Assembly: GCA_001797615.1 (NCBI GenBank)
Contig: MGPV01000042.1
Coordinates: forward strand, 53,440 to 102,276
From: Deltaproteobacteria bacterium GWC2_65_14
GTDB lineage: Bacteria; Desulfobacterota; Deferrimicrobia; Deferrimicrobiales; Deferrimicrobiaceae
Direction: 5' to 3'
DNA: 48,837 bases
The first letter of the stretch is position 1. Every line of letters starts with the position of its first letter. Positions 1-48,837 of the stretch are shown here, in pieces. A model generated the notes under the pieces. The model was given only the letters and a program-made list of their open reading frames with translations. It had not been told where the DNA came from and searched no databases. Position numbers and translations under genes: made by a program.

Positions 1-792
1 TATGTCTGCCGGAAGCTCCGCCTGAAGCCGGCCCCCGCGTCCACCCAGATCGTCCAGCGGGACCGGCATGCCGAGCTGTTCGCCACCCTGGCCGTGGTCG
101 GGTCCTCCCTCGAGAAGTTCGCCGTCGAGATCCGCCACCTGCAGCGCACGGAGGTCCTCGAGGTCGAGGAGTATTTCTCGGAGGGGCAGAAGGGCTCCTC
201 CGCGATGCCGCACAAGCGGAACCCGGTGATCTCCGAGAACCTCTGCGGCCTCTCCCGCCTGCTCCGGGGATACGCGGTTACCGCGCTGGAAAACGTCGCC
301 CTTTGGCACGAGCGGGACATCAGCCATTCCTCGGCGGAGCGGGTCATCGCCCCGGACGCCACCATCCTTCTCGACTTCGCCCTGGACCGGTTCCGGGAGC
401 TGATGGAGCGGCTGCTGGTCTACCCCGACCGGATGCGGAGGAACCTGGAAAGGACGCGGGGCCTCCTCTTTTCCCAGAGGGTCATGCTCGCCCTCGCGTC
501 CAAGGGATTGTCCCGGGAGAGGGCCTACGAGATCGTCCAGCGGTCGGCGATGGAGGCCTTCCGGAAGGAGAAGGAGCTGGCCGGGCTGCTCTGGAAGGAC
601 CGGGAGGTCCGGGGCCGGTTTTCCCGGGACGAGTTTCAGGAGCTGTTCGACCCCGGCTACTACCTCAGGCACATCGACGCCGTGTTCGACCGGGTGTTTC
701 CGCCGTCCCGGGGGGGAACGTCCCGGGGAAGGAAGCCCCGCGGAAAAACGGGGGGACGCCGCGCGGCCGGGAAGGGTTCCGTATTACAATGA
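1..792 (+). CDS. purB: Adenylosuccinate lyase, C-terminal part (start lies before the window)
   Basis: Adenylosuccinate lyase removes fumarate from SAICAR and from adenylosuccinate in purine synthesis. The reading frame is open from base 1, so the N-terminus is outside the window. The fumarase/ASL superfamily signature is visible as [11 protein letters not shown] (near bases 190-225), the flexible catalytic loop of the family. The C-terminal helical part follows, ending in a basic, probably disordered tail rich in Gly, Arg and Lys (about 30 residues) that is not typical of the family core. The stop is at 790-792, directly before purF, so purB, purF and pyrE probably form one purine/pyrimidine operon. 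The identification is firm; only the missing 5' part is unknown. Confidence 0.95.
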
Positions 793-805
793 ACGGGTGG
801 GGGAC

Positions 806-2221
806 ATGACCGGAAAATTCCACGAGGAATGCGGCATTTTCGGGGTCTTCGGGCATCCGGAAGCGGCGAACCTCGTCTATCTCGGACTGTACGCCCTCCA
901 ACACCGCGGACAGGAGAGCGCCGGCATCGCCAGCGCCGACGGATCCCTGATCTCGTTCCACAAGGAGATGGGGATCGTCGCGGAGATCTTCTCGGAGGAG
1001 GTCCTCGGCCGGCTGCAGGGCCATGTCGCCATCGGGCATGTCCGCTATTCGACCACGGGATCCTCCGAGCTGAAGAACGCACAGCCCTTCGTGGTGGACT
1101 TCGAGCGGGGGTCGATCGCCGTCGCGCACAACGGGAACCTGGTGAACGCCCACACCCTCCGCCGGAGCCTCGACGTGGAAGGGTCGATCTTCCAGTCGAC
1201 GATGGACACCGAGGTGATCGTCCACCTGATCGCGAAGTCCCGGATGGAGGGCGTCGAGGATCGGATCGTCGACGCCCTCTCCAAGGTCCGGGGGGCCTAC
1301 TCCCTGCTCTTCCTCACCCGGGACCGGCTGATCGCCGTCCGCGATCCCCACGGGATCCGGCCCCTGGTCCTGGGGAGGATCAAGGGAGGGGGACACGTCA
1401 TCTGCTCGGAGTCGTGCGCCCTCGACCTGATCGAAGGGGAACTGGTCCGGGAGGTCGAGCCCGGGGAGATGATCGTCATCGATTCGCGGGGGATGCGGGC
1501 CACCCGGCCCTTCTTTCCCGCGAAGCCCCATTTCTGCATCTTCGAGCATGTCTATTTCTCCCGCCCCGACTCGGTCTTCGGAGGCACCTCGGTCTACCAG
1601 GTCCGGAAGCAGCTCGGGCGGCAGCTGGCCCGGGAGTGCCCGGCCGTCGCCGACATCGTCATCCCGGTCCCCGATTCGGGGGTCCCGGCCGCCCTCGGGT
1701 ACGCCGAGGAGTCCGGGCTCCCCTTCGAGATGGGGCTGATCCGGAACCATTACGTGGGAAGGACCTTCATCGAGCCGCAGCAGTCGATCCGGCACTTCGG
1801 GGTCAAGATCAAGCTGAACGTCGTCCGGGACGTGGTGGCGGGGAAGCGGGTCGTGGTCGTGGACGACTCGATCGTCCGGGGGACGACGGGGCGCAAGATC
1901 ATCAAGATGATCCGGGACGCCGGCGCGAAGGAAATCCACGTGCGGGTCAGCTCCCCCCCCACGACCCATCCCTGCTACTACGGCATCGACACTCCCCTGC
2001 GGCGCGACCTGATCGCGGCCACCCACACGATCGAGGAGATCGCCACCTACCTCACCTCCGACAGCGTGGAATACCTGAGCCCGGAGGGACTTCACGCCTG
2101 CGTCCCGAACGCGGGAAAAGGGTACTGCGACGCCTGTTTCACCGGGGACTACATGATTCCGCTGGAGATCCAGGAGACCGAGGAGCAGCTCCTGCTGTTC
2201 CGCGGCTCCGTGAGTGTGTGA
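806..2221 (+). CDS. purF: Amidophosphoribosyltransferase (glutamine PRPP amidotransferase)
   Basis: First committed step of purine synthesis: PRPP plus glutamine gives phosphoribosylamine. The N-terminal glutaminase domain shows [11 protein letters not shown], whose Cys becomes the catalytic N-terminal residue after a short propeptide is removed. The phosphoribosyltransferase domain has the PRPP loop [14 protein letters not shown]. Cysteines placed as in the Bacillus-type [4Fe-4S] enzyme are present: [18 protein letters not shown] and GYCDACF. This is therefore the iron-sulfur, propeptide-processed class. ATG at 806 gives an 8-residue propeptide; an upstream GTG at 797 would give 11 residues, the length known from B. 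subtilis, so the start is uncertain. The GGTGGGGG stretch just before 806 can serve as ribosome binding site. It follows purB by 13 bases. Confidence 0.96.
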
Positions 2222-2261
2222 AGACGATCCGAATACGGACGTACCGGGAGGGCGGGCAGCG

Positions 2262-2816
2262 ATGGCGGACGACCGGAAGCGGTTCCTCGCGATTCTTCGG
2301 GAAAAGAGTTACGAGAAGCGGAAGGTGATCCTCTCCTCCGGGAGGGAATCCGACTTCTACATCGACTGCAAGCAGGCGACGCTGGACGCGGAGGGGGCCC
2401 TGCTCACGGGGCGGCTGTTCTGCGGGATGCTGGAGCGGGAAGGGTGGCCCGACGCGGTGGGCGGCATCACGCTCGGGGCGGACCCGATCGTGACCGCCAT
2501 CTCGCTCACCAGCGCCCTCCGGGGAAACCCGATCCCCGCGTTCATCATCCGGAAGGAGCCGAAGAAGCACGGCACGGCCCAGTGGCTGGAGGGGACGAGG
2601 AACCTCTCCCCCGGGATGCAGGTGGCGATCGTGGAGGATGTCGTCACCACCGGCGCCTCGACCCTTCGGGCGATCGAGCGGGCCCAGGGGTTCGGGCTCG
2701 TCGTGTCCCGCGTGCTCTGCATCGTCGACCGGAACGAGGGGGGTGCCGATGCGGTTGCGGAGAAGGGGTTCCGCCTCGAGTCGATGTTCCGGCGGGAGGA
2801 GATCGAAGGTGGCTGA
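2262..2816 (+). CDS. pyrE: Orotate phosphoribosyltransferase
   Basis: Transfers phosphoribose from PRPP to orotate to make OMP in pyrimidine synthesis. About 184 residues, normal for the family. The PRPP-binding motif VAIVEDVVTTGAST is clear, and FIIRKEPKKHG is the flexible lysine-rich loop that closes over the active site. ATG 2262 follows GGGAGGGCGGGCAG; the frame is open back to a GTG at 2214 that would overlap purF, but residues before 2262 look unlike the family. The gene lies 40 bases after purF and overlaps the next gene by 8 bases, so the three are likely cotranscribed. Confidence 0.95.
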   Translation: MADDRKRFLAILREKSYEKRKVILSSGRESDFYIDCKQATLDAEGALLTGRLFCGMLEREGWPDAVGGITLGADPIVTAISLTSALRGNPIPAFIIRKEPKKHGTAQWLEGTRNLSPGMQVAIVEDVVTTGASTLRAIERAQGFGLVVSRVLCIVDRNEGGADAVAEKGFRLESMFRREEIEGG

Positions 2817-3435
2817 GCGGGGGAGGCCCGTCCGGATCGCGGCCCTTGCGCTGACGTTCGCCCTGGGGCTGGCTCCGGCCTGCGGCACCCGGGTGAGCGC
2901 CCTCTACGAGAAGGTGCTTGGTTCCCCGACATACGACCGGATCACCCGGGACCACACTCGGACCCGAGAGGTCCACGACGGCCTGGAAGTCCGCTTGATT
3001 CTGAAGGCCACCTGGCTCTCACCGCGGTGGGTCCGCGCCTTCACGGAGGAATACTCGAACATCTACTACCTCGACGGGGAGAGGAGAGACCGGGTGGTCG
3101 CCCGGTGGAGTGCGGAATCGGAGGCCCACGTGCGGTTTTTCGTGGCGCTGTTCACCCCGGAGGAGGAGGGAAACGACATGGAACGGGAGGGGACCCTCTG
3201 GAGCCTCCACCTCGTCCGCGCGGACGAGGTGGAATTCCGGCCGGCCTACGTGCGGAAGAGCTCCCTCCGACCCGAGGAGGTGGACCGCTTCTTCCCCTAT
3301 TCGGGAGTCTGGTACCGGTCCTACGAGGTGGCGTTTCCGAAGGAGGCGGGGGAGACGGTGGAAAGCAGGGTCGGCTCCTCCCGCTTGAAGCTCGTCCTGA
3401 CCGGCGTCCGGGGGCGCGCGGTCCTCGTCTGGTAG
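2809..3435 (+). CDS. Uncharacterised secreted or lipid-anchored protein
   Basis: A 208-residue protein I do not recognise. GTG 2809 is chosen because GGGAGGA lies 8 bases upstream and the product then begins with two arginines, a hydrophobic stretch (IAALALTFALGLAPAC) and a cysteine. This looks like a signal peptide with a possible lipoprotein Cys at residue 25, but the sequence before the Cys (APAC) is a poor lipobox, so periplasmic export with or without a lipid anchor are both possible. The mature part is rich in aromatic and charged residues (LSPRWVRAFTEEY, FFPYSGVWYRSYEVAFPK) with no enzyme motif that I see. It overlaps pyrE by 8 bases and ends 11 bases from the convergent nadB. Confidence 0.8.
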   Translation: MAERGRPVRIAALALTFALGLAPACGTRVSALYEKVLGSPTYDRITRDHTRTREVHDGLEVRLILKATWLSPRWVRAFTEEYSNIYYLDGERRDRVVARWSAESEAHVRFFVALFTPEEEGNDMEREGTLWSLHLVRADEVEFRPAYVRKSSLRPEEVDRFFPYSGVWYRSYEVAFPKEAGETVESRVGSSRLKLVLTGVRGRAVLVW

Positions 3436-3446
3436 TGACCGGTGCT

Positions 3447-5060
3447 TTAGAACCGGATCCGGCGTATGGCGGAATCCTTCCGTCCGTGCTCCTCGTCCAG
3501 GTACGGGTAGTCGATCGTCGTGTGCAGCCCCCGGCTTTCCTTCCTCTGCATCGCGCACCGGACGACCAGCTCGGCCACCGTGCAGATATTCCGCAGCTCG
3601 AGCAGGTCGCCCGTCACCTTGAAGTTCCAGTAGTACTCCGAGATCTCCTTCTTCAGCAGCTCGATCCGGTCCAGGGCCCGCTCCAGCCGCTTGTTCGAGC
3701 GGACGATGCCGACGTAGTTCCACATCAGGCGGCGGATCTCGTCCCAGTTGTGGGAGACCACGACCGCCTCGTCGGAGTCCTGGGCTTTTCCGGGGTCCCA
3801 TTTCGGAATCCGGACCTTCGGCCGGATCTTCCGGGAATAGGTCCGGGAGGCGTGCTCGTGGGCGCGGGCGGAGAAGACCAGCGCCTCCAGGAGGGAGTTC
3901 GAGGCGAGCCGGTTCGCGCCGTGGAGCCCGGTGCAGGCGGATTCCCCCACCGCGAAGAGCCGGCGGATGTCGGTCTCCCCGTTCCCGTCGGTCCGGATCC
4001 CCCCGCACAGGTAATGGGCCGCGGGGACCACGGGGATCGGCTCCTTCGTCATGTCGATCCCGAAGGAGAGGCAGGTTTTGTGGATGTTCGGGAACCGCCT
4101 CCGGATGAAAGGGCCCCCCTTGCGGGTGATGTCGAGGTAGGCGCAGTCCTCCCCGGTTCGCTTGAGCTCCGAGTCGATGGCCCGCGCCACGATGTCCCGC
4201 GGGGCCAGCTCCGCCATCGGGTGGACCCCCTGCATGAACGGTTTCCCCGTCCGGGAGAGCAGGACCGCCCCCTCCCCGCGGACCGCCTCCGAGATCAGGA
4301 AGGACTTGGCGTGGGGATGATAGAGGCAGGTCGGATGGAACTGCACGAACTCCATGTTCGCGATCGTCGCCCCCGCCCGGTAGGCCATCGCGATCCCGTC
4401 CCCCGTGGCGATGTCCGGGTTGCTCGTGTAGAGGTAGACCTTCCCGACGCCGCCGGTGGAGAGGACCGTGGCGTCCGCGGTGAAGGTCCCGATCTCGCCC
4501 CGCACCTCGTCGAGGACGTAGGCCCCGAGGACCTCGTCCTCCCGGCGATGGTCGAAGGACTCGAGCTTCTGGCGCGTGACGAGGTTGATGGCGGTATGGT
4601 GCTCGAAGATCCGGATCCGCGGGTTGGCCCTTGCGCGGGAGAGCAGGGCCCGCTCGACCTCTCGCCCGGTCAGGTCCTTCGCGTGGAAGATCCGCCGTTT
4701 CGAGTGACCGCCCTCCCGTCCGAGGTCGAACTCCCGCCCCCCGGTGCGGCGGGTGAACCGGACTCCCCACTCCATCAGTTCGCGGATCCTCTCCGGGGCG
4801 TCCCGGACCACCCGTTCCACGATATCCGTGTGGCAGAGGCCCGCTCCGGCCCGGTGGGTGTCCTCGATGTGCGACTCGAACGAATCCTCTCCGCTCCAGA
4901 CGGTGGCGATCCCCCCCTGCGCGTAGTTCGTGCTCGATTCCGCCGCCTTCCGCTTCGTGACGATGTTCACCGTGGCCTTCCCGGACCCGGCCGCCCGGAG
5001 GGCGAAACTCAACCCCGCGATGCCGCTTCCGATGACCAGGAAATTGGAGGAATGTTCCAT
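3447..5060 (-). CDS. nadB: L-aspartate oxidase
   Basis: FAD enzyme oxidising L-aspartate to iminoaspartate, first step of NAD synthesis from aspartate. 537 residues, normal for NadB. The N-terminal dinucleotide fold FLVIGSGIAGLSFAL binds FAD; ESSTNYAQGGIATV is the succinate dehydrogenase/fumarate reductase family signature. Further on come FHPTCLY, the flavin-pocket sequence GLHGANRLASNSLLEALVF, and the C-terminal helical domain with RSNKRLERALDRI. ATG at 5060 on the minus strand. The gene stands alone: it converges with the plus-strand gene ending at 3435 and diverges from the transglycosylase across 69 bases. nadA and nadC are not in this window. Confidence 0.96.
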   Translation of the reverse strand: MEHSSNFLVIGSGIAGLSFALRAAGSGKATVNIVTKRKAAESSTNYAQGGIATVWSGEDSFESHIEDTHRAGAGLCHTDIVERVVRDAPERIRELMEWGVRFTRRTGGREFDLGREGGHSKRRIFHAKDLTGREVERALLSRARANPRIRIFEHHTAINLVTRQKLESFDHRREDEVLGAYVLDEVRGEIGTFTADATVLSTGGVGKVYLYTSNPDIATGDGIAMAYRAGATIANMEFVQFHPTCLYHPHAKSFLISEAVRGEGAVLLSRTGKPFMQGVHPMAELAPRDIVARAIDSELKRTGEDCAYLDITRKGGPFIRRRFPNIHKTCLSFGIDMTKEPIPVVPAAHYLCGGIRTDGNGETDIRRLFAVGESACTGLHGANRLASNSLLEALVFSARAHEHASRTYSRKIRPKVRIPKWDPGKAQDSDEAVVVSHNWDEIRRLMWNYVGIVRSNKRLERALDRIELLKKEISEYYWNFKVTGDLLELRNICTVAELVVRCAMQRKESRGLHTTIDYPYLDEEHGRKDSAIRRIRF

Positions 5061-5092
5061 GCCGTCCGCCTCCCGCGAAGGTCCCGAGCCGA

Positions 5093-5121
5093 TTGACAGG
5101 GGGTGGTGCTTCGAATAGAAT
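5093..5121 (+). promoter_or_regulatory. Sigma-70-type promoter for the lytic transglycosylase
   Basis: TTGACA at 5093-5098 and TAGAAT at 5116-5121 are separated by exactly 17 bases: 6/6 and 5/6 matches to the consensus. The expected start of transcription is near 5128, only about two bases before the ATG at 5130, so the transcript would be almost leaderless. Confidence 0.7.
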
Positions 5122-5129
5122 TCAAAAAT

Positions 5130-5714
5130 ATGGTGTATTTACGCATATTTTTAATCATATCCTGCCTGGTTTGTCCATCGATTCTTCTCGCGGACATCTA
5201 CCGGTACGTGGACAAGGATGGGGTCGTCCACTTCACGAACACCCAATGCGACGCGGAATGCGAACTCTACCTGCGCGAGGCTCCCCCGGAAACGGCGAGG
5301 GCCGGTAGGGGAGGGGTCTCCCAGGCCTGGATGGAGGAGTATGTCGAACGGTTCTCCCGCGCCCACAAACTGTCTCCCGCCCTCGTGAAGGCGATCATCA
5401 AGGCCGAATCGAACGGGGAGAGGTTCGCCGTCTCTCCGAAGGGGGCGCAGGGGATGATGCAGCTCATGCCGTTCACCTCGAAGCGGATGAAAGTGTCCGA
5501 TCCCTTCGATCCGGTCGAGAACATCGAGGGGGGGGTGAAATATATCAAGGAACTGATGGGTACCTTCCGGGGGAATCTGGTCCACACGGTGGCCGCCTAC
5601 AATGCCGGCCCCGAGGCGGTCCGGAAATACGGGGGGGTCCCCCCCTACAAGGAGACCCGTCAATACGTGAAGAGGGTCCTGGACTTCTACCGGCAATACT
5701 CCGTCGACGAATGA
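5130..5714 (+). CDS. Lytic transglycosylase, SLT family, with N-terminal DUF4124-like domain
   Basis: Cleaves peptidoglycan glycan strands in the periplasm. ATG 5130 gives 194 residues: a signal peptide (VYLRIFLIISCLVCPSILLA, cut after residue 20-21), then a short DUF4124-like segment (IYRYVDKDGVVHFTN), then the SLT domain. SLT motifs: AESNGERFAVSPKGAQGMMQ, with catalytic Glu93, and the AYNAGP motif. A GTG at 5103 is in frame but lies upstream of the predicted transcription start, and it would put a charged stretch before the signal peptide. The start region is AT-rich compared with its neighbours and has no Shine-Dalgarno sequence, in keeping with leaderless translation. It overlaps pgsA by four bases (ATGA), so the two are coupled. 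Confidence 0.9.
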   Translation: MVYLRIFLIISCLVCPSILLADIYRYVDKDGVVHFTNTQCDAECELYLREAPPETARAGRGGVSQAWMEEYVERFSRAHKLSPALVKAIIKAESNGERFAVSPKGAQGMMQLMPFTSKRMKVSDPFDPVENIEGGVKYIKELMGTFRGNLVHTVAAYNAGPEAVRKYGGVPPYKETRQYVKRVLDFYRQYSVDE

Positions 5715-6277
5715 ATCGCCAGAACCGCCTCAACTCCGCGAATCTGCTCACTCTCTTTCGGATCGTGACCGTCCCCGTCGTCGTCCTGCTCCTATACGTC
5801 CCGTCCGGGAAGGAGATCACCCTGTTCCGGTCGGTCGCGGCGGCGATCCTGTTCACGGTGGCCTCGTTCACGGACCTGTTCGACGGCTACGTCGCGCGGC
5901 GGTACGGGATGGTCACCTCGCTGGGGAAGCTGCTCGACCCTCTCGCGGACAAGCTGCTCGTCTGCGCTTCGATGGTCATGCTGATCCCCCCGGGACGCGT
6001 GCCCGCCTGGATCGTCGCGATCATCGTCGCACGGGAGATCGGCGTCACCGCTCTCCGAGGGGCCGCCACCATTGAAGGGGTCGTGATCGCCGCATCCCCC
6101 CTCGGCAAGGCGAAGACCGTCCTCCTGGATATCGGGGTGGGGGCGCTCATCCTGAACTACCCCCTGTTCGGGATCGACATCCACCTGCTCGGGATGGTGT
6201 TCCTGGTGGCCGGCCTGGTCCTCACGGCCTGGTCGGGTCTGGAATACTTTTTCCGGTTCCTCAAGGAGATCTTCTAG
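5711..6277 (+). CDS. pgsA: CDP-diacylglycerol-glycerol-3-phosphate 3-phosphatidyltransferase
   Basis: Membrane enzyme making phosphatidylglycerophosphate, the precursor of phosphatidylglycerol and cardiolipin. 188 residues with several hydrophobic segments. The CDP-alcohol phosphatidyltransferase signature D-x2-DG-x2-AR-x8-G-x3-D-x3-D is complete in the stretch from DLFDGYVARRYG to LGKLLDPLADK. The ATG overlaps the transglycosylase stop. PgsA rather than PssA or Cls is inferred from the length, the N-terminal NLLTLFRI and the family style; another CDP-alcohol transferase cannot be fully excluded. Confidence 0.9.
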   Translation: MNRQNRLNSANLLTLFRIVTVPVVVLLLYVPSGKEITLFRSVAAAILFTVASFTDLFDGYVARRYGMVTSLGKLLDPLADKLLVCASMVMLIPPGRVPAWIVAIIVAREIGVTALRGAATIEGVVIAASPLGKAKTVLLDIGVGALILNYPLFGIDIHLLGMVFLVAGLVLTAWSGLEYFFRFLKEIF

Positions 6278-6296
6278 CGGGGAAGCGGGCGTTTTC

Positions 6297-6326
6297 TTGA
6301 CAAGGTTCGGCCGGTTCTCCTACAAT
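6297..6326 (+). promoter_or_regulatory. Promoter of tRNA-Gly
   Basis: TTGACA at 6297-6302 and TACAAT at 6321-6326 with an 18-base spacer. Predicted start near 6333, seven bases before the mature tRNA 5' end. Confidence 0.75.
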
Positions 6327-6339
6327 CGAGGTTCCCGGT

Positions 6340-6414
<75 letters not shown>

Positions 6415-6862
6415 TCCTCCACCAAGAACCGGGACGTTCCTGAGAACTCGCGCAACGCCCCGTCCCGGGGGCGCCCGTGGCCGGCTGGGCCGCGAACCCG
6501 GGACCCTGGCTCGCGGGGGGAATCCCCTCGGCTACGCTCGCGATCTTCGCCCGCTCGCTGCCGTTCCGCTCGCCGGACCCGGCACCCTGTTGTGGGGACA
6601 CTCCTCTCCCGCCACCCGGAATTGAACCAGGAATGTCCCCGCCGCCTCGTGGACTCCCCCCGCATCGCTGCGGGTCCCCGGCCGGCGAGTGCCCCTGTCA
6701 CCGGCATCCCCGGGACGGGGGGCACTACGGGGCGGAGCCAGCCGAAGGAGGGGGGATGAGCGGAGATAAAAAGATTGAACCGGGGGCGGAGGGCGGGCGA
6801 AGCGAAGCCCCCCTCCGAGGCGGCGGAGCCGATCTCGGGCGCCCCGTCAATCGGGCGGCGGG
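6415..6862. other. 448 bases with no convincing gene
   Basis: Lies between tRNA-Gly and the convergent CoA-transferase B gene. Open frames here have no start context or recognisable protein. On the minus strand 6615-6631 forms a T-arm-like hairpin (CCTGG, loop TTCAATT, CCGGG), but no matching acceptor, anticodon or CCA can be placed around it, so I read it at most as a tRNA-like remnant. Near 6765-6775 a short T run on the minus strand follows GC-rich sequence and could help end the CoA-transferase transcript, but the hairpin is poor. Confidence 0.5.
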
Positions 6863-7600
6863 TCACCGGATCCTGTGGCGGAGCGACTCGGCGAACATCG
6901 GGTAGGAGCGGGCCAGCAGGGGGATCTGGGCGCGCAGCAGCGACAGATCGGCGGGGGAAGGAGCGGGGGTCGCTGGAACATCCGCCGGCGCGAGCGGAAA
7001 TCCGGTCTCCCGCTGCGCTTCCTCGAACGGCACGCCGGGGTGCAGGGAGAAGAGGCGCCATTCGCCGGGGCCCGGGTCGTACTCCATCGTGCAGAGGGGG
7101 GTGACCAGCCGCGTCGGGCCACCGCGGCGCCAGGGGTAGCCGGGGCTGCTTCCCGCCGAGGTGACGAAATCGCACCGCTCCACGAAGACCCGGGGGCTGT
7201 GGGAGAGCGCGAACAGGACGACGCGGCGGGTCATGTAGTAGAGCATCGCGGAGCCTGCCCCTCCCGGAAGGCGGACCTTCGGGGCCTCGTATTCCCCGAT
7301 GCAGGTGAGGTTGAGGTTCCCCTTGCGGTCGATCTGCGCCCCGGAGAGGAAGAAGAGGTCGAGCTTCCCCCGCTGGGCGAGATCGAACAGCTCCCTGGAC
7401 CCATCGGTCACGGGGGTTTCGTCCGATCCGAGAAAGAGGAACTTCCCCCGGGGGGCATGCGAGGCGCGGGCATGCAGCGCGCCCAGCAGCGGAACGGGGG
7501 AGAGGGTCCCCACCGCCGTCCTCTCCAGGTCGCGGACCTCCCGGGACAGCTGGAAAGCCAGGAACTCCTCCTGCGTGCATCCCTCGAGGGAAACGGGCAT
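6863..7600 (-). CDS. CoA-transferase family I, subunit B (glutaconate CoA-transferase-like)
   Basis: Probable beta subunit of a two-subunit CoA-transferase that moves CoA between carboxylic acids. 245 residues. Family features are the N-terminal EFLAFQLSREVRDLERTAVG, then the segment with GKLDLFFLSGAQIDRKGNLN and GGAGSAMLYYMTRR, which fit the GctB/IpdB-like branch (PF01144) better than the ScoB/AtoA branch. ATG 7600 lies five bases after the stop of the A subunit. Substrate cannot be told from sequence; glutaconate, succinate or ring-degradation acyl-CoA types share this look. The C-terminal part is Pro- and Ala-rich. Confidence 0.85.
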   Translation of the reverse strand: MPVSLEGCTQEEFLAFQLSREVRDLERTAVGTLSPVPLLGALHARASHAPRGKFLFLGSDETPVTDGSRELFDLAQRGKLDLFFLSGAQIDRKGNLNLTCIGEYEAPKVRLPGGAGSAMLYYMTRRVVLFALSHSPRVFVERCDFVTSAGSSPGYPWRRGGPTRLVTPLCTMEYDPGPGEWRLFSLHPGVPFEEAQRETGFPLAPADVPATPAPSPADLSLLRAQIPLLARSYPMFAESLRHRIR

Positions 7601-7605
7601 GGCGG

Positions 7606-8454
7606 TCAGGCCGCCTTCCCGCAGGCCAGCTCGAGGTACTCCTCTTCGGTCTTCCCGAGGACGAACCGCGCGAGATATTCCCGGAACCCCTCTTCGGTCT
7701 TCGCGGCGGCGAGGTACTGCTGGACGTGATCCCGGTCGATTTCATACGTATGGACGCAGGCGGCGGGGTGGGCGCCGCGGGGCGCAACGACCACCGTGTC
7801 GATGTGCAGGGCGGAGAGGTAGATCTCCCCCGGGCGGGCGACGAGCGACTCCGCCGGAACGACCTCCTCGACGGTCACGACGGCCCGTTTCGCCGCCAGG
7901 ACGGCCAGCCGGTCCGACTCCAGGGCGGAGCAGACGACGTTTCCGTTCCCGTCCGCCCGGATCGCGTGGATCACCGCCCAGTCGGGCCGGATCGGCGGGA
8001 CGACGAAGATCTCCTTTCCGGTGTAGGGGTCCGTCACCTTCCGGAAATCCTCCCGGACCTTCTCGTAGTCGGTCCCGGCGAACCCGAGCATCGGGTGGAA
8101 CGGCAATCCGGAGGCTCCAGCCTGGAGCCCTGCGAGGATCCCGGGTCAGGAGTGCTCCCGCGGCCGGATCCTCCCGGACTCGACCGCCCGGCGGAAGTTC
8201 GGGGCCATTCCGAACTCCCCCATCGAGATCTGGGGAAACTCGACCGAGCGGACCGCCCCCGCGCCGACCAGCATGTCGACGTTGATCCCTCCGATCGGGA
8301 TGACCACGAGATCGAGGTCGGAGGTTCCCTGCCGGATCAGCTCCCGCACGAAGGCCATCGGGCTCATGACCATCGCACCCCCGACGGCCACCTTCGACCC
8401 GGAGGGGATGGCGGAGGCCGCCTCGGACAGAGAGAGGAATTGCGCCTGGTTCAT
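7606..8454 (-). CDS. CoA-transferase family I, subunit A, with one in-frame TGA: candidate selenoprotein or nonsense mutation
   Basis: Alpha subunit partner of the following gene. From ATG 8454 the frame gives 102 residues (SGSKVAVGGAMVMSPMAFVR, EFGMAPNFRRAVESGRIR), then TGA at 8148-8146, then continues in the same frame for 179 residues with family sequence (GLPFHPMLGFAGTDYEKVRE, VVCSALESDRLAVLAAKRAV) to a TGA at 7608-7606. Read through, the product is 282 residues, a normal length, with the TGA as residue 103 in the context REHS-stop-PGILAGLQAG. There is no other stop or frameshift. A perfect 7-bp hairpin lies 17 bases after the TGA with its loop at base 24, as bacterial SECIS elements require. 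Selenocysteine is therefore a serious option; a recent nonsense mutation or a base-call error are the alternatives. AAGGAG before the ATG is a good ribosome site. Confidence 0.75.
8113..8129 (-). promoter_or_regulatory. SECIS-like hairpin after the in-frame TGA
   Basis: On the minus strand GGCTCCA, loop GGC, TGGAGCC: seven perfect base pairs. The loop starts 24 bases after the TGA (8148-8146), within the 16-37 base window used for bacterial SECIS elements, and has G at its first two positions. It also encodes family-like residues (GLQAGAS), so coding constraint alone might produce it. Confidence 0.45.
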
Positions 8455-8479
8455 CGGCTCCCGCTCCTTCTACGTTCGG

Positions 8480-8566
8480 TGGTGCCCGGGGAGAGGATCG
8501 AACTCTCATGGCCTTTCGGCCACGGGATTTTAAGTCCCGTGCGTCTGCCAGTTCCGCCACCCGGGC
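8480..8566 (-). tRNA. tRNA-Leu (anticodon TAA)
   Basis: Minus-strand gene with acceptor GCCCGGG pairing with CCCGGGC, discriminator A and encoded CCA. The anticodon loop CTTAAAA gives TAA. The long class II variable arm (TGGCCGAAAGGCCA) is typical of leucine tRNA. It lies 87 bases downstream of tRNA-Cys and 25 bases upstream of the CoA-transferase A start, all on the same strand. Confidence 0.97.
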
Positions 8567-8653
8567 ATTCCCACCTGCAAGATAGCACAGTTCCCGGATC
8601 GGAAAGAGACCCGGTCCGCAACGCGGCCGGCGCGGGGTCGTGGAAAAGGAGGA

Positions 8654-8728
8654 TGGAGGCGGCACCCGGATTCGAACCGGGGGATAAAGGATTTGCAGTC
8701 CTCTGCCTTACCGCTTGGCTATGCCGCC
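8654..8728 (-). tRNA. tRNA-Cys (anticodon GCA)
   Basis: Minus-strand gene; acceptor GGCGGCA pairs with TGCCGCC, discriminator T, encoded CCA. The anticodon loop CTGCAAA gives GCA. The T arm CCCGG-TTCGAAT-CCGGG is standard. First gene of the probable unit tRNA-Cys, tRNA-Leu, CoA-transferase A and B. Confidence 0.97.
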
Positions 8729-8736
8729 GTACAGCT

Positions 8737-8765
8737 ATTTTCGGCCAACCTCCGGGGACTGTCAA
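8737..8765 (-). promoter_or_regulatory. Promoter of the tRNA-Cys/tRNA-Leu unit
   Basis: Reading the minus strand, TTGACA (8765-8760) and GAAAAT (8742-8737) are 17 bases apart. The start would fall about at 8730, two bases before the mature tRNA-Cys end, a very short leader. Confidence 0.5.
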
Positions 8766-8798
8766 GCCGACCGGATTTTCCAGCCGACCGGATTTTCC
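8765..8798. repeat. Two perfect tandem copies of a 17-bp unit
   Basis: AGCCGACCGGATTTTCC occurs at 8765-8781 and again at 8782-8798, head to tail. It begins at the edge of the minus-strand tRNA promoter and lies upstream of the plus-strand epimerase gene. It may be a slippage product or a pair of protein-binding sites. Confidence 0.9.
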
Positions 8799-8825
8799 GC
8801 GACGGCGTTCGGGGGCGGCGGCGCG

Positions 8826-8854
8826 TTTTTCTTTCCCCGCGGAAATGGTACTAT
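8826..8854 (+). promoter_or_regulatory. Likely promoter of the epimerase-fbp-pgi run
   Basis: An extended -10 element, TGG then TACTAT at 8849-8854, with a T-rich weak -35 (TTTTTC at 8826-8831) 17 bases upstream. Predicted start near 8861, about 40 bases before the GTG start of the epimerase. Confidence 0.4.
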
Positions 8855-8901
8855 GGCTCCTGTACTCCGCGCGATTCCTTCAGGCGTTCCCGGAGGTCCG
8901 A

Positions 8902-9885
8902 GTGGGAGATTCCTTCTACATCACGGGAGTCGCCGGGTTCATCGGTTCCCACGTGGCGGAAAGACTCCTTCGGCGGGGCGACCGGGTCCACGGCCTGGAC
9001 AACTTCGATCCGTTCTACGACCGGTCCATGAAGGAGGGGAACCTCGCCTCCCTGTCGGTCTTCCCGGAGTTCCGCTTCACCGAGGGGGATATCCGGGACC
9101 GGGCCGTCCTGGCGGAATGGGGGAATCCGGGACCCGTGGATGTGGTTATCCATCTCGCCGCGAAGGCCGGGGTCCGTCCGTCGCTGCGCGACCCGGTCGG
9201 ATATGCCGATGTGAACGTGCTGGGAACGGCCCGGCTTCTCGAGTGGGCGAGGCACCGCGGCGTCCCCCGGATCCTGTTCGCCTCCTCGTCCTCGGTGTAT
9301 GGAGGAAACCGGAAGGTTCCGTTCGCCGAGGAGGATCCCGTGGACCACCCGGTGAGCCCCTACGCCGCGACGAAGAAGGCGGGCGAGCTTCTGTGCCACA
9401 CCTTCTGCCACCTGTACGGGATGAACATCGTCTCCCTGCGGTTCTTCACCGTCTACGGGCCGAGGCAGCGCCCGGAGATGGCGATCCACGCCTTCACCCG
9501 CAGCCTCTTCGAGGGGCGGGAGCTGCCGATGTTCGGAGACGGCGGCTCCCGGAGGGACTACACCTACATCGACGACGTCGTGGACGGGGTCCTCGGCGCG
9601 CTTTCCGCTCCGCCGGGGTACCGGGTCTACAACCTCGGAGAGTCGTCCACCATCTCCCTGGACGACCTGGTCGCCCTGCTGGAGCGGAGCACCGGGATCC
9701 GGGCGACGCGGAAGTATCTGCCGCCGGAGCCGGGGGATGTCCCGGTGACCTTCGCCGACATCTCGAGGGCCCGGGCCGAGATCGGGTATGCCCCCAAGGT
9801 GCCGGTGGAAGAGGGGGTGCGGCGGTTTGTCGAATGGTACCGGAACGACGCAGGACAATTCCAAGCCGGAGGAGGAGGCCGATGA
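8902..9885 (+). CDS. NAD-dependent sugar-nucleotide epimerase (UDP-glucose/UDP-glucuronate 4-epimerase type)
   Basis: Extended short-chain dehydrogenase/reductase acting on nucleotide sugars for surface polysaccharides. GTG 8902 is set by GGAGG five bases upstream and gives 327 residues. The Rossmann motif ITGVAGFIGSHVAERLL starts the protein; the active site shows SSSSVYG and YAATKKAGE (Tyr-x3-Lys); RFFTVYGPRQRPEMA and GDGGSRRDYTYIDDVVDG are typical of the UDP-glucuronate 4-epimerase (LpsL/CapI) branch. The exact substrate is not certain. An in-frame extension upstream lacks a ribosome site and crosses the predicted promoter. The stop overlaps the ATG of fbp (ATGA), so gluconeogenesis and sugar-nucleotide supply are coupled. 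Confidence 0.9.
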   Translation: MGDSFYITGVAGFIGSHVAERLLRRGDRVHGLDNFDPFYDRSMKEGNLASLSVFPEFRFTEGDIRDRAVLAEWGNPGPVDVVIHLAAKAGVRPSLRDPVGYADVNVLGTARLLEWARHRGVPRILFASSSSVYGGNRKVPFAEEDPVDHPVSPYAATKKAGELLCHTFCHLYGMNIVSLRFFTVYGPRQRPEMAIHAFTRSLFEGRELPMFGDGGSRRDYTYIDDVVDGVLGALSAPPGYRVYNLGESSTISLDDLVALLERSTGIRATRKYLPPEPGDVPVTFADISRARAEIGYAPKVPVEEGVRRFVEWYRNDAGQFQAGGGGR

Positions 9886-11003
9886 ACATCACACTATCCG
9901 TGATCAAGGCGGATATCGGTTCCATCGGGGGCCATATCCAACCGAGCAGGGAACTCGTCGAGAAAGTGCGCAGCACCGTCGCCGAGAAGGGGAAAAAGTT
10001 GTTGACCGATTCCTTCATCGGGTACACGGGGGACGACATCGCCATCCTGATGACCCACCGGGAGGGGACCGGGAGCGAGCGGGTCCACAAGATCGCCTGG
10101 GACGCCTTCCTCGCGGGGACCCAGCTGGCCAAGGCGCAGGGGCTGTACGGCGCGGGGCAGGACCTGCTGAAGGATTCCTTCTCCGGAAACGTGAAGGGGA
10201 TGGGGCCGGCCGTCGCCGAAATGGAGTTCGAGGAGCGCGCAAGCGAGCCGTTCCTCCTGTTCGCCGCCGACAAGACCGACCCCGGGGCCTACAACCTTCC
10301 CTGCTACCTGGCCTTCGCGGACCCGATGTTCAGCGCCGGGCTCATCCTGTCGCCGAAGGTGGGTGGCGGGTTCGCCTTCCGGATCATGGACGTCGCGCAC
10401 ACCGAGGGGGACCGGGTGATCGACCTGAAAGCGCCGGAGGAGCTCTACGACATCGCCGCGCTCCTGCGCGACCAGGAGCGGTTCGTGGTGGAGTCGATCC
10501 GCTCGAAGGCCACGGGGGAGATCGCGGTCGTGGTGAGCACCACCCGGCTCCACAACATCGCGGGAAAGTACACCGGGAAGGACGACCCGGTGATGCTCGT
10601 CCGGGTCCAGGGGAACTTCCCCGCGACGGGGGAGGTGCTCTCCCCCTTCACGATCGGCCACTACGTCGCGGGGTTCATGCGGGGGAGCCACCACGGCGCG
10701 CTGATGCCGGTCACCAGGAACACCGGGACCTCCTTCTTCGACGGCCCCCCGATAGTTTCCTGCCTCGCCTTCTGCGTGAAGAACGGGAAGCTGACCGAGC
10801 CGGCCGATCCCTTCGACCACCCCTACTGGGAGCATGTCCGGACCAAGGTGTCCGCGAAGAACGAGGACCTGAGGCGGCAGGGGTTCTTCGGGCCTGCGAT
10901 GCTGCCGTACAGCGAGCTCGAGTACGGCGGGATCGTGGAGCGGCTGGAGAAGATGGACCCGAAATTCCGGATCCTCTCCGGAACGGAGAAGGTGAAGGCG
11001 TAG
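9882..11003 (+). CDS. fbp: Bifunctional fructose-1,6-bisphosphate aldolase/phosphatase (class V FBPase)
   Basis: Condenses triose phosphates and dephosphorylates FBP in one active site, pushing flux toward fructose 6-phosphate. 373 residues, normal for the FBPA/P family known from Archaea and some early-branching or autotrophic bacteria. Visible metal-binding stretches: VIKADIGSIGGHIQPSRE, IGYTGDDIAIL and ADKTDPGAYNLP; the later conserved blocks KYTGKDDPVMLVRVQG and FMRGSHHGALMPV fit the family. The ATG overlaps the epimerase stop and GGAGGAGG precedes it. pgi follows directly, so the pair makes glucose 6-phosphate from triose phosphates. No classical FBPase or aldolase gene is seen in this window. 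Confidence 0.92.
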   Translation: MNITLSVIKADIGSIGGHIQPSRELVEKVRSTVAEKGKKLLTDSFIGYTGDDIAILMTHREGTGSERVHKIAWDAFLAGTQLAKAQGLYGAGQDLLKDSFSGNVKGMGPAVAEMEFEERASEPFLLFAADKTDPGAYNLPCYLAFADPMFSAGLILSPKVGGGFAFRIMDVAHTEGDRVIDLKAPEELYDIAALLRDQERFVVESIRSKATGEIAVVVSTTRLHNIAGKYTGKDDPVMLVRVQGNFPATGEVLSPFTIGHYVAGFMRGSHHGALMPVTRNTGTSFFDGPPIVSCLAFCVKNGKLTEPADPFDHPYWEHVRTKVSAKNEDLRRQGFFGPAMLPYSELEYGGIVERLEKMDPKFRILSGTEKVKA

Positions 11004-11040
11004 GGTGGCGGAGGGCGGGAAGTCCGGGAGAGTGGGAGGC

Positions 11041-12477
11041 ATGGGGGTGGGAAAGGAGATCGAGTTCCGGTTCGACTTCTCCCTCGTCCGGGAAAGCAAC
11101 CTGCGCAACCGGGAAGGGCTGACCGCCTCGCAGCTGGGGCGTGCGCTCCGGAGGGCGGCGCGGGCCGCAAAGCATCTCCGGGGGCTGCAGGAGGCGGGAC
11201 AGATCGGGTTTCCGGACCTTCCCTTCCGGGAGGGCGAGGCCCGGGCGGTCGCCCGGTTCGCGGCCCGATGCCGGCGCAGGTTTACCCACCTGCTCCTGCT
11301 GGGGATCGGCGGCTCCGCGCTCGGCGCCAGGGCGGTCCACGAGGGGCTCGGAGGCGGGCAGGGCCGCAAGGGGCTCAGGCTTTCGGTCGCCGACAACGTG
11401 GACCCCGACGGCTTTTTCCCGCTGCTGCGCTCCCTTCCGATGGAAACCACCCTGGTGGTCGCCGTCAGCAAATCGGGAGGCACTGCCGAAACCAACGCCC
11501 AGCTCGCCCTCGCGATCGAGGCGCTCCGGAAGGCCAACGGCGGGAAGTGGAAGGAACACCTCGTGCTCGTCACGGACCCGGAGAAGGGGACCTTCCGCCG
11601 CTTCGCCGACTCCGAGGGGATCCGGTCCTTTTCGGTGCCTCCCAACGTGGGGGGGAGGTTCTCCGTGCTCTCCCCCGTCGGGCTCTTCCCCCTCGCGTCG
11701 GCCGGCGTCTCCACAGAAAGGCTTCTCGCGGGAGCCCGGTGGATGGAGACGGCGATCCGGGTGCGGGAGGGGATGGAGAACCCCGCCCTGGCCGCGGCGG
11801 CGGTCTACTCCCACTACCTGCTGGAGAACGTCAAGCCGGTCCAGGTCTGGTTCGGATACGGGGAGGGGCTCGACCGGATCGGGGAATGGTGGCAGCAGCT
11901 GTGGGGGGAAAGCCTCGGCAAGCGGCGTCCCAACGGTCCCGCGGTCGGGCAGACTCCGGCGAGGGCGGCGGGGGTGACCGACCAGCACTCCCAGGTGCAG
12001 CTCTACCAGGATGGCCCGCCCGACAAGGTGTATACTTTCGTGCGGTGGATGGAGGGAAGGGAGACGGGGGAGGTTCCCTCCGGACGGTTCCTCCCGGGGA
12101 TGGAAATCCTCGGCGGGCGTCCTCTGCGCGACCTCTTCGACGCGGAGTTCGAGGGTACGATCGGAGCGCTCTGGAAGGCGGGGCGGCCCATCGTCCGGAT
12201 CGGGATCGGCCGGCGGGACGAGGCGCACATCGGGGCCTTTCTCCACTTCTGGGAATGGGTGACCGCCCTGACCGGGGTGATCGCCGGGATCGACCCCTTC
12301 GACCAGCCGGGGGTGGAGGAGAGCAAGATCATCACCCGTGCCCTGATGGGGGCGGAGGGGTCGGAGGGAAAGGCGGAGCGGTTCCGGGGCGCGATGGGCC
12401 GGCGGGTCCCGGCGGAAATCCGGTTGCGGGGGAAAACGACCGGCGCCCGGCGGGGCGGCGCGGGAAAACGGGGGTGA
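11041..12477 (+). CDS. pgi: Glucose-6-phosphate isomerase
   Basis: Interconverts fructose 6-phosphate and glucose 6-phosphate. About 478 residues. Sugar-isomerase (SIS) motifs: LLLGIGGSALGARAV and VAVSKSGGTAETN; the PGI signature NVGGRFSVLSPVG; and TDQHSQVQLYQDGP near the active site. Start choice: ATG 11041 is directly preceded by GGGAGGC, which is closer than usual; GTG 11047 has ideal spacing to the same GGAGG, and GTG 11005 is also in frame. The C-terminal 25 residues are basic and GC-rich with no clear fold. The stop overlaps mutL by four bases. Confidence 0.94.
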   Translation: MGVGKEIEFRFDFSLVRESNLRNREGLTASQLGRALRRAARAAKHLRGLQEAGQIGFPDLPFREGEARAVARFAARCRRRFTHLLLLGIGGSALGARAVHEGLGGGQGRKGLRLSVADNVDPDGFFPLLRSLPMETTLVVAVSKSGGTAETNAQLALAIEALRKANGGKWKEHLVLVTDPEKGTFRRFADSEGIRSFSVPPNVGGRFSVLSPVGLFPLASAGVSTERLLAGARWMETAIRVREGMENPALAAAAVYSHYLLENVKPVQVWFGYGEGLDRIGEWWQQLWGESLGKRRPNGPAVGQTPARAAGVTDQHSQVQLYQDGPPDKVYTFVRWMEGRETGEVPSGRFLPGMEILGGRPLRDLFDAEFEGTIGALWKAGRPIVRIGIGRRDEAHIGAFLHFWEWVTALTGVIAGIDPFDQPGVEESKIITRALMGAEGSEGKAERFRGAMGRRVPAEIRLRGKTTGARRGGAGKRG

Positions 12478-14216
12478 GCGTGCAAGACAGGATCCGGCTT
12501 CTCCCCGACGGGGTCGTCAACCAGATCGCCGCCGGGGAGGTGGTGACCCGGCCCGCCTCCGTCCTCAAGGAGCTCCTGGAGAACGCGGTGGACGCCGGGG
12601 GAACGTTCGTGGAGGCGCAGGTCTCGGAGGCCTTCCCGTTCACCCTGCGGGTGTCGGACGACGGATCCGGCATGACGGCCGAAGAGGTCCGCAAGGCGCT
12701 GCAGCGGCACACCACGAGCAAGATCGCCGCCGCGGAGGATCTGCAGCGGCTGGCCACCTTCGGGTTCCGGGGGGAGGCGCTCCCGTCGATCGCCGCGGTG
12801 TCCCGGATGAGGATCGTCTCCCGTCCGGAAGGGGAGGAGACGGGGGCGGAGGTTCTGGCCCGTGCGGGGGAGATCCTCTCCGTCCGGGAGGCCGGCGCTC
12901 CCCGCGGAACCACCGTCGAGGTCTCCGACCTGTTCGGGAATGTTCCGGCGCGACGGAAGTTCCTCAAGAGCCCGCGAACCGAGATGGCGCACCTGTGGGA
13001 GGTGTTCCACGCGATCGCCATTCCCTGCGAGGGGGTCTCCTTCCGGATGACGGACGGCCGGACCGATTCCTCCTGCGAGCGTGGGGAGAGCCGGCTCGAC
13101 AGGGCGCTGCGGCATGCCGGGCAGGATGCGAAATACCTCGTGCCCCTCGAACAGACCTCCGCCTTTTTTCGGGTCACCGGGTGGGCGGGACTGCCGCATC
13201 TTTCCCGGTTCGGATCCTCGGGACTCCACTTTTTCGTGAACGGCCGGGATTTCCGGGACCGCGGGGTGTTCGCCGCCGTCCGGGAGGCCTACCGGGGGAT
13301 TCTCGCACCGGACCGGCAGCCCGTCCTCTACCTCTTCCTTACGTGCGACCCGGCGGAGGTCGACGTGAACGTGCATCCCTCCAAGACGGAAGTCCGGTTC
13401 CGGTACGGGAAGGATCTCTTCGAGCTGGTGCGCCATGCGATCGGGGAAGCGCTCGGGGAGATCGCCCCGAAGGCCGCTTCCCTCCCGGTCGCGGTGGAGG
13501 TCGGGAGGAGAGACATGCCGGGGATCCCGAAACTTTCGGAGGTCATGCCGCTCCTGCCGGAGGCCTTTCCCGGGGAGCGCGAGCCGCATCCCAGTATTCC
13601 GGGATTCGAGTCGCAGGGGTTCCTGGAGCGGGGAGGGTTCGCCTCCCTGAAGCCGGTGGGGCAGATCCTGGGGACCTATATCGTCTGCGAGGGGGCGGGG
13701 GAGATGGTCATCGTCGACCAGCATGCGGCAGACGAACGGATCGTCTTCTCCCGGCTCAAGGACTTCTATCTCGGCAAGGGAGCGTCGGTCCAGCGGTGGC
13801 TCGTGCCGCAGGTGGTCTCCCTGCAGGGCGGGGGGAAGAGGGAGCGGTCGACGATCGAGCAGTTCCTGGACCAGGCCGGCTTCCTCTACGAGACGTTCGG
13901 GGAGGACACGTTCAAGATCACCGGTGGACCCGCGATCCTGGGCCATTTCGACCTGCAGGGGTGGTGGAAGGACCTGTGCGACTTCCTCCTTTCCCAGGAG
14001 GCAGCGCCGAAGGGGATCTTCGACGTCGACCGGGAGCTCTGGAGGATCGCCTGCCATGCCTCCCTGCGGGGGGGGACCCTGCTGGAAAAGGAGGGGATGC
14101 GCGCGCTGCTCCAGGAGCTCGACCGCGCCGTGGCCTCCCACAGCTGCCCCCACGGGCGTCCGGTGTGGGTAACCCTCTCCTCCGCCGAGATGGGCAGGAT
14201 GTTCCACCGCTCCTGA
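12474..14216 (+). CDS. mutL: DNA mismatch repair protein MutL
   Basis: GHKL-type ATPase linking mismatch recognition by MutS to strand removal. About 580 residues. N-terminal ATPase motifs: VNQIAAGEVVTRPASVLKE, DDGSGM, FGFRGEALPSIAAVS. The C-terminal dimerisation domain carries an endonuclease-type motif DQHAADERIVFS; Asp, His and first Glu are kept but the last Glu of the usual DQHA-x2-E-x4-E is Ser here. ACHASLRGG and SCPHGRP complete the metal site, so it is probably a nicking MutL. GTG 12474 overlaps the pgi stop; GTG 12480 is an equal alternative. miaA follows, a common neighbour; mutS lies 11 kb further on. Confidence 0.95.
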   Translation: MSVQDRIRLLPDGVVNQIAAGEVVTRPASVLKELLENAVDAGGTFVEAQVSEAFPFTLRVSDDGSGMTAEEVRKALQRHTTSKIAAAEDLQRLATFGFRGEALPSIAAVSRMRIVSRPEGEETGAEVLARAGEILSVREAGAPRGTTVEVSDLFGNVPARRKFLKSPRTEMAHLWEVFHAIAIPCEGVSFRMTDGRTDSSCERGESRLDRALRHAGQDAKYLVPLEQTSAFFRVTGWAGLPHLSRFGSSGLHFFVNGRDFRDRGVFAAVREAYRGILAPDRQPVLYLFLTCDPAEVDVNVHPSKTEVRFRYGKDLFELVRHAIGEALGEIAPKAASLPVAVEVGRRDMPGIPKLSEVMPLLPEAFPGEREPHPSIPGFESQGFLERGGFASLKPVGQILGTYIVCEGAGEMVIVDQHAADERIVFSRLKDFYLGKGASVQRWLVPQVVSLQGGGKRERSTIEQFLDQAGFLYETFGEDTFKITGGPAILGHFDLQGWWKDLCDFLLSQEAAPKGIFDVDRELWRIACHASLRGGTLLEKEGMRALLQELDRAVASHSCPHGRPVWVTLSSAEMGRMFHRS

Positions 14217-14223
14217 AGGGCCG

Positions 14224-15141
14224 ATGCCCGGGATCCGCCTCCTCGTCCTCTCCGGCCCCACCGCGTCGGGGAAAACCGGCGCCGCGATGGCGCTGGCCCG
14301 CCTCCTTCCCCTGGAGATCGTCGGTGCCGATTCGATGCAGGTGTACCGCGGGATGGATATCGGGACCGCCAAGCCCTCTACCGCGGAGCGGGCGGAGATC
14401 CCCCACCACCTGATCGACGTTGCGGACCCCGACGATCCGTACAGCGCCGGACGGTTCGTGGCGGAGGCGAAGGAGGCGATCCGGGAGATCCGTTCCCGGG
14501 GGCGGCACCCCCTCCTGGTCGGGGGAACGGGACTCTATCTGCGGGCCCTGATCCGGGGGCTCGACCCCCTTCCTTCCGACCCCGAGGTGCGGGAAGCGCT
14601 CGCCCGGAGGTGGGTGGAGGAGGGGGGGGAAGCGCTCCACGCGGCGCTGCGGCGGGACGATCCGGCCGCCGCGGCGAAGATTCACCCGTCGGACCGGCTG
14701 CGGGTCCTTCGGGCCCTCGAGATCGCAAAGATCACGGGGGCTCCCGCCAGCTCCCGCAGGACGGCCTGGGAGGGCGGCCCGGGGAGGTACCGGGTCCTCT
14801 TTTTCGCTCTCCGGACCGGCCGGGAGGAGCTCTACCGGAGGATCGGGGAGCGCGCCGACGGGATGATCCGCTCCGGGCTGGTCGAGGAGGTCCGGGGGCT
14901 GCTCTCCCGGGGATACGGCCCCGGGCTCCGGAGCATGGATGCGCTGGGGTATCGCCACATCCTCTCCCACCTGCTTGGGGGAGTCCCGCTGGAGGAGGCG
15001 GTCCGGGAGCTGAAGCGGGACACCCGGCGGTATGCGAAGCGGCAGCTGACCTGGCTGGCCTCCGAGGAGGCGGTCCGGTGGATTGAAGGGGATTCAGCGG
15101 TCCGCGCCATGGCGGAGATGTCCAGAAAGTACTTGTTGTGA
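14224..15141 (+). CDS. miaA: tRNA dimethylallyltransferase
   Basis: Adds a dimethylallyl group to A37 of tRNAs reading codons that begin with U. 305 residues, normal length. P-loop LSGPTASGKTGAAMALA at the N-terminus; VGADSMQVYRGMDIGTAKPS, IPHHLIDVADPDDPYSAGRF and LLVGGTGLYLRAL are the family blocks, and YAKRQLTWL sits near the C-terminus. ATG 14224 lies seven bases after mutL. The enzyme uses dimethylallyl diphosphate, whose supply needs ispH further along the same run. Confidence 0.96.
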   Translation: MPGIRLLVLSGPTASGKTGAAMALARLLPLEIVGADSMQVYRGMDIGTAKPSTAERAEIPHHLIDVADPDDPYSAGRFVAEAKEAIREIRSRGRHPLLVGGTGLYLRALIRGLDPLPSDPEVREALARRWVEEGGEALHAALRRDDPAAAAKIHPSDRLRVLRALEIAKITGAPASSRRTAWEGGPGRYRVLFFALRTGREELYRRIGERADGMIRSGLVEEVRGLLSRGYGPGLRSMDALGYRHILSHLLGGVPLEEAVRELKRDTRRYAKRQLTWLASEEAVRWIEGDSAVRAMAEMSRKYLL

Positions 15142-15189
15142 CCGGGATTTTCCCATAAATTAGGAAGTTACTCCCGACAAGGAGGAGGG

Positions 15190-16161
15190 ATGATCCTCCA
15201 ATACCTGGATTTCGAGAGACCGATCGTGGACCTGGAGAACCGGCTCGACCAGCTCCGGCGGGTCGACGACGGGACCGACCGAAGCGTCCGCGAGGAGACC
15301 GGCAAGCTGGAGAAGAAGATCGCCAAGATCCGGAAGGAGATCTTTTCGAACCTCACCCGGTGGCAGATCACCCTGCTCGCCCGCCACCCGAACCGCCCCT
15401 ACATGCTCGATTACATGAACCTGATGTTTAGGAATTTCCTCGAGATCCACGGGGACCGCCTCTACCGGGACGACCCGTCGATCGTCGCCGGATTCGCGGA
15501 GCTGGACGCCGAGAAGGTGCTCGTCATCGGGCAGCAGAAGGGGCGGAACACGAACGAGAAGATCCGGCGGAACTTCGGGATGGCCCACCCCGAGGGCTAC
15601 CGGAAGGCCCTCCGGGTGATGAAGCTCGCGGAGAAGTTCCGCCTCCCCGTCGTCACCTTCATCGACACGCCGGGGGCCTTCCCCGGGATCGGGGCGGAGG
15701 AGCGGGGGCAGTCCGAGGCGATCGCCCGGAACCTTCTCGAGATGGCCCGGCTGGAGACCCCGATCGTGGTCGTGGTGATCGGCGAGGGGGGGAGCGGCGG
15801 TGCGCTGGCCCTGGGGGTGGGGGACCTGATCCTGATGATGGAGTTCGCGATCTACTCGGTGATCTCCCCGGAAGGGTGCGCCTCCATCCTCTGGAGGGAC
15901 ACCGCGAGCGCGGAGACGGCGGCCGAGATGATGAAGATCACCGCCCCGGACCTGAAGAAGTTCGGTGTCGTGGACCGGATCATCCCGGAGCCGGAGGGGG
16001 GCGCCCACCGGGACCACAAGGCGGCCGCGGAGGCGGTCAAGGCGGCGCTCGTCGAGTCGCTCGCCGCGGTCCGCTCGCTGTCGGTTCGCCAGCTCCTGGA
16101 CCGCCGCTATGCCAAGTTCCGGGAGATCGGGCGGATGAAGAGGAAGGCGGGCGGCGCCTGA
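15190..16161 (+). CDS. accA: Acetyl-CoA carboxylase carboxyltransferase, alpha subunit
   Basis: Half of the carboxyltransferase that makes malonyl-CoA. 323 residues, matching the typical AccA. N-terminal LDFERPIVDLENRLDQL; LARHPNRPYMLDYMNLMF; the crotonase-like core with GRNTNEKIRRNFGMAHPEGY, TFIDTPGAFPGIGAEERGQ and IGEGGSGGALALGVGD for the oxyanion hole. AAGGAGGAGG lies just before ATG 15190. The 48-base gap after miaA contains a weak promoter-like pair (TTGTTG 15133, TAAATT 15156). The partner accD is not in this window. Confidence 0.96.
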   Translation: MILQYLDFERPIVDLENRLDQLRRVDDGTDRSVREETGKLEKKIAKIRKEIFSNLTRWQITLLARHPNRPYMLDYMNLMFRNFLEIHGDRLYRDDPSIVAGFAELDAEKVLVIGQQKGRNTNEKIRRNFGMAHPEGYRKALRVMKLAEKFRLPVVTFIDTPGAFPGIGAEERGQSEAIARNLLEMARLETPIVVVVIGEGGSGGALALGVGDLILMMEFAIYSVISPEGCASILWRDTASAETAAEMMKITAPDLKKFGVVDRIIPEPEGGAHRDHKAAAEAVKAALVESLAAVRSLSVRQLLDRRYAKFREIGRMKRKAGGA

Positions 16162-16164
16162 CCG

Positions 16165-17235
16165 ATGCAGGACCGGATGAAGGAGCTTCGTGCCGAGATC
16201 GACGCGGCGGATAACGGGATCCTCTCCCTGCTGAACCGCCGGGCCCGGGCGGCGCTCGAGATCGGCAAGCTCAAAACCGAGAAGAACCTCCGCTACTACG
16301 TGCCGGAGCGGGAGGTGGAGATCCTGCGCCGCCTCATCGCGGAGAACCCCGGCCCCTTTCCGGGCGAGGCGCTCAAGGCGATCTACCGGGAGATCATCTC
16401 GGCCTCCCTCTCCCTCGAAAAGCCGCTGAGCGTCGCGTTCCTCGGGCCGCGGGCGACCTTCACCCACCTCGCCTGCCTGAAGCACTTCGGCGAGAGCGCC
16501 GAGTACGTCCACCAGATCACCGTCTCCGAGGTGTTCGACGCGGTGGAGCGGGGGATCGCCGACTTCGGCGTCGTCCCGATCGAGAACTCGAGCGAGGGGA
16601 TCGTGAGCAACACGCTCGACATGTTCGTCGAGCACACCCTCCGGATCAGCGGGGAGATCCTCCTGGAGGTGGACCACGATCTGCTGTCGGTGACGGGGGA
16701 CGCCGGGCATGTGCGGAAGATCTACTCCCATCCCCACGCGATCGCCCAGTGCCGGGGGTGGCTCGAGCGGAACCTGCGGGAGATCCCGGTCTTCGACGTG
16801 GAGAGCACCGCCCGGGCGGCGGAGCTCGCCGCGGACGACCCCTCCGCCGCCGCGGTGGCCGGGGAGGCGGCCGCGAAGCTCTACGGCCTCAAGGCCGTCC
16901 GGAAGCGGATCCAGGACAATGCGAACAACTTCACCCGGTTCATCATCGTCGGGAAGCTGTCCCCGGAACGGACCGGGAACGACAAGACCTCCATCCTCTT
17001 TTCCGGGAAGGACGAGGTGGGGTCGCTCTACCTCATGCTGGAGCCGTTCGCGAAGCACCGGGTGAACCTCACGAAGATCGAATCCCGGCCGGTCAAGAAG
17101 AAGGCGTGGGAATACCTTTTTTTCCTCGACATGGAGGGGCACATCACGGACGACCCGGTCGCGGGGGCCGTGGACGAGCTGCGGATGCGCGCCCATTTCC
17201 TGAAGATCCTCGGATCCTATCCGCGCGCGATCTGA
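16165..17235 (+). CDS. pheA: Bifunctional chorismate mutase/prephenate dehydratase (P-protein)
   Basis: Converts chorismate to prephenate and then to phenylpyruvate for phenylalanine. 356 residues in three parts: AroQ-type chorismate mutase (1 to about 90; AEIDAADNGILSLLNRRA), prephenate dehydratase (about 90-270; AFLGPRATFTHLA, DFGVVPIENSSEGIV, and the TRF motif in DNANNFTRFIIVG), and a C-terminal ACT domain with the ESRP motif (TKIESRPVKKKAWEY) for phenylalanine feedback inhibition. It starts four bases after accA and leads the aromatic block pheA-aroF-tyrA-aroA. Confidence 0.96.
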   Translation: MQDRMKELRAEIDAADNGILSLLNRRARAALEIGKLKTEKNLRYYVPEREVEILRRLIAENPGPFPGEALKAIYREIISASLSLEKPLSVAFLGPRATFTHLACLKHFGESAEYVHQITVSEVFDAVERGIADFGVVPIENSSEGIVSNTLDMFVEHTLRISGEILLEVDHDLLSVTGDAGHVRKIYSHPHAIAQCRGWLERNLREIPVFDVESTARAAELAADDPSAAAVAGEAAAKLYGLKAVRKRIQDNANNFTRFIIVGKLSPERTGNDKTSILFSGKDEVGSLYLMLEPFAKHRVNLTKIESRPVKKKAWEYLFFLDMEGHITDDPVAGAVDELRMRAHFLKILGSYPRAI

Positions 17236-17292
17236 CCCCCTTCGGGGGCGGACACCGCGGGGCGGCAGAGGAATCCCCGGGAGGAGCTGTAC

Positions 17293-18315
17293 ATGATCAT
17301 CGTGCTGAAAGGCGGGGCGACCGCCCGCGAGATCGAGCTGGTGGAGGAGAAGATCCGCTCGTACGGGCTCACCTGCCACACCTCGAAGGGGGTGGAGAGG
17401 ACGATCATCGGGGCGATCGGCGACGAGCGGCACATGCAGCCGGAAGCCTTCGAGGGGATGGAGTGCGTCGAGAAGGTGCTCCGGATCCTCAAGCCCTACA
17501 AGCTGGTCAGCCGGGACTTCCAGAAGGAGGACACGGTCGTCACCGTGAGGGGGCAGAAGATCGGGGGGGGCACCGTGGCGCTCATCGCGGGGCCCTGCTC
17601 GGTCGAGGGGAAGGAGATGATGCTCGGGGTGGGAAGCCGGGTGGCCTCCTGCGGAGCCTCCTTCCTGCGGGGCGGCGCCTTCAAGCCGCGCACCTCCCCC
17701 TACGCATTCCAGGGGCTGGGGGAGGAGGGGCTGCGGTACCTCGAGGAGGCGCGCGAGATCACCGGGCTGCCGGTGGCCACGGAGCTGATGGACCCCCGGG
17801 ACATCGACCTGGTGGTCCGGTACGCCGACGTGATCCAGATCGGTGCGAGAAACATGCAGAATTTCCGCCTCCTGACCGAAGTGGGGAAGCTCGACAAGCC
17901 TGTGATCCTGAAGCGGGGCTTAAGCGCGACGATCGTGGAGTGGCTGATGTCGGCGGAGTATATCGCCTCCGAGGGGAACAGCCAAATCATCCTCTGCGAG
18001 CGGGGGGTCCGGACCTTCGAGACGGCCACCCGGAATACCTTCGACGTGTCGTCCATCCCGGTCGTGAAGGGGCTCTCCCACCTGCCGGTGATCGCCGACC
18101 CGAGCCACGCGGCGGGAAAGGTGGGGCTGGTCGAGCCGCTGGCCGCCGCCGCGATCGCCGCCGGAGCCGACGGAGTCATGATCGAAGTCCACCCCGACCC
18201 GGAGAGGGCGCTGTCGGACGGTCCGCAGTCGCTCCGGCCCGACGCCTTCCGGGAAATGATCCCCCGCCTGAAGAAGATCGCGCAGGCGGTCGGGAAGACG
18301 CTGGCGAACGCATGA
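17293..18315 (+). CDS. aroF: 3-deoxy-7-phosphoheptulonate synthase (DAHP synthase, type I beta)
   Basis: First step of the shikimate pathway, joining PEP and erythrose 4-phosphate. 340 residues. The first 70 or so residues form a ferredoxin-like domain (MIIVLKGGATAREIELVEEK) as in the Thermotoga enzyme, where it mediates feedback by tyrosine or phenylalanine. The barrel has LIAGPCSVEGKEMM, GGAFKPRTSPYAFQG, IQIGARNMQNFRLLTEVG and VIADPSHAAGK, with metal and PEP ligands. Its stop overlaps tyrA by four bases (ATGA). GGAGGAG precedes ATG 17293. Confidence 0.96.
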   Translation: MIIVLKGGATAREIELVEEKIRSYGLTCHTSKGVERTIIGAIGDERHMQPEAFEGMECVEKVLRILKPYKLVSRDFQKEDTVVTVRGQKIGGGTVALIAGPCSVEGKEMMLGVGSRVASCGASFLRGGAFKPRTSPYAFQGLGEEGLRYLEEAREITGLPVATELMDPRDIDLVVRYADVIQIGARNMQNFRLLTEVGKLDKPVILKRGLSATIVEWLMSAEYIASEGNSQIILCERGVRTFETATRNTFDVSSIPVVKGLSHLPVIADPSHAAGKVGLVEPLAAAAIAAGADGVMIEVHPDPERALSDGPQSLRPDAFREMIPRLKKIAQAVGKTLANA

Positions 18316-19154
18316 GCCGGGAGCGCCTGGGAATCGCGGGGCTGGGACTGATCGGCGGCTCCCTGGCGCTCGCGCTGCGGAGAACGCGGGGTTCCCCGGA
18401 AATCTGGGGATTCGACCGCCGGGCGGAGCACGCCCGGCTGGCCGTGGAGCGGGGCGCGATCGACCGCGCCTGCGGCGAGCGGGAGATCGCCTCGTGCGAC
18501 ATCGTGATGGTCTGCGTTCCGGTCCAGCGCTCCCTGCCCCTCATCCGCCGCCTGGGGAAGAGGATGCGCCCCGGGACGGTGCTGACCGACGCCGGAAGCG
18601 TCAAGGCGGAGATCGTGCGGGCAGGCACGGAGAGCATCGCTCCCGGAGCCGAGTTCGTCGGCGGCCACCCGATCGCCGGGACGGAGAACTCGGGCTTCCT
18701 GGCGGCGGACCCGAAGCTCTTTTCCCGCAAGACCGCGATCCTCACCCCCGCCAGGGGGAACAGCGAGGGAGCGCTCCTCCGGGTCGGGAAGCTGTGGGAA
18801 CGGGCGGGAGCCCGGGTCGTCCGGATGGACCCGGAGACCCACGATCACGTGTTCGCCTACGTGTCCCATCTCCCGCACGCCGTCGCGTACGCCCTGGTCC
18901 ACTCCGTGGCGACCCTCTCCTCCCGGGTACCCCTGGGCTACTCTGCGGGAGGGTTCCGGGATTTCACCCGGATCGCCTCCAGCAATCCCGAGATGTGGAA
19001 GGATATCGTCCTCCAGAACCGGACCGAGGTCCTGCGCGCCGCCGCGCACTACCGGAGGAGCTTCGATCGGCTGACCCGGCTCATCCGGGAACGGGACGAG
19101 ACGGGGCTGATCGCCTATTTTCGAAAGGCGAAACAGACCCGGGACGGGATCTGA
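18312..19154 (+). CDS. tyrA: Prephenate dehydrogenase
   Basis: NAD(P)-dependent step to hydroxyphenylpyruvate for tyrosine. 280 residues. ATG 18312 overlaps the aroF stop. Rossmann motif IAGLGLIGGSLALALRR; VGGHPIAGTENSGFLAA; FAYVSHLPHAVAYAL; and GYSAGGFRDFTRIASSNPEMW as the C-terminal helical-domain signature. There is no ACT domain, so feedback control of the branch likely sits in AroF and PheA. It ends one base before aroA starts. Confidence 0.95.
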   Translation: MSRERLGIAGLGLIGGSLALALRRTRGSPEIWGFDRRAEHARLAVERGAIDRACGEREIASCDIVMVCVPVQRSLPLIRRLGKRMRPGTVLTDAGSVKAEIVRAGTESIAPGAEFVGGHPIAGTENSGFLAADPKLFSRKTAILTPARGNSEGALLRVGKLWERAGARVVRMDPETHDHVFAYVSHLPHAVAYALVHSVATLSSRVPLGYSAGGFRDFTRIASSNPEMWKDIVLQNRTEVLRAAAHYRRSFDRLTRLIRERDETGLIAYFRKAKQTRDGI

Positions 19155-19155
19155 C

Positions 19156-20433
19156 GTGAAGCGCACGGGCGGACTGGAAGGAACGGTCGGAGTACCCGGA
19201 GACAAGTCGATCAGCCACAGATCCGTCCTGTTGGCCTCCCTGGCCGGAGGGGAGAGCAGGATCCGGGGGTTCCTGTCCGCGGAGGACACCCGGCGGACGG
19301 TGACGATGATGCGGGCGCTGGGGGTTTCGATCGAGGAGCGGTCCGCAACGGAGCTGCGGATCGAGGGCCCGGGGATGCGGCGGTTTTCCGAGCCCGGGGA
19401 CGTCATCGACGCGGGGAACTCCGGGACGACGATCCGGATCGGGGCCGGGCTGCTCGCGGCGCAGCCTTTCGTCACCTTCATCACCGGAGATCCCTATCTC
19501 CGTCGCCGGCCCATGGGAAGGATCGTGCTCCCGCTTTCCCGGATGGGGGCGAGGATCACCGGCCGCCGCGACGACACCTTTCCGCCGCTCTGCATCCGGG
19601 GCGGTACGCTCCAGGGGATCCGGTACGAGATGCCGGTCGCCTCCGCCCAGGTGAAGTCCTGCCTCCTGCTGGCCGGTCTCCACGCCGATTCCCCGGTCAC
19701 GGTCGTGGAGCCGCTCCCCTCGCGGGACCACACGGAGAGGATGCTGTCGGCGATGGGTGCGCGGGTGATCCGGGACGGGGACGGGATCACGGTCCATCCC
19801 GCGGAGGCCCTCCCCCCCCTTACGATGCAGGCCCCCGGCGACATCTCCTCGGCCGCCTTTTTCCTGGTGCTCGCCGCCTGCCTGCCGGGCTCCCGCCTCC
19901 GGATCCCGGGGGTGGGGGTGAACCCGGGGAGGACCGGGGCCGTCGAGGTGCTCCGCAGGATGGGGGCGGAGATCACCTTCGAGTCGGTCCGGGAGGAGGG
20001 GGGGGAACCGGTCGCCGATCTGGTCGTCCGGGGCCGGGAGCTCGTCGGAACGGAGGTGGAGCCGGCGGAGATCCCTTCCCTGATCGACGAGGTTCCCGCG
20101 ATCTGCGCCGCCGCCGCGCTGGCCCGGGGCCGCACGGAGATCCGGGGGGCGCAGGAGCTGCGGGTGAAGGAGTCGGACCGGATCGGGGCGATGCGTTCTT
20201 CCCTTTCCCGGCTCGGAGTTCCGTGCGGCGAAACTCCGGACGGGATCTGGGTCGAGGGGCCGGCCCGGCTGCGGGAAGGCGAAACCTGCGACAGCGGCGG
20301 AGACCACCGGATCGCGATGTCGATCCTGGTCCTTTCCGCCGCGAGCGGGGTTCCGGTGAAGGTTTCCGACACCTCCTGCATCGCCACGTCGTTTCCCGGG
20401 TTCGAGGAACGTCTCGGGGAACTGGTCCGGTGA
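19156..20433 (+). CDS. aroA: 3-phosphoshikimate 1-carboxyvinyltransferase (EPSP synthase)
   Basis: Joins PEP and shikimate 3-phosphate. 425 residues. VPGDKSISHRSVLLASLAGG holds the catalytic Lys and Ser; IDAGNSGTTIRIGAGLLA is the PEP-site loop; ELRVKESDRIGAM and DHRIAMSILVLS are the C-terminal signatures. GTG 19156 follows the tyrA stop after one base. Its stop overlaps cmk (GTGA). Confidence 0.96.
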   Translation: MKRTGGLEGTVGVPGDKSISHRSVLLASLAGGESRIRGFLSAEDTRRTVTMMRALGVSIEERSATELRIEGPGMRRFSEPGDVIDAGNSGTTIRIGAGLLAAQPFVTFITGDPYLRRRPMGRIVLPLSRMGARITGRRDDTFPPLCIRGGTLQGIRYEMPVASAQVKSCLLLAGLHADSPVTVVEPLPSRDHTERMLSAMGARVIRDGDGITVHPAEALPPLTMQAPGDISSAAFFLVLAACLPGSRLRIPGVGVNPGRTGAVEVLRRMGAEITFESVREEGGEPVADLVVRGRELVGTEVEPAEIPSLIDEVPAICAAAALARGRTEIRGAQELRVKESDRIGAMRSSLSRLGVPCGETPDGIWVEGPARLREGETCDSGGDHRIAMSILVLSAASGVPVKVSDTSCIATSFPGFEERLGELVR

Positions 20434-21125
20434 GGGAGAGGCCGATCGTGACGATCGACGGCCCCTCCGGCGCCGGGAAGAGCACCGTGTCCCGTCTCCT
20501 GGCAAAAAGGGCCGGGTTCGTCCGGCTGGACACGGGGGCGATGTACCGCGCCTGCGCGCTGGCCGCCCGGAGGGCCGGGATCCCATGGTCCGACGGGGAT
20601 GCGCTCGGCCGGCTCTGCGGGCGGTTGTCGATGGAGTTCCGCCCGGCGGACGGGGAGCTGCGGCTGTTCCTGTCGGAGGAGGATGTGAGCGGCCCCATCC
20701 GGTCTCCGGAGGTCAGCATGGGGGCGTCGGAGGTGTCCGCCCATGGGCCGGTGCGGGACTCGCTGGTCGCGCTCCAGCGGAGGATGGGGGAGCGGGGAGG
20801 CGTGGTGCTGGAAGGACGCGACACGGGGACGGTGGTCTTCCCGGACGCCGAGGTGAAGTTCTACCTGGACGCGCAGGCGGCCGTGCGGGCGATGCGGCGG
20901 TATCTCGAGTGGGGGGCGGAGGCGGGGAAGCCGTTCGAAGAGGTGTTCCGGGAGGTGCTGCGGCGGGACATCCAGGACAGCACCCGGGAGCACTCCCCGC
21001 TTTCCGTCCCGCCCGGGGCGATCCGGATCGACTCCACGAACCTCTCCGCGGGGGAGGTGGTCGACGCCATGATGCGCCATCTTCCCGTCTCGGAGGGAAG
21101 GAGCCGGGAAGGAGCGGACCGGTGA
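20430..21125 (+). CDS. cmk: Cytidylate kinase
   Basis: Phosphorylates CMP and dCMP. 231 residues. Walker A in IDGPSGAGKSTVSRLLA, LDTGAMYRACALAARRAG for the CMP pocket, and VLEGRDTGTVVFPDA. GTG 20430 overlaps aroA and its own stop overlaps ispH (GTGA in both cases). cmk next to aroA and rpsA is a widespread arrangement. The C-terminal 15 residues are charged and variable. Confidence 0.95.
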   Translation: MRERPIVTIDGPSGAGKSTVSRLLAKRAGFVRLDTGAMYRACALAARRAGIPWSDGDALGRLCGRLSMEFRPADGELRLFLSEEDVSGPIRSPEVSMGASEVSAHGPVRDSLVALQRRMGERGGVVLEGRDTGTVVFPDAEVKFYLDAQAAVRAMRRYLEWGAEAGKPFEEVFREVLRRDIQDSTREHSPLSVPPGAIRIDSTNLSAGEVVDAMMRHLPVSEGRSREGADR

Positions 21126-22012
21126 AACGGATCCACATCGCCCGGAGCGCGGGGTTCTGCTTCGGCGTCAAGCGGGCGATCTCGATCGCGAACGACACCG
21201 CGCGGAAGGGGGAGAAGGACCGGGAGGTGCGCCCCATCCATTCCCTGGGTCCGCTGATCCACAATCCCCAGGCGGTGCGGGACCTGGAGACCCGGGGGGT
21301 CCATGTCGTCGAGTCGGTGGACCAGATCGCCTGCGGGAAGGTGATCGTCCGGTCCCACGGCATCACCCGCGCCGACCAGGAGGCGCTGCGCGGGAAGGAA
21401 GTGGAGGTCATCGACGCCACCTGCCCGTTCGTGAGCAAGGCGCAGGAGCATGCCTCCCGGCTGAGCCGGGAGGGGTACGCGGTGATCGTGGTGGGAGACG
21501 AGAACCATCCGGAAGTGAAGAGCATCGTCAGCTATATCGGCCCGGGGGTTCCGATCCTCGCCTCCCTGGAGGAGATCCGGCGCATCAAGCCCGGGGTCCG
21601 GAAGGCGGGGATCGTCGCGCAGACGACCCAGTCGCTCGAGCGTCTGCTGGAGTTCGTCTCGGCTGCCCTGTCGAAGTTCCCCGAGGTGCGGGTCTACAAC
21701 ACGATCTGCAACGCGACGATCCTGCGGCAGAAGGAGTCCATCGCGGTTGCCGGGAGGACCGACCTGATGATCGTCCTGGGGGGCTACAACAGTGCGAACA
21801 CCCGGCGGCTCTTCGAGATCTGCCGGGAAATCAACGAGAACACGCTCCACATCGAGACCGCGGAGGAACTGTCGACGGGGCCGCTCGAAGGGGTCGCCAG
21901 CGTGGGGGTGACGGCAGGGGCCTCCACTCCCCAGTGGATCATCGACGGACTGGTCGGGAAAATCCGGGAAACCTGGTCCGGAGAACCGGTGGAAGTGGTC
22001 TACACCCAGTAG
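21122..22012 (+). CDS. ispH: 4-hydroxy-3-methylbut-2-enyl diphosphate reductase
   Basis: Last step of the MEP pathway, making IPP and DMAPP. 296 residues. The three cluster cysteines are Cys13 (SAGFCFGVKRAI), Cys101 (IDATCPFVSKA) and Cys196 (YNTICNATILRQ) for a [4Fe-4S] centre. VRSHGI and VGDENHPEV are other family blocks, and TAGASTPQWII lies near the C-terminus. GTG 21122 overlaps cmk. 84 bases separate it from rpsA. Confidence 0.96.
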   Translation: MKRIHIARSAGFCFGVKRAISIANDTARKGEKDREVRPIHSLGPLIHNPQAVRDLETRGVHVVESVDQIACGKVIVRSHGITRADQEALRGKEVEVIDATCPFVSKAQEHASRLSREGYAVIVVGDENHPEVKSIVSYIGPGVPILASLEEIRRIKPGVRKAGIVAQTTQSLERLLEFVSAALSKFPEVRVYNTICNATILRQKESIAVAGRTDLMIVLGGYNSANTRRLFEICREINENTLHIETAEELSTGPLEGVASVGVTAGASTPQWIIDGLVGKIRETWSGEPVEVVYTQ

Positions 22013-22096
22013 CGGAACCCCGCGAAAACCCATGATACTGGTTGCATCTTTCACGGGGTATGATATACGGACAGCATAATCCACAAGGAGCGGAAG

Positions 22097-23860
22097 ATGG
22101 ACGACAAACCCGTTGACCAGAACCAACCGGACGGGAACCGGATGGATGCAGAGGATGGCGACATCGGGCACCCGGGCAAGACCGAGGACGACTTCGGGAA
22201 GATGTTCGAGGAGAGTCTGGAAACCCCCCAGGAGGGCGAGATCATCCACGGGGTGGTGATCCAGGTGCTGAAGGATTATGTCGCGGTCAACATCCACCGG
22301 AAATCCGAGGGGATGCTGCAGCTCACCGACCTGACCGAGGAGGAGCGGTCCTCCCTCTCGCCGGGGGACCCGCTCGACGTGATGGTCGAGCGGTACGACT
22401 CCACCCAGGGGTTCGTCCTGCTGTCCCGGGAAAAGGTGCTGCGCGCCCGGATGTGGGACGACCTCCAGAAGGCCCACGAGGAGGGAACCCCCGTTCCCGG
22501 GAAGATCGTGGCCAAGGTCAAGGGCGGATACACGGTCGACATCGACGGCGTGAAGGCCTTTCTCCCCGGGAGCCAGGTGGACCTGCGTCCCGTGCGCGAC
22601 AACGAGTCGGTCATCGGGCTCGAGGGGAAGTTCAAGGTGCTCAAGCTCTCGCGGAAGAAGGCCAACGTGGTGGTCTCCAGGCGCGCGCAGCTGGAGCAGA
22701 ACCGGGAATCCGGCCGGAAGACGATCCTCGAGAAGATCCGGGAGGGGGACGTCGTCGAGGGGAAGGTCAAGAACATCACCGACTACGGCGTGTTCATGGA
22801 CCTGGGGGGGCTCGACGGGCTGATGCACATCACCGACATGAGCTACGGGAAGGTGTCCCGTCCCTCCGACGTCTGCAAAGTGGGGGACGTCTTCCGCGTG
22901 AAGGTGATCCGGTTCGACCGGGAAAAGGAGCGGATCTCCCTGGGACTCAAGCAGATGAAGCCGGATCCCTGGGAGGGAATCGATTCCCGCTACAGGCCGG
23001 AGACGCGCCTCTCCGGCCGGGTGACGAACACCACCCGATATGGCGCCTTCATCGAGCTGGAGGAGGGGGTGGAAGGGCTCCTGCACGTTTCCGAAATGTC
23101 CTGGAGCAAGCGCCTCCGGGATCCCTCCGAGGTCATGACGGTGGGAGATACGGTCGAGGTCGTGGTCCTGAAGCTGGAGCAGGAGCAGAAGAAGATCTCT
23201 CTGGGATTCAAGCAGCTTCTCCCCAATCCGTGGGAGCAGCTCCGGGTCGCGCACCCGGAGGGGTCCGAGGTGGAAGGGGTCGTGAAGAACCTCACCGATT
23301 TCGGGGTGTTCGTGGACATCGGGGGGGAGATCGACGGGCTGGTCCACATCTCCGACCTCACCTGGAGCCAGCGGGTGAAGCATCCCGGGGAGCTCCTGAA
23401 GCGGGGGGACAGGGTCCGGGCGAAGGTCCTCAAGGTCGACCCGCATGCCCAGAAGTTCTCCCTCGGGATCAAGCATCTGGAGTCGGACCCGTGGGACGGC
23501 GTCGAGGGCCGGTTCCGGAAGGGGGCGGCGGTGAACGGGAAGATCACCCGTGTGGCCGACTTCGGCGTGTTCGTGGAGCTCGAGGAGGGGGTCGAGGGGC
23601 TCGTTCACATCTCCGAGCTCTCCCGGGAAAAGGTCGACACTCCCCACTCCCTCTTCAAGGCGGGAGATGCGGTGGGGGCGGTGGTGCTGTCGGTGGACCG
23701 GGCCGGCAAGAAGATCTCCCTGAGCGTTCGCGCGCACCAGGACGGGATGGAGCGGAAGGACCTGGAGTCCTACATGTCCCGCTCTTCCGATCCCCCGGAA
23801 AACATGACCGCTCTCGGGGAGGCGCTGACCCGGGCGAAGATGAAGATCAACGGGGAGTGA
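22097..23860 (+). CDS. rpsA: Ribosomal protein S1
   Basis: RNA-binding ribosomal protein that helps the 30S subunit load mRNA. 587 residues with six S1 (OB-fold) repeats at roughly 46-115, 131-197, 215-284, 301-370, 387-457 and 474-540; the last four carry the canonical pattern, e.g. KNITDYGVFMDLGGLDGLMH and KNLTDFGVFVDIGGEIDGLVH split over the repeats. An acidic N-terminal extension of about 40 residues precedes repeat 1. AAGGAG is six bases before ATG 22097. The 84-base leader zone holds TTGCAT at 22042 and TATACG at 22064, a weak promoter pair, and a long-range CCCCG/CGGGG match, so its own control is possible. Confidence 0.95.
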   Translation: MDDKPVDQNQPDGNRMDAEDGDIGHPGKTEDDFGKMFEESLETPQEGEIIHGVVIQVLKDYVAVNIHRKSEGMLQLTDLTEEERSSLSPGDPLDVMVERYDSTQGFVLLSREKVLRARMWDDLQKAHEEGTPVPGKIVAKVKGGYTVDIDGVKAFLPGSQVDLRPVRDNESVIGLEGKFKVLKLSRKKANVVVSRRAQLEQNRESGRKTILEKIREGDVVEGKVKNITDYGVFMDLGGLDGLMHITDMSYGKVSRPSDVCKVGDVFRVKVIRFDREKERISLGLKQMKPDPWEGIDSRYRPETRLSGRVTNTTRYGAFIELEEGVEGLLHVSEMSWSKRLRDPSEVMTVGDTVEVVVLKLEQEQKKISLGFKQLLPNPWEQLRVAHPEGSEVEGVVKNLTDFGVFVDIGGEIDGLVHISDLTWSQRVKHPGELLKRGDRVRAKVLKVDPHAQKFSLGIKHLESDPWDGVEGRFRKGAAVNGKITRVADFGVFVELEEGVEGLVHISELSREKVDTPHSLFKAGDAVGAVVLSVDRAGKKISLSVRAHQDGMERKDLESYMSRSSDPPENMTALGEALTRAKMKINGE

Positions 23861-23873
23861 CCCCGGGGGCCGC

Positions 23874-24776
23874 ATGACCGAAGGGAGTCCATCCCCCGTG
23901 CGACGGGGACGTCGTCCGTTTCTCCGGGGATGCGCCGTCATTCTCGCGTCAATGGCCGGGTTTTTCCTCCTGTTGGGGATCGTTTCCCGGATGGGCGATA
24001 TGTCGTTTTTGGGGGGCGGAAAGGTCGGCATCGTTCCCATCATTGGGCTGATCGCCGACTCCGAACCGGTCATCGGGCAGATCCGCAAGTTCGCGAAGGA
24101 CGATTCGGTCAAGGCGATCGTCCTCCGGATCAACTCCCCGGGGGGAGGGGTCGGTCCCTCCCAGGAGATCCACGAGGAGGTCCGGAAGCTCCGGGGGAAG
24201 AAGGTGGTGGTGACCTCCATGGGGGCGCTGGCCGCCTCCGGGGGATACTACATCGCCTGCGCCTCCGAGAAGATCTTCGCCAACCCCGGGACCATCACCG
24301 GCTCCATCGGCGTCATCATGCAGTTCGTGAACGTCAAGGAGCTGATCGAGAAGATCGGGGTCCGGGGGATGGTGGTCAAGAGCGGCGACTACAAGGACAT
24401 CGGCTCCCCCGTCCGGGAGATGAAGCCCGGGGAGCGGAAGCTCCTCCAGGGGGTGATCGACAACGTCCACGGACAGTTCGTGGGAGCGGTGGCCGAGGGG
24501 AGGAACCTGCCGCGGGAACAGGTTCTCGCGATCGCCGACGGCCGGATCTTCTCCGGGGAGCAGGCGAAGGAGCGGGGGCTGGTCGACGTCCTCGGGAACC
24601 AGGAGGACGCGGTCGCGGAGGCGGCCCGGATGGCGAAGATCGAGGGGGAGCCGAAGGTGGTCACTCCCCCGAAAAAGCGGTTCTCCATTCTGGAATTGCT
24701 TCGGGACGAGGCGAAAAGTATAATCGACGAGGCATTGACCCATTCCCGGTTTCGATTGGACTATCTTTCACGATAA
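23874..24776 (+). CDS. sppA: Signal peptide peptidase SppA, short (36-kDa) type
   Basis: Membrane-bound serine protease that degrades cleaved signal peptides. 300 residues with a membrane anchor at about 19-38 (CAVILASMAGFFLLLGIV). Crotonase-like fold with IVLRINSPGGGVGPSQEI; nucleophile Ser122 in ALAASGGYYIAC and general-base Lys174 in VKSGDYKDIGSPVRE, the Ser-Lys dyad of the single-domain SppA form. It follows rpsA by 13 bases. The 3' end carries a promoter for ihfB. Confidence 0.93.
   Translation: MTEGSPSPVRRGRRPFLRGCAVILASMAGFFLLLGIVSRMGDMSFLGGGKVGIVPIIGLIADSEPVIGQIRKFAKDDSVKAIVLRINSPGGGVGPSQEIHEEVRKLRGKKVVVTSMGALAASGGYYIACASEKIFANPGTITGSIGVIMQFVNVKELIEKIGVRGMVVKSGDYKDIGSPVREMKPGERKLLQGVIDNVHGQFVGAVAEGRNLPREQVLAIADGRIFSGEQAKERGLVDVLGNQEDAVAEAARMAKIEGEPKVVTPPKKRFSILELLRDEAKSIIDEALTHSRFRLDYLSR
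24696..24724 (+). promoter_or_regulatory. Internal promoter for ihfB
   Basis: Inside the 3' end of sppA: TTGCTT at 24696-24701, 17-base spacer, perfect TATAAT at 24719-24724. The predicted start near 24731 leaves a leader of about 67 bases before ihfB. AT-rich hexamers of this quality are rare in such GC-rich coding sequence. Confidence 0.5.
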
Positions 24777-24797
24777 CGATCCCGGAGGGAACGTGGC

Positions 24798-25076
24798 ATG
24801 ACGAAGAGCGACCTGGTGCAGATGATGTCGGAGAAACTCGGCACGCTGACGAAGAAGGAATGCGAGGTGATCGTGGACACGGTCTTCCACAACATGCGGG
24901 ATGCCCTGCAGCGCGGGGAGAAGATCGAGATCCGAGGCTTCGGCAGCTTCACCGTCCGCGTCCGCCGCGCAAAGGAGGGGCGCAATCCCAAGACCGGGGA
25001 AAAGGTCTTCATCCCGGAAAAAAGGATCCCCTTCTTCAAGGTCGGCAAGGAACTGCGGGAGATGGTCAACGGGTGA
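24798..25076 (+). CDS. ihfB: Integration host factor subunit beta / HU-family DNA-bending protein
   Basis: Small nucleoid protein that bends DNA. 92 residues, one less or two off the usual IHF-beta length. MTKSDLVQMMSEKLGTLTKKE at the start, RGFGSFTVRVRRAKEGRNP as the DNA-binding arm with the intercalating proline in GRNPKTGEKV, and a C-terminal helix. The position after rpsA and sppA and the sequence of the arm favour IHF-beta over HU. ATG 24798 is preceded by GGAGGGAACGTGGC. It ends eight bases before the HIT gene. Confidence 0.92.
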   Translation: MTKSDLVQMMSEKLGTLTKKECEVIVDTVFHNMRDALQRGEKIEIRGFGSFTVRVRRAKEGRNPKTGEKVFIPEKRIPFFKVGKELREMVNG

Positions 25077-25083
25077 CCCCGTA

Positions 25084-25584
25084 GTGGAGCGGATCTTCTC
25101 CCCCTGGCGGATGGAGTATATCCGGGGGGGCGGTTCCTCCGGAGGGCGGTGCATCTTCTGCGTAGGCGAGGATGAGCGGGACGACCCCGAGCGGCTGGTG
25201 CTCGGGCTGTACCCGGCCACCCTCGCCGTCCTGAACCGGTATCCCTACAACAACGGGCATGTTCTGCTGGCCCCGAGGAGACACGTGGCCGATCTTTCCG
25301 ACCTCACGCCGGAGGAGCGGGGGGAGCTGATCTCCCTGCTTGCCCTGGGCACGAAGGCGATCGGGGAGGAGTATTCCCCGGAGGGGCTCAACATCGGGAT
25401 GAACCTCGGCAAGGCGGCCGGCGCCGGGGTGGAAGACCACCTGCATCTGCATCTCGTTCCCCGGTGGAAAGGGGACACGAACTTCATGACCTCCGTCGTG
25501 TCGACCCGCGTTCTCCCGGAATCGCTTCGGGAGACGCATGCGAGGCTTTCCGGGAGATTCGGGCCGCTGCGTCCCTCCCGGTGA
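25084..25584 (+). CDS. HIT-family nucleotide hydrolase/phosphorylase
   Basis: 166-residue histidine-triad protein. The triad EDHLHLHLVPRW (H-x-H-x-H-hydrophobic) is complete; RCIFC near the N-terminus may bind zinc; NRYPYNNGHVLLAPRRHVADL is the core strand-helix block. The FSPWRMEYI N-terminus matches the branch of diadenosine tetraphosphate phosphorylase-like HIT proteins that I know from actinobacteria and deltaproteobacteria, so action on dinucleoside polyphosphates is the likely role. GTG 25084 is the first in-frame start after ihfB; its ribosome site is poor, so coupling to ihfB is probable. Confidence 0.9.
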   Translation: MERIFSPWRMEYIRGGGSSGGRCIFCVGEDERDDPERLVLGLYPATLAVLNRYPYNNGHVLLAPRRHVADLSDLTPEERGELISLLALGTKAIGEEYSPEGLNIGMNLGKAAGAGVEDHLHLHLVPRWKGDTNFMTSVVSTRVLPESLRETHARLSGRFGPLRPSR

Positions 25585-25621
25585 CCTCCGCGCCCGGCGA
25601 CCGCCACTCCGCGAGAAGGTG

Positions 25622-28234
25622 ATGTCGGTACCGCTGACCCCCGCCATGCAGCAATACGTGGAGATCAAGTCCCGGTACCGGGACTGCATCCTCTTCTTCC
25701 GCATGGGGGATTTCTACGAGATGTTCTTCGAGGATGCGATCCGCGCATCCCGCCTGCTCGACATCGCGCTGACCACCCGGGACAAGGAGGCGAACATCCC
25801 GATGTGCGGCATTCCGCACCATGCGCGGAACGCCTACCTGTCGAAGCTGATCCGGCAGGGGTGCAAGGTGGCGATCTGCGAGCAGATGGAGGAGCCGGGC
25901 GGACGCGGGCTCTTCCGCCGGGAGGTGACCGAGGTGGTGACCCCCGGGCTCGTCTTCCAAGAGGAGTGCCTGGACGCCCGGGGGAACAACTTCCTCGCCG
26001 CGGTGCGGCCGTCCTCCCCCTTTGCCTACGCGGCCCTGGACGCCACGACCGGGGAGTTCTTCTACGAGGCCTGCGACAGCGCGGAAGCGCTTTCCGACGC
26101 CCTCTACCTCCTCACCCCGTCGGAGTTCGTCCTCGTGGAGGGGGAGTCCCCGGAGGAGACCCCGGGGCGGGAGGACGGGGCGCAGCGGATGGGACGGCTC
26201 TTCGAGGGAACGCTCGTGACCGAGCTTTCCCCCGGGGAGGTGGAGCGCTTCGAGGTCCCGGCCGGGATCGAGGGGATGCCCGGCCCCGGACATCCCGCAC
26301 GGGTCGCCGTCTCGGCCGCGCTGCTCTACCTCCGCAAGCATCAGCCCGCCGCCCTCGCGGAGATCCGCCGGGTCACGGAGAAGGAGGGAAGACGCTACCT
26401 TGCGTTGGACGAGGCGGCGGTGCGGACCCTGGAGATCTTCTCCTCCCTGTCGGGCGATCGGAAGGGAAGCCTGCTGTGGGCGGTGGACCGGACGCGGACT
26501 TCGATGGGAGCGCGGCTGCTGCGCTCCTGGCTGGCCTCGCCTCTCGTCGACCCGAAGCGGATCGGGGAGCGTCACGAGGCGGTGGCCGAGCTGGTCGAGT
26601 GCGGACACGAGCGGAAGCTGCTCGCGGAGCGGCTGGGCGGGCTCCCCGACCTCTCCCGCCTGGCGTCCCGCCTTGCCCAGGACCGGAGCGGCCCCCGGGA
26701 TATCGTCGCGCTGTCCCGCGCCCTGCAGGATCTGCCGGAGATCCGGGAGGCCCTCTCCTCCGCCGTAAGCGTTCTGCTGGCCCAGGCCCGGGAGGGGATG
26801 GGGGATCACCGTGCGTTCGTGGAGAAGGTGTCGGGGGCCTTGCGGGAGGAGGCCCCCGTCGGATTCCGGGAGGGAGAGGTCTTCCGGGAGGGACACCACC
26901 CCCGGGTGGACGAACTGGCCCACCTCCTCACGCACGGCAGGGAGATCCTCGCCGGCATGGAGGCGCGGGAACGGGAGAGAACCGGAATCCAGAGCCTGAA
27001 GATCCGGTACAACCGCGTGTTCGGCTACTCCATCGAGGTGTCGCGCGCCAACCTCGACCGGGTCCCGGAGGAATATACCCGGCGGCAGACGCTGGTGAAC
27101 GCGGAGCGGTTCGTCACGCAGGAGCTCAAGGAGTTCGAGGCGAAGACGCTTCGGGCGGAGGAGGAGCGCTGCGCCCTCGAGGAGGAGCTGTTCCTCGCGC
27201 TCCGGGAGGAGCTCAAGGCGCATCTGCCCGGAATCGTCCGGGCCGCGGGGGCGGTGGCGGAGATCGACGTCCTCCTCGGCTACGCGGAGCTGGCCGTCTC
27301 CTCGGGGTACTGCCGTCCCTCCGTGAACGCGGGACGGGAGATCGTCATCGGGAACGGCCGCCACCCGGTCGTCGAGCGGATCCTCGGGCGGCACGCCTTC
27401 GTGCCGAACGACTGCCGCCTCTCCCCCGGCGAGACGCAGGTCGCGGTCCTCACCGGTCCGAACATGGCCGGGAAATCGACCTACATCCGGCAGGTGGCGC
27501 TCATCGTCCTGCTGGCCCAGGCCGGATCGTTTGTCCCGGCCGACCGGGCCGAGCTCGGCGTGGTGGACCGGATCTTCACCCGGATCGGGGCGTCCGACGA
27601 CATCTCCCGCGGGGAGAGCACCTTCATGGTCGAGATGCGGGAGACCTCCCGGATCCTCTCCGGAGTCACCCCAAGGACCCTCGTGGTGCTCGACGAGGTG
27701 GGGCGGGGGACGAGCACCTTCGACGGCCTGAGCATCGCCTGGGCCGTGGCGGAGCACCTGCACGACCATGCCGACCGGCCGAAGGTCCTCTTCGCGACAC
27801 ACTTCCACGAGCTGACCGACATCGCGCAGACCCGGCCGCGGGCGAGGAACTTCCACGTGGCGGTCCGGGAGTGGCAGGGGGAGATCATCTTCCTGCGGCG
27901 GATCGACGAGGGGAGCGCGAGCAAATCCTACGGGATCCAGGTGGCGCGGATCGCCGGGATCCCGGGCCCCGTGATCGAAAGGGCGCGAGAAATATTGAAA
28001 AACCTGGAATCCGCCGAGTATAATGAATACGGGATGCCCAGCATCGCCGGCCCGGGGGCTGCGGACCCGGCCGCGGGCGCCCAGATGGATCTGTTCCGCG
28101 GGCCCCGGCCTTCGTCCGAGGAGGAGGCGGTGCTCGACGAGATCCGCAAGGCGGACGCCGAGCGGTTCACGCCACTGGACGCGCTCCTGCGGCTGGTGGC
28201 CTGGAAAGAGAGGTTGTCAAAGGGAAATCGGTGA
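25622..28234 (+). CDS. mutS: DNA mismatch repair protein MutS
   Basis: Recognises mismatches and small loops. 870 residues, full length. The mismatch-binding GxFYE motif is present (MGDFYEMFFED, Phe31 and Glu33); connector, lever and clamp domains follow; the ATPase has Walker A GPNMAGKSTYIRQ (Lys618) and Walker B LVVLDEVGRGTSTFDG (Asp691, Glu692), then FATHFHELTD. The C-terminal tail ends in a short helix-turn-helix-like dimer segment. ATG 25622 has AGAAGG upstream; GTG 25619 is adjacent. The stop overlaps the amidase start (GTGA). Confidence 0.97.
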   Translation: MSVPLTPAMQQYVEIKSRYRDCILFFRMGDFYEMFFEDAIRASRLLDIALTTRDKEANIPMCGIPHHARNAYLSKLIRQGCKVAICEQMEEPGGRGLFRREVTEVVTPGLVFQEECLDARGNNFLAAVRPSSPFAYAALDATTGEFFYEACDSAEALSDALYLLTPSEFVLVEGESPEETPGREDGAQRMGRLFEGTLVTELSPGEVERFEVPAGIEGMPGPGHPARVAVSAALLYLRKHQPAALAEIRRVTEKEGRRYLALDEAAVRTLEIFSSLSGDRKGSLLWAVDRTRTSMGARLLRSWLASPLVDPKRIGERHEAVAELVECGHERKLLAERLGGLPDLSRLASRLAQDRSGPRDIVALSRALQDLPEIREALSSAVSVLLAQAREGMGDHRAFVEKVSGALREEAPVGFREGEVFREGHHPRVDELAHLLTHGREILAGMEARERERTGIQSLKIRYNRVFGYSIEVSRANLDRVPEEYTRRQTLVNAERFVTQELKEFEAKTLRAEEERCALEEELFLALREELKAHLPGIVRAAGAVAEIDVLLGYAELAVSSGYCRPSVNAGREIVIGNGRHPVVERILGRHAFVPNDCRLSPGETQVAVLTGPNMAGKSTYIRQVALIVLLAQAGSFVPADRAELGVVDRIFTRIGASDDISRGESTFMVEMRETSRILSGVTPRTLVVLDEVGRGTSTFDGLSIAWAVAEHLHDHADRPKVLFATHFHELTDIAQTRPRARNFHVAVREWQGEIIFLRRIDEGSASKSYGIQVARIAGIPGPVIERAREILKNLESAEYNEYGMPSIAGPGAADPAAGAQMDLFRGPRPSSEEEAVLDEIRKADAERFTPLDALLRLVAWKERLSKGNR
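27995..28024 (+). promoter_or_regulatory. Internal promoter for the amidase and glnD
   Basis: Within mutS: TTGAAA at 27995-28000 (5/6), 18-base spacer, perfect TATAAT at 28019-28024. It lies about 200 bases before the amidase start and would free amidase, glnD and later genes from mutS transcription. Confidence 0.55.
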
Positions 28235-29391
28235 GATTTCTCACCCGCCATCGTAACGCGGTTCTCCTCGCGTCGCTCCTGGCATTTCTGTCCCCGGTGT
28301 CTTCCGCGTCCCCCGCAACGACCGCCGTATCCGGAATCCGCCACTGGTCGAGCGGCGAATACACCCGCGTGGTGATCGACCTGGAGGGGGAGGCGAGATA
28401 CGAGGCGGGCTTCCTTCCCGCGGATCCCGGCAACGGGCTTCCTCCCAGGATCTTTCTGGACATCGAAGCGGCGGAGGTCCGGGAGGAGCTCCTGCGGGCC
28501 CCCGTGCGCGTGAAGGACGGCCTCCTCCGGGACGTGCGGGCCGGACGGAACCGCCAGGGGATCGTCCGGGTGGTGCTCGACCTCGAGCGGGAAAGCGGCT
28601 ACCGGGTGTTCGACCTCTCCGGTCCGCCGCGGATCATCGTGGACATCGACTCGAAGGGGAGCGGGTCCTCCCCGGCCGCCGGGCCGGCTCCGACGAGGGG
28701 AAGGATCCTGGTGATGATCGATCCGGGCCATGGCGGGAAGGACCCGGGGGCGATCGGCCCCTCCGGCCTGATGGAGAAGGACGTGGTCCTCGAGATCGGG
28801 CGTCTCGTCCGGCAGCAGCTTCTGGCCGACGGAAGGTTCGACGTCCGGATGACGAGGGATTCCGACCTCTTCATCCCGCTCGAGGAGCGGACCGCCATGG
28901 CGAACCAGGCGGCGGCCGACCTCTTCGTCTCGCTCCACATCAACGCGAGCCGCAACCGGAGGGCCGAGGGGATCTCGACCTACGTGCTAAGCCACGCCAC
29001 CGACCGGGAATCCCTGGAACTGGCGGCGCGCGAGAACGGGGTTCCCGTGGCGAAGCTCTCCGCCGTGAAGTTCATCATCGACGACCTTTCCACCTACGGC
29101 CGGAAGAAGGAATCGCTGCGCCTCGCCAAGAGCGTGAACGATTCGATCGTGCGGAACGTGAGGCGGCGGCACGGGCCGGTCCAGGACCTCGGGCTGAAGC
29201 AGGCCCCCTTCTACGTGCTGGTGGGCGCGCGGATGACGGCGGTCCTGGTGGAGGCCTCGTTCATCAGCAACCGGACGGAGGAAACACGGCTGCGCAGCCG
29301 CGCCTACCTGGAGACGATCGCGCACAGCGTCGCGGAGGCGATCCGCTACTACGGGGAAAAGAACGGCGCGCTGGCCAGCGCCGGCACGTGA
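28231..29391 (+). CDS. amiC: N-acetylmuramoyl-L-alanine amidase with AMIN domain (AmiC type)
   Basis: Periplasmic zinc amidase that splits stem peptides from glycan during daughter-cell separation. 386 residues: signal peptide (AVLLASLLAFLSPVSSASP), AMIN targeting domain (about 32-140; IRHWSSGEYTRVVIDLEGE), a Gly/Ser/Pro linker, then Amidase_3. Zinc and catalytic residues are in MIDPGHGGKDPGAIG (His167), the following Glu in LMEKDVVLEIG, FVSLHINAS and the catalytic Glu in VLVEASFISN. A helix between the last motifs (about residues 270-310) may be the autoinhibitory segment of AmiA/B/C. GTG 28231 overlaps mutS. Confidence 0.93.
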   Translation: MRFLTRHRNAVLLASLLAFLSPVSSASPATTAVSGIRHWSSGEYTRVVIDLEGEARYEAGFLPADPGNGLPPRIFLDIEAAEVREELLRAPVRVKDGLLRDVRAGRNRQGIVRVVLDLERESGYRVFDLSGPPRIIVDIDSKGSGSSPAAGPAPTRGRILVMIDPGHGGKDPGAIGPSGLMEKDVVLEIGRLVRQQLLADGRFDVRMTRDSDLFIPLEERTAMANQAAADLFVSLHINASRNRRAEGISTYVLSHATDRESLELAARENGVPVAKLSAVKFIIDDLSTYGRKKESLRLAKSVNDSIVRNVRRRHGPVQDLGLKQAPFYVLVGARMTAVLVEASFISNRTEETRLRSRAYLETIAHSVAEAIRYYGEKNGALASAGT

Positions 29392-29398
29392 GCCGACC

Positions 29399-32071
29399 GT
29401 GACCCCCCCGGTCTTCAACGCCGCCATCGCCGGGAAGGAGACCTCCGACCGGGATTTCCGGCTCTATCTGAAGGACTATCTCGCGGGCACCCTGGCCTCG
29501 GTGCTCTCGGAGCAGCGGGAGACCCTCGGGGGGGGGACCCTGGCCGCCCGCGGGGTTTCCGACGCCGTCGACGACGTGATCCGGGCCCTCTACCTCCGGG
29601 GGCGGGAGCAGTTCCTCGCATCCGCTCCCGACCTTGCGTACCGCCTCTCCCTCGTCTCGGTGGGAGGATACGGACGGCGGGAACTCTGCCCGAAGTCCGA
29701 CATCGACCTGCTGTTCCTCTATCCGTACAAGGTGGACCGGTATGTCGAGGCGGTCACCGAGTCGATCCTGTACCCGCTGTGGGACCTGGGGATGGATGTC
29801 GGGCACAGCGTCCGCACCGTGAAGGAGACGATCCGGATGGCGACCGCGGACGATTCCGTGCGGACCTCCCTGATGGATTGCCGTTTCGTCGCGGGGGAAG
29901 CGGAGTTCTACCGGGAGTCGCTCCCGGAGATCGAGAAGTTCCTCTATTACACCCAATCCGACCGGTTCATCGACCGGAAGCTGGTGGAGATGCGGAGCCG
30001 CCACGCAAAGTACGGGGCGACGGTCTACGTGCTCGAACCGAACGTCAAGGAGGGGAAGGGGAGTCTGAGGGACCTCCACACCGCCCTCTGGTCCGCCAGG
30101 ATCAAGTACAAGTGCAGGGACCTGCGGGAGCTCGGGAACAAGGGGGTCGTCTCCTCGAAGACGATCCGGGCGTTCGAGCATGCGCAGGACTGGCTGCTCC
30201 GGGTGCGGAACGAGCTGCACACCCTGAACGGGAAGAAGGCCGACGTGCTCACCTTCGAGGTGCAGGACAGGATGGCCGGAAACTTCGGGTACCGCTCGCG
30301 GGGGAGGGACCTGGCGGTCGAGCGATTCATGCGGACCTACTACATGAACGCCGCGATGGCGGCTCACATCGCGGAGGAGATCCTGGAGCAGGTCGACCGG
30401 TTCCTCCCCGAGGGGATCCGCGGCAGGATCCTCTCCGTCCAGAGGAAGAAGATCGAGGGAGTCGCGGTCCTCTACAAGGGGAAGGTCCATCCCCTGGAGG
30501 GGGTCTCCTTCCGGAAGGAGCCCGGGAAGATCTTCGAGTTCTTCCGGACGATGCAGCGGACACGGTCCGCGATGTCCGCGGAGGCGAAGGCGGCCATCCA
30601 GAAGGCGCTTCCCGCGCTCGGGCCCGGGTTCCGGGAGGACCCGTCGTCGGCGAAACGGTTCCTCGAGATCCTCTCGGATCCGCTTTTCCTGCGGGAGACG
30701 CTCACTGCGATGCACGAGAGCCGGTTCCTCGGCCGGTACATCCCGGAGTTCTCCTCCCTCTCCTTCCGCGTCCAGCGGGACATCTATCACGTGTACACCG
30801 TGGACATCCACCTGATCCGGGCCACGAGCGTCCTGGCCGGGATCGAAACGGCGGCGTCCCGGACCAGGGAGGAGGAGGAGTTCCTGGCGATCTACCGCGC
30901 GATTCCCCGGAAGGACCTGCTGAACCTGGCGATCCTCTTCCACGACATCGGGAAGGGGAAGGGGCACGGGCACTCGAAGATCGGGGCCGGTATCGTGCAG
31001 GAGATCGGGGTCCGGTTGGGGCTCTCCGCGGAGCAGGTCCTGGATCTCGTCTTCCTCGTCGAGCACCACCTGCTGATGGCGCACGTTTCCCAGCGCAGGG
31101 ACATGCACGACATCGAGCTGATCCTCGGGTTCTCCGAGACGGTGGGAACCCTTCGCCGGCTGGACATGCTCTACCTGCTCACCTACGCGGACCTGCGGGC
31201 GGTCGGGCCGGAGGTCTGGACCCAGTGGAAGGCGATGCTCCTCGCGGAACTGTATGCCAAGGCGAAAAACTTCCTCGAGACGGGGACGCTCAAGCGGATC
31301 TTCGAGGAGCAGCCGAGGCGCAGGAGGGAGCAGGTCCGGGAATTGCTGGAAGGGTTTCCGGAAGAGGAAATCCTTTACTATATCTCCCGGTTCGACGACC
31401 GGTATTTCCACGCGACACCCGACGCCCGCTTCCGGGACCACTTCGGGATCCTCCGGGAATACGACGGGAGCACCCCGAGGGTGAAGCTGTCCGATTTCCC
31501 CGAATCGGGCGCTTCGGAGATCCTGATCGCCTGTTCCGACCAGCGCGGCCTGTTCGCGAAGATCGCCGGCACCCTGTCGGCGAACGGGTTCAACATCCTG
31601 AACGCCACCATCTCCACCTCGATCGACGGGGTCGCGCTCGACAGCTTCTACGTGACCTATCTGGGGAAGTCGATCCGGGACGATCCGAAGGGGGATCGGG
31701 TGGCGGCGGACCTGGTCGCGGTTCTCAAGGGGGAGACCGGGGTGGACCGGCTGTTCGCCGAGCGGATGTCCCCCCGGTTCGTCCGGGAGAAGGTATCCCG
31801 GTACCGGCCCACCCGGGTCGTCTTCGACAACGAGGCCTCCTCACGGTACACGGTCGTGGACATCTTCACCTACGACCGGATCGGCCTGCTGTACGACATC
31901 ACCCGGACCTTCTCGGCCCTGGGGATCGACATCGCCCTGTCGAAGATCTCGACGAAGGCGGACCAGGTGGCCGACGTCTTCTACCTGCAGAACCGGGAGG
32001 GAGAGAAGATCCTCCGGTCCGAGGACCTCGAGGAGCTCCGGAAGGCGCTCCTTGCGGCGATCGGTGAGTGA
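29399..32071 (+). CDS. glnD: Bifunctional [protein-PII] uridylyltransferase/uridylyl-removing enzyme
   Basis: Senses glutamine and sets uridylylation of PII in nitrogen control. 890 residues. Nucleotidyltransferase domain with SVGGYGRRELCPKSDIDLL (Asp101, Asp103); helical linker; HD phosphohydrolase domain with FHDIGKGKGHGHSKIGAG (His515-Asp516); and two C-terminal ACT domains (LIACSDQRGLFAKIAGTLSA and VVDIFTYDRIGLLYDITRTF) that bind glutamine. GTG 29399 is seven bases after the amidase. PII (glnB) and glutamine synthetase are not in the window. Confidence 0.95.
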   Translation: MTPPVFNAAIAGKETSDRDFRLYLKDYLAGTLASVLSEQRETLGGGTLAARGVSDAVDDVIRALYLRGREQFLASAPDLAYRLSLVSVGGYGRRELCPKSDIDLLFLYPYKVDRYVEAVTESILYPLWDLGMDVGHSVRTVKETIRMATADDSVRTSLMDCRFVAGEAEFYRESLPEIEKFLYYTQSDRFIDRKLVEMRSRHAKYGATVYVLEPNVKEGKGSLRDLHTALWSARIKYKCRDLRELGNKGVVSSKTIRAFEHAQDWLLRVRNELHTLNGKKADVLTFEVQDRMAGNFGYRSRGRDLAVERFMRTYYMNAAMAAHIAEEILEQVDRFLPEGIRGRILSVQRKKIEGVAVLYKGKVHPLEGVSFRKEPGKIFEFFRTMQRTRSAMSAEAKAAIQKALPALGPGFREDPSSAKRFLEILSDPLFLRETLTAMHESRFLGRYIPEFSSLSFRVQRDIYHVYTVDIHLIRATSVLAGIETAASRTREEEEFLAIYRAIPRKDLLNLAILFHDIGKGKGHGHSKIGAGIVQEIGVRLGLSAEQVLDLVFLVEHHLLMAHVSQRRDMHDIELILGFSETVGTLRRLDMLYLLTYADLRAVGPEVWTQWKAMLLAELYAKAKNFLETGTLKRIFEEQPRRRREQVRELLEGFPEEEILYYISRFDDRYFHATPDARFRDHFGILREYDGSTPRVKLSDFPESGASEILIACSDQRGLFAKIAGTLSANGFNILNATISTSIDGVALDSFYVTYLGKSIRDDPKGDRVAADLVAVLKGETGVDRLFAERMSPRFVREKVSRYRPTRVVFDNEASSRYTVVDIFTYDRIGLLYDITRTFSALGIDIALSKISTKADQVADVFYLQNREGEKILRSEDLEELRKALLAAIGE

Positions 32072-32084
32072 AGAGGGGCGCGGG

Positions 32085-32630
32085 ATGAAGGCGGGGATCC
32101 TCTCCGACAGCCACGACCACCGGGAGGGGGTGGAAGCGGCCCTGCGGCGGTTTCTCGAGGAGCGGATCGACGTGGTCCTGCACCTGGGCGACGTCTGCTC
32201 CCCGGATCTTCTCAAGGGCTTCCGGGCCAGCGGGATTCCGCTGGTCGGCGTGTTCGGGAACAACGACGACGACCTTCGGGGCCTTCAGGAGGCGTCGGGA
32301 AACGGGTTCCACCGGGGTCCCCACATGCCCGTGCTTGGGGGGAGGCGGATCCTGATGGCCCACACCTTCGACGAGCTGCAGGAGGAGATCGGGGAGGGGG
32401 GAAAGTTCGACCTGATCCTGTTCGGGCACACCCACCGCCCGCTGACGATGCGGGTGGGGAGGGCGCTCGTGCTGAACCCCGGGGAGGCCTGCGGGTTCGT
32501 GAGCGGGAGGGCGACCTGCGCCGTGGTCGACCTCTCCTCGATGGAGGCCGGGATCCTCGATCTCTTCCGGGAGGAGGCATCCGAAGGGGACGTTCCCCGG
32601 GCGGCGGCGGGACGGAACCCGGAGGGGTGA
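32085..32630 (+). CDS. YfcE/MJ0936-family metallophosphoesterase
   Basis: Small calcineurin-like phosphoesterase, 181 residues. All four metal motifs are present: [26 protein letters not shown] and ILFGHTHRP. Homologues hydrolyse phosphodiesters such as bis-pNPP; the natural substrate is not known from sequence. ATG 32085 follows GAGGGGCGCGGG; an upstream in-frame start at 32052 would overlap glnD. The last 20 residues are a charged tail. The stop overlaps xerD (GTGA). Confidence 0.88.
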
Positions 32631-33532
32631 GGGGACCGGTGGACACCGACGCCCGGGCCGACGCCTTCCTGCTGCACCTTCGGACGGAGAGGCGGCTTTC
32701 CGCGAACACGGTCGAGGCGTACGGCTTCGACATGCGCAGATTCTGCTCCTTCCTGGCGCGGGAAGGGGTCTCGCCGGAGTCGTTCGGAAGGCCGCACCTT
32801 CTCCGGTTCCTCTCCTTCCTTCGGGAGGGGGGACTCTCCGCGCGAACCGTCGCCCGTCAGGTTTCGACGATCCGCTCCTTCTTCCGATACCTCGTGCGGG
32901 AAGGGGTGCTTTCCACCAGCCCCGTTTCCGAGGCGCGGGGCCCGAGGATCGGCCGCCCGCTCCCGAAAACCCTGACCCACACGGAGGTGGAGCGGCTCCT
33001 CGCCGCCCCCGACTCGCGGACCCCGGAGGGGCTGCGCGACCGGGCCATGCTCGAGCTGATATACGCCTCGGGGCTTCGGGCCTCGGAGGTCGTGACGCTG
33101 CGGCAGGAGCATGTCGATCCCCGCGCGGGGTTTCTCCGGATCACGGGAAAGGGGGGGAAGGAGCGGGTGGTCCCGGTCGCCCTCCCGGCCCTGGAAACCC
33201 TTCAGCTCTATCTCGAGCGGGGCCGGCCGGCCTTCCTGAAGGGAAGGGGGGCGACGAACGCCCTCTTCCTGAGCCGAAGGGGGCGCCCGATCACCCGCCA
33301 GACCCTCTGGAACCGGATCGGGAGGTGGGCGAGGGAGGCCGGCGTCCGGGGGAGGATCTCCCCGCACAGCCTGCGCCACTCCTTTGCCGGCCATCTGCTC
33401 GCGGGAGGGGCGGACCTGCGGGCGGTCCAGGCGATGCTCGGGCACGCCGACATCTCCACCACCCAGATCTACACGCACGTGACGGCCGAGCGGCTCAAGG
33501 AGATCCACCGGAAGCATCACCCGAGGGGGTAG
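32627..33532 (+). CDS. xerD: Tyrosine recombinase XerD/XerC-like
   Basis: Site-specific recombinase for resolving chromosome dimers at dif. 301 residues with an N-terminal SAM-like DNA-binding domain ([20 protein letters not shown]) and a catalytic domain carrying Arg151 (YASGLRASE), Lys175 (ITGKGGKER), His247 and Arg250 (PHSLRHSFA), His273 (LGHADIS) and Tyr282 (TQIYTHV). The set is complete. GTG 32627 overlaps the phosphoesterase; GTG 32639 is also possible. The context is housekeeping, not a mobile element, so Xer rather than an island integrase; C or D type cannot be fixed. Confidence 0.92.
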
Positions 33533-33539
33533 GCCCCGC

Positions 33540-36173
33540 GTGGACGTCATCACGACCCACATCAACGCCGACTTCGACACCATCGCCTCGATGCTGGCGG
33601 CGAAGAAGCTCTATCCCGGCGCGGTCCTGGTGCTGCCCGGCTCGAAGGAGGAGTCGGTCCGGGGGTTCCTCCTCCAGTCGGCCCTCTACGCGATGGAGAT
33701 CCTCAAGCCCAAGGAGGTCGACCTCTCGGCGGTCACCCGCGTGATCCTGGTGGATATCCGGAACTCCTCCCGGATCGGGGTGTTCCGGGAGGTGGTCGCA
33801 CGGCCCGAAGTGGAGGTCCATGTATACGACCACCACCCCGACGAGGAGGCCGACATCCGGGGCGCGCACGAGGTGATCCTGAAGGTGGGGTCGACCACCA
33901 CGATCCTGGTGGGGATACTGCAGGAGCGCGGGATCCCGATCTCACCGGACGAGGCCACCGTCATGATGCTCGGGATCTACGAGGACACCGGGTCGCTCAT
34001 CTTCCCCTCGACCACGGTGGAGGACTACAGGGCGGCGGCCCACCTCCTCTCCTGCGGGGCCAACCTGGGGGCGGTGGCGGACATCCTCGCCAAGGACCTT
34101 AGCGCCGAGCAGGTCTCCCTCCTCTACGACCTGATACAGGGGTCCCGCGTCTACACCGTCCACGGGGTGGAGGTGGTGATAGCCGAGGCGCGCCGGGAGG
34201 AGTATGTGGGGGACCTCGCCGTCCTGGTCCACAAGCTGCGCGACATGGAGGCGGTCAACGTCCTCTTCGCCGTCTGCCAGATGGGGGACCGGGTCGTGCT
34301 GGTCGCCCGCAGCCGCAAGCCCGACGTGGACGTGGGGGCGGTGATGCGGGAGTTCGGGGGGGGCGGCCACCACTACGCCGCCTCTGCCAACGTGAAGGAT
34401 GCGACGATCTTCCAGGTCCGGGAGAGGATCCTGGAAATCCTCGCGAAAAAGGTGATTCCGCTGCGGACCGCGAAGGACCTCATGGTGACCCCGCCGCGGA
34501 CCGCTGCGGTCCAGGATACGATGACCGACATCCACAACATGCTCACCCGGTACAACATCAATGCCGTTCCCGTCCTCCGGGGGGATGAGGTCGCCGGGAT
34601 CATCACCAGACAGATTGTGGAAAAGGCTTTGTATCATGGGCTTGGAGATGAAAAAGTCGAGGATTACATGAATACCGACGTAGAGTCGGTCGGGCCTTCG
34701 GAGGATGTGGGGCGGGTGCAGGAGATCATCATCGCGAGCAACCAGCGCCTCGTCCCGGTCGTCTCCGGGGGGCGGCTCGTCGGGATCATCACCCGGACGG
34801 AGTTTCTCCGGTTTCTCCACCAGGTGCGGGACCTGGTCCACCCCGGGGGCGAGTATGATATCCCGGCCGAGGGAGCCCCGGCGCGGAGCAAGATAGTCTC
34901 GAACCTGGTCCGGGAGCGCCTCCCGAAGGCGGTCTTCGGGATCCTGCAGGCCGCCGGGGAGGTGGCCGAGCGGATCGGGATGAACGCCTACGTGGTGGGG
35001 GGTGTCGTCCGTGACATCCTCATGCGGAACGAGAATCTGGACCTGGACATCGTGATCGAGGGGGACGGGATCGCCTTCGCGGAGGCCTTCGCGCGGGAGC
35101 ATCCCTGCAGGGTGCGCCCCCACCACAAGTTCGGGACTGCGGTCCTGGTCTTCCCGGACGGGTACAAGGTGGATGTCGCCACGGCGCGGGTCGAGTACTA
35201 CCGGGAGCCGGCGGCCCTTCCGGTGGTCGAGTTCAGCAGCATCAAGCTGGACCTCTACCGGCGGGATTTCACCGTCAACACGCTGGCACTGCGGCTCAAC
35301 CCCGGCGCCTTCGGGGAGCTGATCGACTTCTACGGAGCCCAGCGGGACATCAAGGAGAAGGTGATCCGGGTCCTTCACTCCCTCTCCCTGGTCGAGGACC
35401 CGTCCAGGATCCTCCGGGCCGCGCGGTTCGAGCGCCGGTTCGGCTTCACCATCGGCAAGCACACCCAGAACCTGATCCGCAACGCCGTCCGGCTCGACCT
35501 GATCCGGCGGCTGCCCAAGCCCCGGCTCTTCGGGGAGCTGGAGCTGATACTCGCGGAGGAGGAGCCGGTCGGCGTTCTGCGCCGCCTGGCGGACTTCCGG
35601 GTGGGACCCTCCATCCACCCCGGGATCACCCTGGACAAGGCCCAGATCGGGCTGCTGGAGGAGACCGCCGAGATCCTGGTATGGTTCTCCCTCCTCTTCC
35701 TCGAGGAGAAGGTCGAGCGGTGGGGGGTCCTGTTCCTCTCCCTGCTCGATCCGCTCGAGCCGGAGGAGGCGAACCGGCTGGCGGCCGAATTCGGGGCCGG
35801 GAGGCGGGTCCGGGAATGGATACGCATCTCGAAGGAGGAGGCGCCGGAGGTCCGCGACCGGCTCCTCTCCACCCGGGTCGTCTCCCGGAAGATCGTCTAC
35901 GACGCCCTTTCCCCCCTTCCGAACGAGGTGATCCTCTTCCTGATGGCCAAGGCGAAACACCCGGACATCAAGCGCTACATCTCCCTCTACTTCACCCAGC
36001 TCAAGTCGGTCCGGACGCAGGTCACGGGGAAGGACCTGGTCGGGCTCGGCTACAGTCCGGGCCCGGTCTTCAAGGAGATCCTCGACGAGATCCTGGAGCG
36101 CAAGTTCGCCGGGGAGCTGAAAACCAAGGCCGACGAGCTTTCCTTCGTGCTTTCCAGCTTCCCCAAGGGGTAG
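33540..36173 (+). CDS. DHH/DHHA1-CBS-CBS-tRNA nucleotidyltransferase (A-adding/poly(A) polymerase type) fusion
   Basis: 877-residue multidomain protein. Order: DHH phosphoesterase domain ([26 protein letters not shown]), DHHA1 with [10 protein letters not shown] (about 273-281), two CBS domains (about 307-425; [31 protein letters not shown]), then a class II CCA-adding/poly(A) polymerase head ([12 protein letters not shown] at about 484-495 and [11 protein letters not shown] with the catalytic DxD), the DFTVNTLAL and RILRAARFE blocks, and a helical tail. It probably adds the terminal A of tRNA CCA or matures tRNA ends; the DHH part resembles nanoRNases and the CBS pair may sense adenosine nucleotides. 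Similar fusions occur in Geobacter and Aquifex. GTG 33540. Confidence 0.92.
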
Positions 36174-36266
36174 GGACAGCCCCCGGAACGCGGCGCGGAG
36201 CGGTTGCCGGCCCCCTTTTTCTCCCGCATCTGCTACCATATACCTTTGCCGGCGAAGGGGGTTCGG

Positions 36267-36983
36267 TTGTTCGACATCCAGGCATTCCTGCACAGGATTT
36301 CCATCGAGGCGGTCCCACTGATCCTGGCCATCACCTTCCACGAGGCGGCGCACGGGTACGTGGCGATGAAGAAGGGGGACCCCACGGCGAAGATGCTCGG
36401 ACGGGTGACCCTCAACCCGATCGCCCACATCGACCCGGTGGGGACCATTCTCCTTCCCGCGATCCTGATCCTGACCCGCAGCCCCTTCCTGTTCGGCTGG
36501 GCGAAGCCGGTCCCGGTGAACTTCCGTCTCCTCCGGGACCAGAAGCGGGACCCGATCTACGTGGCCTCGGCGGGCGTGGTGACGAACTTCGCCCTGGCCG
36601 CCCTGTCGGGCCTCCTCTTCCGCCTGATCGGGATGCTCGACCCGGCCGTGGTCCGGGACGTCTTCTTCTCCGGGGTCCATTCCCAGGCCGAAGGGACGGC
36701 CCAGATGGTGCTCCTGCCGCTGGCGCTGATGTGCGTCGCCTCGATCAAGTGGAACGTCCTGCTGGCGATCTTCAACCTGATCCCGATCCCCCCCCTGGAC
36801 GGCGGGAGGATCGCGGTGGGGCTTCTCCCGTTCCGTGCCTCCCAGGCGCTCGCCTCGATCGAGCGGTACGGGATGCTGATCCTGATCTTCCTGTTCATGT
36901 TCGACCCGTTGGGTATAATACGTGGGATCGTTTACCCCCTGATGAGGCTGCTCTTCGCCGTATTCCTGGGGGGAATTCCGTAA
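36267..36983 (+). CDS. Site-2 protease-like membrane metalloprotease (M50 family)
   Basis: 238-residue integral membrane protease. Zinc motif ITFHEAAHGYVAMKKGD (HExxH) early in the protein and NLIPIPPLDGGRIAVG (the N-x2-P-x4-LDG motif) late, with several hydrophobic helices between and after. TTG 36267 is taken as start because a GGGGG run lies five bases upstream and the family begins with a short amphipathic stretch (LFDIQAFLHRIS); an ATG at 36204 would add 21 non-family residues. No PDZ domain, so it belongs to the short YwhC-like branch whose substrates are unknown. A TATAAT at 36914-36919 near the 3' end could help express trpS. Confidence 0.88.
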   Translation: MFDIQAFLHRISIEAVPLILAITFHEAAHGYVAMKKGDPTAKMLGRVTLNPIAHIDPVGTILLPAILILTRSPFLFGWAKPVPVNFRLLRDQKRDPIYVASAGVVTNFALAALSGLLFRLIGMLDPAVVRDVFFSGVHSQAEGTAQMVLLPLALMCVASIKWNVLLAIFNLIPIPPLDGGRIAVGLLPFRASQALASIERYGMLILIFLFMFDPLGIIRGIVYPLMRLLFAVFLGGIP

Positions 36984-37002
36984 GGTCGCGGGGGGAACTC
37001 CA

Positions 37003-37983
37003 TTGCGCAAACGGGTACTGAGCGGCATGAGGCCGAGCGGCAAGCTCCACCTGGGGCACTACCTGGGGGTCCTGGTGAACTGGAGGAAGCTCCAGGAGGA
37101 CCACGACTGCTTCTTCTTCGCCGCCGACTGGCACGCGCTGACGACCGAGTACGAGAACAGCGGGGTGATCCGGGAGAGCGTGGACGACATGATCATCGAC
37201 TGGATGGCGGCGGGGATCGACCCGGAGAAGGCGACCCTGTTCGTCCAGAGCCATCTCCCCGAGCATGCGGAGCTGCACCTGCTCCTCTCCATGATCACCC
37301 CGCTTCCCTGGCTGGAGCGCAACCCCACCTACAAGGAGCAGCTCCGGGAGCAGGCGACGCGGGACCTGCACACCTACGGGTTCCTCGGCTACCCGGTGCT
37401 CCAGGCGGCCGACATCCTGATGTACGACGCGTCGCTGGTGCCGGTGGGGATCGACCAGGTCCCCCACCTCGAGCTGACGCGGGAGATCGCCCGGCGGTTC
37501 AATTTCCTCTTCGGGGAGACCTTCGCCGTCCCGGAGGCCTACCTGACGGAGACCCCCAAGCTGATGGGGACCGACAACCGGAAGATGAGCAAGACCTACG
37601 GGAACGCGATCCTGTTGTCCGATACGGCGGAGGAGGTCTGGGAGAAGGTGAGGCCGATGGTGACCGACCCGGCCCGGGTCCGCCGGAACGACCCCGGGAA
37701 CCCGGAGATCTGCAACGTCTTCGCCTACCATAAGATCTTCTCCGACGAGGAGACGATCCGGAAGGTGGACGTCGGGTGCCGGACGGCCGGGATCGGCTGC
37801 ATCGAGTGCAAGAAGTGGATGTTCGACCATATGGAGAAGGTGCTGGCCCCGGTCCGGCAGCGGCGAAAAGAGATCGTGGAGAGCGGGACTTCCGTCCGGA
37901 GGATCCTGGACGAGGGGACGGAGCGGGCCCGCAAGACCGCAGCGGCCAAGATGAAGACGGTGCGGGAGGCGGTCCGGATCTGA
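37003..37983 (+). CDS. trpS: Tryptophanyl-tRNA synthetase, with Fe-S-type cysteine motif
   Basis: Charges tRNA-Trp. 326 residues, class I. HIGH-type motif in SGKLHLGHYLG and KMSKS-type motif in DNRKMSKTYGNA. The C-terminal anticodon region has Cys237, Cys259, Cys266 and Cys269, a C-x21-C-x6-C-x2-C pattern almost identical to the C-x22-C-x6-C-x2-C motif that holds a [4Fe-4S] cluster in the Thermotoga maritima enzyme. TTG 37003 is the start: GGGGG lies seven bases upstream and MRKRVLSGMRPSG is the family N-terminus. scpA follows after two bases. Confidence 0.95.
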   Translation: MRKRVLSGMRPSGKLHLGHYLGVLVNWRKLQEDHDCFFFAADWHALTTEYENSGVIRESVDDMIIDWMAAGIDPEKATLFVQSHLPEHAELHLLLSMITPLPWLERNPTYKEQLREQATRDLHTYGFLGYPVLQAADILMYDASLVPVGIDQVPHLELTREIARRFNFLFGETFAVPEAYLTETPKLMGTDNRKMSKTYGNAILLSDTAEEVWEKVRPMVTDPARVRRNDPGNPEICNVFAYHKIFSDEETIRKVDVGCRTAGIGCIECKKWMFDHMEKVLAPVRQRRKEIVESGTSVRRILDEGTERARKTAAAKMKTVREAVRI

Positions 37984-37985
37984 CG

Positions 37986-38816
37986 ATGAAGAAAGAAGAA
38001 GCGGGACGGGAACATGGCGGCGCGGCGGGCGATCGCCCCGCAGGGGACGATTCCGGGCAGGGGATCCGCGTCACGCTCGAGGTCTTCGAGGGCCCCCTCG
38101 ACCTCCTGCTCCACCTGGTCCGGGAGGACCGGCTCGATATCCACGACATCCCGATCGCGAGGATCACGGAGCAGTACCTGGCCTACCTGGACCTGATGCA
38201 GTCGCTGAACCTGGACGTGGCCGGCGAGTTCCTCGTGATGGCCTCGACGCTGCTCTACATCAAGTCCCGGTCGCTGCTTCCCCGGCATGGCGACGAGGCG
38301 GAGGCGGAGGAGGACCCGGAGATCCTGCGGGCCGAGCTCTCCCGGCGTCTCGTCGAGTACGGAAGGATCAAGGAGGCGGCTGCCCGGCTGGGGGAGAGGC
38401 CGCTGCTGGGGCGGGAGGTGTTCGCCCGGGACTTCCCCGGGGAGGAGGTCCCAGAGGGTGAGGTGCTCCTCACGGAGCTCTCGCTGGCCGATCTCATCAC
38501 CGCCTTCAAGGATGTCCTGGAGAGGATGCCGCAGCAGGAGGCGGTCGACATCTACGTGGACCGGCTCCCGATCGCGGACGCGATCGCCTTCCTCCTCGAC
38601 CGGCTCCGGGAGGACGGGGCGATCCGGTTCGACCGGCTCATGGAGGAGTTCCCGACGAAGAACGAGCTCTTCTCGTTTTTCCTGGCGATCCTGGAACTGA
38701 TCCGACTGAGGACGGTCAAGGCCTACCAGGCCGCGCCGATGGGGCTGATCACCATCGTGCCGGCCGTGCGGGAGGGTGACGATGGACGAGGTCACGAAGA
38801 ATCCGGCGCAGGGTGA
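37986..38816 (+). CDS. scpA: Segregation and condensation protein A
   Basis: Kleisin of the Smc-ScpAB complex in chromosome segregation. 276 residues from ATG 37986, the first start after the trpS stop. After a hydrophilic 27-residue lead comes EVFEGPLDLLLHLVREDRLD, the hallmark of ScpA, then AGEFLVMASTLLYIKSRSLL; the C-terminal winged-helix part (AFLLDRLREDGAIRFDRLM) binds the Smc head. It overlaps scpB by 35 bases. smc itself is not in the window. Confidence 0.95.
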   Translation: MKKEEAGREHGGAAGDRPAGDDSGQGIRVTLEVFEGPLDLLLHLVREDRLDIHDIPIARITEQYLAYLDLMQSLNLDVAGEFLVMASTLLYIKSRSLLPRHGDEAEAEEDPEILRAELSRRLVEYGRIKEAAARLGERPLLGREVFARDFPGEEVPEGEVLLTELSLADLITAFKDVLERMPQQEAVDIYVDRLPIADAIAFLLDRLREDGAIRFDRLMEEFPTKNELFSFFLAILELIRLRTVKAYQAAPMGLITIVPAVREGDDGRGHEESGAG

Positions 38817-39747
38817 GGCGGAAGGCGGTGGAGGGCCCCGGGAAGGCGGGGAGGATTACGCCCGGGCGGCCTCCATCCTCGAGAGCCTTCTCCTGGTCTC
38901 CGCGAAGCCGCTTTCCTTCGATCGGATCGGCCAGCTGCTCGGAGGACTGGGGAAATCCGAGGTGCGGCAGGTCGCCGCGATCCTCAAGGCGAAGCATCCC
39001 CCGGAGTCCTCCGGAATCCTGGTGGAGGAGGTCGCCAGGGGGCTGCAGCTGCGGACGAACCCGGCCAACCAGGAGCATGTCCGCAGGCTCTTCGAGACGA
39101 AGCCCCCCCGGTTCACGAGGCCTTCCCTGGAGTCGCTGGCGGTGGTCGCCTACCGGCAGCCGGTCACCCGGCTGGAGATCGAGCAGATCCGCGGGGTCGA
39201 CTGTGCCGCCTCGCTGAAGACGCTGATGGACCGCCGTCTGGTGAAGGTGGTGGGGAAGAAGGATGTGGCCGGCCGGCCCTTCCTCTTCGGGACGACCCGG
39301 GAGTTCCTGGAGGTGTTCGGCCTGGAAAGCCTCTCCGACCTCCCCTCGATGCGGGACATCGAGGATTTCCTCGCGACGGCGACGGGGGCGCTCGTTCCCG
39401 CGGCGCCCGGGCAGCCCGACCTCTTCCCCGGGTACGACGATACCCTCCAGGAGGGTGGAGAGGAGCTGGCCGAGGAGCTCTCTCAGGCGGAGCACGGGGA
39501 GCCGCTGCTGTACACAAGCGGCGTTCTCCCGGAGGGAATCTCGGACGACCTGCTGGCGGACGCCGCCTCCCGCGGAGGAGTGATCTATGCGGACAAGGAG
39601 GAGCTTTCCGCCCCGGGCCCCTCCCAGTCGAAGTACGAGTTCGCCGCGGGGTTCCTCACCTTCGATCCCGCCGAACCGCTGGTGACGGAGCACAACGACA
39701 TCCCGGAGGGGCTCTCCGACGACGAGCCGGAGCGGCCGGAGGATTGA
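38782..39747 (+). CDS. scpB: Segregation and condensation protein B with long C-terminal extension
   Basis: Winged-helix partner of ScpA. ATG 38782 has GGAGGG five to six bases upstream; GTG 38776 is in frame. The core (ILESLLLVSAKPLSFDRIGQ, LESLAVVAYRQPVTRLEIEQ, LVGKK-like VKVVGKKDVAGRPFLFGTT) covers about residues 28-190, where most ScpB proteins end. Here an acidic, Gly- and Glu-rich tail of about 130 residues follows (to 321), with DDTLQEGGEELAEELSQAEH and ending DDEPERPED. The tail looks disordered; its role is unknown. The stop is upstream of rluB by 11 bases. Confidence 0.93.
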   Translation: MDEVTKNPAQGEAEGGGGPREGGEDYARAASILESLLLVSAKPLSFDRIGQLLGGLGKSEVRQVAAILKAKHPPESSGILVEEVARGLQLRTNPANQEHVRRLFETKPPRFTRPSLESLAVVAYRQPVTRLEIEQIRGVDCAASLKTLMDRRLVKVVGKKDVAGRPFLFGTTREFLEVFGLESLSDLPSMRDIEDFLATATGALVPAAPGQPDLFPGYDDTLQEGGEELAEELSQAEHGEPLLYTSGVLPEGISDDLLADAASRGGVIYADKEELSAPGPSQSKYEFAAGFLTFDPAEPLVTEHNDIPEGLSDDEPERPED

Positions 39748-39758
39748 CGGGCGAGGGG

Positions 39759-40712
39759 ATGGAACCCAAGGATGGGCAGAGGCTGAACCGGTTCCTCTCG
39801 CAGGCCGCGGGGGTCTCCCGCCGCACGGCGGACGGGATGATCCGGATGGGCCGGGTGACCCTGGGGGGATCGCGGGTGAACGAGCCCGGGACCCTCTTCG
39901 ACCCGGACCGCGGGGAGGTCCGCCTCGACGGCAACCTGCTCGCATTGATCCCGGAGGAACCGCTCTACCTGATGGCCTACAAGCCCGACAAGGTGGTCAC
40001 CACGATGAAGGACAAGGAGGGGCGCAAGACCGCCGCCTCCCTCGTGGGGTCCCTCTCCTCGCGGGTCTTCCCGGTGGGACGTCTGGACTTTCACACCACG
40101 GGACTCCTGCTCTTCACCAACGACGGGGATCTTTCCTACCGGCTCACTCACCCGAAATTCGGGGTCGACAAGACCTACGTCGCCAAGGTGAAGGGGACCC
40201 CTTCGCAGGGGAAGCTCGGCGTCCTTCGGCGGGGGCTCCCGATCGACGGGGTGATGACCAACCCGGCCGGGGTCAACCTCCTGGAGGCGAGGGAAGGGAA
40301 GGCCTGGGTCTCGATCCGGATCGCGGAAGGAAGGTACCAACAGGTCCGGAAGATGTTCGACGCGATCGGGCACCGGGTGATGAAGCTGAGGCGGGTGGCC
40401 GTCGGCCCGATCGAGTTGTCGAACCTGGAGCCGGGCGGCTGGCGTTATCTCACGGGCAAGGAGGTCCGGGAGCTGTTCGCCTACCTGGAAAAGAAGGAGC
40501 GGGAACCGGAGCGAAGCGGTCCCCGCCCCGTTTCCGCCGTGCCCCGCGGGGAGAAGAAGGGCCCTCGTCAGCCCAAGCCGGAATGGAAGAGGCAACCCAA
40601 GGATTCGGGGGAGCGCGGGCCCAAGGGAGAGGATCGGACCACACCCCGGCCCGGACCCTCGCGGAAGAAATCGTCCTCCGGGGACAGCCGGTTTCCCCGT
40701 TTTAAAACTTGA
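39759..40712 (+). CDS. rluB: Pseudouridine synthase, RluB/RsuA family
   Basis: Makes pseudouridine in rRNA, probably helix 89 of 23S if RluB. About 317 residues. S4 RNA-binding domain first (RLNRFLSQAAGVSRRTADGM), then the catalytic block VGRLDFHTTGLLLFTNDG with Asp110, then IAEGRYQQVRKMFDAIGHRV. The C-terminal 70 residues are a Lys/Arg/Pro-rich tail (EWKRQPKDSGERGPKGEDR) as in E. coli RluB. ATG 39759 lies right after GAGGGG; TTG 39744, overlapping the scpB stop, is the alternative. The 3' end contains the -35 of the tRNA-fMet promoter. Confidence 0.92.
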   Translation: MEPKDGQRLNRFLSQAAGVSRRTADGMIRMGRVTLGGSRVNEPGTLFDPDRGEVRLDGNLLALIPEEPLYLMAYKPDKVVTTMKDKEGRKTAASLVGSLSSRVFPVGRLDFHTTGLLLFTNDGDLSYRLTHPKFGVDKTYVAKVKGTPSQGKLGVLRRGLPIDGVMTNPAGVNLLEAREGKAWVSIRIAEGRYQQVRKMFDAIGHRVMKLRRVAVGPIELSNLEPGGWRYLTGKEVRELFAYLEKKEREPERSGPRPVSAVPRGEKKGPRQPKPEWKRQPKDSGERGPKGEDRTTPRPGPSRKKSSSGDSRFPRFKT

Positions 40713-40737
40713 CGCCGGAACGCTCACGGTGTCTAAT
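40709..40737 (+). promoter_or_regulatory. Promoter of initiator tRNA
   Basis: TTGACG at 40709-40714, 17-base spacer, TCTAAT at 40732-40737 (both 5/6). The start near 40744 gives a leader of about seven bases. Confidence 0.7.
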
Positions 40738-40750
40738 GTAATATTCATGG

Positions 40751-40827
<77 letters not shown>

Positions 40828-40835
40828 ACAAAATC

Positions 40836-40870
40836 AAGGGGTTACGGGCGACCGTAGCCCCTTTTCTCTT
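40836..40870 (+). terminator. Intrinsic terminator after tRNA-fMet
   Basis: GGGGTTACGG (40838-40847), loop GCGA, CCGTAGCCCC (40852-40861) with one G-T wobble, extended by AA/TT and followed by TTTTCTCTTT. It closes the housekeeping run; base composition changes right after it. Confidence 0.85.
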
Positions 40871-41170
40871 TCCCCGTGGCCGATCTGTTCAATACCTATT
40901 CGCGAAATTAAGGTCACATCCCCTGCGCCCTATAGGCGCCCCCCAAAGACGCTGACCTCGCTCCACCCGGCGGATTTCCCCTTGTGCGGACGGAAATCGG
41001 CGGAAGTCCAACCTTTAAAGAAATTAAAGGAATACGAGAATTCTTCCGATGAATAACCCATGTGTGGTTCTGGAAAATATCGTTTCAGTGACCTACCTCT
41101 GAAAACGCTCAAAGGATGACCGCGATATGAGGACCGCTTTTGCCTCCGGTGATTTGAAAGAAGGGGTGAG
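40871..41170. other. 300-bp intergenic region at the left edge of the accessory island
   Basis: No gene that I can support. GC falls here compared with everything upstream. Small inverted repeats are seen: GCGCC-ctata-GGCGC at 40925-40939 and TTTCAG-(10)-CTGAAA at 41083-41104, the latter about 70 bases before the kinase and a possible operator or weak hairpin. A minus-strand open frame covering 40930-41256 has no family resemblance and overlaps the kinase start, so I leave it out. Confidence 0.5.
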
Positions 41171-43450
41171 ATGATGGAAGGCTTTACCCGACGGGAACAT
41201 CCTCGGGCCTTGGTGGTCGATGACGAAGAAGTCATCCGCCTGATTGCGACGACCACACTCGAGCAGGCGGGATTTACCGTGGAACAGGCCGGGAATGGAT
41301 TGCAGGCGTTGACTTCCTTCGAGAATTTTCACCCCGATCTTATTTTAATGGACATCATGATGCCGGAGATGGATGGTTTTACCGCTTGTGCTGAAATTCG
41401 CAAGCGAGAAAATGGAAAAACAACGCCAATCCTGGTCATGACACACCTGGGCGACATTAAATCCATCGATCGTGCCTACGATGTAGGTGCTACAGACTTT
41501 ATCTCAAAACCGGTCAATTGGGATGCCCTGCACCATCGAGTCCGCTACTTGATGCGTGCTTCTCATGCAGTGAATGTCGTGAAGGAGTATGAAAGTCGCT
41601 ACCGGGATCTTTTCGACAAGATCCCCCTGGGACTTTTTCGAGCTTCTCCTGACGCCAAATTAATAGATGTAAATCCTGCGCTCTTGAAGATGGGTGCATA
41701 TGAGGATAAAGAATCCTGCCTTCGGATAAATGTCCGCGATGCCTGTGTGAATCCGGAGGATTTTTCAAGATTCATGGATCTTCTGATGAAGCAGGGTGTA
41801 GTGCATAATTTCGAATCTCAAATGTACCGATCCGATGGGGAAATCCGATGGGCGGATATCAACGGGCAGGTGGTGCTAGACGATGAGGGGAAAATTATTT
41901 GTTTTGATGGAAGCATTCAGGATATCACCGAGCGCAAAGAGGCAGAGCGGGCCGCACAGGAGAGGACTCTCCTGAACCAGGTCCTTTTGGACGGCTTGCC
42001 GTGCGTGGCCCTCCTGCTCCGCTCTCGCACGCGGGAAATCGTGGCATCGAACAAGGCCGGTCGTGAAATCGGCGCCATTCCAGGGACGGAATGTTTTTCC
42101 ACTTGGGGGAAACGCAAAGATCCCTGCCCGTGGTGCCTTGCTCCTGTTGTTTGGGAAAAAGACGAACCGCAGCACCAAATAGTCGAAACCCCGGAAGCCG
42201 TATTGGACGCACACTGGATACCGGTCACGCAAGGTCTCTACATGCACTTCGCCTTCGACATTACCGAGAGCAGGCGGACGGAGAAGTTACTCAGAGAGAA
42301 AGAAGAACAACTCCGCCAGGCGCAAAAGATGGAGGCGGTTGGAAGACTCGCAGGGGGGATTGCCCATGACTTCAATAATCTCCTCACGGCGATCAACGGC
42401 TACAGCGATTTGCTGTTCTCCCGTCTTAACGAGGCCGATCCGTTGTGCTTTGAAGTGGATGAAATCCGGAAGGCCGGGAAACGGGCCACCTCCCTTACGC
42501 GCCAGCTCCTTGCGTTCAGTCGCAAGCAGGTGTTGCAGCCGAAGGTCCTGAATCTCAATGCCATTATTCTCAACGTGGGAAATCTGTTGAAACGTTTGAT
42601 TGGAGAGGACGTTGAGCTGGAGACTTTCCTCGCGGAAGAATTGGGCAGTGTAAAGGTAGATCCCGGCCAGGTCGAACAGATCCTCATGAATCTGGCAATC
42701 AACTCCCGTGACGCCATGCCGGGAGGGGGAAAGCTTACCGTGGAGACGTCGAACCTGGAGATCCATGAAGACTACCCCCGGGAGGGGGCTCTTGTGCATG
42801 CCGGCCGATATGTGACTCTGGCGGTGACCGATACGGGATGTGGAATGGACGAGGCTACGAAATCCCACCTCTTCGAGCCATTTTTCACGACCAAGGAAGT
42901 CGGGAAAGGTACCGGGTTGGGGCTTGCGACGGTGTATGGAATCGTAAAGCAAAGCGGCGGTTATATCTGGTGCTATACCGAGGTCAACAGGGGTACTTCT
43001 TTTAAGATCTATTTCCCAAGGGTGGAGGAAAAAGCGGAAGCGTTACCGCATAAATGCAATTCCTCAAAGGACGTATTGGGAGGCACGGAAACTGTACTGG
43101 TGGTGGAAGACGAGGAGGCGGTACGTCATCTGGTTTCCAATATCTTGGAAATGAAAGGATACAACGTGTTACAAGCTCCGAATGGAGCAAAGGCCTTGGA
43201 ATTGAGTGAATTCTTCAAGGACCCGATACACCTCGTGGTGACCGACATTGTGATGCCTGGGATGACAGGTCCGGAAGTGGCAAAAAGGATATCGGAAAAC
43301 CGATCTGATGTAAAAATTCTATTTGTTTCAGGGTATTCGGATGGAGCAATCGCTCATCAGGGATTGCTTGATGCGAATGCCGCATTTATTGGGAAGCCAT
43401 TTGGGATAGAAGTACTGGCACAAAAAGTACGTGAAGTGTTGGATTCCTAG
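41171..43450 (+). CDS. Hybrid sensor histidine kinase: receiver-PAS-PAS-kinase-receiver
   Basis: 759-residue soluble two-component protein without membrane segments. Order: receiver (about 12-128; VVDDEE, phospho-Asp61 in LILMDIMMP, Lys113 in ISKPVNW), PAS 1 (about 140-255, ending [13 protein letters not shown]), PAS 2 (about 265-370) with a cysteine motif at 308, 319 and 322 (C-x10-C-x2-C), HisKA with His399 in [12 protein letters not shown], HATPase_c ([35 protein letters not shown]), and a second receiver (Asp692 in [12 protein letters not shown]). The dimer helix HDFNNLL type is common in deltaproteobacterial cytosolic kinases. GGGGTGAG precedes ATG 41171; ATG 41174 is adjacent. Codon use is less GC-rich than upstream, suggesting recent gain. 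Its TAG stop abuts the IS element. No partner regulator lies beside it. Confidence 0.93.
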
Positions 43451-43467
43451 TACTACTTTGTTAGATA
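43451..43467 (+). repeat. Left terminal inverted repeat of the IS
   Basis: TACTACTTTGTTAGATA, perfect match to the reverse complement of 44935-44951; similarity continues imperfectly inward (GACCATCGC against GTCCATCGC). Confidence 0.9.
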
Positions 43468-43532
43468 ATTGTTGACCATCGCACCGAAACGGCATATCCT
43501 CCAGGAAGAAATCCCTTTTCCCGGGAGGATCC

Positions 43533-44949
43533 ATGTCGATCCCGAAGACCGGTCCGGAACCGCTGGTTGAATTGGAGAAGTTTCTTGAACCCTTCGGAAG
43601 ACTGGTCCGTCGAGCCGAAAGCCGCCACGCCCTCGAACGATACGCTACGGGCCTTCTGTCGGCCGCGGAACGCAAGACGGCATCCGGTCTGGGACGGTCC
43701 CTCCCGGGAACCAACGGACAACGCCTGCAGGAGTTTCTCACCCGAACCGCCTGGGATCCCCGGGAGATGGACGAACTCCGGCTCCAACACATGAGTACGT
43801 TTGCTGCCGTGGGCGACGGGATCCTAATCGTCGACGACACGGGGTTCGCCAAGAAGGGCACCGACTCCGTGGGAGTCGCCCGTCAATATTCGGGGACCTT
43901 GGGACGGGTGGACAACTGCCAGGTGCTGGTGACGGCCCATTACGTGGATCGGGTATTCGACTGGCCCGTGACCGCTCGCCTCTACCTGCCGGAGAGTTGG
44001 GCATCGAATCGATCTCGTTGCCGGAAGGCCCAGGTCCCCCGGAGGACGATCTTTCAGACCAAGGGAGAAATAGCCTTGGATCTGATCGACCGGGCGAGAA
44101 AGAACGGTGTGCCGTTCCGGGCCGTGGTGGCGGATGCGGGATACGGAGATCAGTCGTCGTTGCTGGACGGACTGGTAGCCAGAGGGATTCCCCACGTGGC
44201 GGGAATATCCAGGACAACGCGGTTTCGTCTGGCGGAAGAGGTGGACCAGGATCCCGGGGACGATCCTCCCCCCGCGTACACCGGCAAAGGAAGACCCAGA
44301 AAGGGGAAAACGATCCGGGACCGTGTTCCCGCCCGGGAGGCAAGTGCGATCCTGGAGGGTCTTCCGCCGCAAGCTTGGGAGCGAACGGCCTGGCGGGATG
44401 GAACGAAGGGGCCTTTGGTGAAGGAGTTCGCAAAAGCCGAGGTGTTCCGGTGCGGTTATCGCGGAGCCCCTCTTCCCGTTCGAGGATGGCTTCTGGGAGA
44501 GCGGTCCTGTACCGGATCCCGGAGCGAGGAGGATCGGAAATATTTCTTCTTGTGGGGGCAGGTGGATCGGCCGCTCCGGGAATGGGTGGAGATGGCTCAT
44601 TTGCGGTGGGTGATCGAGCGGTTCTATCAGGACGCCAAGGGAGAGTTGGGACTGGACCATTACGAGGGACGGCTGTGGACGGGGTTTCATCGCCATGTCG
44701 CTTTGGTCATGCTGGCCCACTCGTTCCTGACGCTCAGGCAGAGCTATGGACCAGAGGTGCTGGGTGTCGGTGAAACCCCGATACCACCCGGCGGGGCGGG
44801 AGATGCCACCCCGCCCCCGCCGTTGCGGGGTTTCCCCCCCACGGGGGCGCAAGAGCATGGCCTTTCTGCGCCGGATAGTCCTTGAGGAACTGTTCCGACA
44901 AGTTGTGGACATCATCAGGGATCGCGATGGACCATATCTAACAAAGTAG
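43533..44949 (+). CDS. IS701-family DDE transposase with a frameshifted C-terminus
   Basis: Cuts and joins the IS ends. From ATG 43533 the main frame runs to 44885 (450 residues). IS701 hallmarks: LIVDDTGFAKKGTDSVGVAR with the first catalytic Asp, NCQVLVTAHY, VVADAGYGDQSSLL with the second Asp, and WVIERFYQDAKGELGLDHYE with the Glu. The last 30 residues of that frame are Pro- and Gly-rich and unlike the family, whereas the next frame reads RGRKSMAFLRRIVLEELFRQ and on to a TAG at 44947-44949 inside the right repeat, which looks like a normal IS701 C-terminus. A one-base change near the C7 run at 44834-44840 would explain it: decay, a base-call error or programmed slippage. Confidence 0.88.
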
Positions 44950-44951
44950 TA
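44935..44951 (-). repeat. Right terminal inverted repeat of the IS
   Basis: Reverse complement reads TACTACTTTGTTAGATA, identical to the left end. The stop of the frameshifted transposase C-terminus falls inside it. Confidence 0.9.
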
Positions 44952-45009
44952 TTATAGATATGACGACGCTGCAGCCCAGTATTTTGGCCACCTCCTCGGG
45001 TCTGATCAA
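44952..45009 (-). pseudogene. Truncated MerR/excisionase-like helix-turn-helix start, cut by the IS
   Basis: On the minus strand from TTG 45009 the frame reads LIRPEEVAKILGCSVVIS and then enters the IS repeat and stops at 44938. The first 14 residues match the start of the HTH_17/excisionase fold (pattern LTPEEVAEILGVS). Only about 19 codons remain, so this is suggestive rather than proven. If right, the rest of the gene, and perhaps a neighbouring integrase, was lost with the IS-linked deletion. Confidence 0.35.
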
Positions 45010-45081
45010 CGATCATTCACTAACTCGTCATCTATATGTTAAACACATTATCCGAAAATAATCATTGCCTGTCAAGATGAA

Positions 45082-45294
45082 ATGTTTAACAATCGACTCA
45101 TGATCAAGAAGGAACGCTTTCTGGGACTTCGTCTGACCGGGGCTCTGGCCGAAGCGCTGGAGGCTTATTGCGCCAAGGAGGAGCGCAGCCTTTCTTCCGC
45201 TGTCCGGTATCTGGTTGCGAAGGAGCTTGCGCGACTGGGTTATCTATCGGAGGAAAGCGAACCCAAGAAAAAAACGAAGGCCGGTGAGCGCTGA
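45082..45294 (+). CDS. Small ribbon-helix-helix-like DNA-binding protein
   Basis: 70 residues. A short beta-strand (RFLGLRLTG) followed by two helices (ALAEALEAYCAKEERSLSSA and VRYLVAKELARLGYL) fits the CopG/Arc ribbon-helix-helix fold; the Lys-rich tail is disordered. ATG 45082 is taken; ATG 45100 is possible and neither has a strong ribosome site. It lies 41 bases before the nucleotidyltransferase/HEPN pair and may regulate it. The upstream 70 bases are AT-rich and could hold the promoter. Confidence 0.65.
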   Translation: MFNNRLMIKKERFLGLRLTGALAEALEAYCAKEERSLSSAVRYLVAKELARLGYLSEESEPKKKTKAGER

Positions 45295-45335
45295 CATTGA
45301 AGGCCCATAGTTGAGGCGAAAGGCGAGGTGAACAA

Positions 45336-45662
45336 ATGAAGGCGTCCGGTGTCCAGAAGAAGATCGACACCATGGTACGGCGGATCGTCAAACGGTTCGG
45401 ACCGGAACGGATCGTACTGTTCGGGTCGCACGCCCGGGGAGATGCCGGGCCCGATAGCGACGTGGATCTTCTGGTCGTCATGCCTGTGCGGGGGTCGAAG
45501 CGGAACAAGGCAATCGAGATCGCGGTGGCGCTGGACGACATTCGGATACCGAAGGATATCATCGTGACGACGCCTAACGAGTTTGCCTGGCGGAAGGAGA
45601 TCGCAGGAACGATCGAAAAGCCCGCTGCACGGGAAGGGAAAGTGGTGTATGCCAGACCGTGA
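45336..45662 (+). CDS. MNT-type minimal nucleotidyltransferase (antitoxin of module 1)
   Basis: 108 residues. Nucleotidyltransferase signature LFGSHARGDAGPDSDVDLLV: Gly30-Ser31 and metal-binding Asp42 and Asp44. MNT proteins paired with HEPN act as antitoxins, often by adding nucleotides to the HEPN toxin. GAGGTGA lies six bases before ATG 45336, a strong site. It overlaps the HEPN gene by 14 bases. The pair order here is MNT then HEPN, the reverse of module 2. Confidence 0.88.
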   Translation: MKASGVQKKIDTMVRRIVKRFGPERIVLFGSHARGDAGPDSDVDLLVVMPVRGSKRNKAIEIAVALDDIRIPKDIIVTTPNEFAWRKEIAGTIEKPAAREGKVVYARP

Positions 45663-46071
45663 ACGCATAATGCAAGTCGTTGGCGAATGGACGGCCAAAG
45701 CGGGAAACGACCTGAAGACCGCAACCCACACGCTGATCTTGGGCGCAGAGTGCCCGACGGATACCGTATGTTTCCATGCGCAACAGTGCATCGAGAAGTC
45801 GATCAAGGCGTATCTCGCTTCGAGGAACATTGATTTTCCGAAGACCCATGATCTGGGCCGGCTCATTTCGCTGATGCCGAAAAACGTCCGGCCGAAGCTC
45901 TCGGTTCCGGAGCAGCGCAGGCTCACTGCCTACTCGACGGAGGCGCGCTACCCGGGCTATTTCGAGGAGATCTCTCTGACCGAGGCGCGACGGGCGGTCG
46001 CCCTCGCCCGACGCGTCCGCAAGGAGATCGGGAAACACTTGCCTAAGGTAAGGAAGAAAAGAGGGGAGTGA
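45649..46071 (+). CDS. HEPN-domain protein (toxin of module 1)
   Basis: 140 residues, HEPN family (PF05168-like): WTAKAGNDLKTATHTL, CFHAQQCIEKSIKAYL and KTHDLGRLISLM are the usual helices. An R-x5-H motif, the RNase site of HEPN toxins, is present near the C-terminus (Arg124 to His130 in RKEIGKH). With the overlapping MNT gene this makes a type II (or VII-like, modifying) toxin-antitoxin system that probably cleaves RNA when released. ATG 45649 overlaps the MNT end. A basic tail closes the protein. Confidence 0.85.
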   Translation: MPDRERIMQVVGEWTAKAGNDLKTATHTLILGAECPTDTVCFHAQQCIEKSIKAYLASRNIDFPKTHDLGRLISLMPKNVRPKLSVPEQRRLTAYSTEARYPGYFEEISLTEARRAVALARRVRKEIGKHLPKVRKKRGE

Positions 46072-46111
46072 CAGATCGCTGGAGCAGGGCTCGCGGAAAC
46101 GGGCGACCTGG

Positions 46112-46149
46112 TGAATCGCCGTTCATCGATGTTTACCGATAGTTTACCA
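46112..46149 (+). repeat. GTTTACC-containing motif, copy A
   Basis: Contains two direct GTTTACC units ten bases apart (46131-46137 and 46142-46148 region). Over 38 bp it matches copy B at 47573-47610 in about 32 positions. It lies 40-100 bp after the HEPN stop and 28 bp before the tRNA-Pro fragment; possibly arm sites for an integrase or a recombination directionality factor. Confidence 0.75.
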
Positions 46150-46177
46150 ACGTTAACCCGTTTTTCTGAAAATCCGT

Positions 46178-46238
46178 TCCACTTGCCTTGGGAGCAAGGG
46201 TCGGCGGTTCAAGTCCGCCCGTCCCGACCATGTTTTTC
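46178..46238 (+). repeat. tRNA-Pro (TGG) 3' half, copy A: putative attachment site
   Basis: 61 bp identical to 47720-47780. It contains the anticodon arm (CTTGC, loop CTTGGGA, GCAAG; anticodon TGG with G37), the T arm (GGCGG, TTCAAGT, CCGCC) and the 3' acceptor with CCA at 46228-46230. There is no 5' half: the preceding bases do not form a D arm or a matching acceptor. Such 3' tRNA fragments are left by tyrosine integrases. Confidence 0.85.
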
Positions 46239-46333
46239 AAGCACTTACGCATTTTCACTCCCTGAATGAATCTTCATTTGTGACTGGGTTGGTCCGGTTT
46301 TCTCCGATCGATTCCTCGTGCATTTCTACTATA

Positions 46334-46352
46334 GGGGTGATACGACCACCCC
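46334..46352 (+). promoter_or_regulatory. Inverted repeat upstream of the HTH gene (possible operator)
   Basis: GGGGTG, seven-base spacer, CACCCC. It follows TACTAT (46327-46332), a -10-like hexamer without a clear -35, and lies 60 bases before the HTH start, so binding there could give autoregulation. The rest of 46239-46411 holds nothing else that I can name. Confidence 0.35.
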
Positions 46353-46411
46353 CATGAGGGCCACATTGATCCGTCATTCCTACAGGACATCTCTAAGTGG
46401 AGGGCGAAGAA

Positions 46412-47014
46412 ATGAAGATCAAGAAATTGAGCATCGGGATCCGGAGCGTCGATCAGGTCATGGGGGATTTCGCGAAGGCGGCCAAAGCATTGGAGCGGGG
46501 AGAGCCGGTATCGAAGAAGGAAGGACTCTACTTCACCGATCTTCGCGCTTTCCGGCGGGCCCTCACCGACCAGCGGCTTGCCATCCTGCGTACGATCAAG
46601 GAACGCAATCCAGACTCGGTCTACGAGCTGGCCAAGATCATCCAAAGGGATGTCAAGAATGTTTCGGCCGACCTGTCAATCCTGGAAGAGTTGGGACTTG
46701 TCGAACTCAGAAAGACGAAAACACTGCGGGGGAAGGTCAAGCCGTCGGTCCCGTACGACTCGATCCACTTGGACATCGCGGTATTACGGCTGGACGAACA
46801 CTCATCCATCATTCCCGTGCCGTACGGTAGGACGCCCGCGGGAAATCGATTCAGGTCCTGCTCGTTGCCTGCTATAGTCTACCAATGGAGAAACGTACGA
46901 AAGAATGGCTTCGGCAGGCCGATTACGACATGGATACGGCCGACTACATGCTCCAGGGCGGACGGCATATTCATGCGGTTTTCATGTGCCACCTGGCCGT
47001 CGAAAAGGCGTTGA
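46412..47014 (+). CDS. Winged-helix transcriptional regulator (COG4190-like), C-terminal part doubtful
   Basis: The first 120 residues look like a MarR-type winged-helix regulator of the COG4190/HVO_A0114 kind: GLYFTDLRAFRRALTDQRLA, then helix-turn-helix SVYELAKIIQRDVKNVSADL, then LEELGLVELRKTKTLRGKV and PYDSIHLDIAV, where such proteins normally end. The frame then continues another 70 residues and overlaps the HEPN gene by 130 bases with no family match, so the original stop was probably lost through a frameshift; another frame stops at 46877, just before HEPN. ATG 46412 has GGAGGG eight bases upstream. Likely regulator of module 2. Confidence 0.7.
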   Translation: MKIKKLSIGIRSVDQVMGDFAKAAKALERGEPVSKKEGLYFTDLRAFRRALTDQRLAILRTIKERNPDSVYELAKIIQRDVKNVSADLSILEELGLVELRKTKTLRGKVKPSVPYDSIHLDIAVLRLDEHSSIIPVPYGRTPAGNRFRSCSLPAIVYQWRNVRKNGFGRPITTWIRPTTCSRADGIFMRFSCATWPSKRR

Positions 47015-47265
47015 AGGGGTGGTACTACGAGAAACGCCGGGAATTTCCGCCGAAGTCGCACAGCCTGGTTTTTTTGTTGAACGAGATCGGCATCATGCCT
47101 CCCGAAGCGCACGGACGATTCATCGTAAGGCTGAGCGAGGCCAGTATTCATACCCGCTATCCGGAAGACTTGGCGAAGGTCGAGCGCGATTTCACCGGAG
47201 AGATCGTTGCAGGCATTCTTGCAGGAGGCCGGGAGGTCATCGCATGGATAAAAACGCAGTTGTAG
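46885..47265 (+). CDS. HEPN-domain protein (module 2)
   Basis: 126 residues, HEPN fold: WLRQADYDMDTADYMLQGGR, CHLAVEKALKGWYYEKR and KSHSLVFLLNEIG, then RYPEDLAKVERDF and a final helix ending in REVIAWIKTQL. The usual R-x4-6-H near the C-terminus is absent, so RNase activity is less sure than in module 1. No Shine-Dalgarno is seen; TATAGT at 46873-46878 with a weak TTCAGG 17 bases upstream would start transcription about at the ATG itself (leaderless), or translation couples to the overlapping HTH frame. It overlaps the MNT gene by 22 bases. Confidence 0.85.
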   Translation: MEKRTKEWLRQADYDMDTADYMLQGGRHIHAVFMCHLAVEKALKGWYYEKRREFPPKSHSLVFLLNEIGIMPPEAHGRFIVRLSEASIHTRYPEDLAKVERDFTGEIVAGILAGGREVIAWIKTQL

Positions 47266-47564
47266 AAATCGTCGATCGGTTTCGCAAGGGCCTTGAGGCG
47301 CGGGGTATACGTCCGGAAAAGGTCATATTGTATGGATCGTACGCTAAGGGTGTCGCTACGGCAGTGAGCGACATCGACGTGGTGGTCATTTCCAGCGATT
47401 TTTCCGGCAAGGGGTTTTGGGAGAGGGTAGAAATCCTGAGCGATGTCATTTATGAGATGTTTGCGCCGCTCGATGCCGTGGCGCTGACGCCGGATGAGTG
47501 GGAAAGGGGAGATTCCTTCGTCGTTGACTTTGCGCGAAACGGAGAGGTCCTCTTCGCAGCGTAG
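47244..47564 (+). CDS. MNT-type minimal nucleotidyltransferase (module 2)
   Basis: 106 residues. LYGSYAKGVATAVSDIDVVV: Gly31-Ser32 and Asp43/Asp45 form the nucleotidyltransferase site. Then a helix (GFWERVEILSDVIYEMF) and LDAVALTPDEWERGD. ATG 47244 has GGGAGG seven bases upstream inside the HEPN gene. Gene order HEPN then MNT is the mirror of module 1, and the two MNT proteins are not close copies, so the modules are not a tandem duplication. Confidence 0.87.
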   Translation: MDKNAVVEIVDRFRKGLEARGIRPEKVILYGSYAKGVATAVSDIDVVVISSDFSGKGFWERVEILSDVIYEMFAPLDAVALTPDEWERGDSFVVDFARNGEVLFAA

Positions 47565-47572
47565 CTCCTCGA

Positions 47573-47610
47573 TGAATCTCCACTCATCGAAGTTTACCGT
47601 AAGTTTACCA
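47573..47610 (+). repeat. GTTTACC-containing motif, copy B
   Basis: Begins nine bases after the MNT stop. The 27-bp core (47584-47610) matches copy A (46123-46149) at 24 positions and holds two GTTTACC units with a ten-base period. Confidence 0.75.
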
Positions 47611-47719
47611 CTGCCCGCCCATACGGCTTATTTGCTCTATACTCCGTATACCGATGGTTCATTCGTAAGTACTTAATAATGTGAAACTTAATTCGATACG
47701 GTTGCTTCCGGGCAACCTC

Positions 47720-47780
47720 TCCACTTGCCTTGGGAGCAAGGGTCGGCGGTTCAAGTCCGCCCGTCCCGACCATGTTTTTC
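47720..47780 (+). repeat. tRNA-Pro (TGG) 3' half, copy B: putative attachment site
   Basis: Perfect 61-bp copy of 46178-46238, 1,542 bp further along, again without a 5' half. CCA is at 47770-47772, and identity runs eight bases beyond it (TGTTTTTC). It marks the right edge of the island; the OsmC gene and high-GC chromosome follow. Confidence 0.85.
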
Positions 47781-47841
47781 CAGTCAGAATCGCCGCATCC
47801 GGCAGCCTGTTGCCGTCAGGATACGGGCAATCCCCCCGCAC

Positions 47842-48276
47842 CTACCCGATGGCCGGCTCGAGAACAACCTCCGTCCGGAGGGAGTTCGAGACGAGGCAGT
47901 TTTTTTCCGCCTTGTGGAGGATCTCCTCCGCCTGCTTGCGGTCCGCTCCGGGCCGCAGCGTGACCCGGGGGCGGACGACGATCTTCGTGAAGACGAGCCG
48001 TTCGTCCACGAACTCGAGGAGCCCCTCCGCCTCGCTCTCGTACCCTTCGAAGGCCAGGCCCGCGCGTCCGGCGAAGGCCAGGAAAGTCGTCATGATGCAG
48101 GAGTTCACGGCGGCGACGTAGAGGTCCTCGGGCGACCAGATCCCCTCGTGCCCCTTGAACTCGGGGGGGGTCGCCACCTCGACGGGCGGCTTCCCGGCCA
48201 CGGTCAGGGTGCCCTTCTTCTCGCCCGTCCATCGGACGGAGGTCGCGTACTTGTAGCTCTTGGGGCGGATCGCCAT
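47842..48276 (-). CDS. OsmC/Ohr-family protein
   Basis: 144 residues. OsmC proteins reduce organic hydroperoxides with two cysteines; here Cys60 (VNSCIMTTFLAFAGR) and Cys127 (AEKNCLVSNSL) are both present, with the N-terminal strand block (SVRWTGEKKGTLTV) and PPEFKGHEGIWSPEDLYVAA. The branch looks like the YhfA/OsmC-like group more than classic Ohr. ATG 48276 on the minus strand; GGAGCG precedes it after a short gap. It lies 18 bases downstream of serA on the same strand. Confidence 0.88.
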   Translation of the reverse strand: MAIRPKSYKYATSVRWTGEKKGTLTVAGKPPVEVATPPEFKGHEGIWSPEDLYVAAVNSCIMTTFLAFAGRAGLAFEGYESEAEGLLEFVDERLVFTKIVVRPRVTLRPGADRKQAEEILHKAEKNCLVSNSLRTEVVLEPAIG

Positions 48277-48294
48277 CGGTCGCTCCTTTCCCGG

Positions 48295-48837
48295 TCAGTA
48301 GATGAGGCGCGCCCGGATCGTGCCGGGGATCGCCTCGAGGTCCGAAAGGGTCCCCGTGTTGGGGCCGTCCACGTCGATGATCGCGTAACCGACGGCCCCC
48401 CGGGTCTGCAGGTGCTGTCCGGCGATGTTGACGTTTCGTCACGCGAACATGTCGTTGATGCGGGCGAGCATCCCGGGGATGTTTTCGTGTATGTGCGAGA
48501 ACCGGTGGAGATACGCCCTCCCCAGCGGCTGGTAGACCGGCAGGTTGACGCTCGTGATGGTGGCGCCGGAGGCAAAATAGGCCGCGATCCGCTCCGCGAC
48601 GAAGGTGCCGATCCCCGCCTGGGCCTCTTCCGTGGAACCCCCGACATGCGGTGTCGGGATTACGTTGGGCAATCCCTGCAGGGGGGAAGCGAAAGGGACC
48701 TTGCCGCTTTCCGGCTCCTCGGGGAAGATATCGACGGCGGCTCCCTTGATCCTGCCTTTCCGGATGTGGCGGGCGAGGGCCTCCACGTCCACCACGAATC
48801 CCCGGCTCAGGTTCAGGAAGATGACCCCCTTCTGCAT
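48295..48837 (-). pseudogene. serA: D-3-phosphoglycerate dehydrogenase, C-terminal part, with an in-frame TGA (partial at window edge)
   Basis: Serine synthesis enzyme; only the last 180 codons are in the window. The NAD-domain end is clear (MQKGVIFLNLSRGFVVDVEA, AVDIFPEEPESG, NVIPTPHVGGSTEEAQAGIG), then the ACT domain starts (SHIHENIPGMLARINDMFA). TGA at 48441-48439 interrupts it, and the same frame then reads RNVNIAGQHLQTRGAVGYAI and ends in PGTIRARLIY, the standard SerA C-terminus of E. coli type. A CGA or GGA codon changed by one base gives TGA. The sequence after it lacks a proper SECIS loop. It is either a nonsense mutation removing most of the ACT (serine feedback) domain, or a sequence error. 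Confidence 0.8.

Follow-up and report, generated by a model that had tools for sequence, protein, structure and literature searches.

Analysis of a 48,837-nucleotide stretch of DNA from Deltaproteobacteria bacterium GWC2_65_14 (hereafter the window) revealed what is almost certainly a new family of selenocysteine-containing proteins, absent from published catalogues, in which the catalytic residue is inferred to have been relocated from one subunit to its partner. We hold with high confidence that the protein is a genuine selenoprotein with Sec103 at the catalytic column, although there is no protein, 75Se or mass-spectrometry evidence. A preliminary description of the locus had read the internal TGA as selenocysteine, and all of the computational tests that it proposed proved favorable to that reading. 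It had also stated that no established selenoprotein was known in the CoA-transferase family. Indeed, no CoA-transferase-fold protein is found among the 119 prokaryotic selenoprotein families of a May 2026 inventory (PMC13188914) or in the deep-Sep paper (PMC12013277), and NCBIfam 20.0 contains no specific model. No selenocysteine-containing CoA-transferase was found in the literature, although the possibility that one has been mentioned before is not entirely ruled out. With bacterial selenoproteins such as FdhA, SelD and others, the protein shares an in-frame TGA, a SECIS-type hairpin, cysteine homologues and the sel genes. It differs from the 119 listed families in its fold, for which no selenoprotein is listed, and represents an additional selenoprotein family.

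Locus and reading frame

The coordinates of the relevant features are listed in Table 1. The reading frame of subunit A lies on the minus strand, where an ATG at 8454, preceded by AAGGAG approximately 10 bases to its 5' side, opens the frame, and a terminal TGA at 7608..7606 closes it. Of the 282 sense positions, only codon 103 is a TGA, in the context EHS-U-PG when TGA is translated as U (MNQAQFLSL...EHSUPGILAGLQAG...CGKAA, 282 residues). The preliminary description had reported this TGA within an otherwise clean 282-codon frame that was coding on both sides. Both statements hold, with the strand now assigned as minus. The two halves of the protein form one Pfam domain, CoA_trans, which extends from residue 8 to residue 222 and spans the TGA. 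In seven pairwise comparisons, dN/dS ranges from 0.12 to 0.27 before and after the TGA alike, and as judged from these ratios purifying selection is acting equally on both sides of it. Subunit B, a second CoA_trans protein, begins 5 bases past the stop codon of subunit A.

Table 1. Features of the selenocysteine locus (window coordinates).
Feature	Position	Strand	Support
Subunit A, read through the internal TGA, putative Sec103	7606..8454	-	Pfam CoA_trans 1.2e-22; pLDDT 94.3; equal dN/dS on either side
TGA codon 103, read as selenocysteine	8146..8148	-	TGA in 49 genomes; Cys in ~50 homologues
Bacterial SECIS-type hairpin	8113..8129	-	Pairing kept; compensatory changes; unpaired in Cys homologues
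Subunit B, PF01144, without the catalytic Glu of class I CoA-transferases	6863..7600	-	Pfam and alignment

Directly upstream of the A/B pair, and on the same strand, are genes for tRNA-Leu(TAA) and tRNA-Cys(GCA) at 8480-8728. From position 9882 onward, on the plus strand, the first residues of a putative archaeal-type fructose-1,6-bisphosphate aldolase/phosphatase can be recognized, albeit by eye only.

The internal TGA codon and its decoding

When the read-through protein was used as the query against 59 related genomes, 15 further homologues were recovered, 41-83% identical, each of which carries exactly one in-frame TGA, in the identical alignment column. Wider searches consisted of a scan of 84,980 genomes, a survey of 395 genomes of the same phylum, and a survey of 95 genomes of a second phylum, namely that of a Rokubacteria locus. 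The TGA form was observed in 22 of the 395 genomes, and an in-frame TGA in 21 of the 95. In 49 distinct genomes the TGA was verified at the exact column. They belong to the Thermodesulfobacteriota (Syntrophales, Desulfarculaceae and Desulfobaccales), the Rokubacteria, the Bacillota (Dethiobacter) and the Chloroflexota. The same column is occupied by cysteine in approximately 50 relatives (Alphaproteobacteria, Paenibacillus, Aquificota and others), by glutamate in 10 IpdA-like relatives, and by asparagine in more distant, ordinary CoA-transferase paralogues. Tryptophan, arginine and serine, any of which would have counted against selenocysteine according to the preliminary description, are not found there among the aligned relatives.

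Automatic gene callers report an ORF of 102 amino acids and a separate one downstream, as if codon 103 were a real stop followed by a second start. Such a split gene, a pseudogene and a sequencing error have nonetheless been rejected, and we attach next to no likelihood to any of them, given that the same TGA occurs in 49 genomes from several phyla, that dN/dS remains low downstream, that cysteine or glutamate is aligned with the codon in relatives, and that the predicted fold is intact over the joint. The recurrence of the TGA in itself excludes a misread TGG or TGC, the error that had originally been considered. In dozens of genomes, automatic annotation would break subunit A into two pieces. 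Two of the homologous loci (L135 and L174) contain a second in-frame TGA approximately 200 columns past the selenocysteine codon, within the aligned tail, where it may either mark the actual end of the frame or be recoded as well.

With the T of the TGA numbered as base 1, the downstream hairpin is composed of one stem strand at bases 20-26 (GGCTCCA, 8129..8123), a GGC loop at bases 27-29 (8122..8120), and the second stem strand at bases 30-36 (TGGAGCC, 8119..8113). The perfect 7-bp stem and the placement of the loop, 24 bases past the TGA, are as previously described. In this GC-rich gene, however, a 7-bp hairpin arises somewhere within the allowed range in 32% of synonymous-codon resamplings, and the single sequence is thus not decisive, whereas the exact set of seven pairs is reproduced in only 0.6%. 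Because a chance hairpin of this length is not rare in a single sequence, reliance was placed on the alignment. In the alignment of 41 distinct TGA genes, 92% of the cells for the seven stem pairs retain pairing, and 20 cells show two-sided compensatory changes. The second pair, for example, changes from GC to CG and AU. The covariation score of 0.300 was reached by none of 500 shuffles (0.129, sd 0.015), and pairing falls to 31-53% when the partner strand is slid. Other measures from the shuffles are weaker, with 28 of 500 for the pairs showing two-sided change, and with the number of extra pair types not above chance (244 of 500). The outermost pair is broken in 12 of the 41 sequences and the innermost in 9. 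The hairpin lies at a fixed distance from the TGA, and its GGC loop is invariant in every TGA sequence, thereby meeting the bSECIS criterion that the first or second base of the loop be a G. In the TGA forms, 96% of these positions are paired, versus 49% in the cysteine forms, the latter being close to that of the slid registers even though much of the peptide is shared. As far as alignments can tell, it is this conservation and covariation in relatives, rather than the single sequence, that lift the hairpin above chance. A scan of the window with Rfam returned only the tRNAs; we know of no general bacterial SECIS model in that collection.

The machinery required for selenocysteine incorporation, which the preliminary description had suggested looking for, is present in its entirety in the same genome: SelA (564 bits), SelB (292 bits, over its cut-off), tRNA-Sec, the product of selC (74 bits, over its cut-off), and two selD genes (L143 and L144). 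Each selD gene itself contains an in-frame TGA with a similar hairpin, G-rich at its apex, downstream. With these two genes, the genome would encode two or more selenoproteins besides subunit A. For 31 other genomes carrying the TGA form, SelB scored over the cut-off in 27 and tRNA-Sec in 24, with at least one of the two in all 31. SelB reached the cut-off in only 9 of 22 genomes with the cysteine form, and two Paenibacillus genomes with that form have neither SelB nor tRNA-Sec.

Transfer RNAs that read UGA as cysteine exist in some bacteria, and the possibility that an unusual tRNA inserts cysteine, or a residue other than selenocysteine, at codon 103 must be considered. The complete selenocysteine machinery, the two TGA-bearing selD genes with their similar hairpins, the confinement of the covarying SECIS-type hairpin to the TGA forms, and the fact that none of the TGA genomes tested lacks both selB and tRNA-Sec all speak against it, and we consider it very improbable. 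Decoding of UGA-103 as selenocysteine by SelB and tRNA-Sec, by way of the hairpin 24 nucleotides downstream, is strongly supported.

Residue 103 and the missing glutamate of subunit B

The AlphaFold2 model of subunit A consists of one continuous domain with a mean pLDDT of 94.3, and residue 103 opens a helix that extends to residue 115. Its fold matches are AibA, GctA and IpdA. In the alignment, the selenocysteine column corresponds to E in PDB entry 6co6 and to A in entry 6coj. As the title of the latter is that of the IpdAB E105A COCHEA-CoA complex, Sec103 can be equated with Glu105 of IpdA. The catalytic glutamate motif of subunit B is found in all six partners of asparagine-type A subunits versus none of the 69 partners of selenocysteine-, cysteine- or glutamate-type A subunits. 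It is absent from the B subunit in the window and from all 26 selenocysteine-type B subunits examined. The comparison establishes, at the level of sequence, both the column equivalence of residue 103 and the loss of the glutamate in subunit B. On these two grounds the catalytic role seems to have moved from the glutamate of subunit B to residue 103 of subunit A, which became selenocysteine, though the takeover itself is an inference.

On a tree, the asparagine, glutamate and cysteine types separate, selenocysteine groups with one of the cysteine groups, and there are seven changes in total at the column. The tree was calculated by a quick method with several forks left open, and it does not settle the direction of change between cysteine and selenocysteine. 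The series of asparagine, glutamate, cysteine and selenocysteine at one column, coupled with the loss of the partner glutamate, allows direct tests of how a catalytic residue passes from one subunit to the other and of the contribution made by selenium.

Of the systems with known structures, IpdAB, the COCHEA-CoA hydrolase (PDB entries 6co6, 6co9, 6coj and 6con), has the same fold (TM 0.88-0.89), and it likewise lacks the catalytic glutamate in B and carries its functional residue, Glu105, at the selenocysteine column of A. It differs in having glutamate there rather than selenocysteine and in its 29% identity, and its steroid-ring substrate is not expected for the selenocysteine enzyme. The IpdAB pattern, Glu105 in A with no catalytic glutamate in B, is thus matched only in the second respect. 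AibA of the 3-methylglutaconyl-CoA decarboxylase AibA/AibB (PDB entries 5mzw-5n03) is the best PDB match for subunit A in both sequence and fold. Here, too, the catalytic glutamate of B is replaced, by Cys56 at the same position (PMC7756340). The selenocysteine enzyme does not conform to this arrangement, however, for its B subunit has neither glutamate nor a conserved cysteine near the site, and its reactive residue lies in A, at a column where AibA has glycine in the alignment.

Glutaconate CoA-transferase, GctAB (PDB entry 1poi), shares the fold and the α/β subunit pair, and the PF01144 domain with A and B encoded together is in keeping with a class I CoA-transferase. The resemblance might suggest an ordinary CoA-transferase, in which an anhydride on the glutamate of B moves CoA between carboxylic acids and the selenocysteine is merely accessory. 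That glutamate, Glu54 of GctB (PMC5380842), is the catalytic residue of the class, yet not one of the selenocysteine-type B subunits examined has it, and classic CoA-transferase paralogues within the TGA-form genomes have asparagine at the selenocysteine column. Moreover, IpdAB, which also lacks the anhydride-forming β-subunit glutamate, shows no CoA-transferase activity (PMC5380842). We accordingly regard an ordinary CoA-transferase as quite improbable. The name given to the protein in the preliminary description, CoA-transferase subunit A, is apt with respect to the fold and the A/B layout but not with respect to the catalytic glutamate of the class, which its partner lacks.

Possible chemistry and genomic context

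In the mechanism inferred to be most likely, an acyl-CoA or 3-oxoacyl-CoA bound in the A/B cleft would be attacked or deprotonated by the selenolate with which the active-site helix begins. The outcome would be either an acyl-selenoester or an IpdAB-like hydrolytic cleavage of a C-C or thioester bond. An acyl-transfer or hydrolase role for Sec103, as opposed to thiol-redox chemistry, is inferred from the column equivalence with IpdA, and we give it an even chance of being correct. The same balanced judgment applies to the broader proposal of a non-redox selenoenzyme, in which the selenolate would replace the migrated carboxylate, either forming an acyl-selenoester or serving as a base on acyl-CoA, the column having switched among asparagine, glutamate, cysteine and selenocysteine as the glutamate of B vanished. 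Given that the residue in IpdAB is a carboxylate, the chemistry of the selenocysteine could be different. To our knowledge, selenoproteins outside redox chemistry are thought to be few, and here the selenocysteine is placed where acyl-CoA catalysis happens.

Sec103 might instead serve a redox function, forming a selenenylsulfide with CoA-SH or Cys233 or reducing CoA disulfide, given that most selenoproteins of known function are redox enzymes (PMC13188914). Cys233 is present in 31 of 40 selenocysteine forms, so that redox chemistry with a local cysteine is not fully excluded, and one Desulfobaccales locus has, just upstream, a Nudix protein that scores over the cut-off for CoA pyrophosphatase, homologues of which are likewise placed in four more loci. 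On the other hand, there is no UxxC or CxxU motif, Cys233 is missing in 9 of the 40 selenocysteine forms and in most cysteine forms, and the column is occupied in the glutamate relatives by a catalytic carboxylate, which is incapable of redox chemistry. Neither the A nor the B alignment contains an invariant second cysteine, which disfavors a dithiol role. A redox function is thus considered unlikely.

Comparison of the gene neighborhoods across groups did not name a substrate for the proposed acyl-CoA chemistry. Subunit B is the only constant neighbor of subunit A, the others varying from group to group. They include Liv-type transporters in close relatives, an AMP-ligase and acyl-CoA dehydrogenase together with a TRAP transporter in the Desulfarculaceae, and, in the Desulfobaccales, a Nudix gene of the CoA pyrophosphatase family just upstream of the selenocysteine subunit (8850-9461 in L154, with homologues in L155, L156, L158 and L159). 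The cysteine forms are accompanied by a type III CoA-transferase or by methylmalonyl-CoA mutase with MeaB. In L071 (by annotation) and L075 (by homology), the latter two genes and the cysteine-type pair apparently form an operon, which could hint at the substrate class. Finally, a second CoA-transferase-like A/B pair adjoins the selenocysteine pair in L160 (2228-5888), where an amidohydrolase gene and one resembling enoyl-CoA hydratase also occur.
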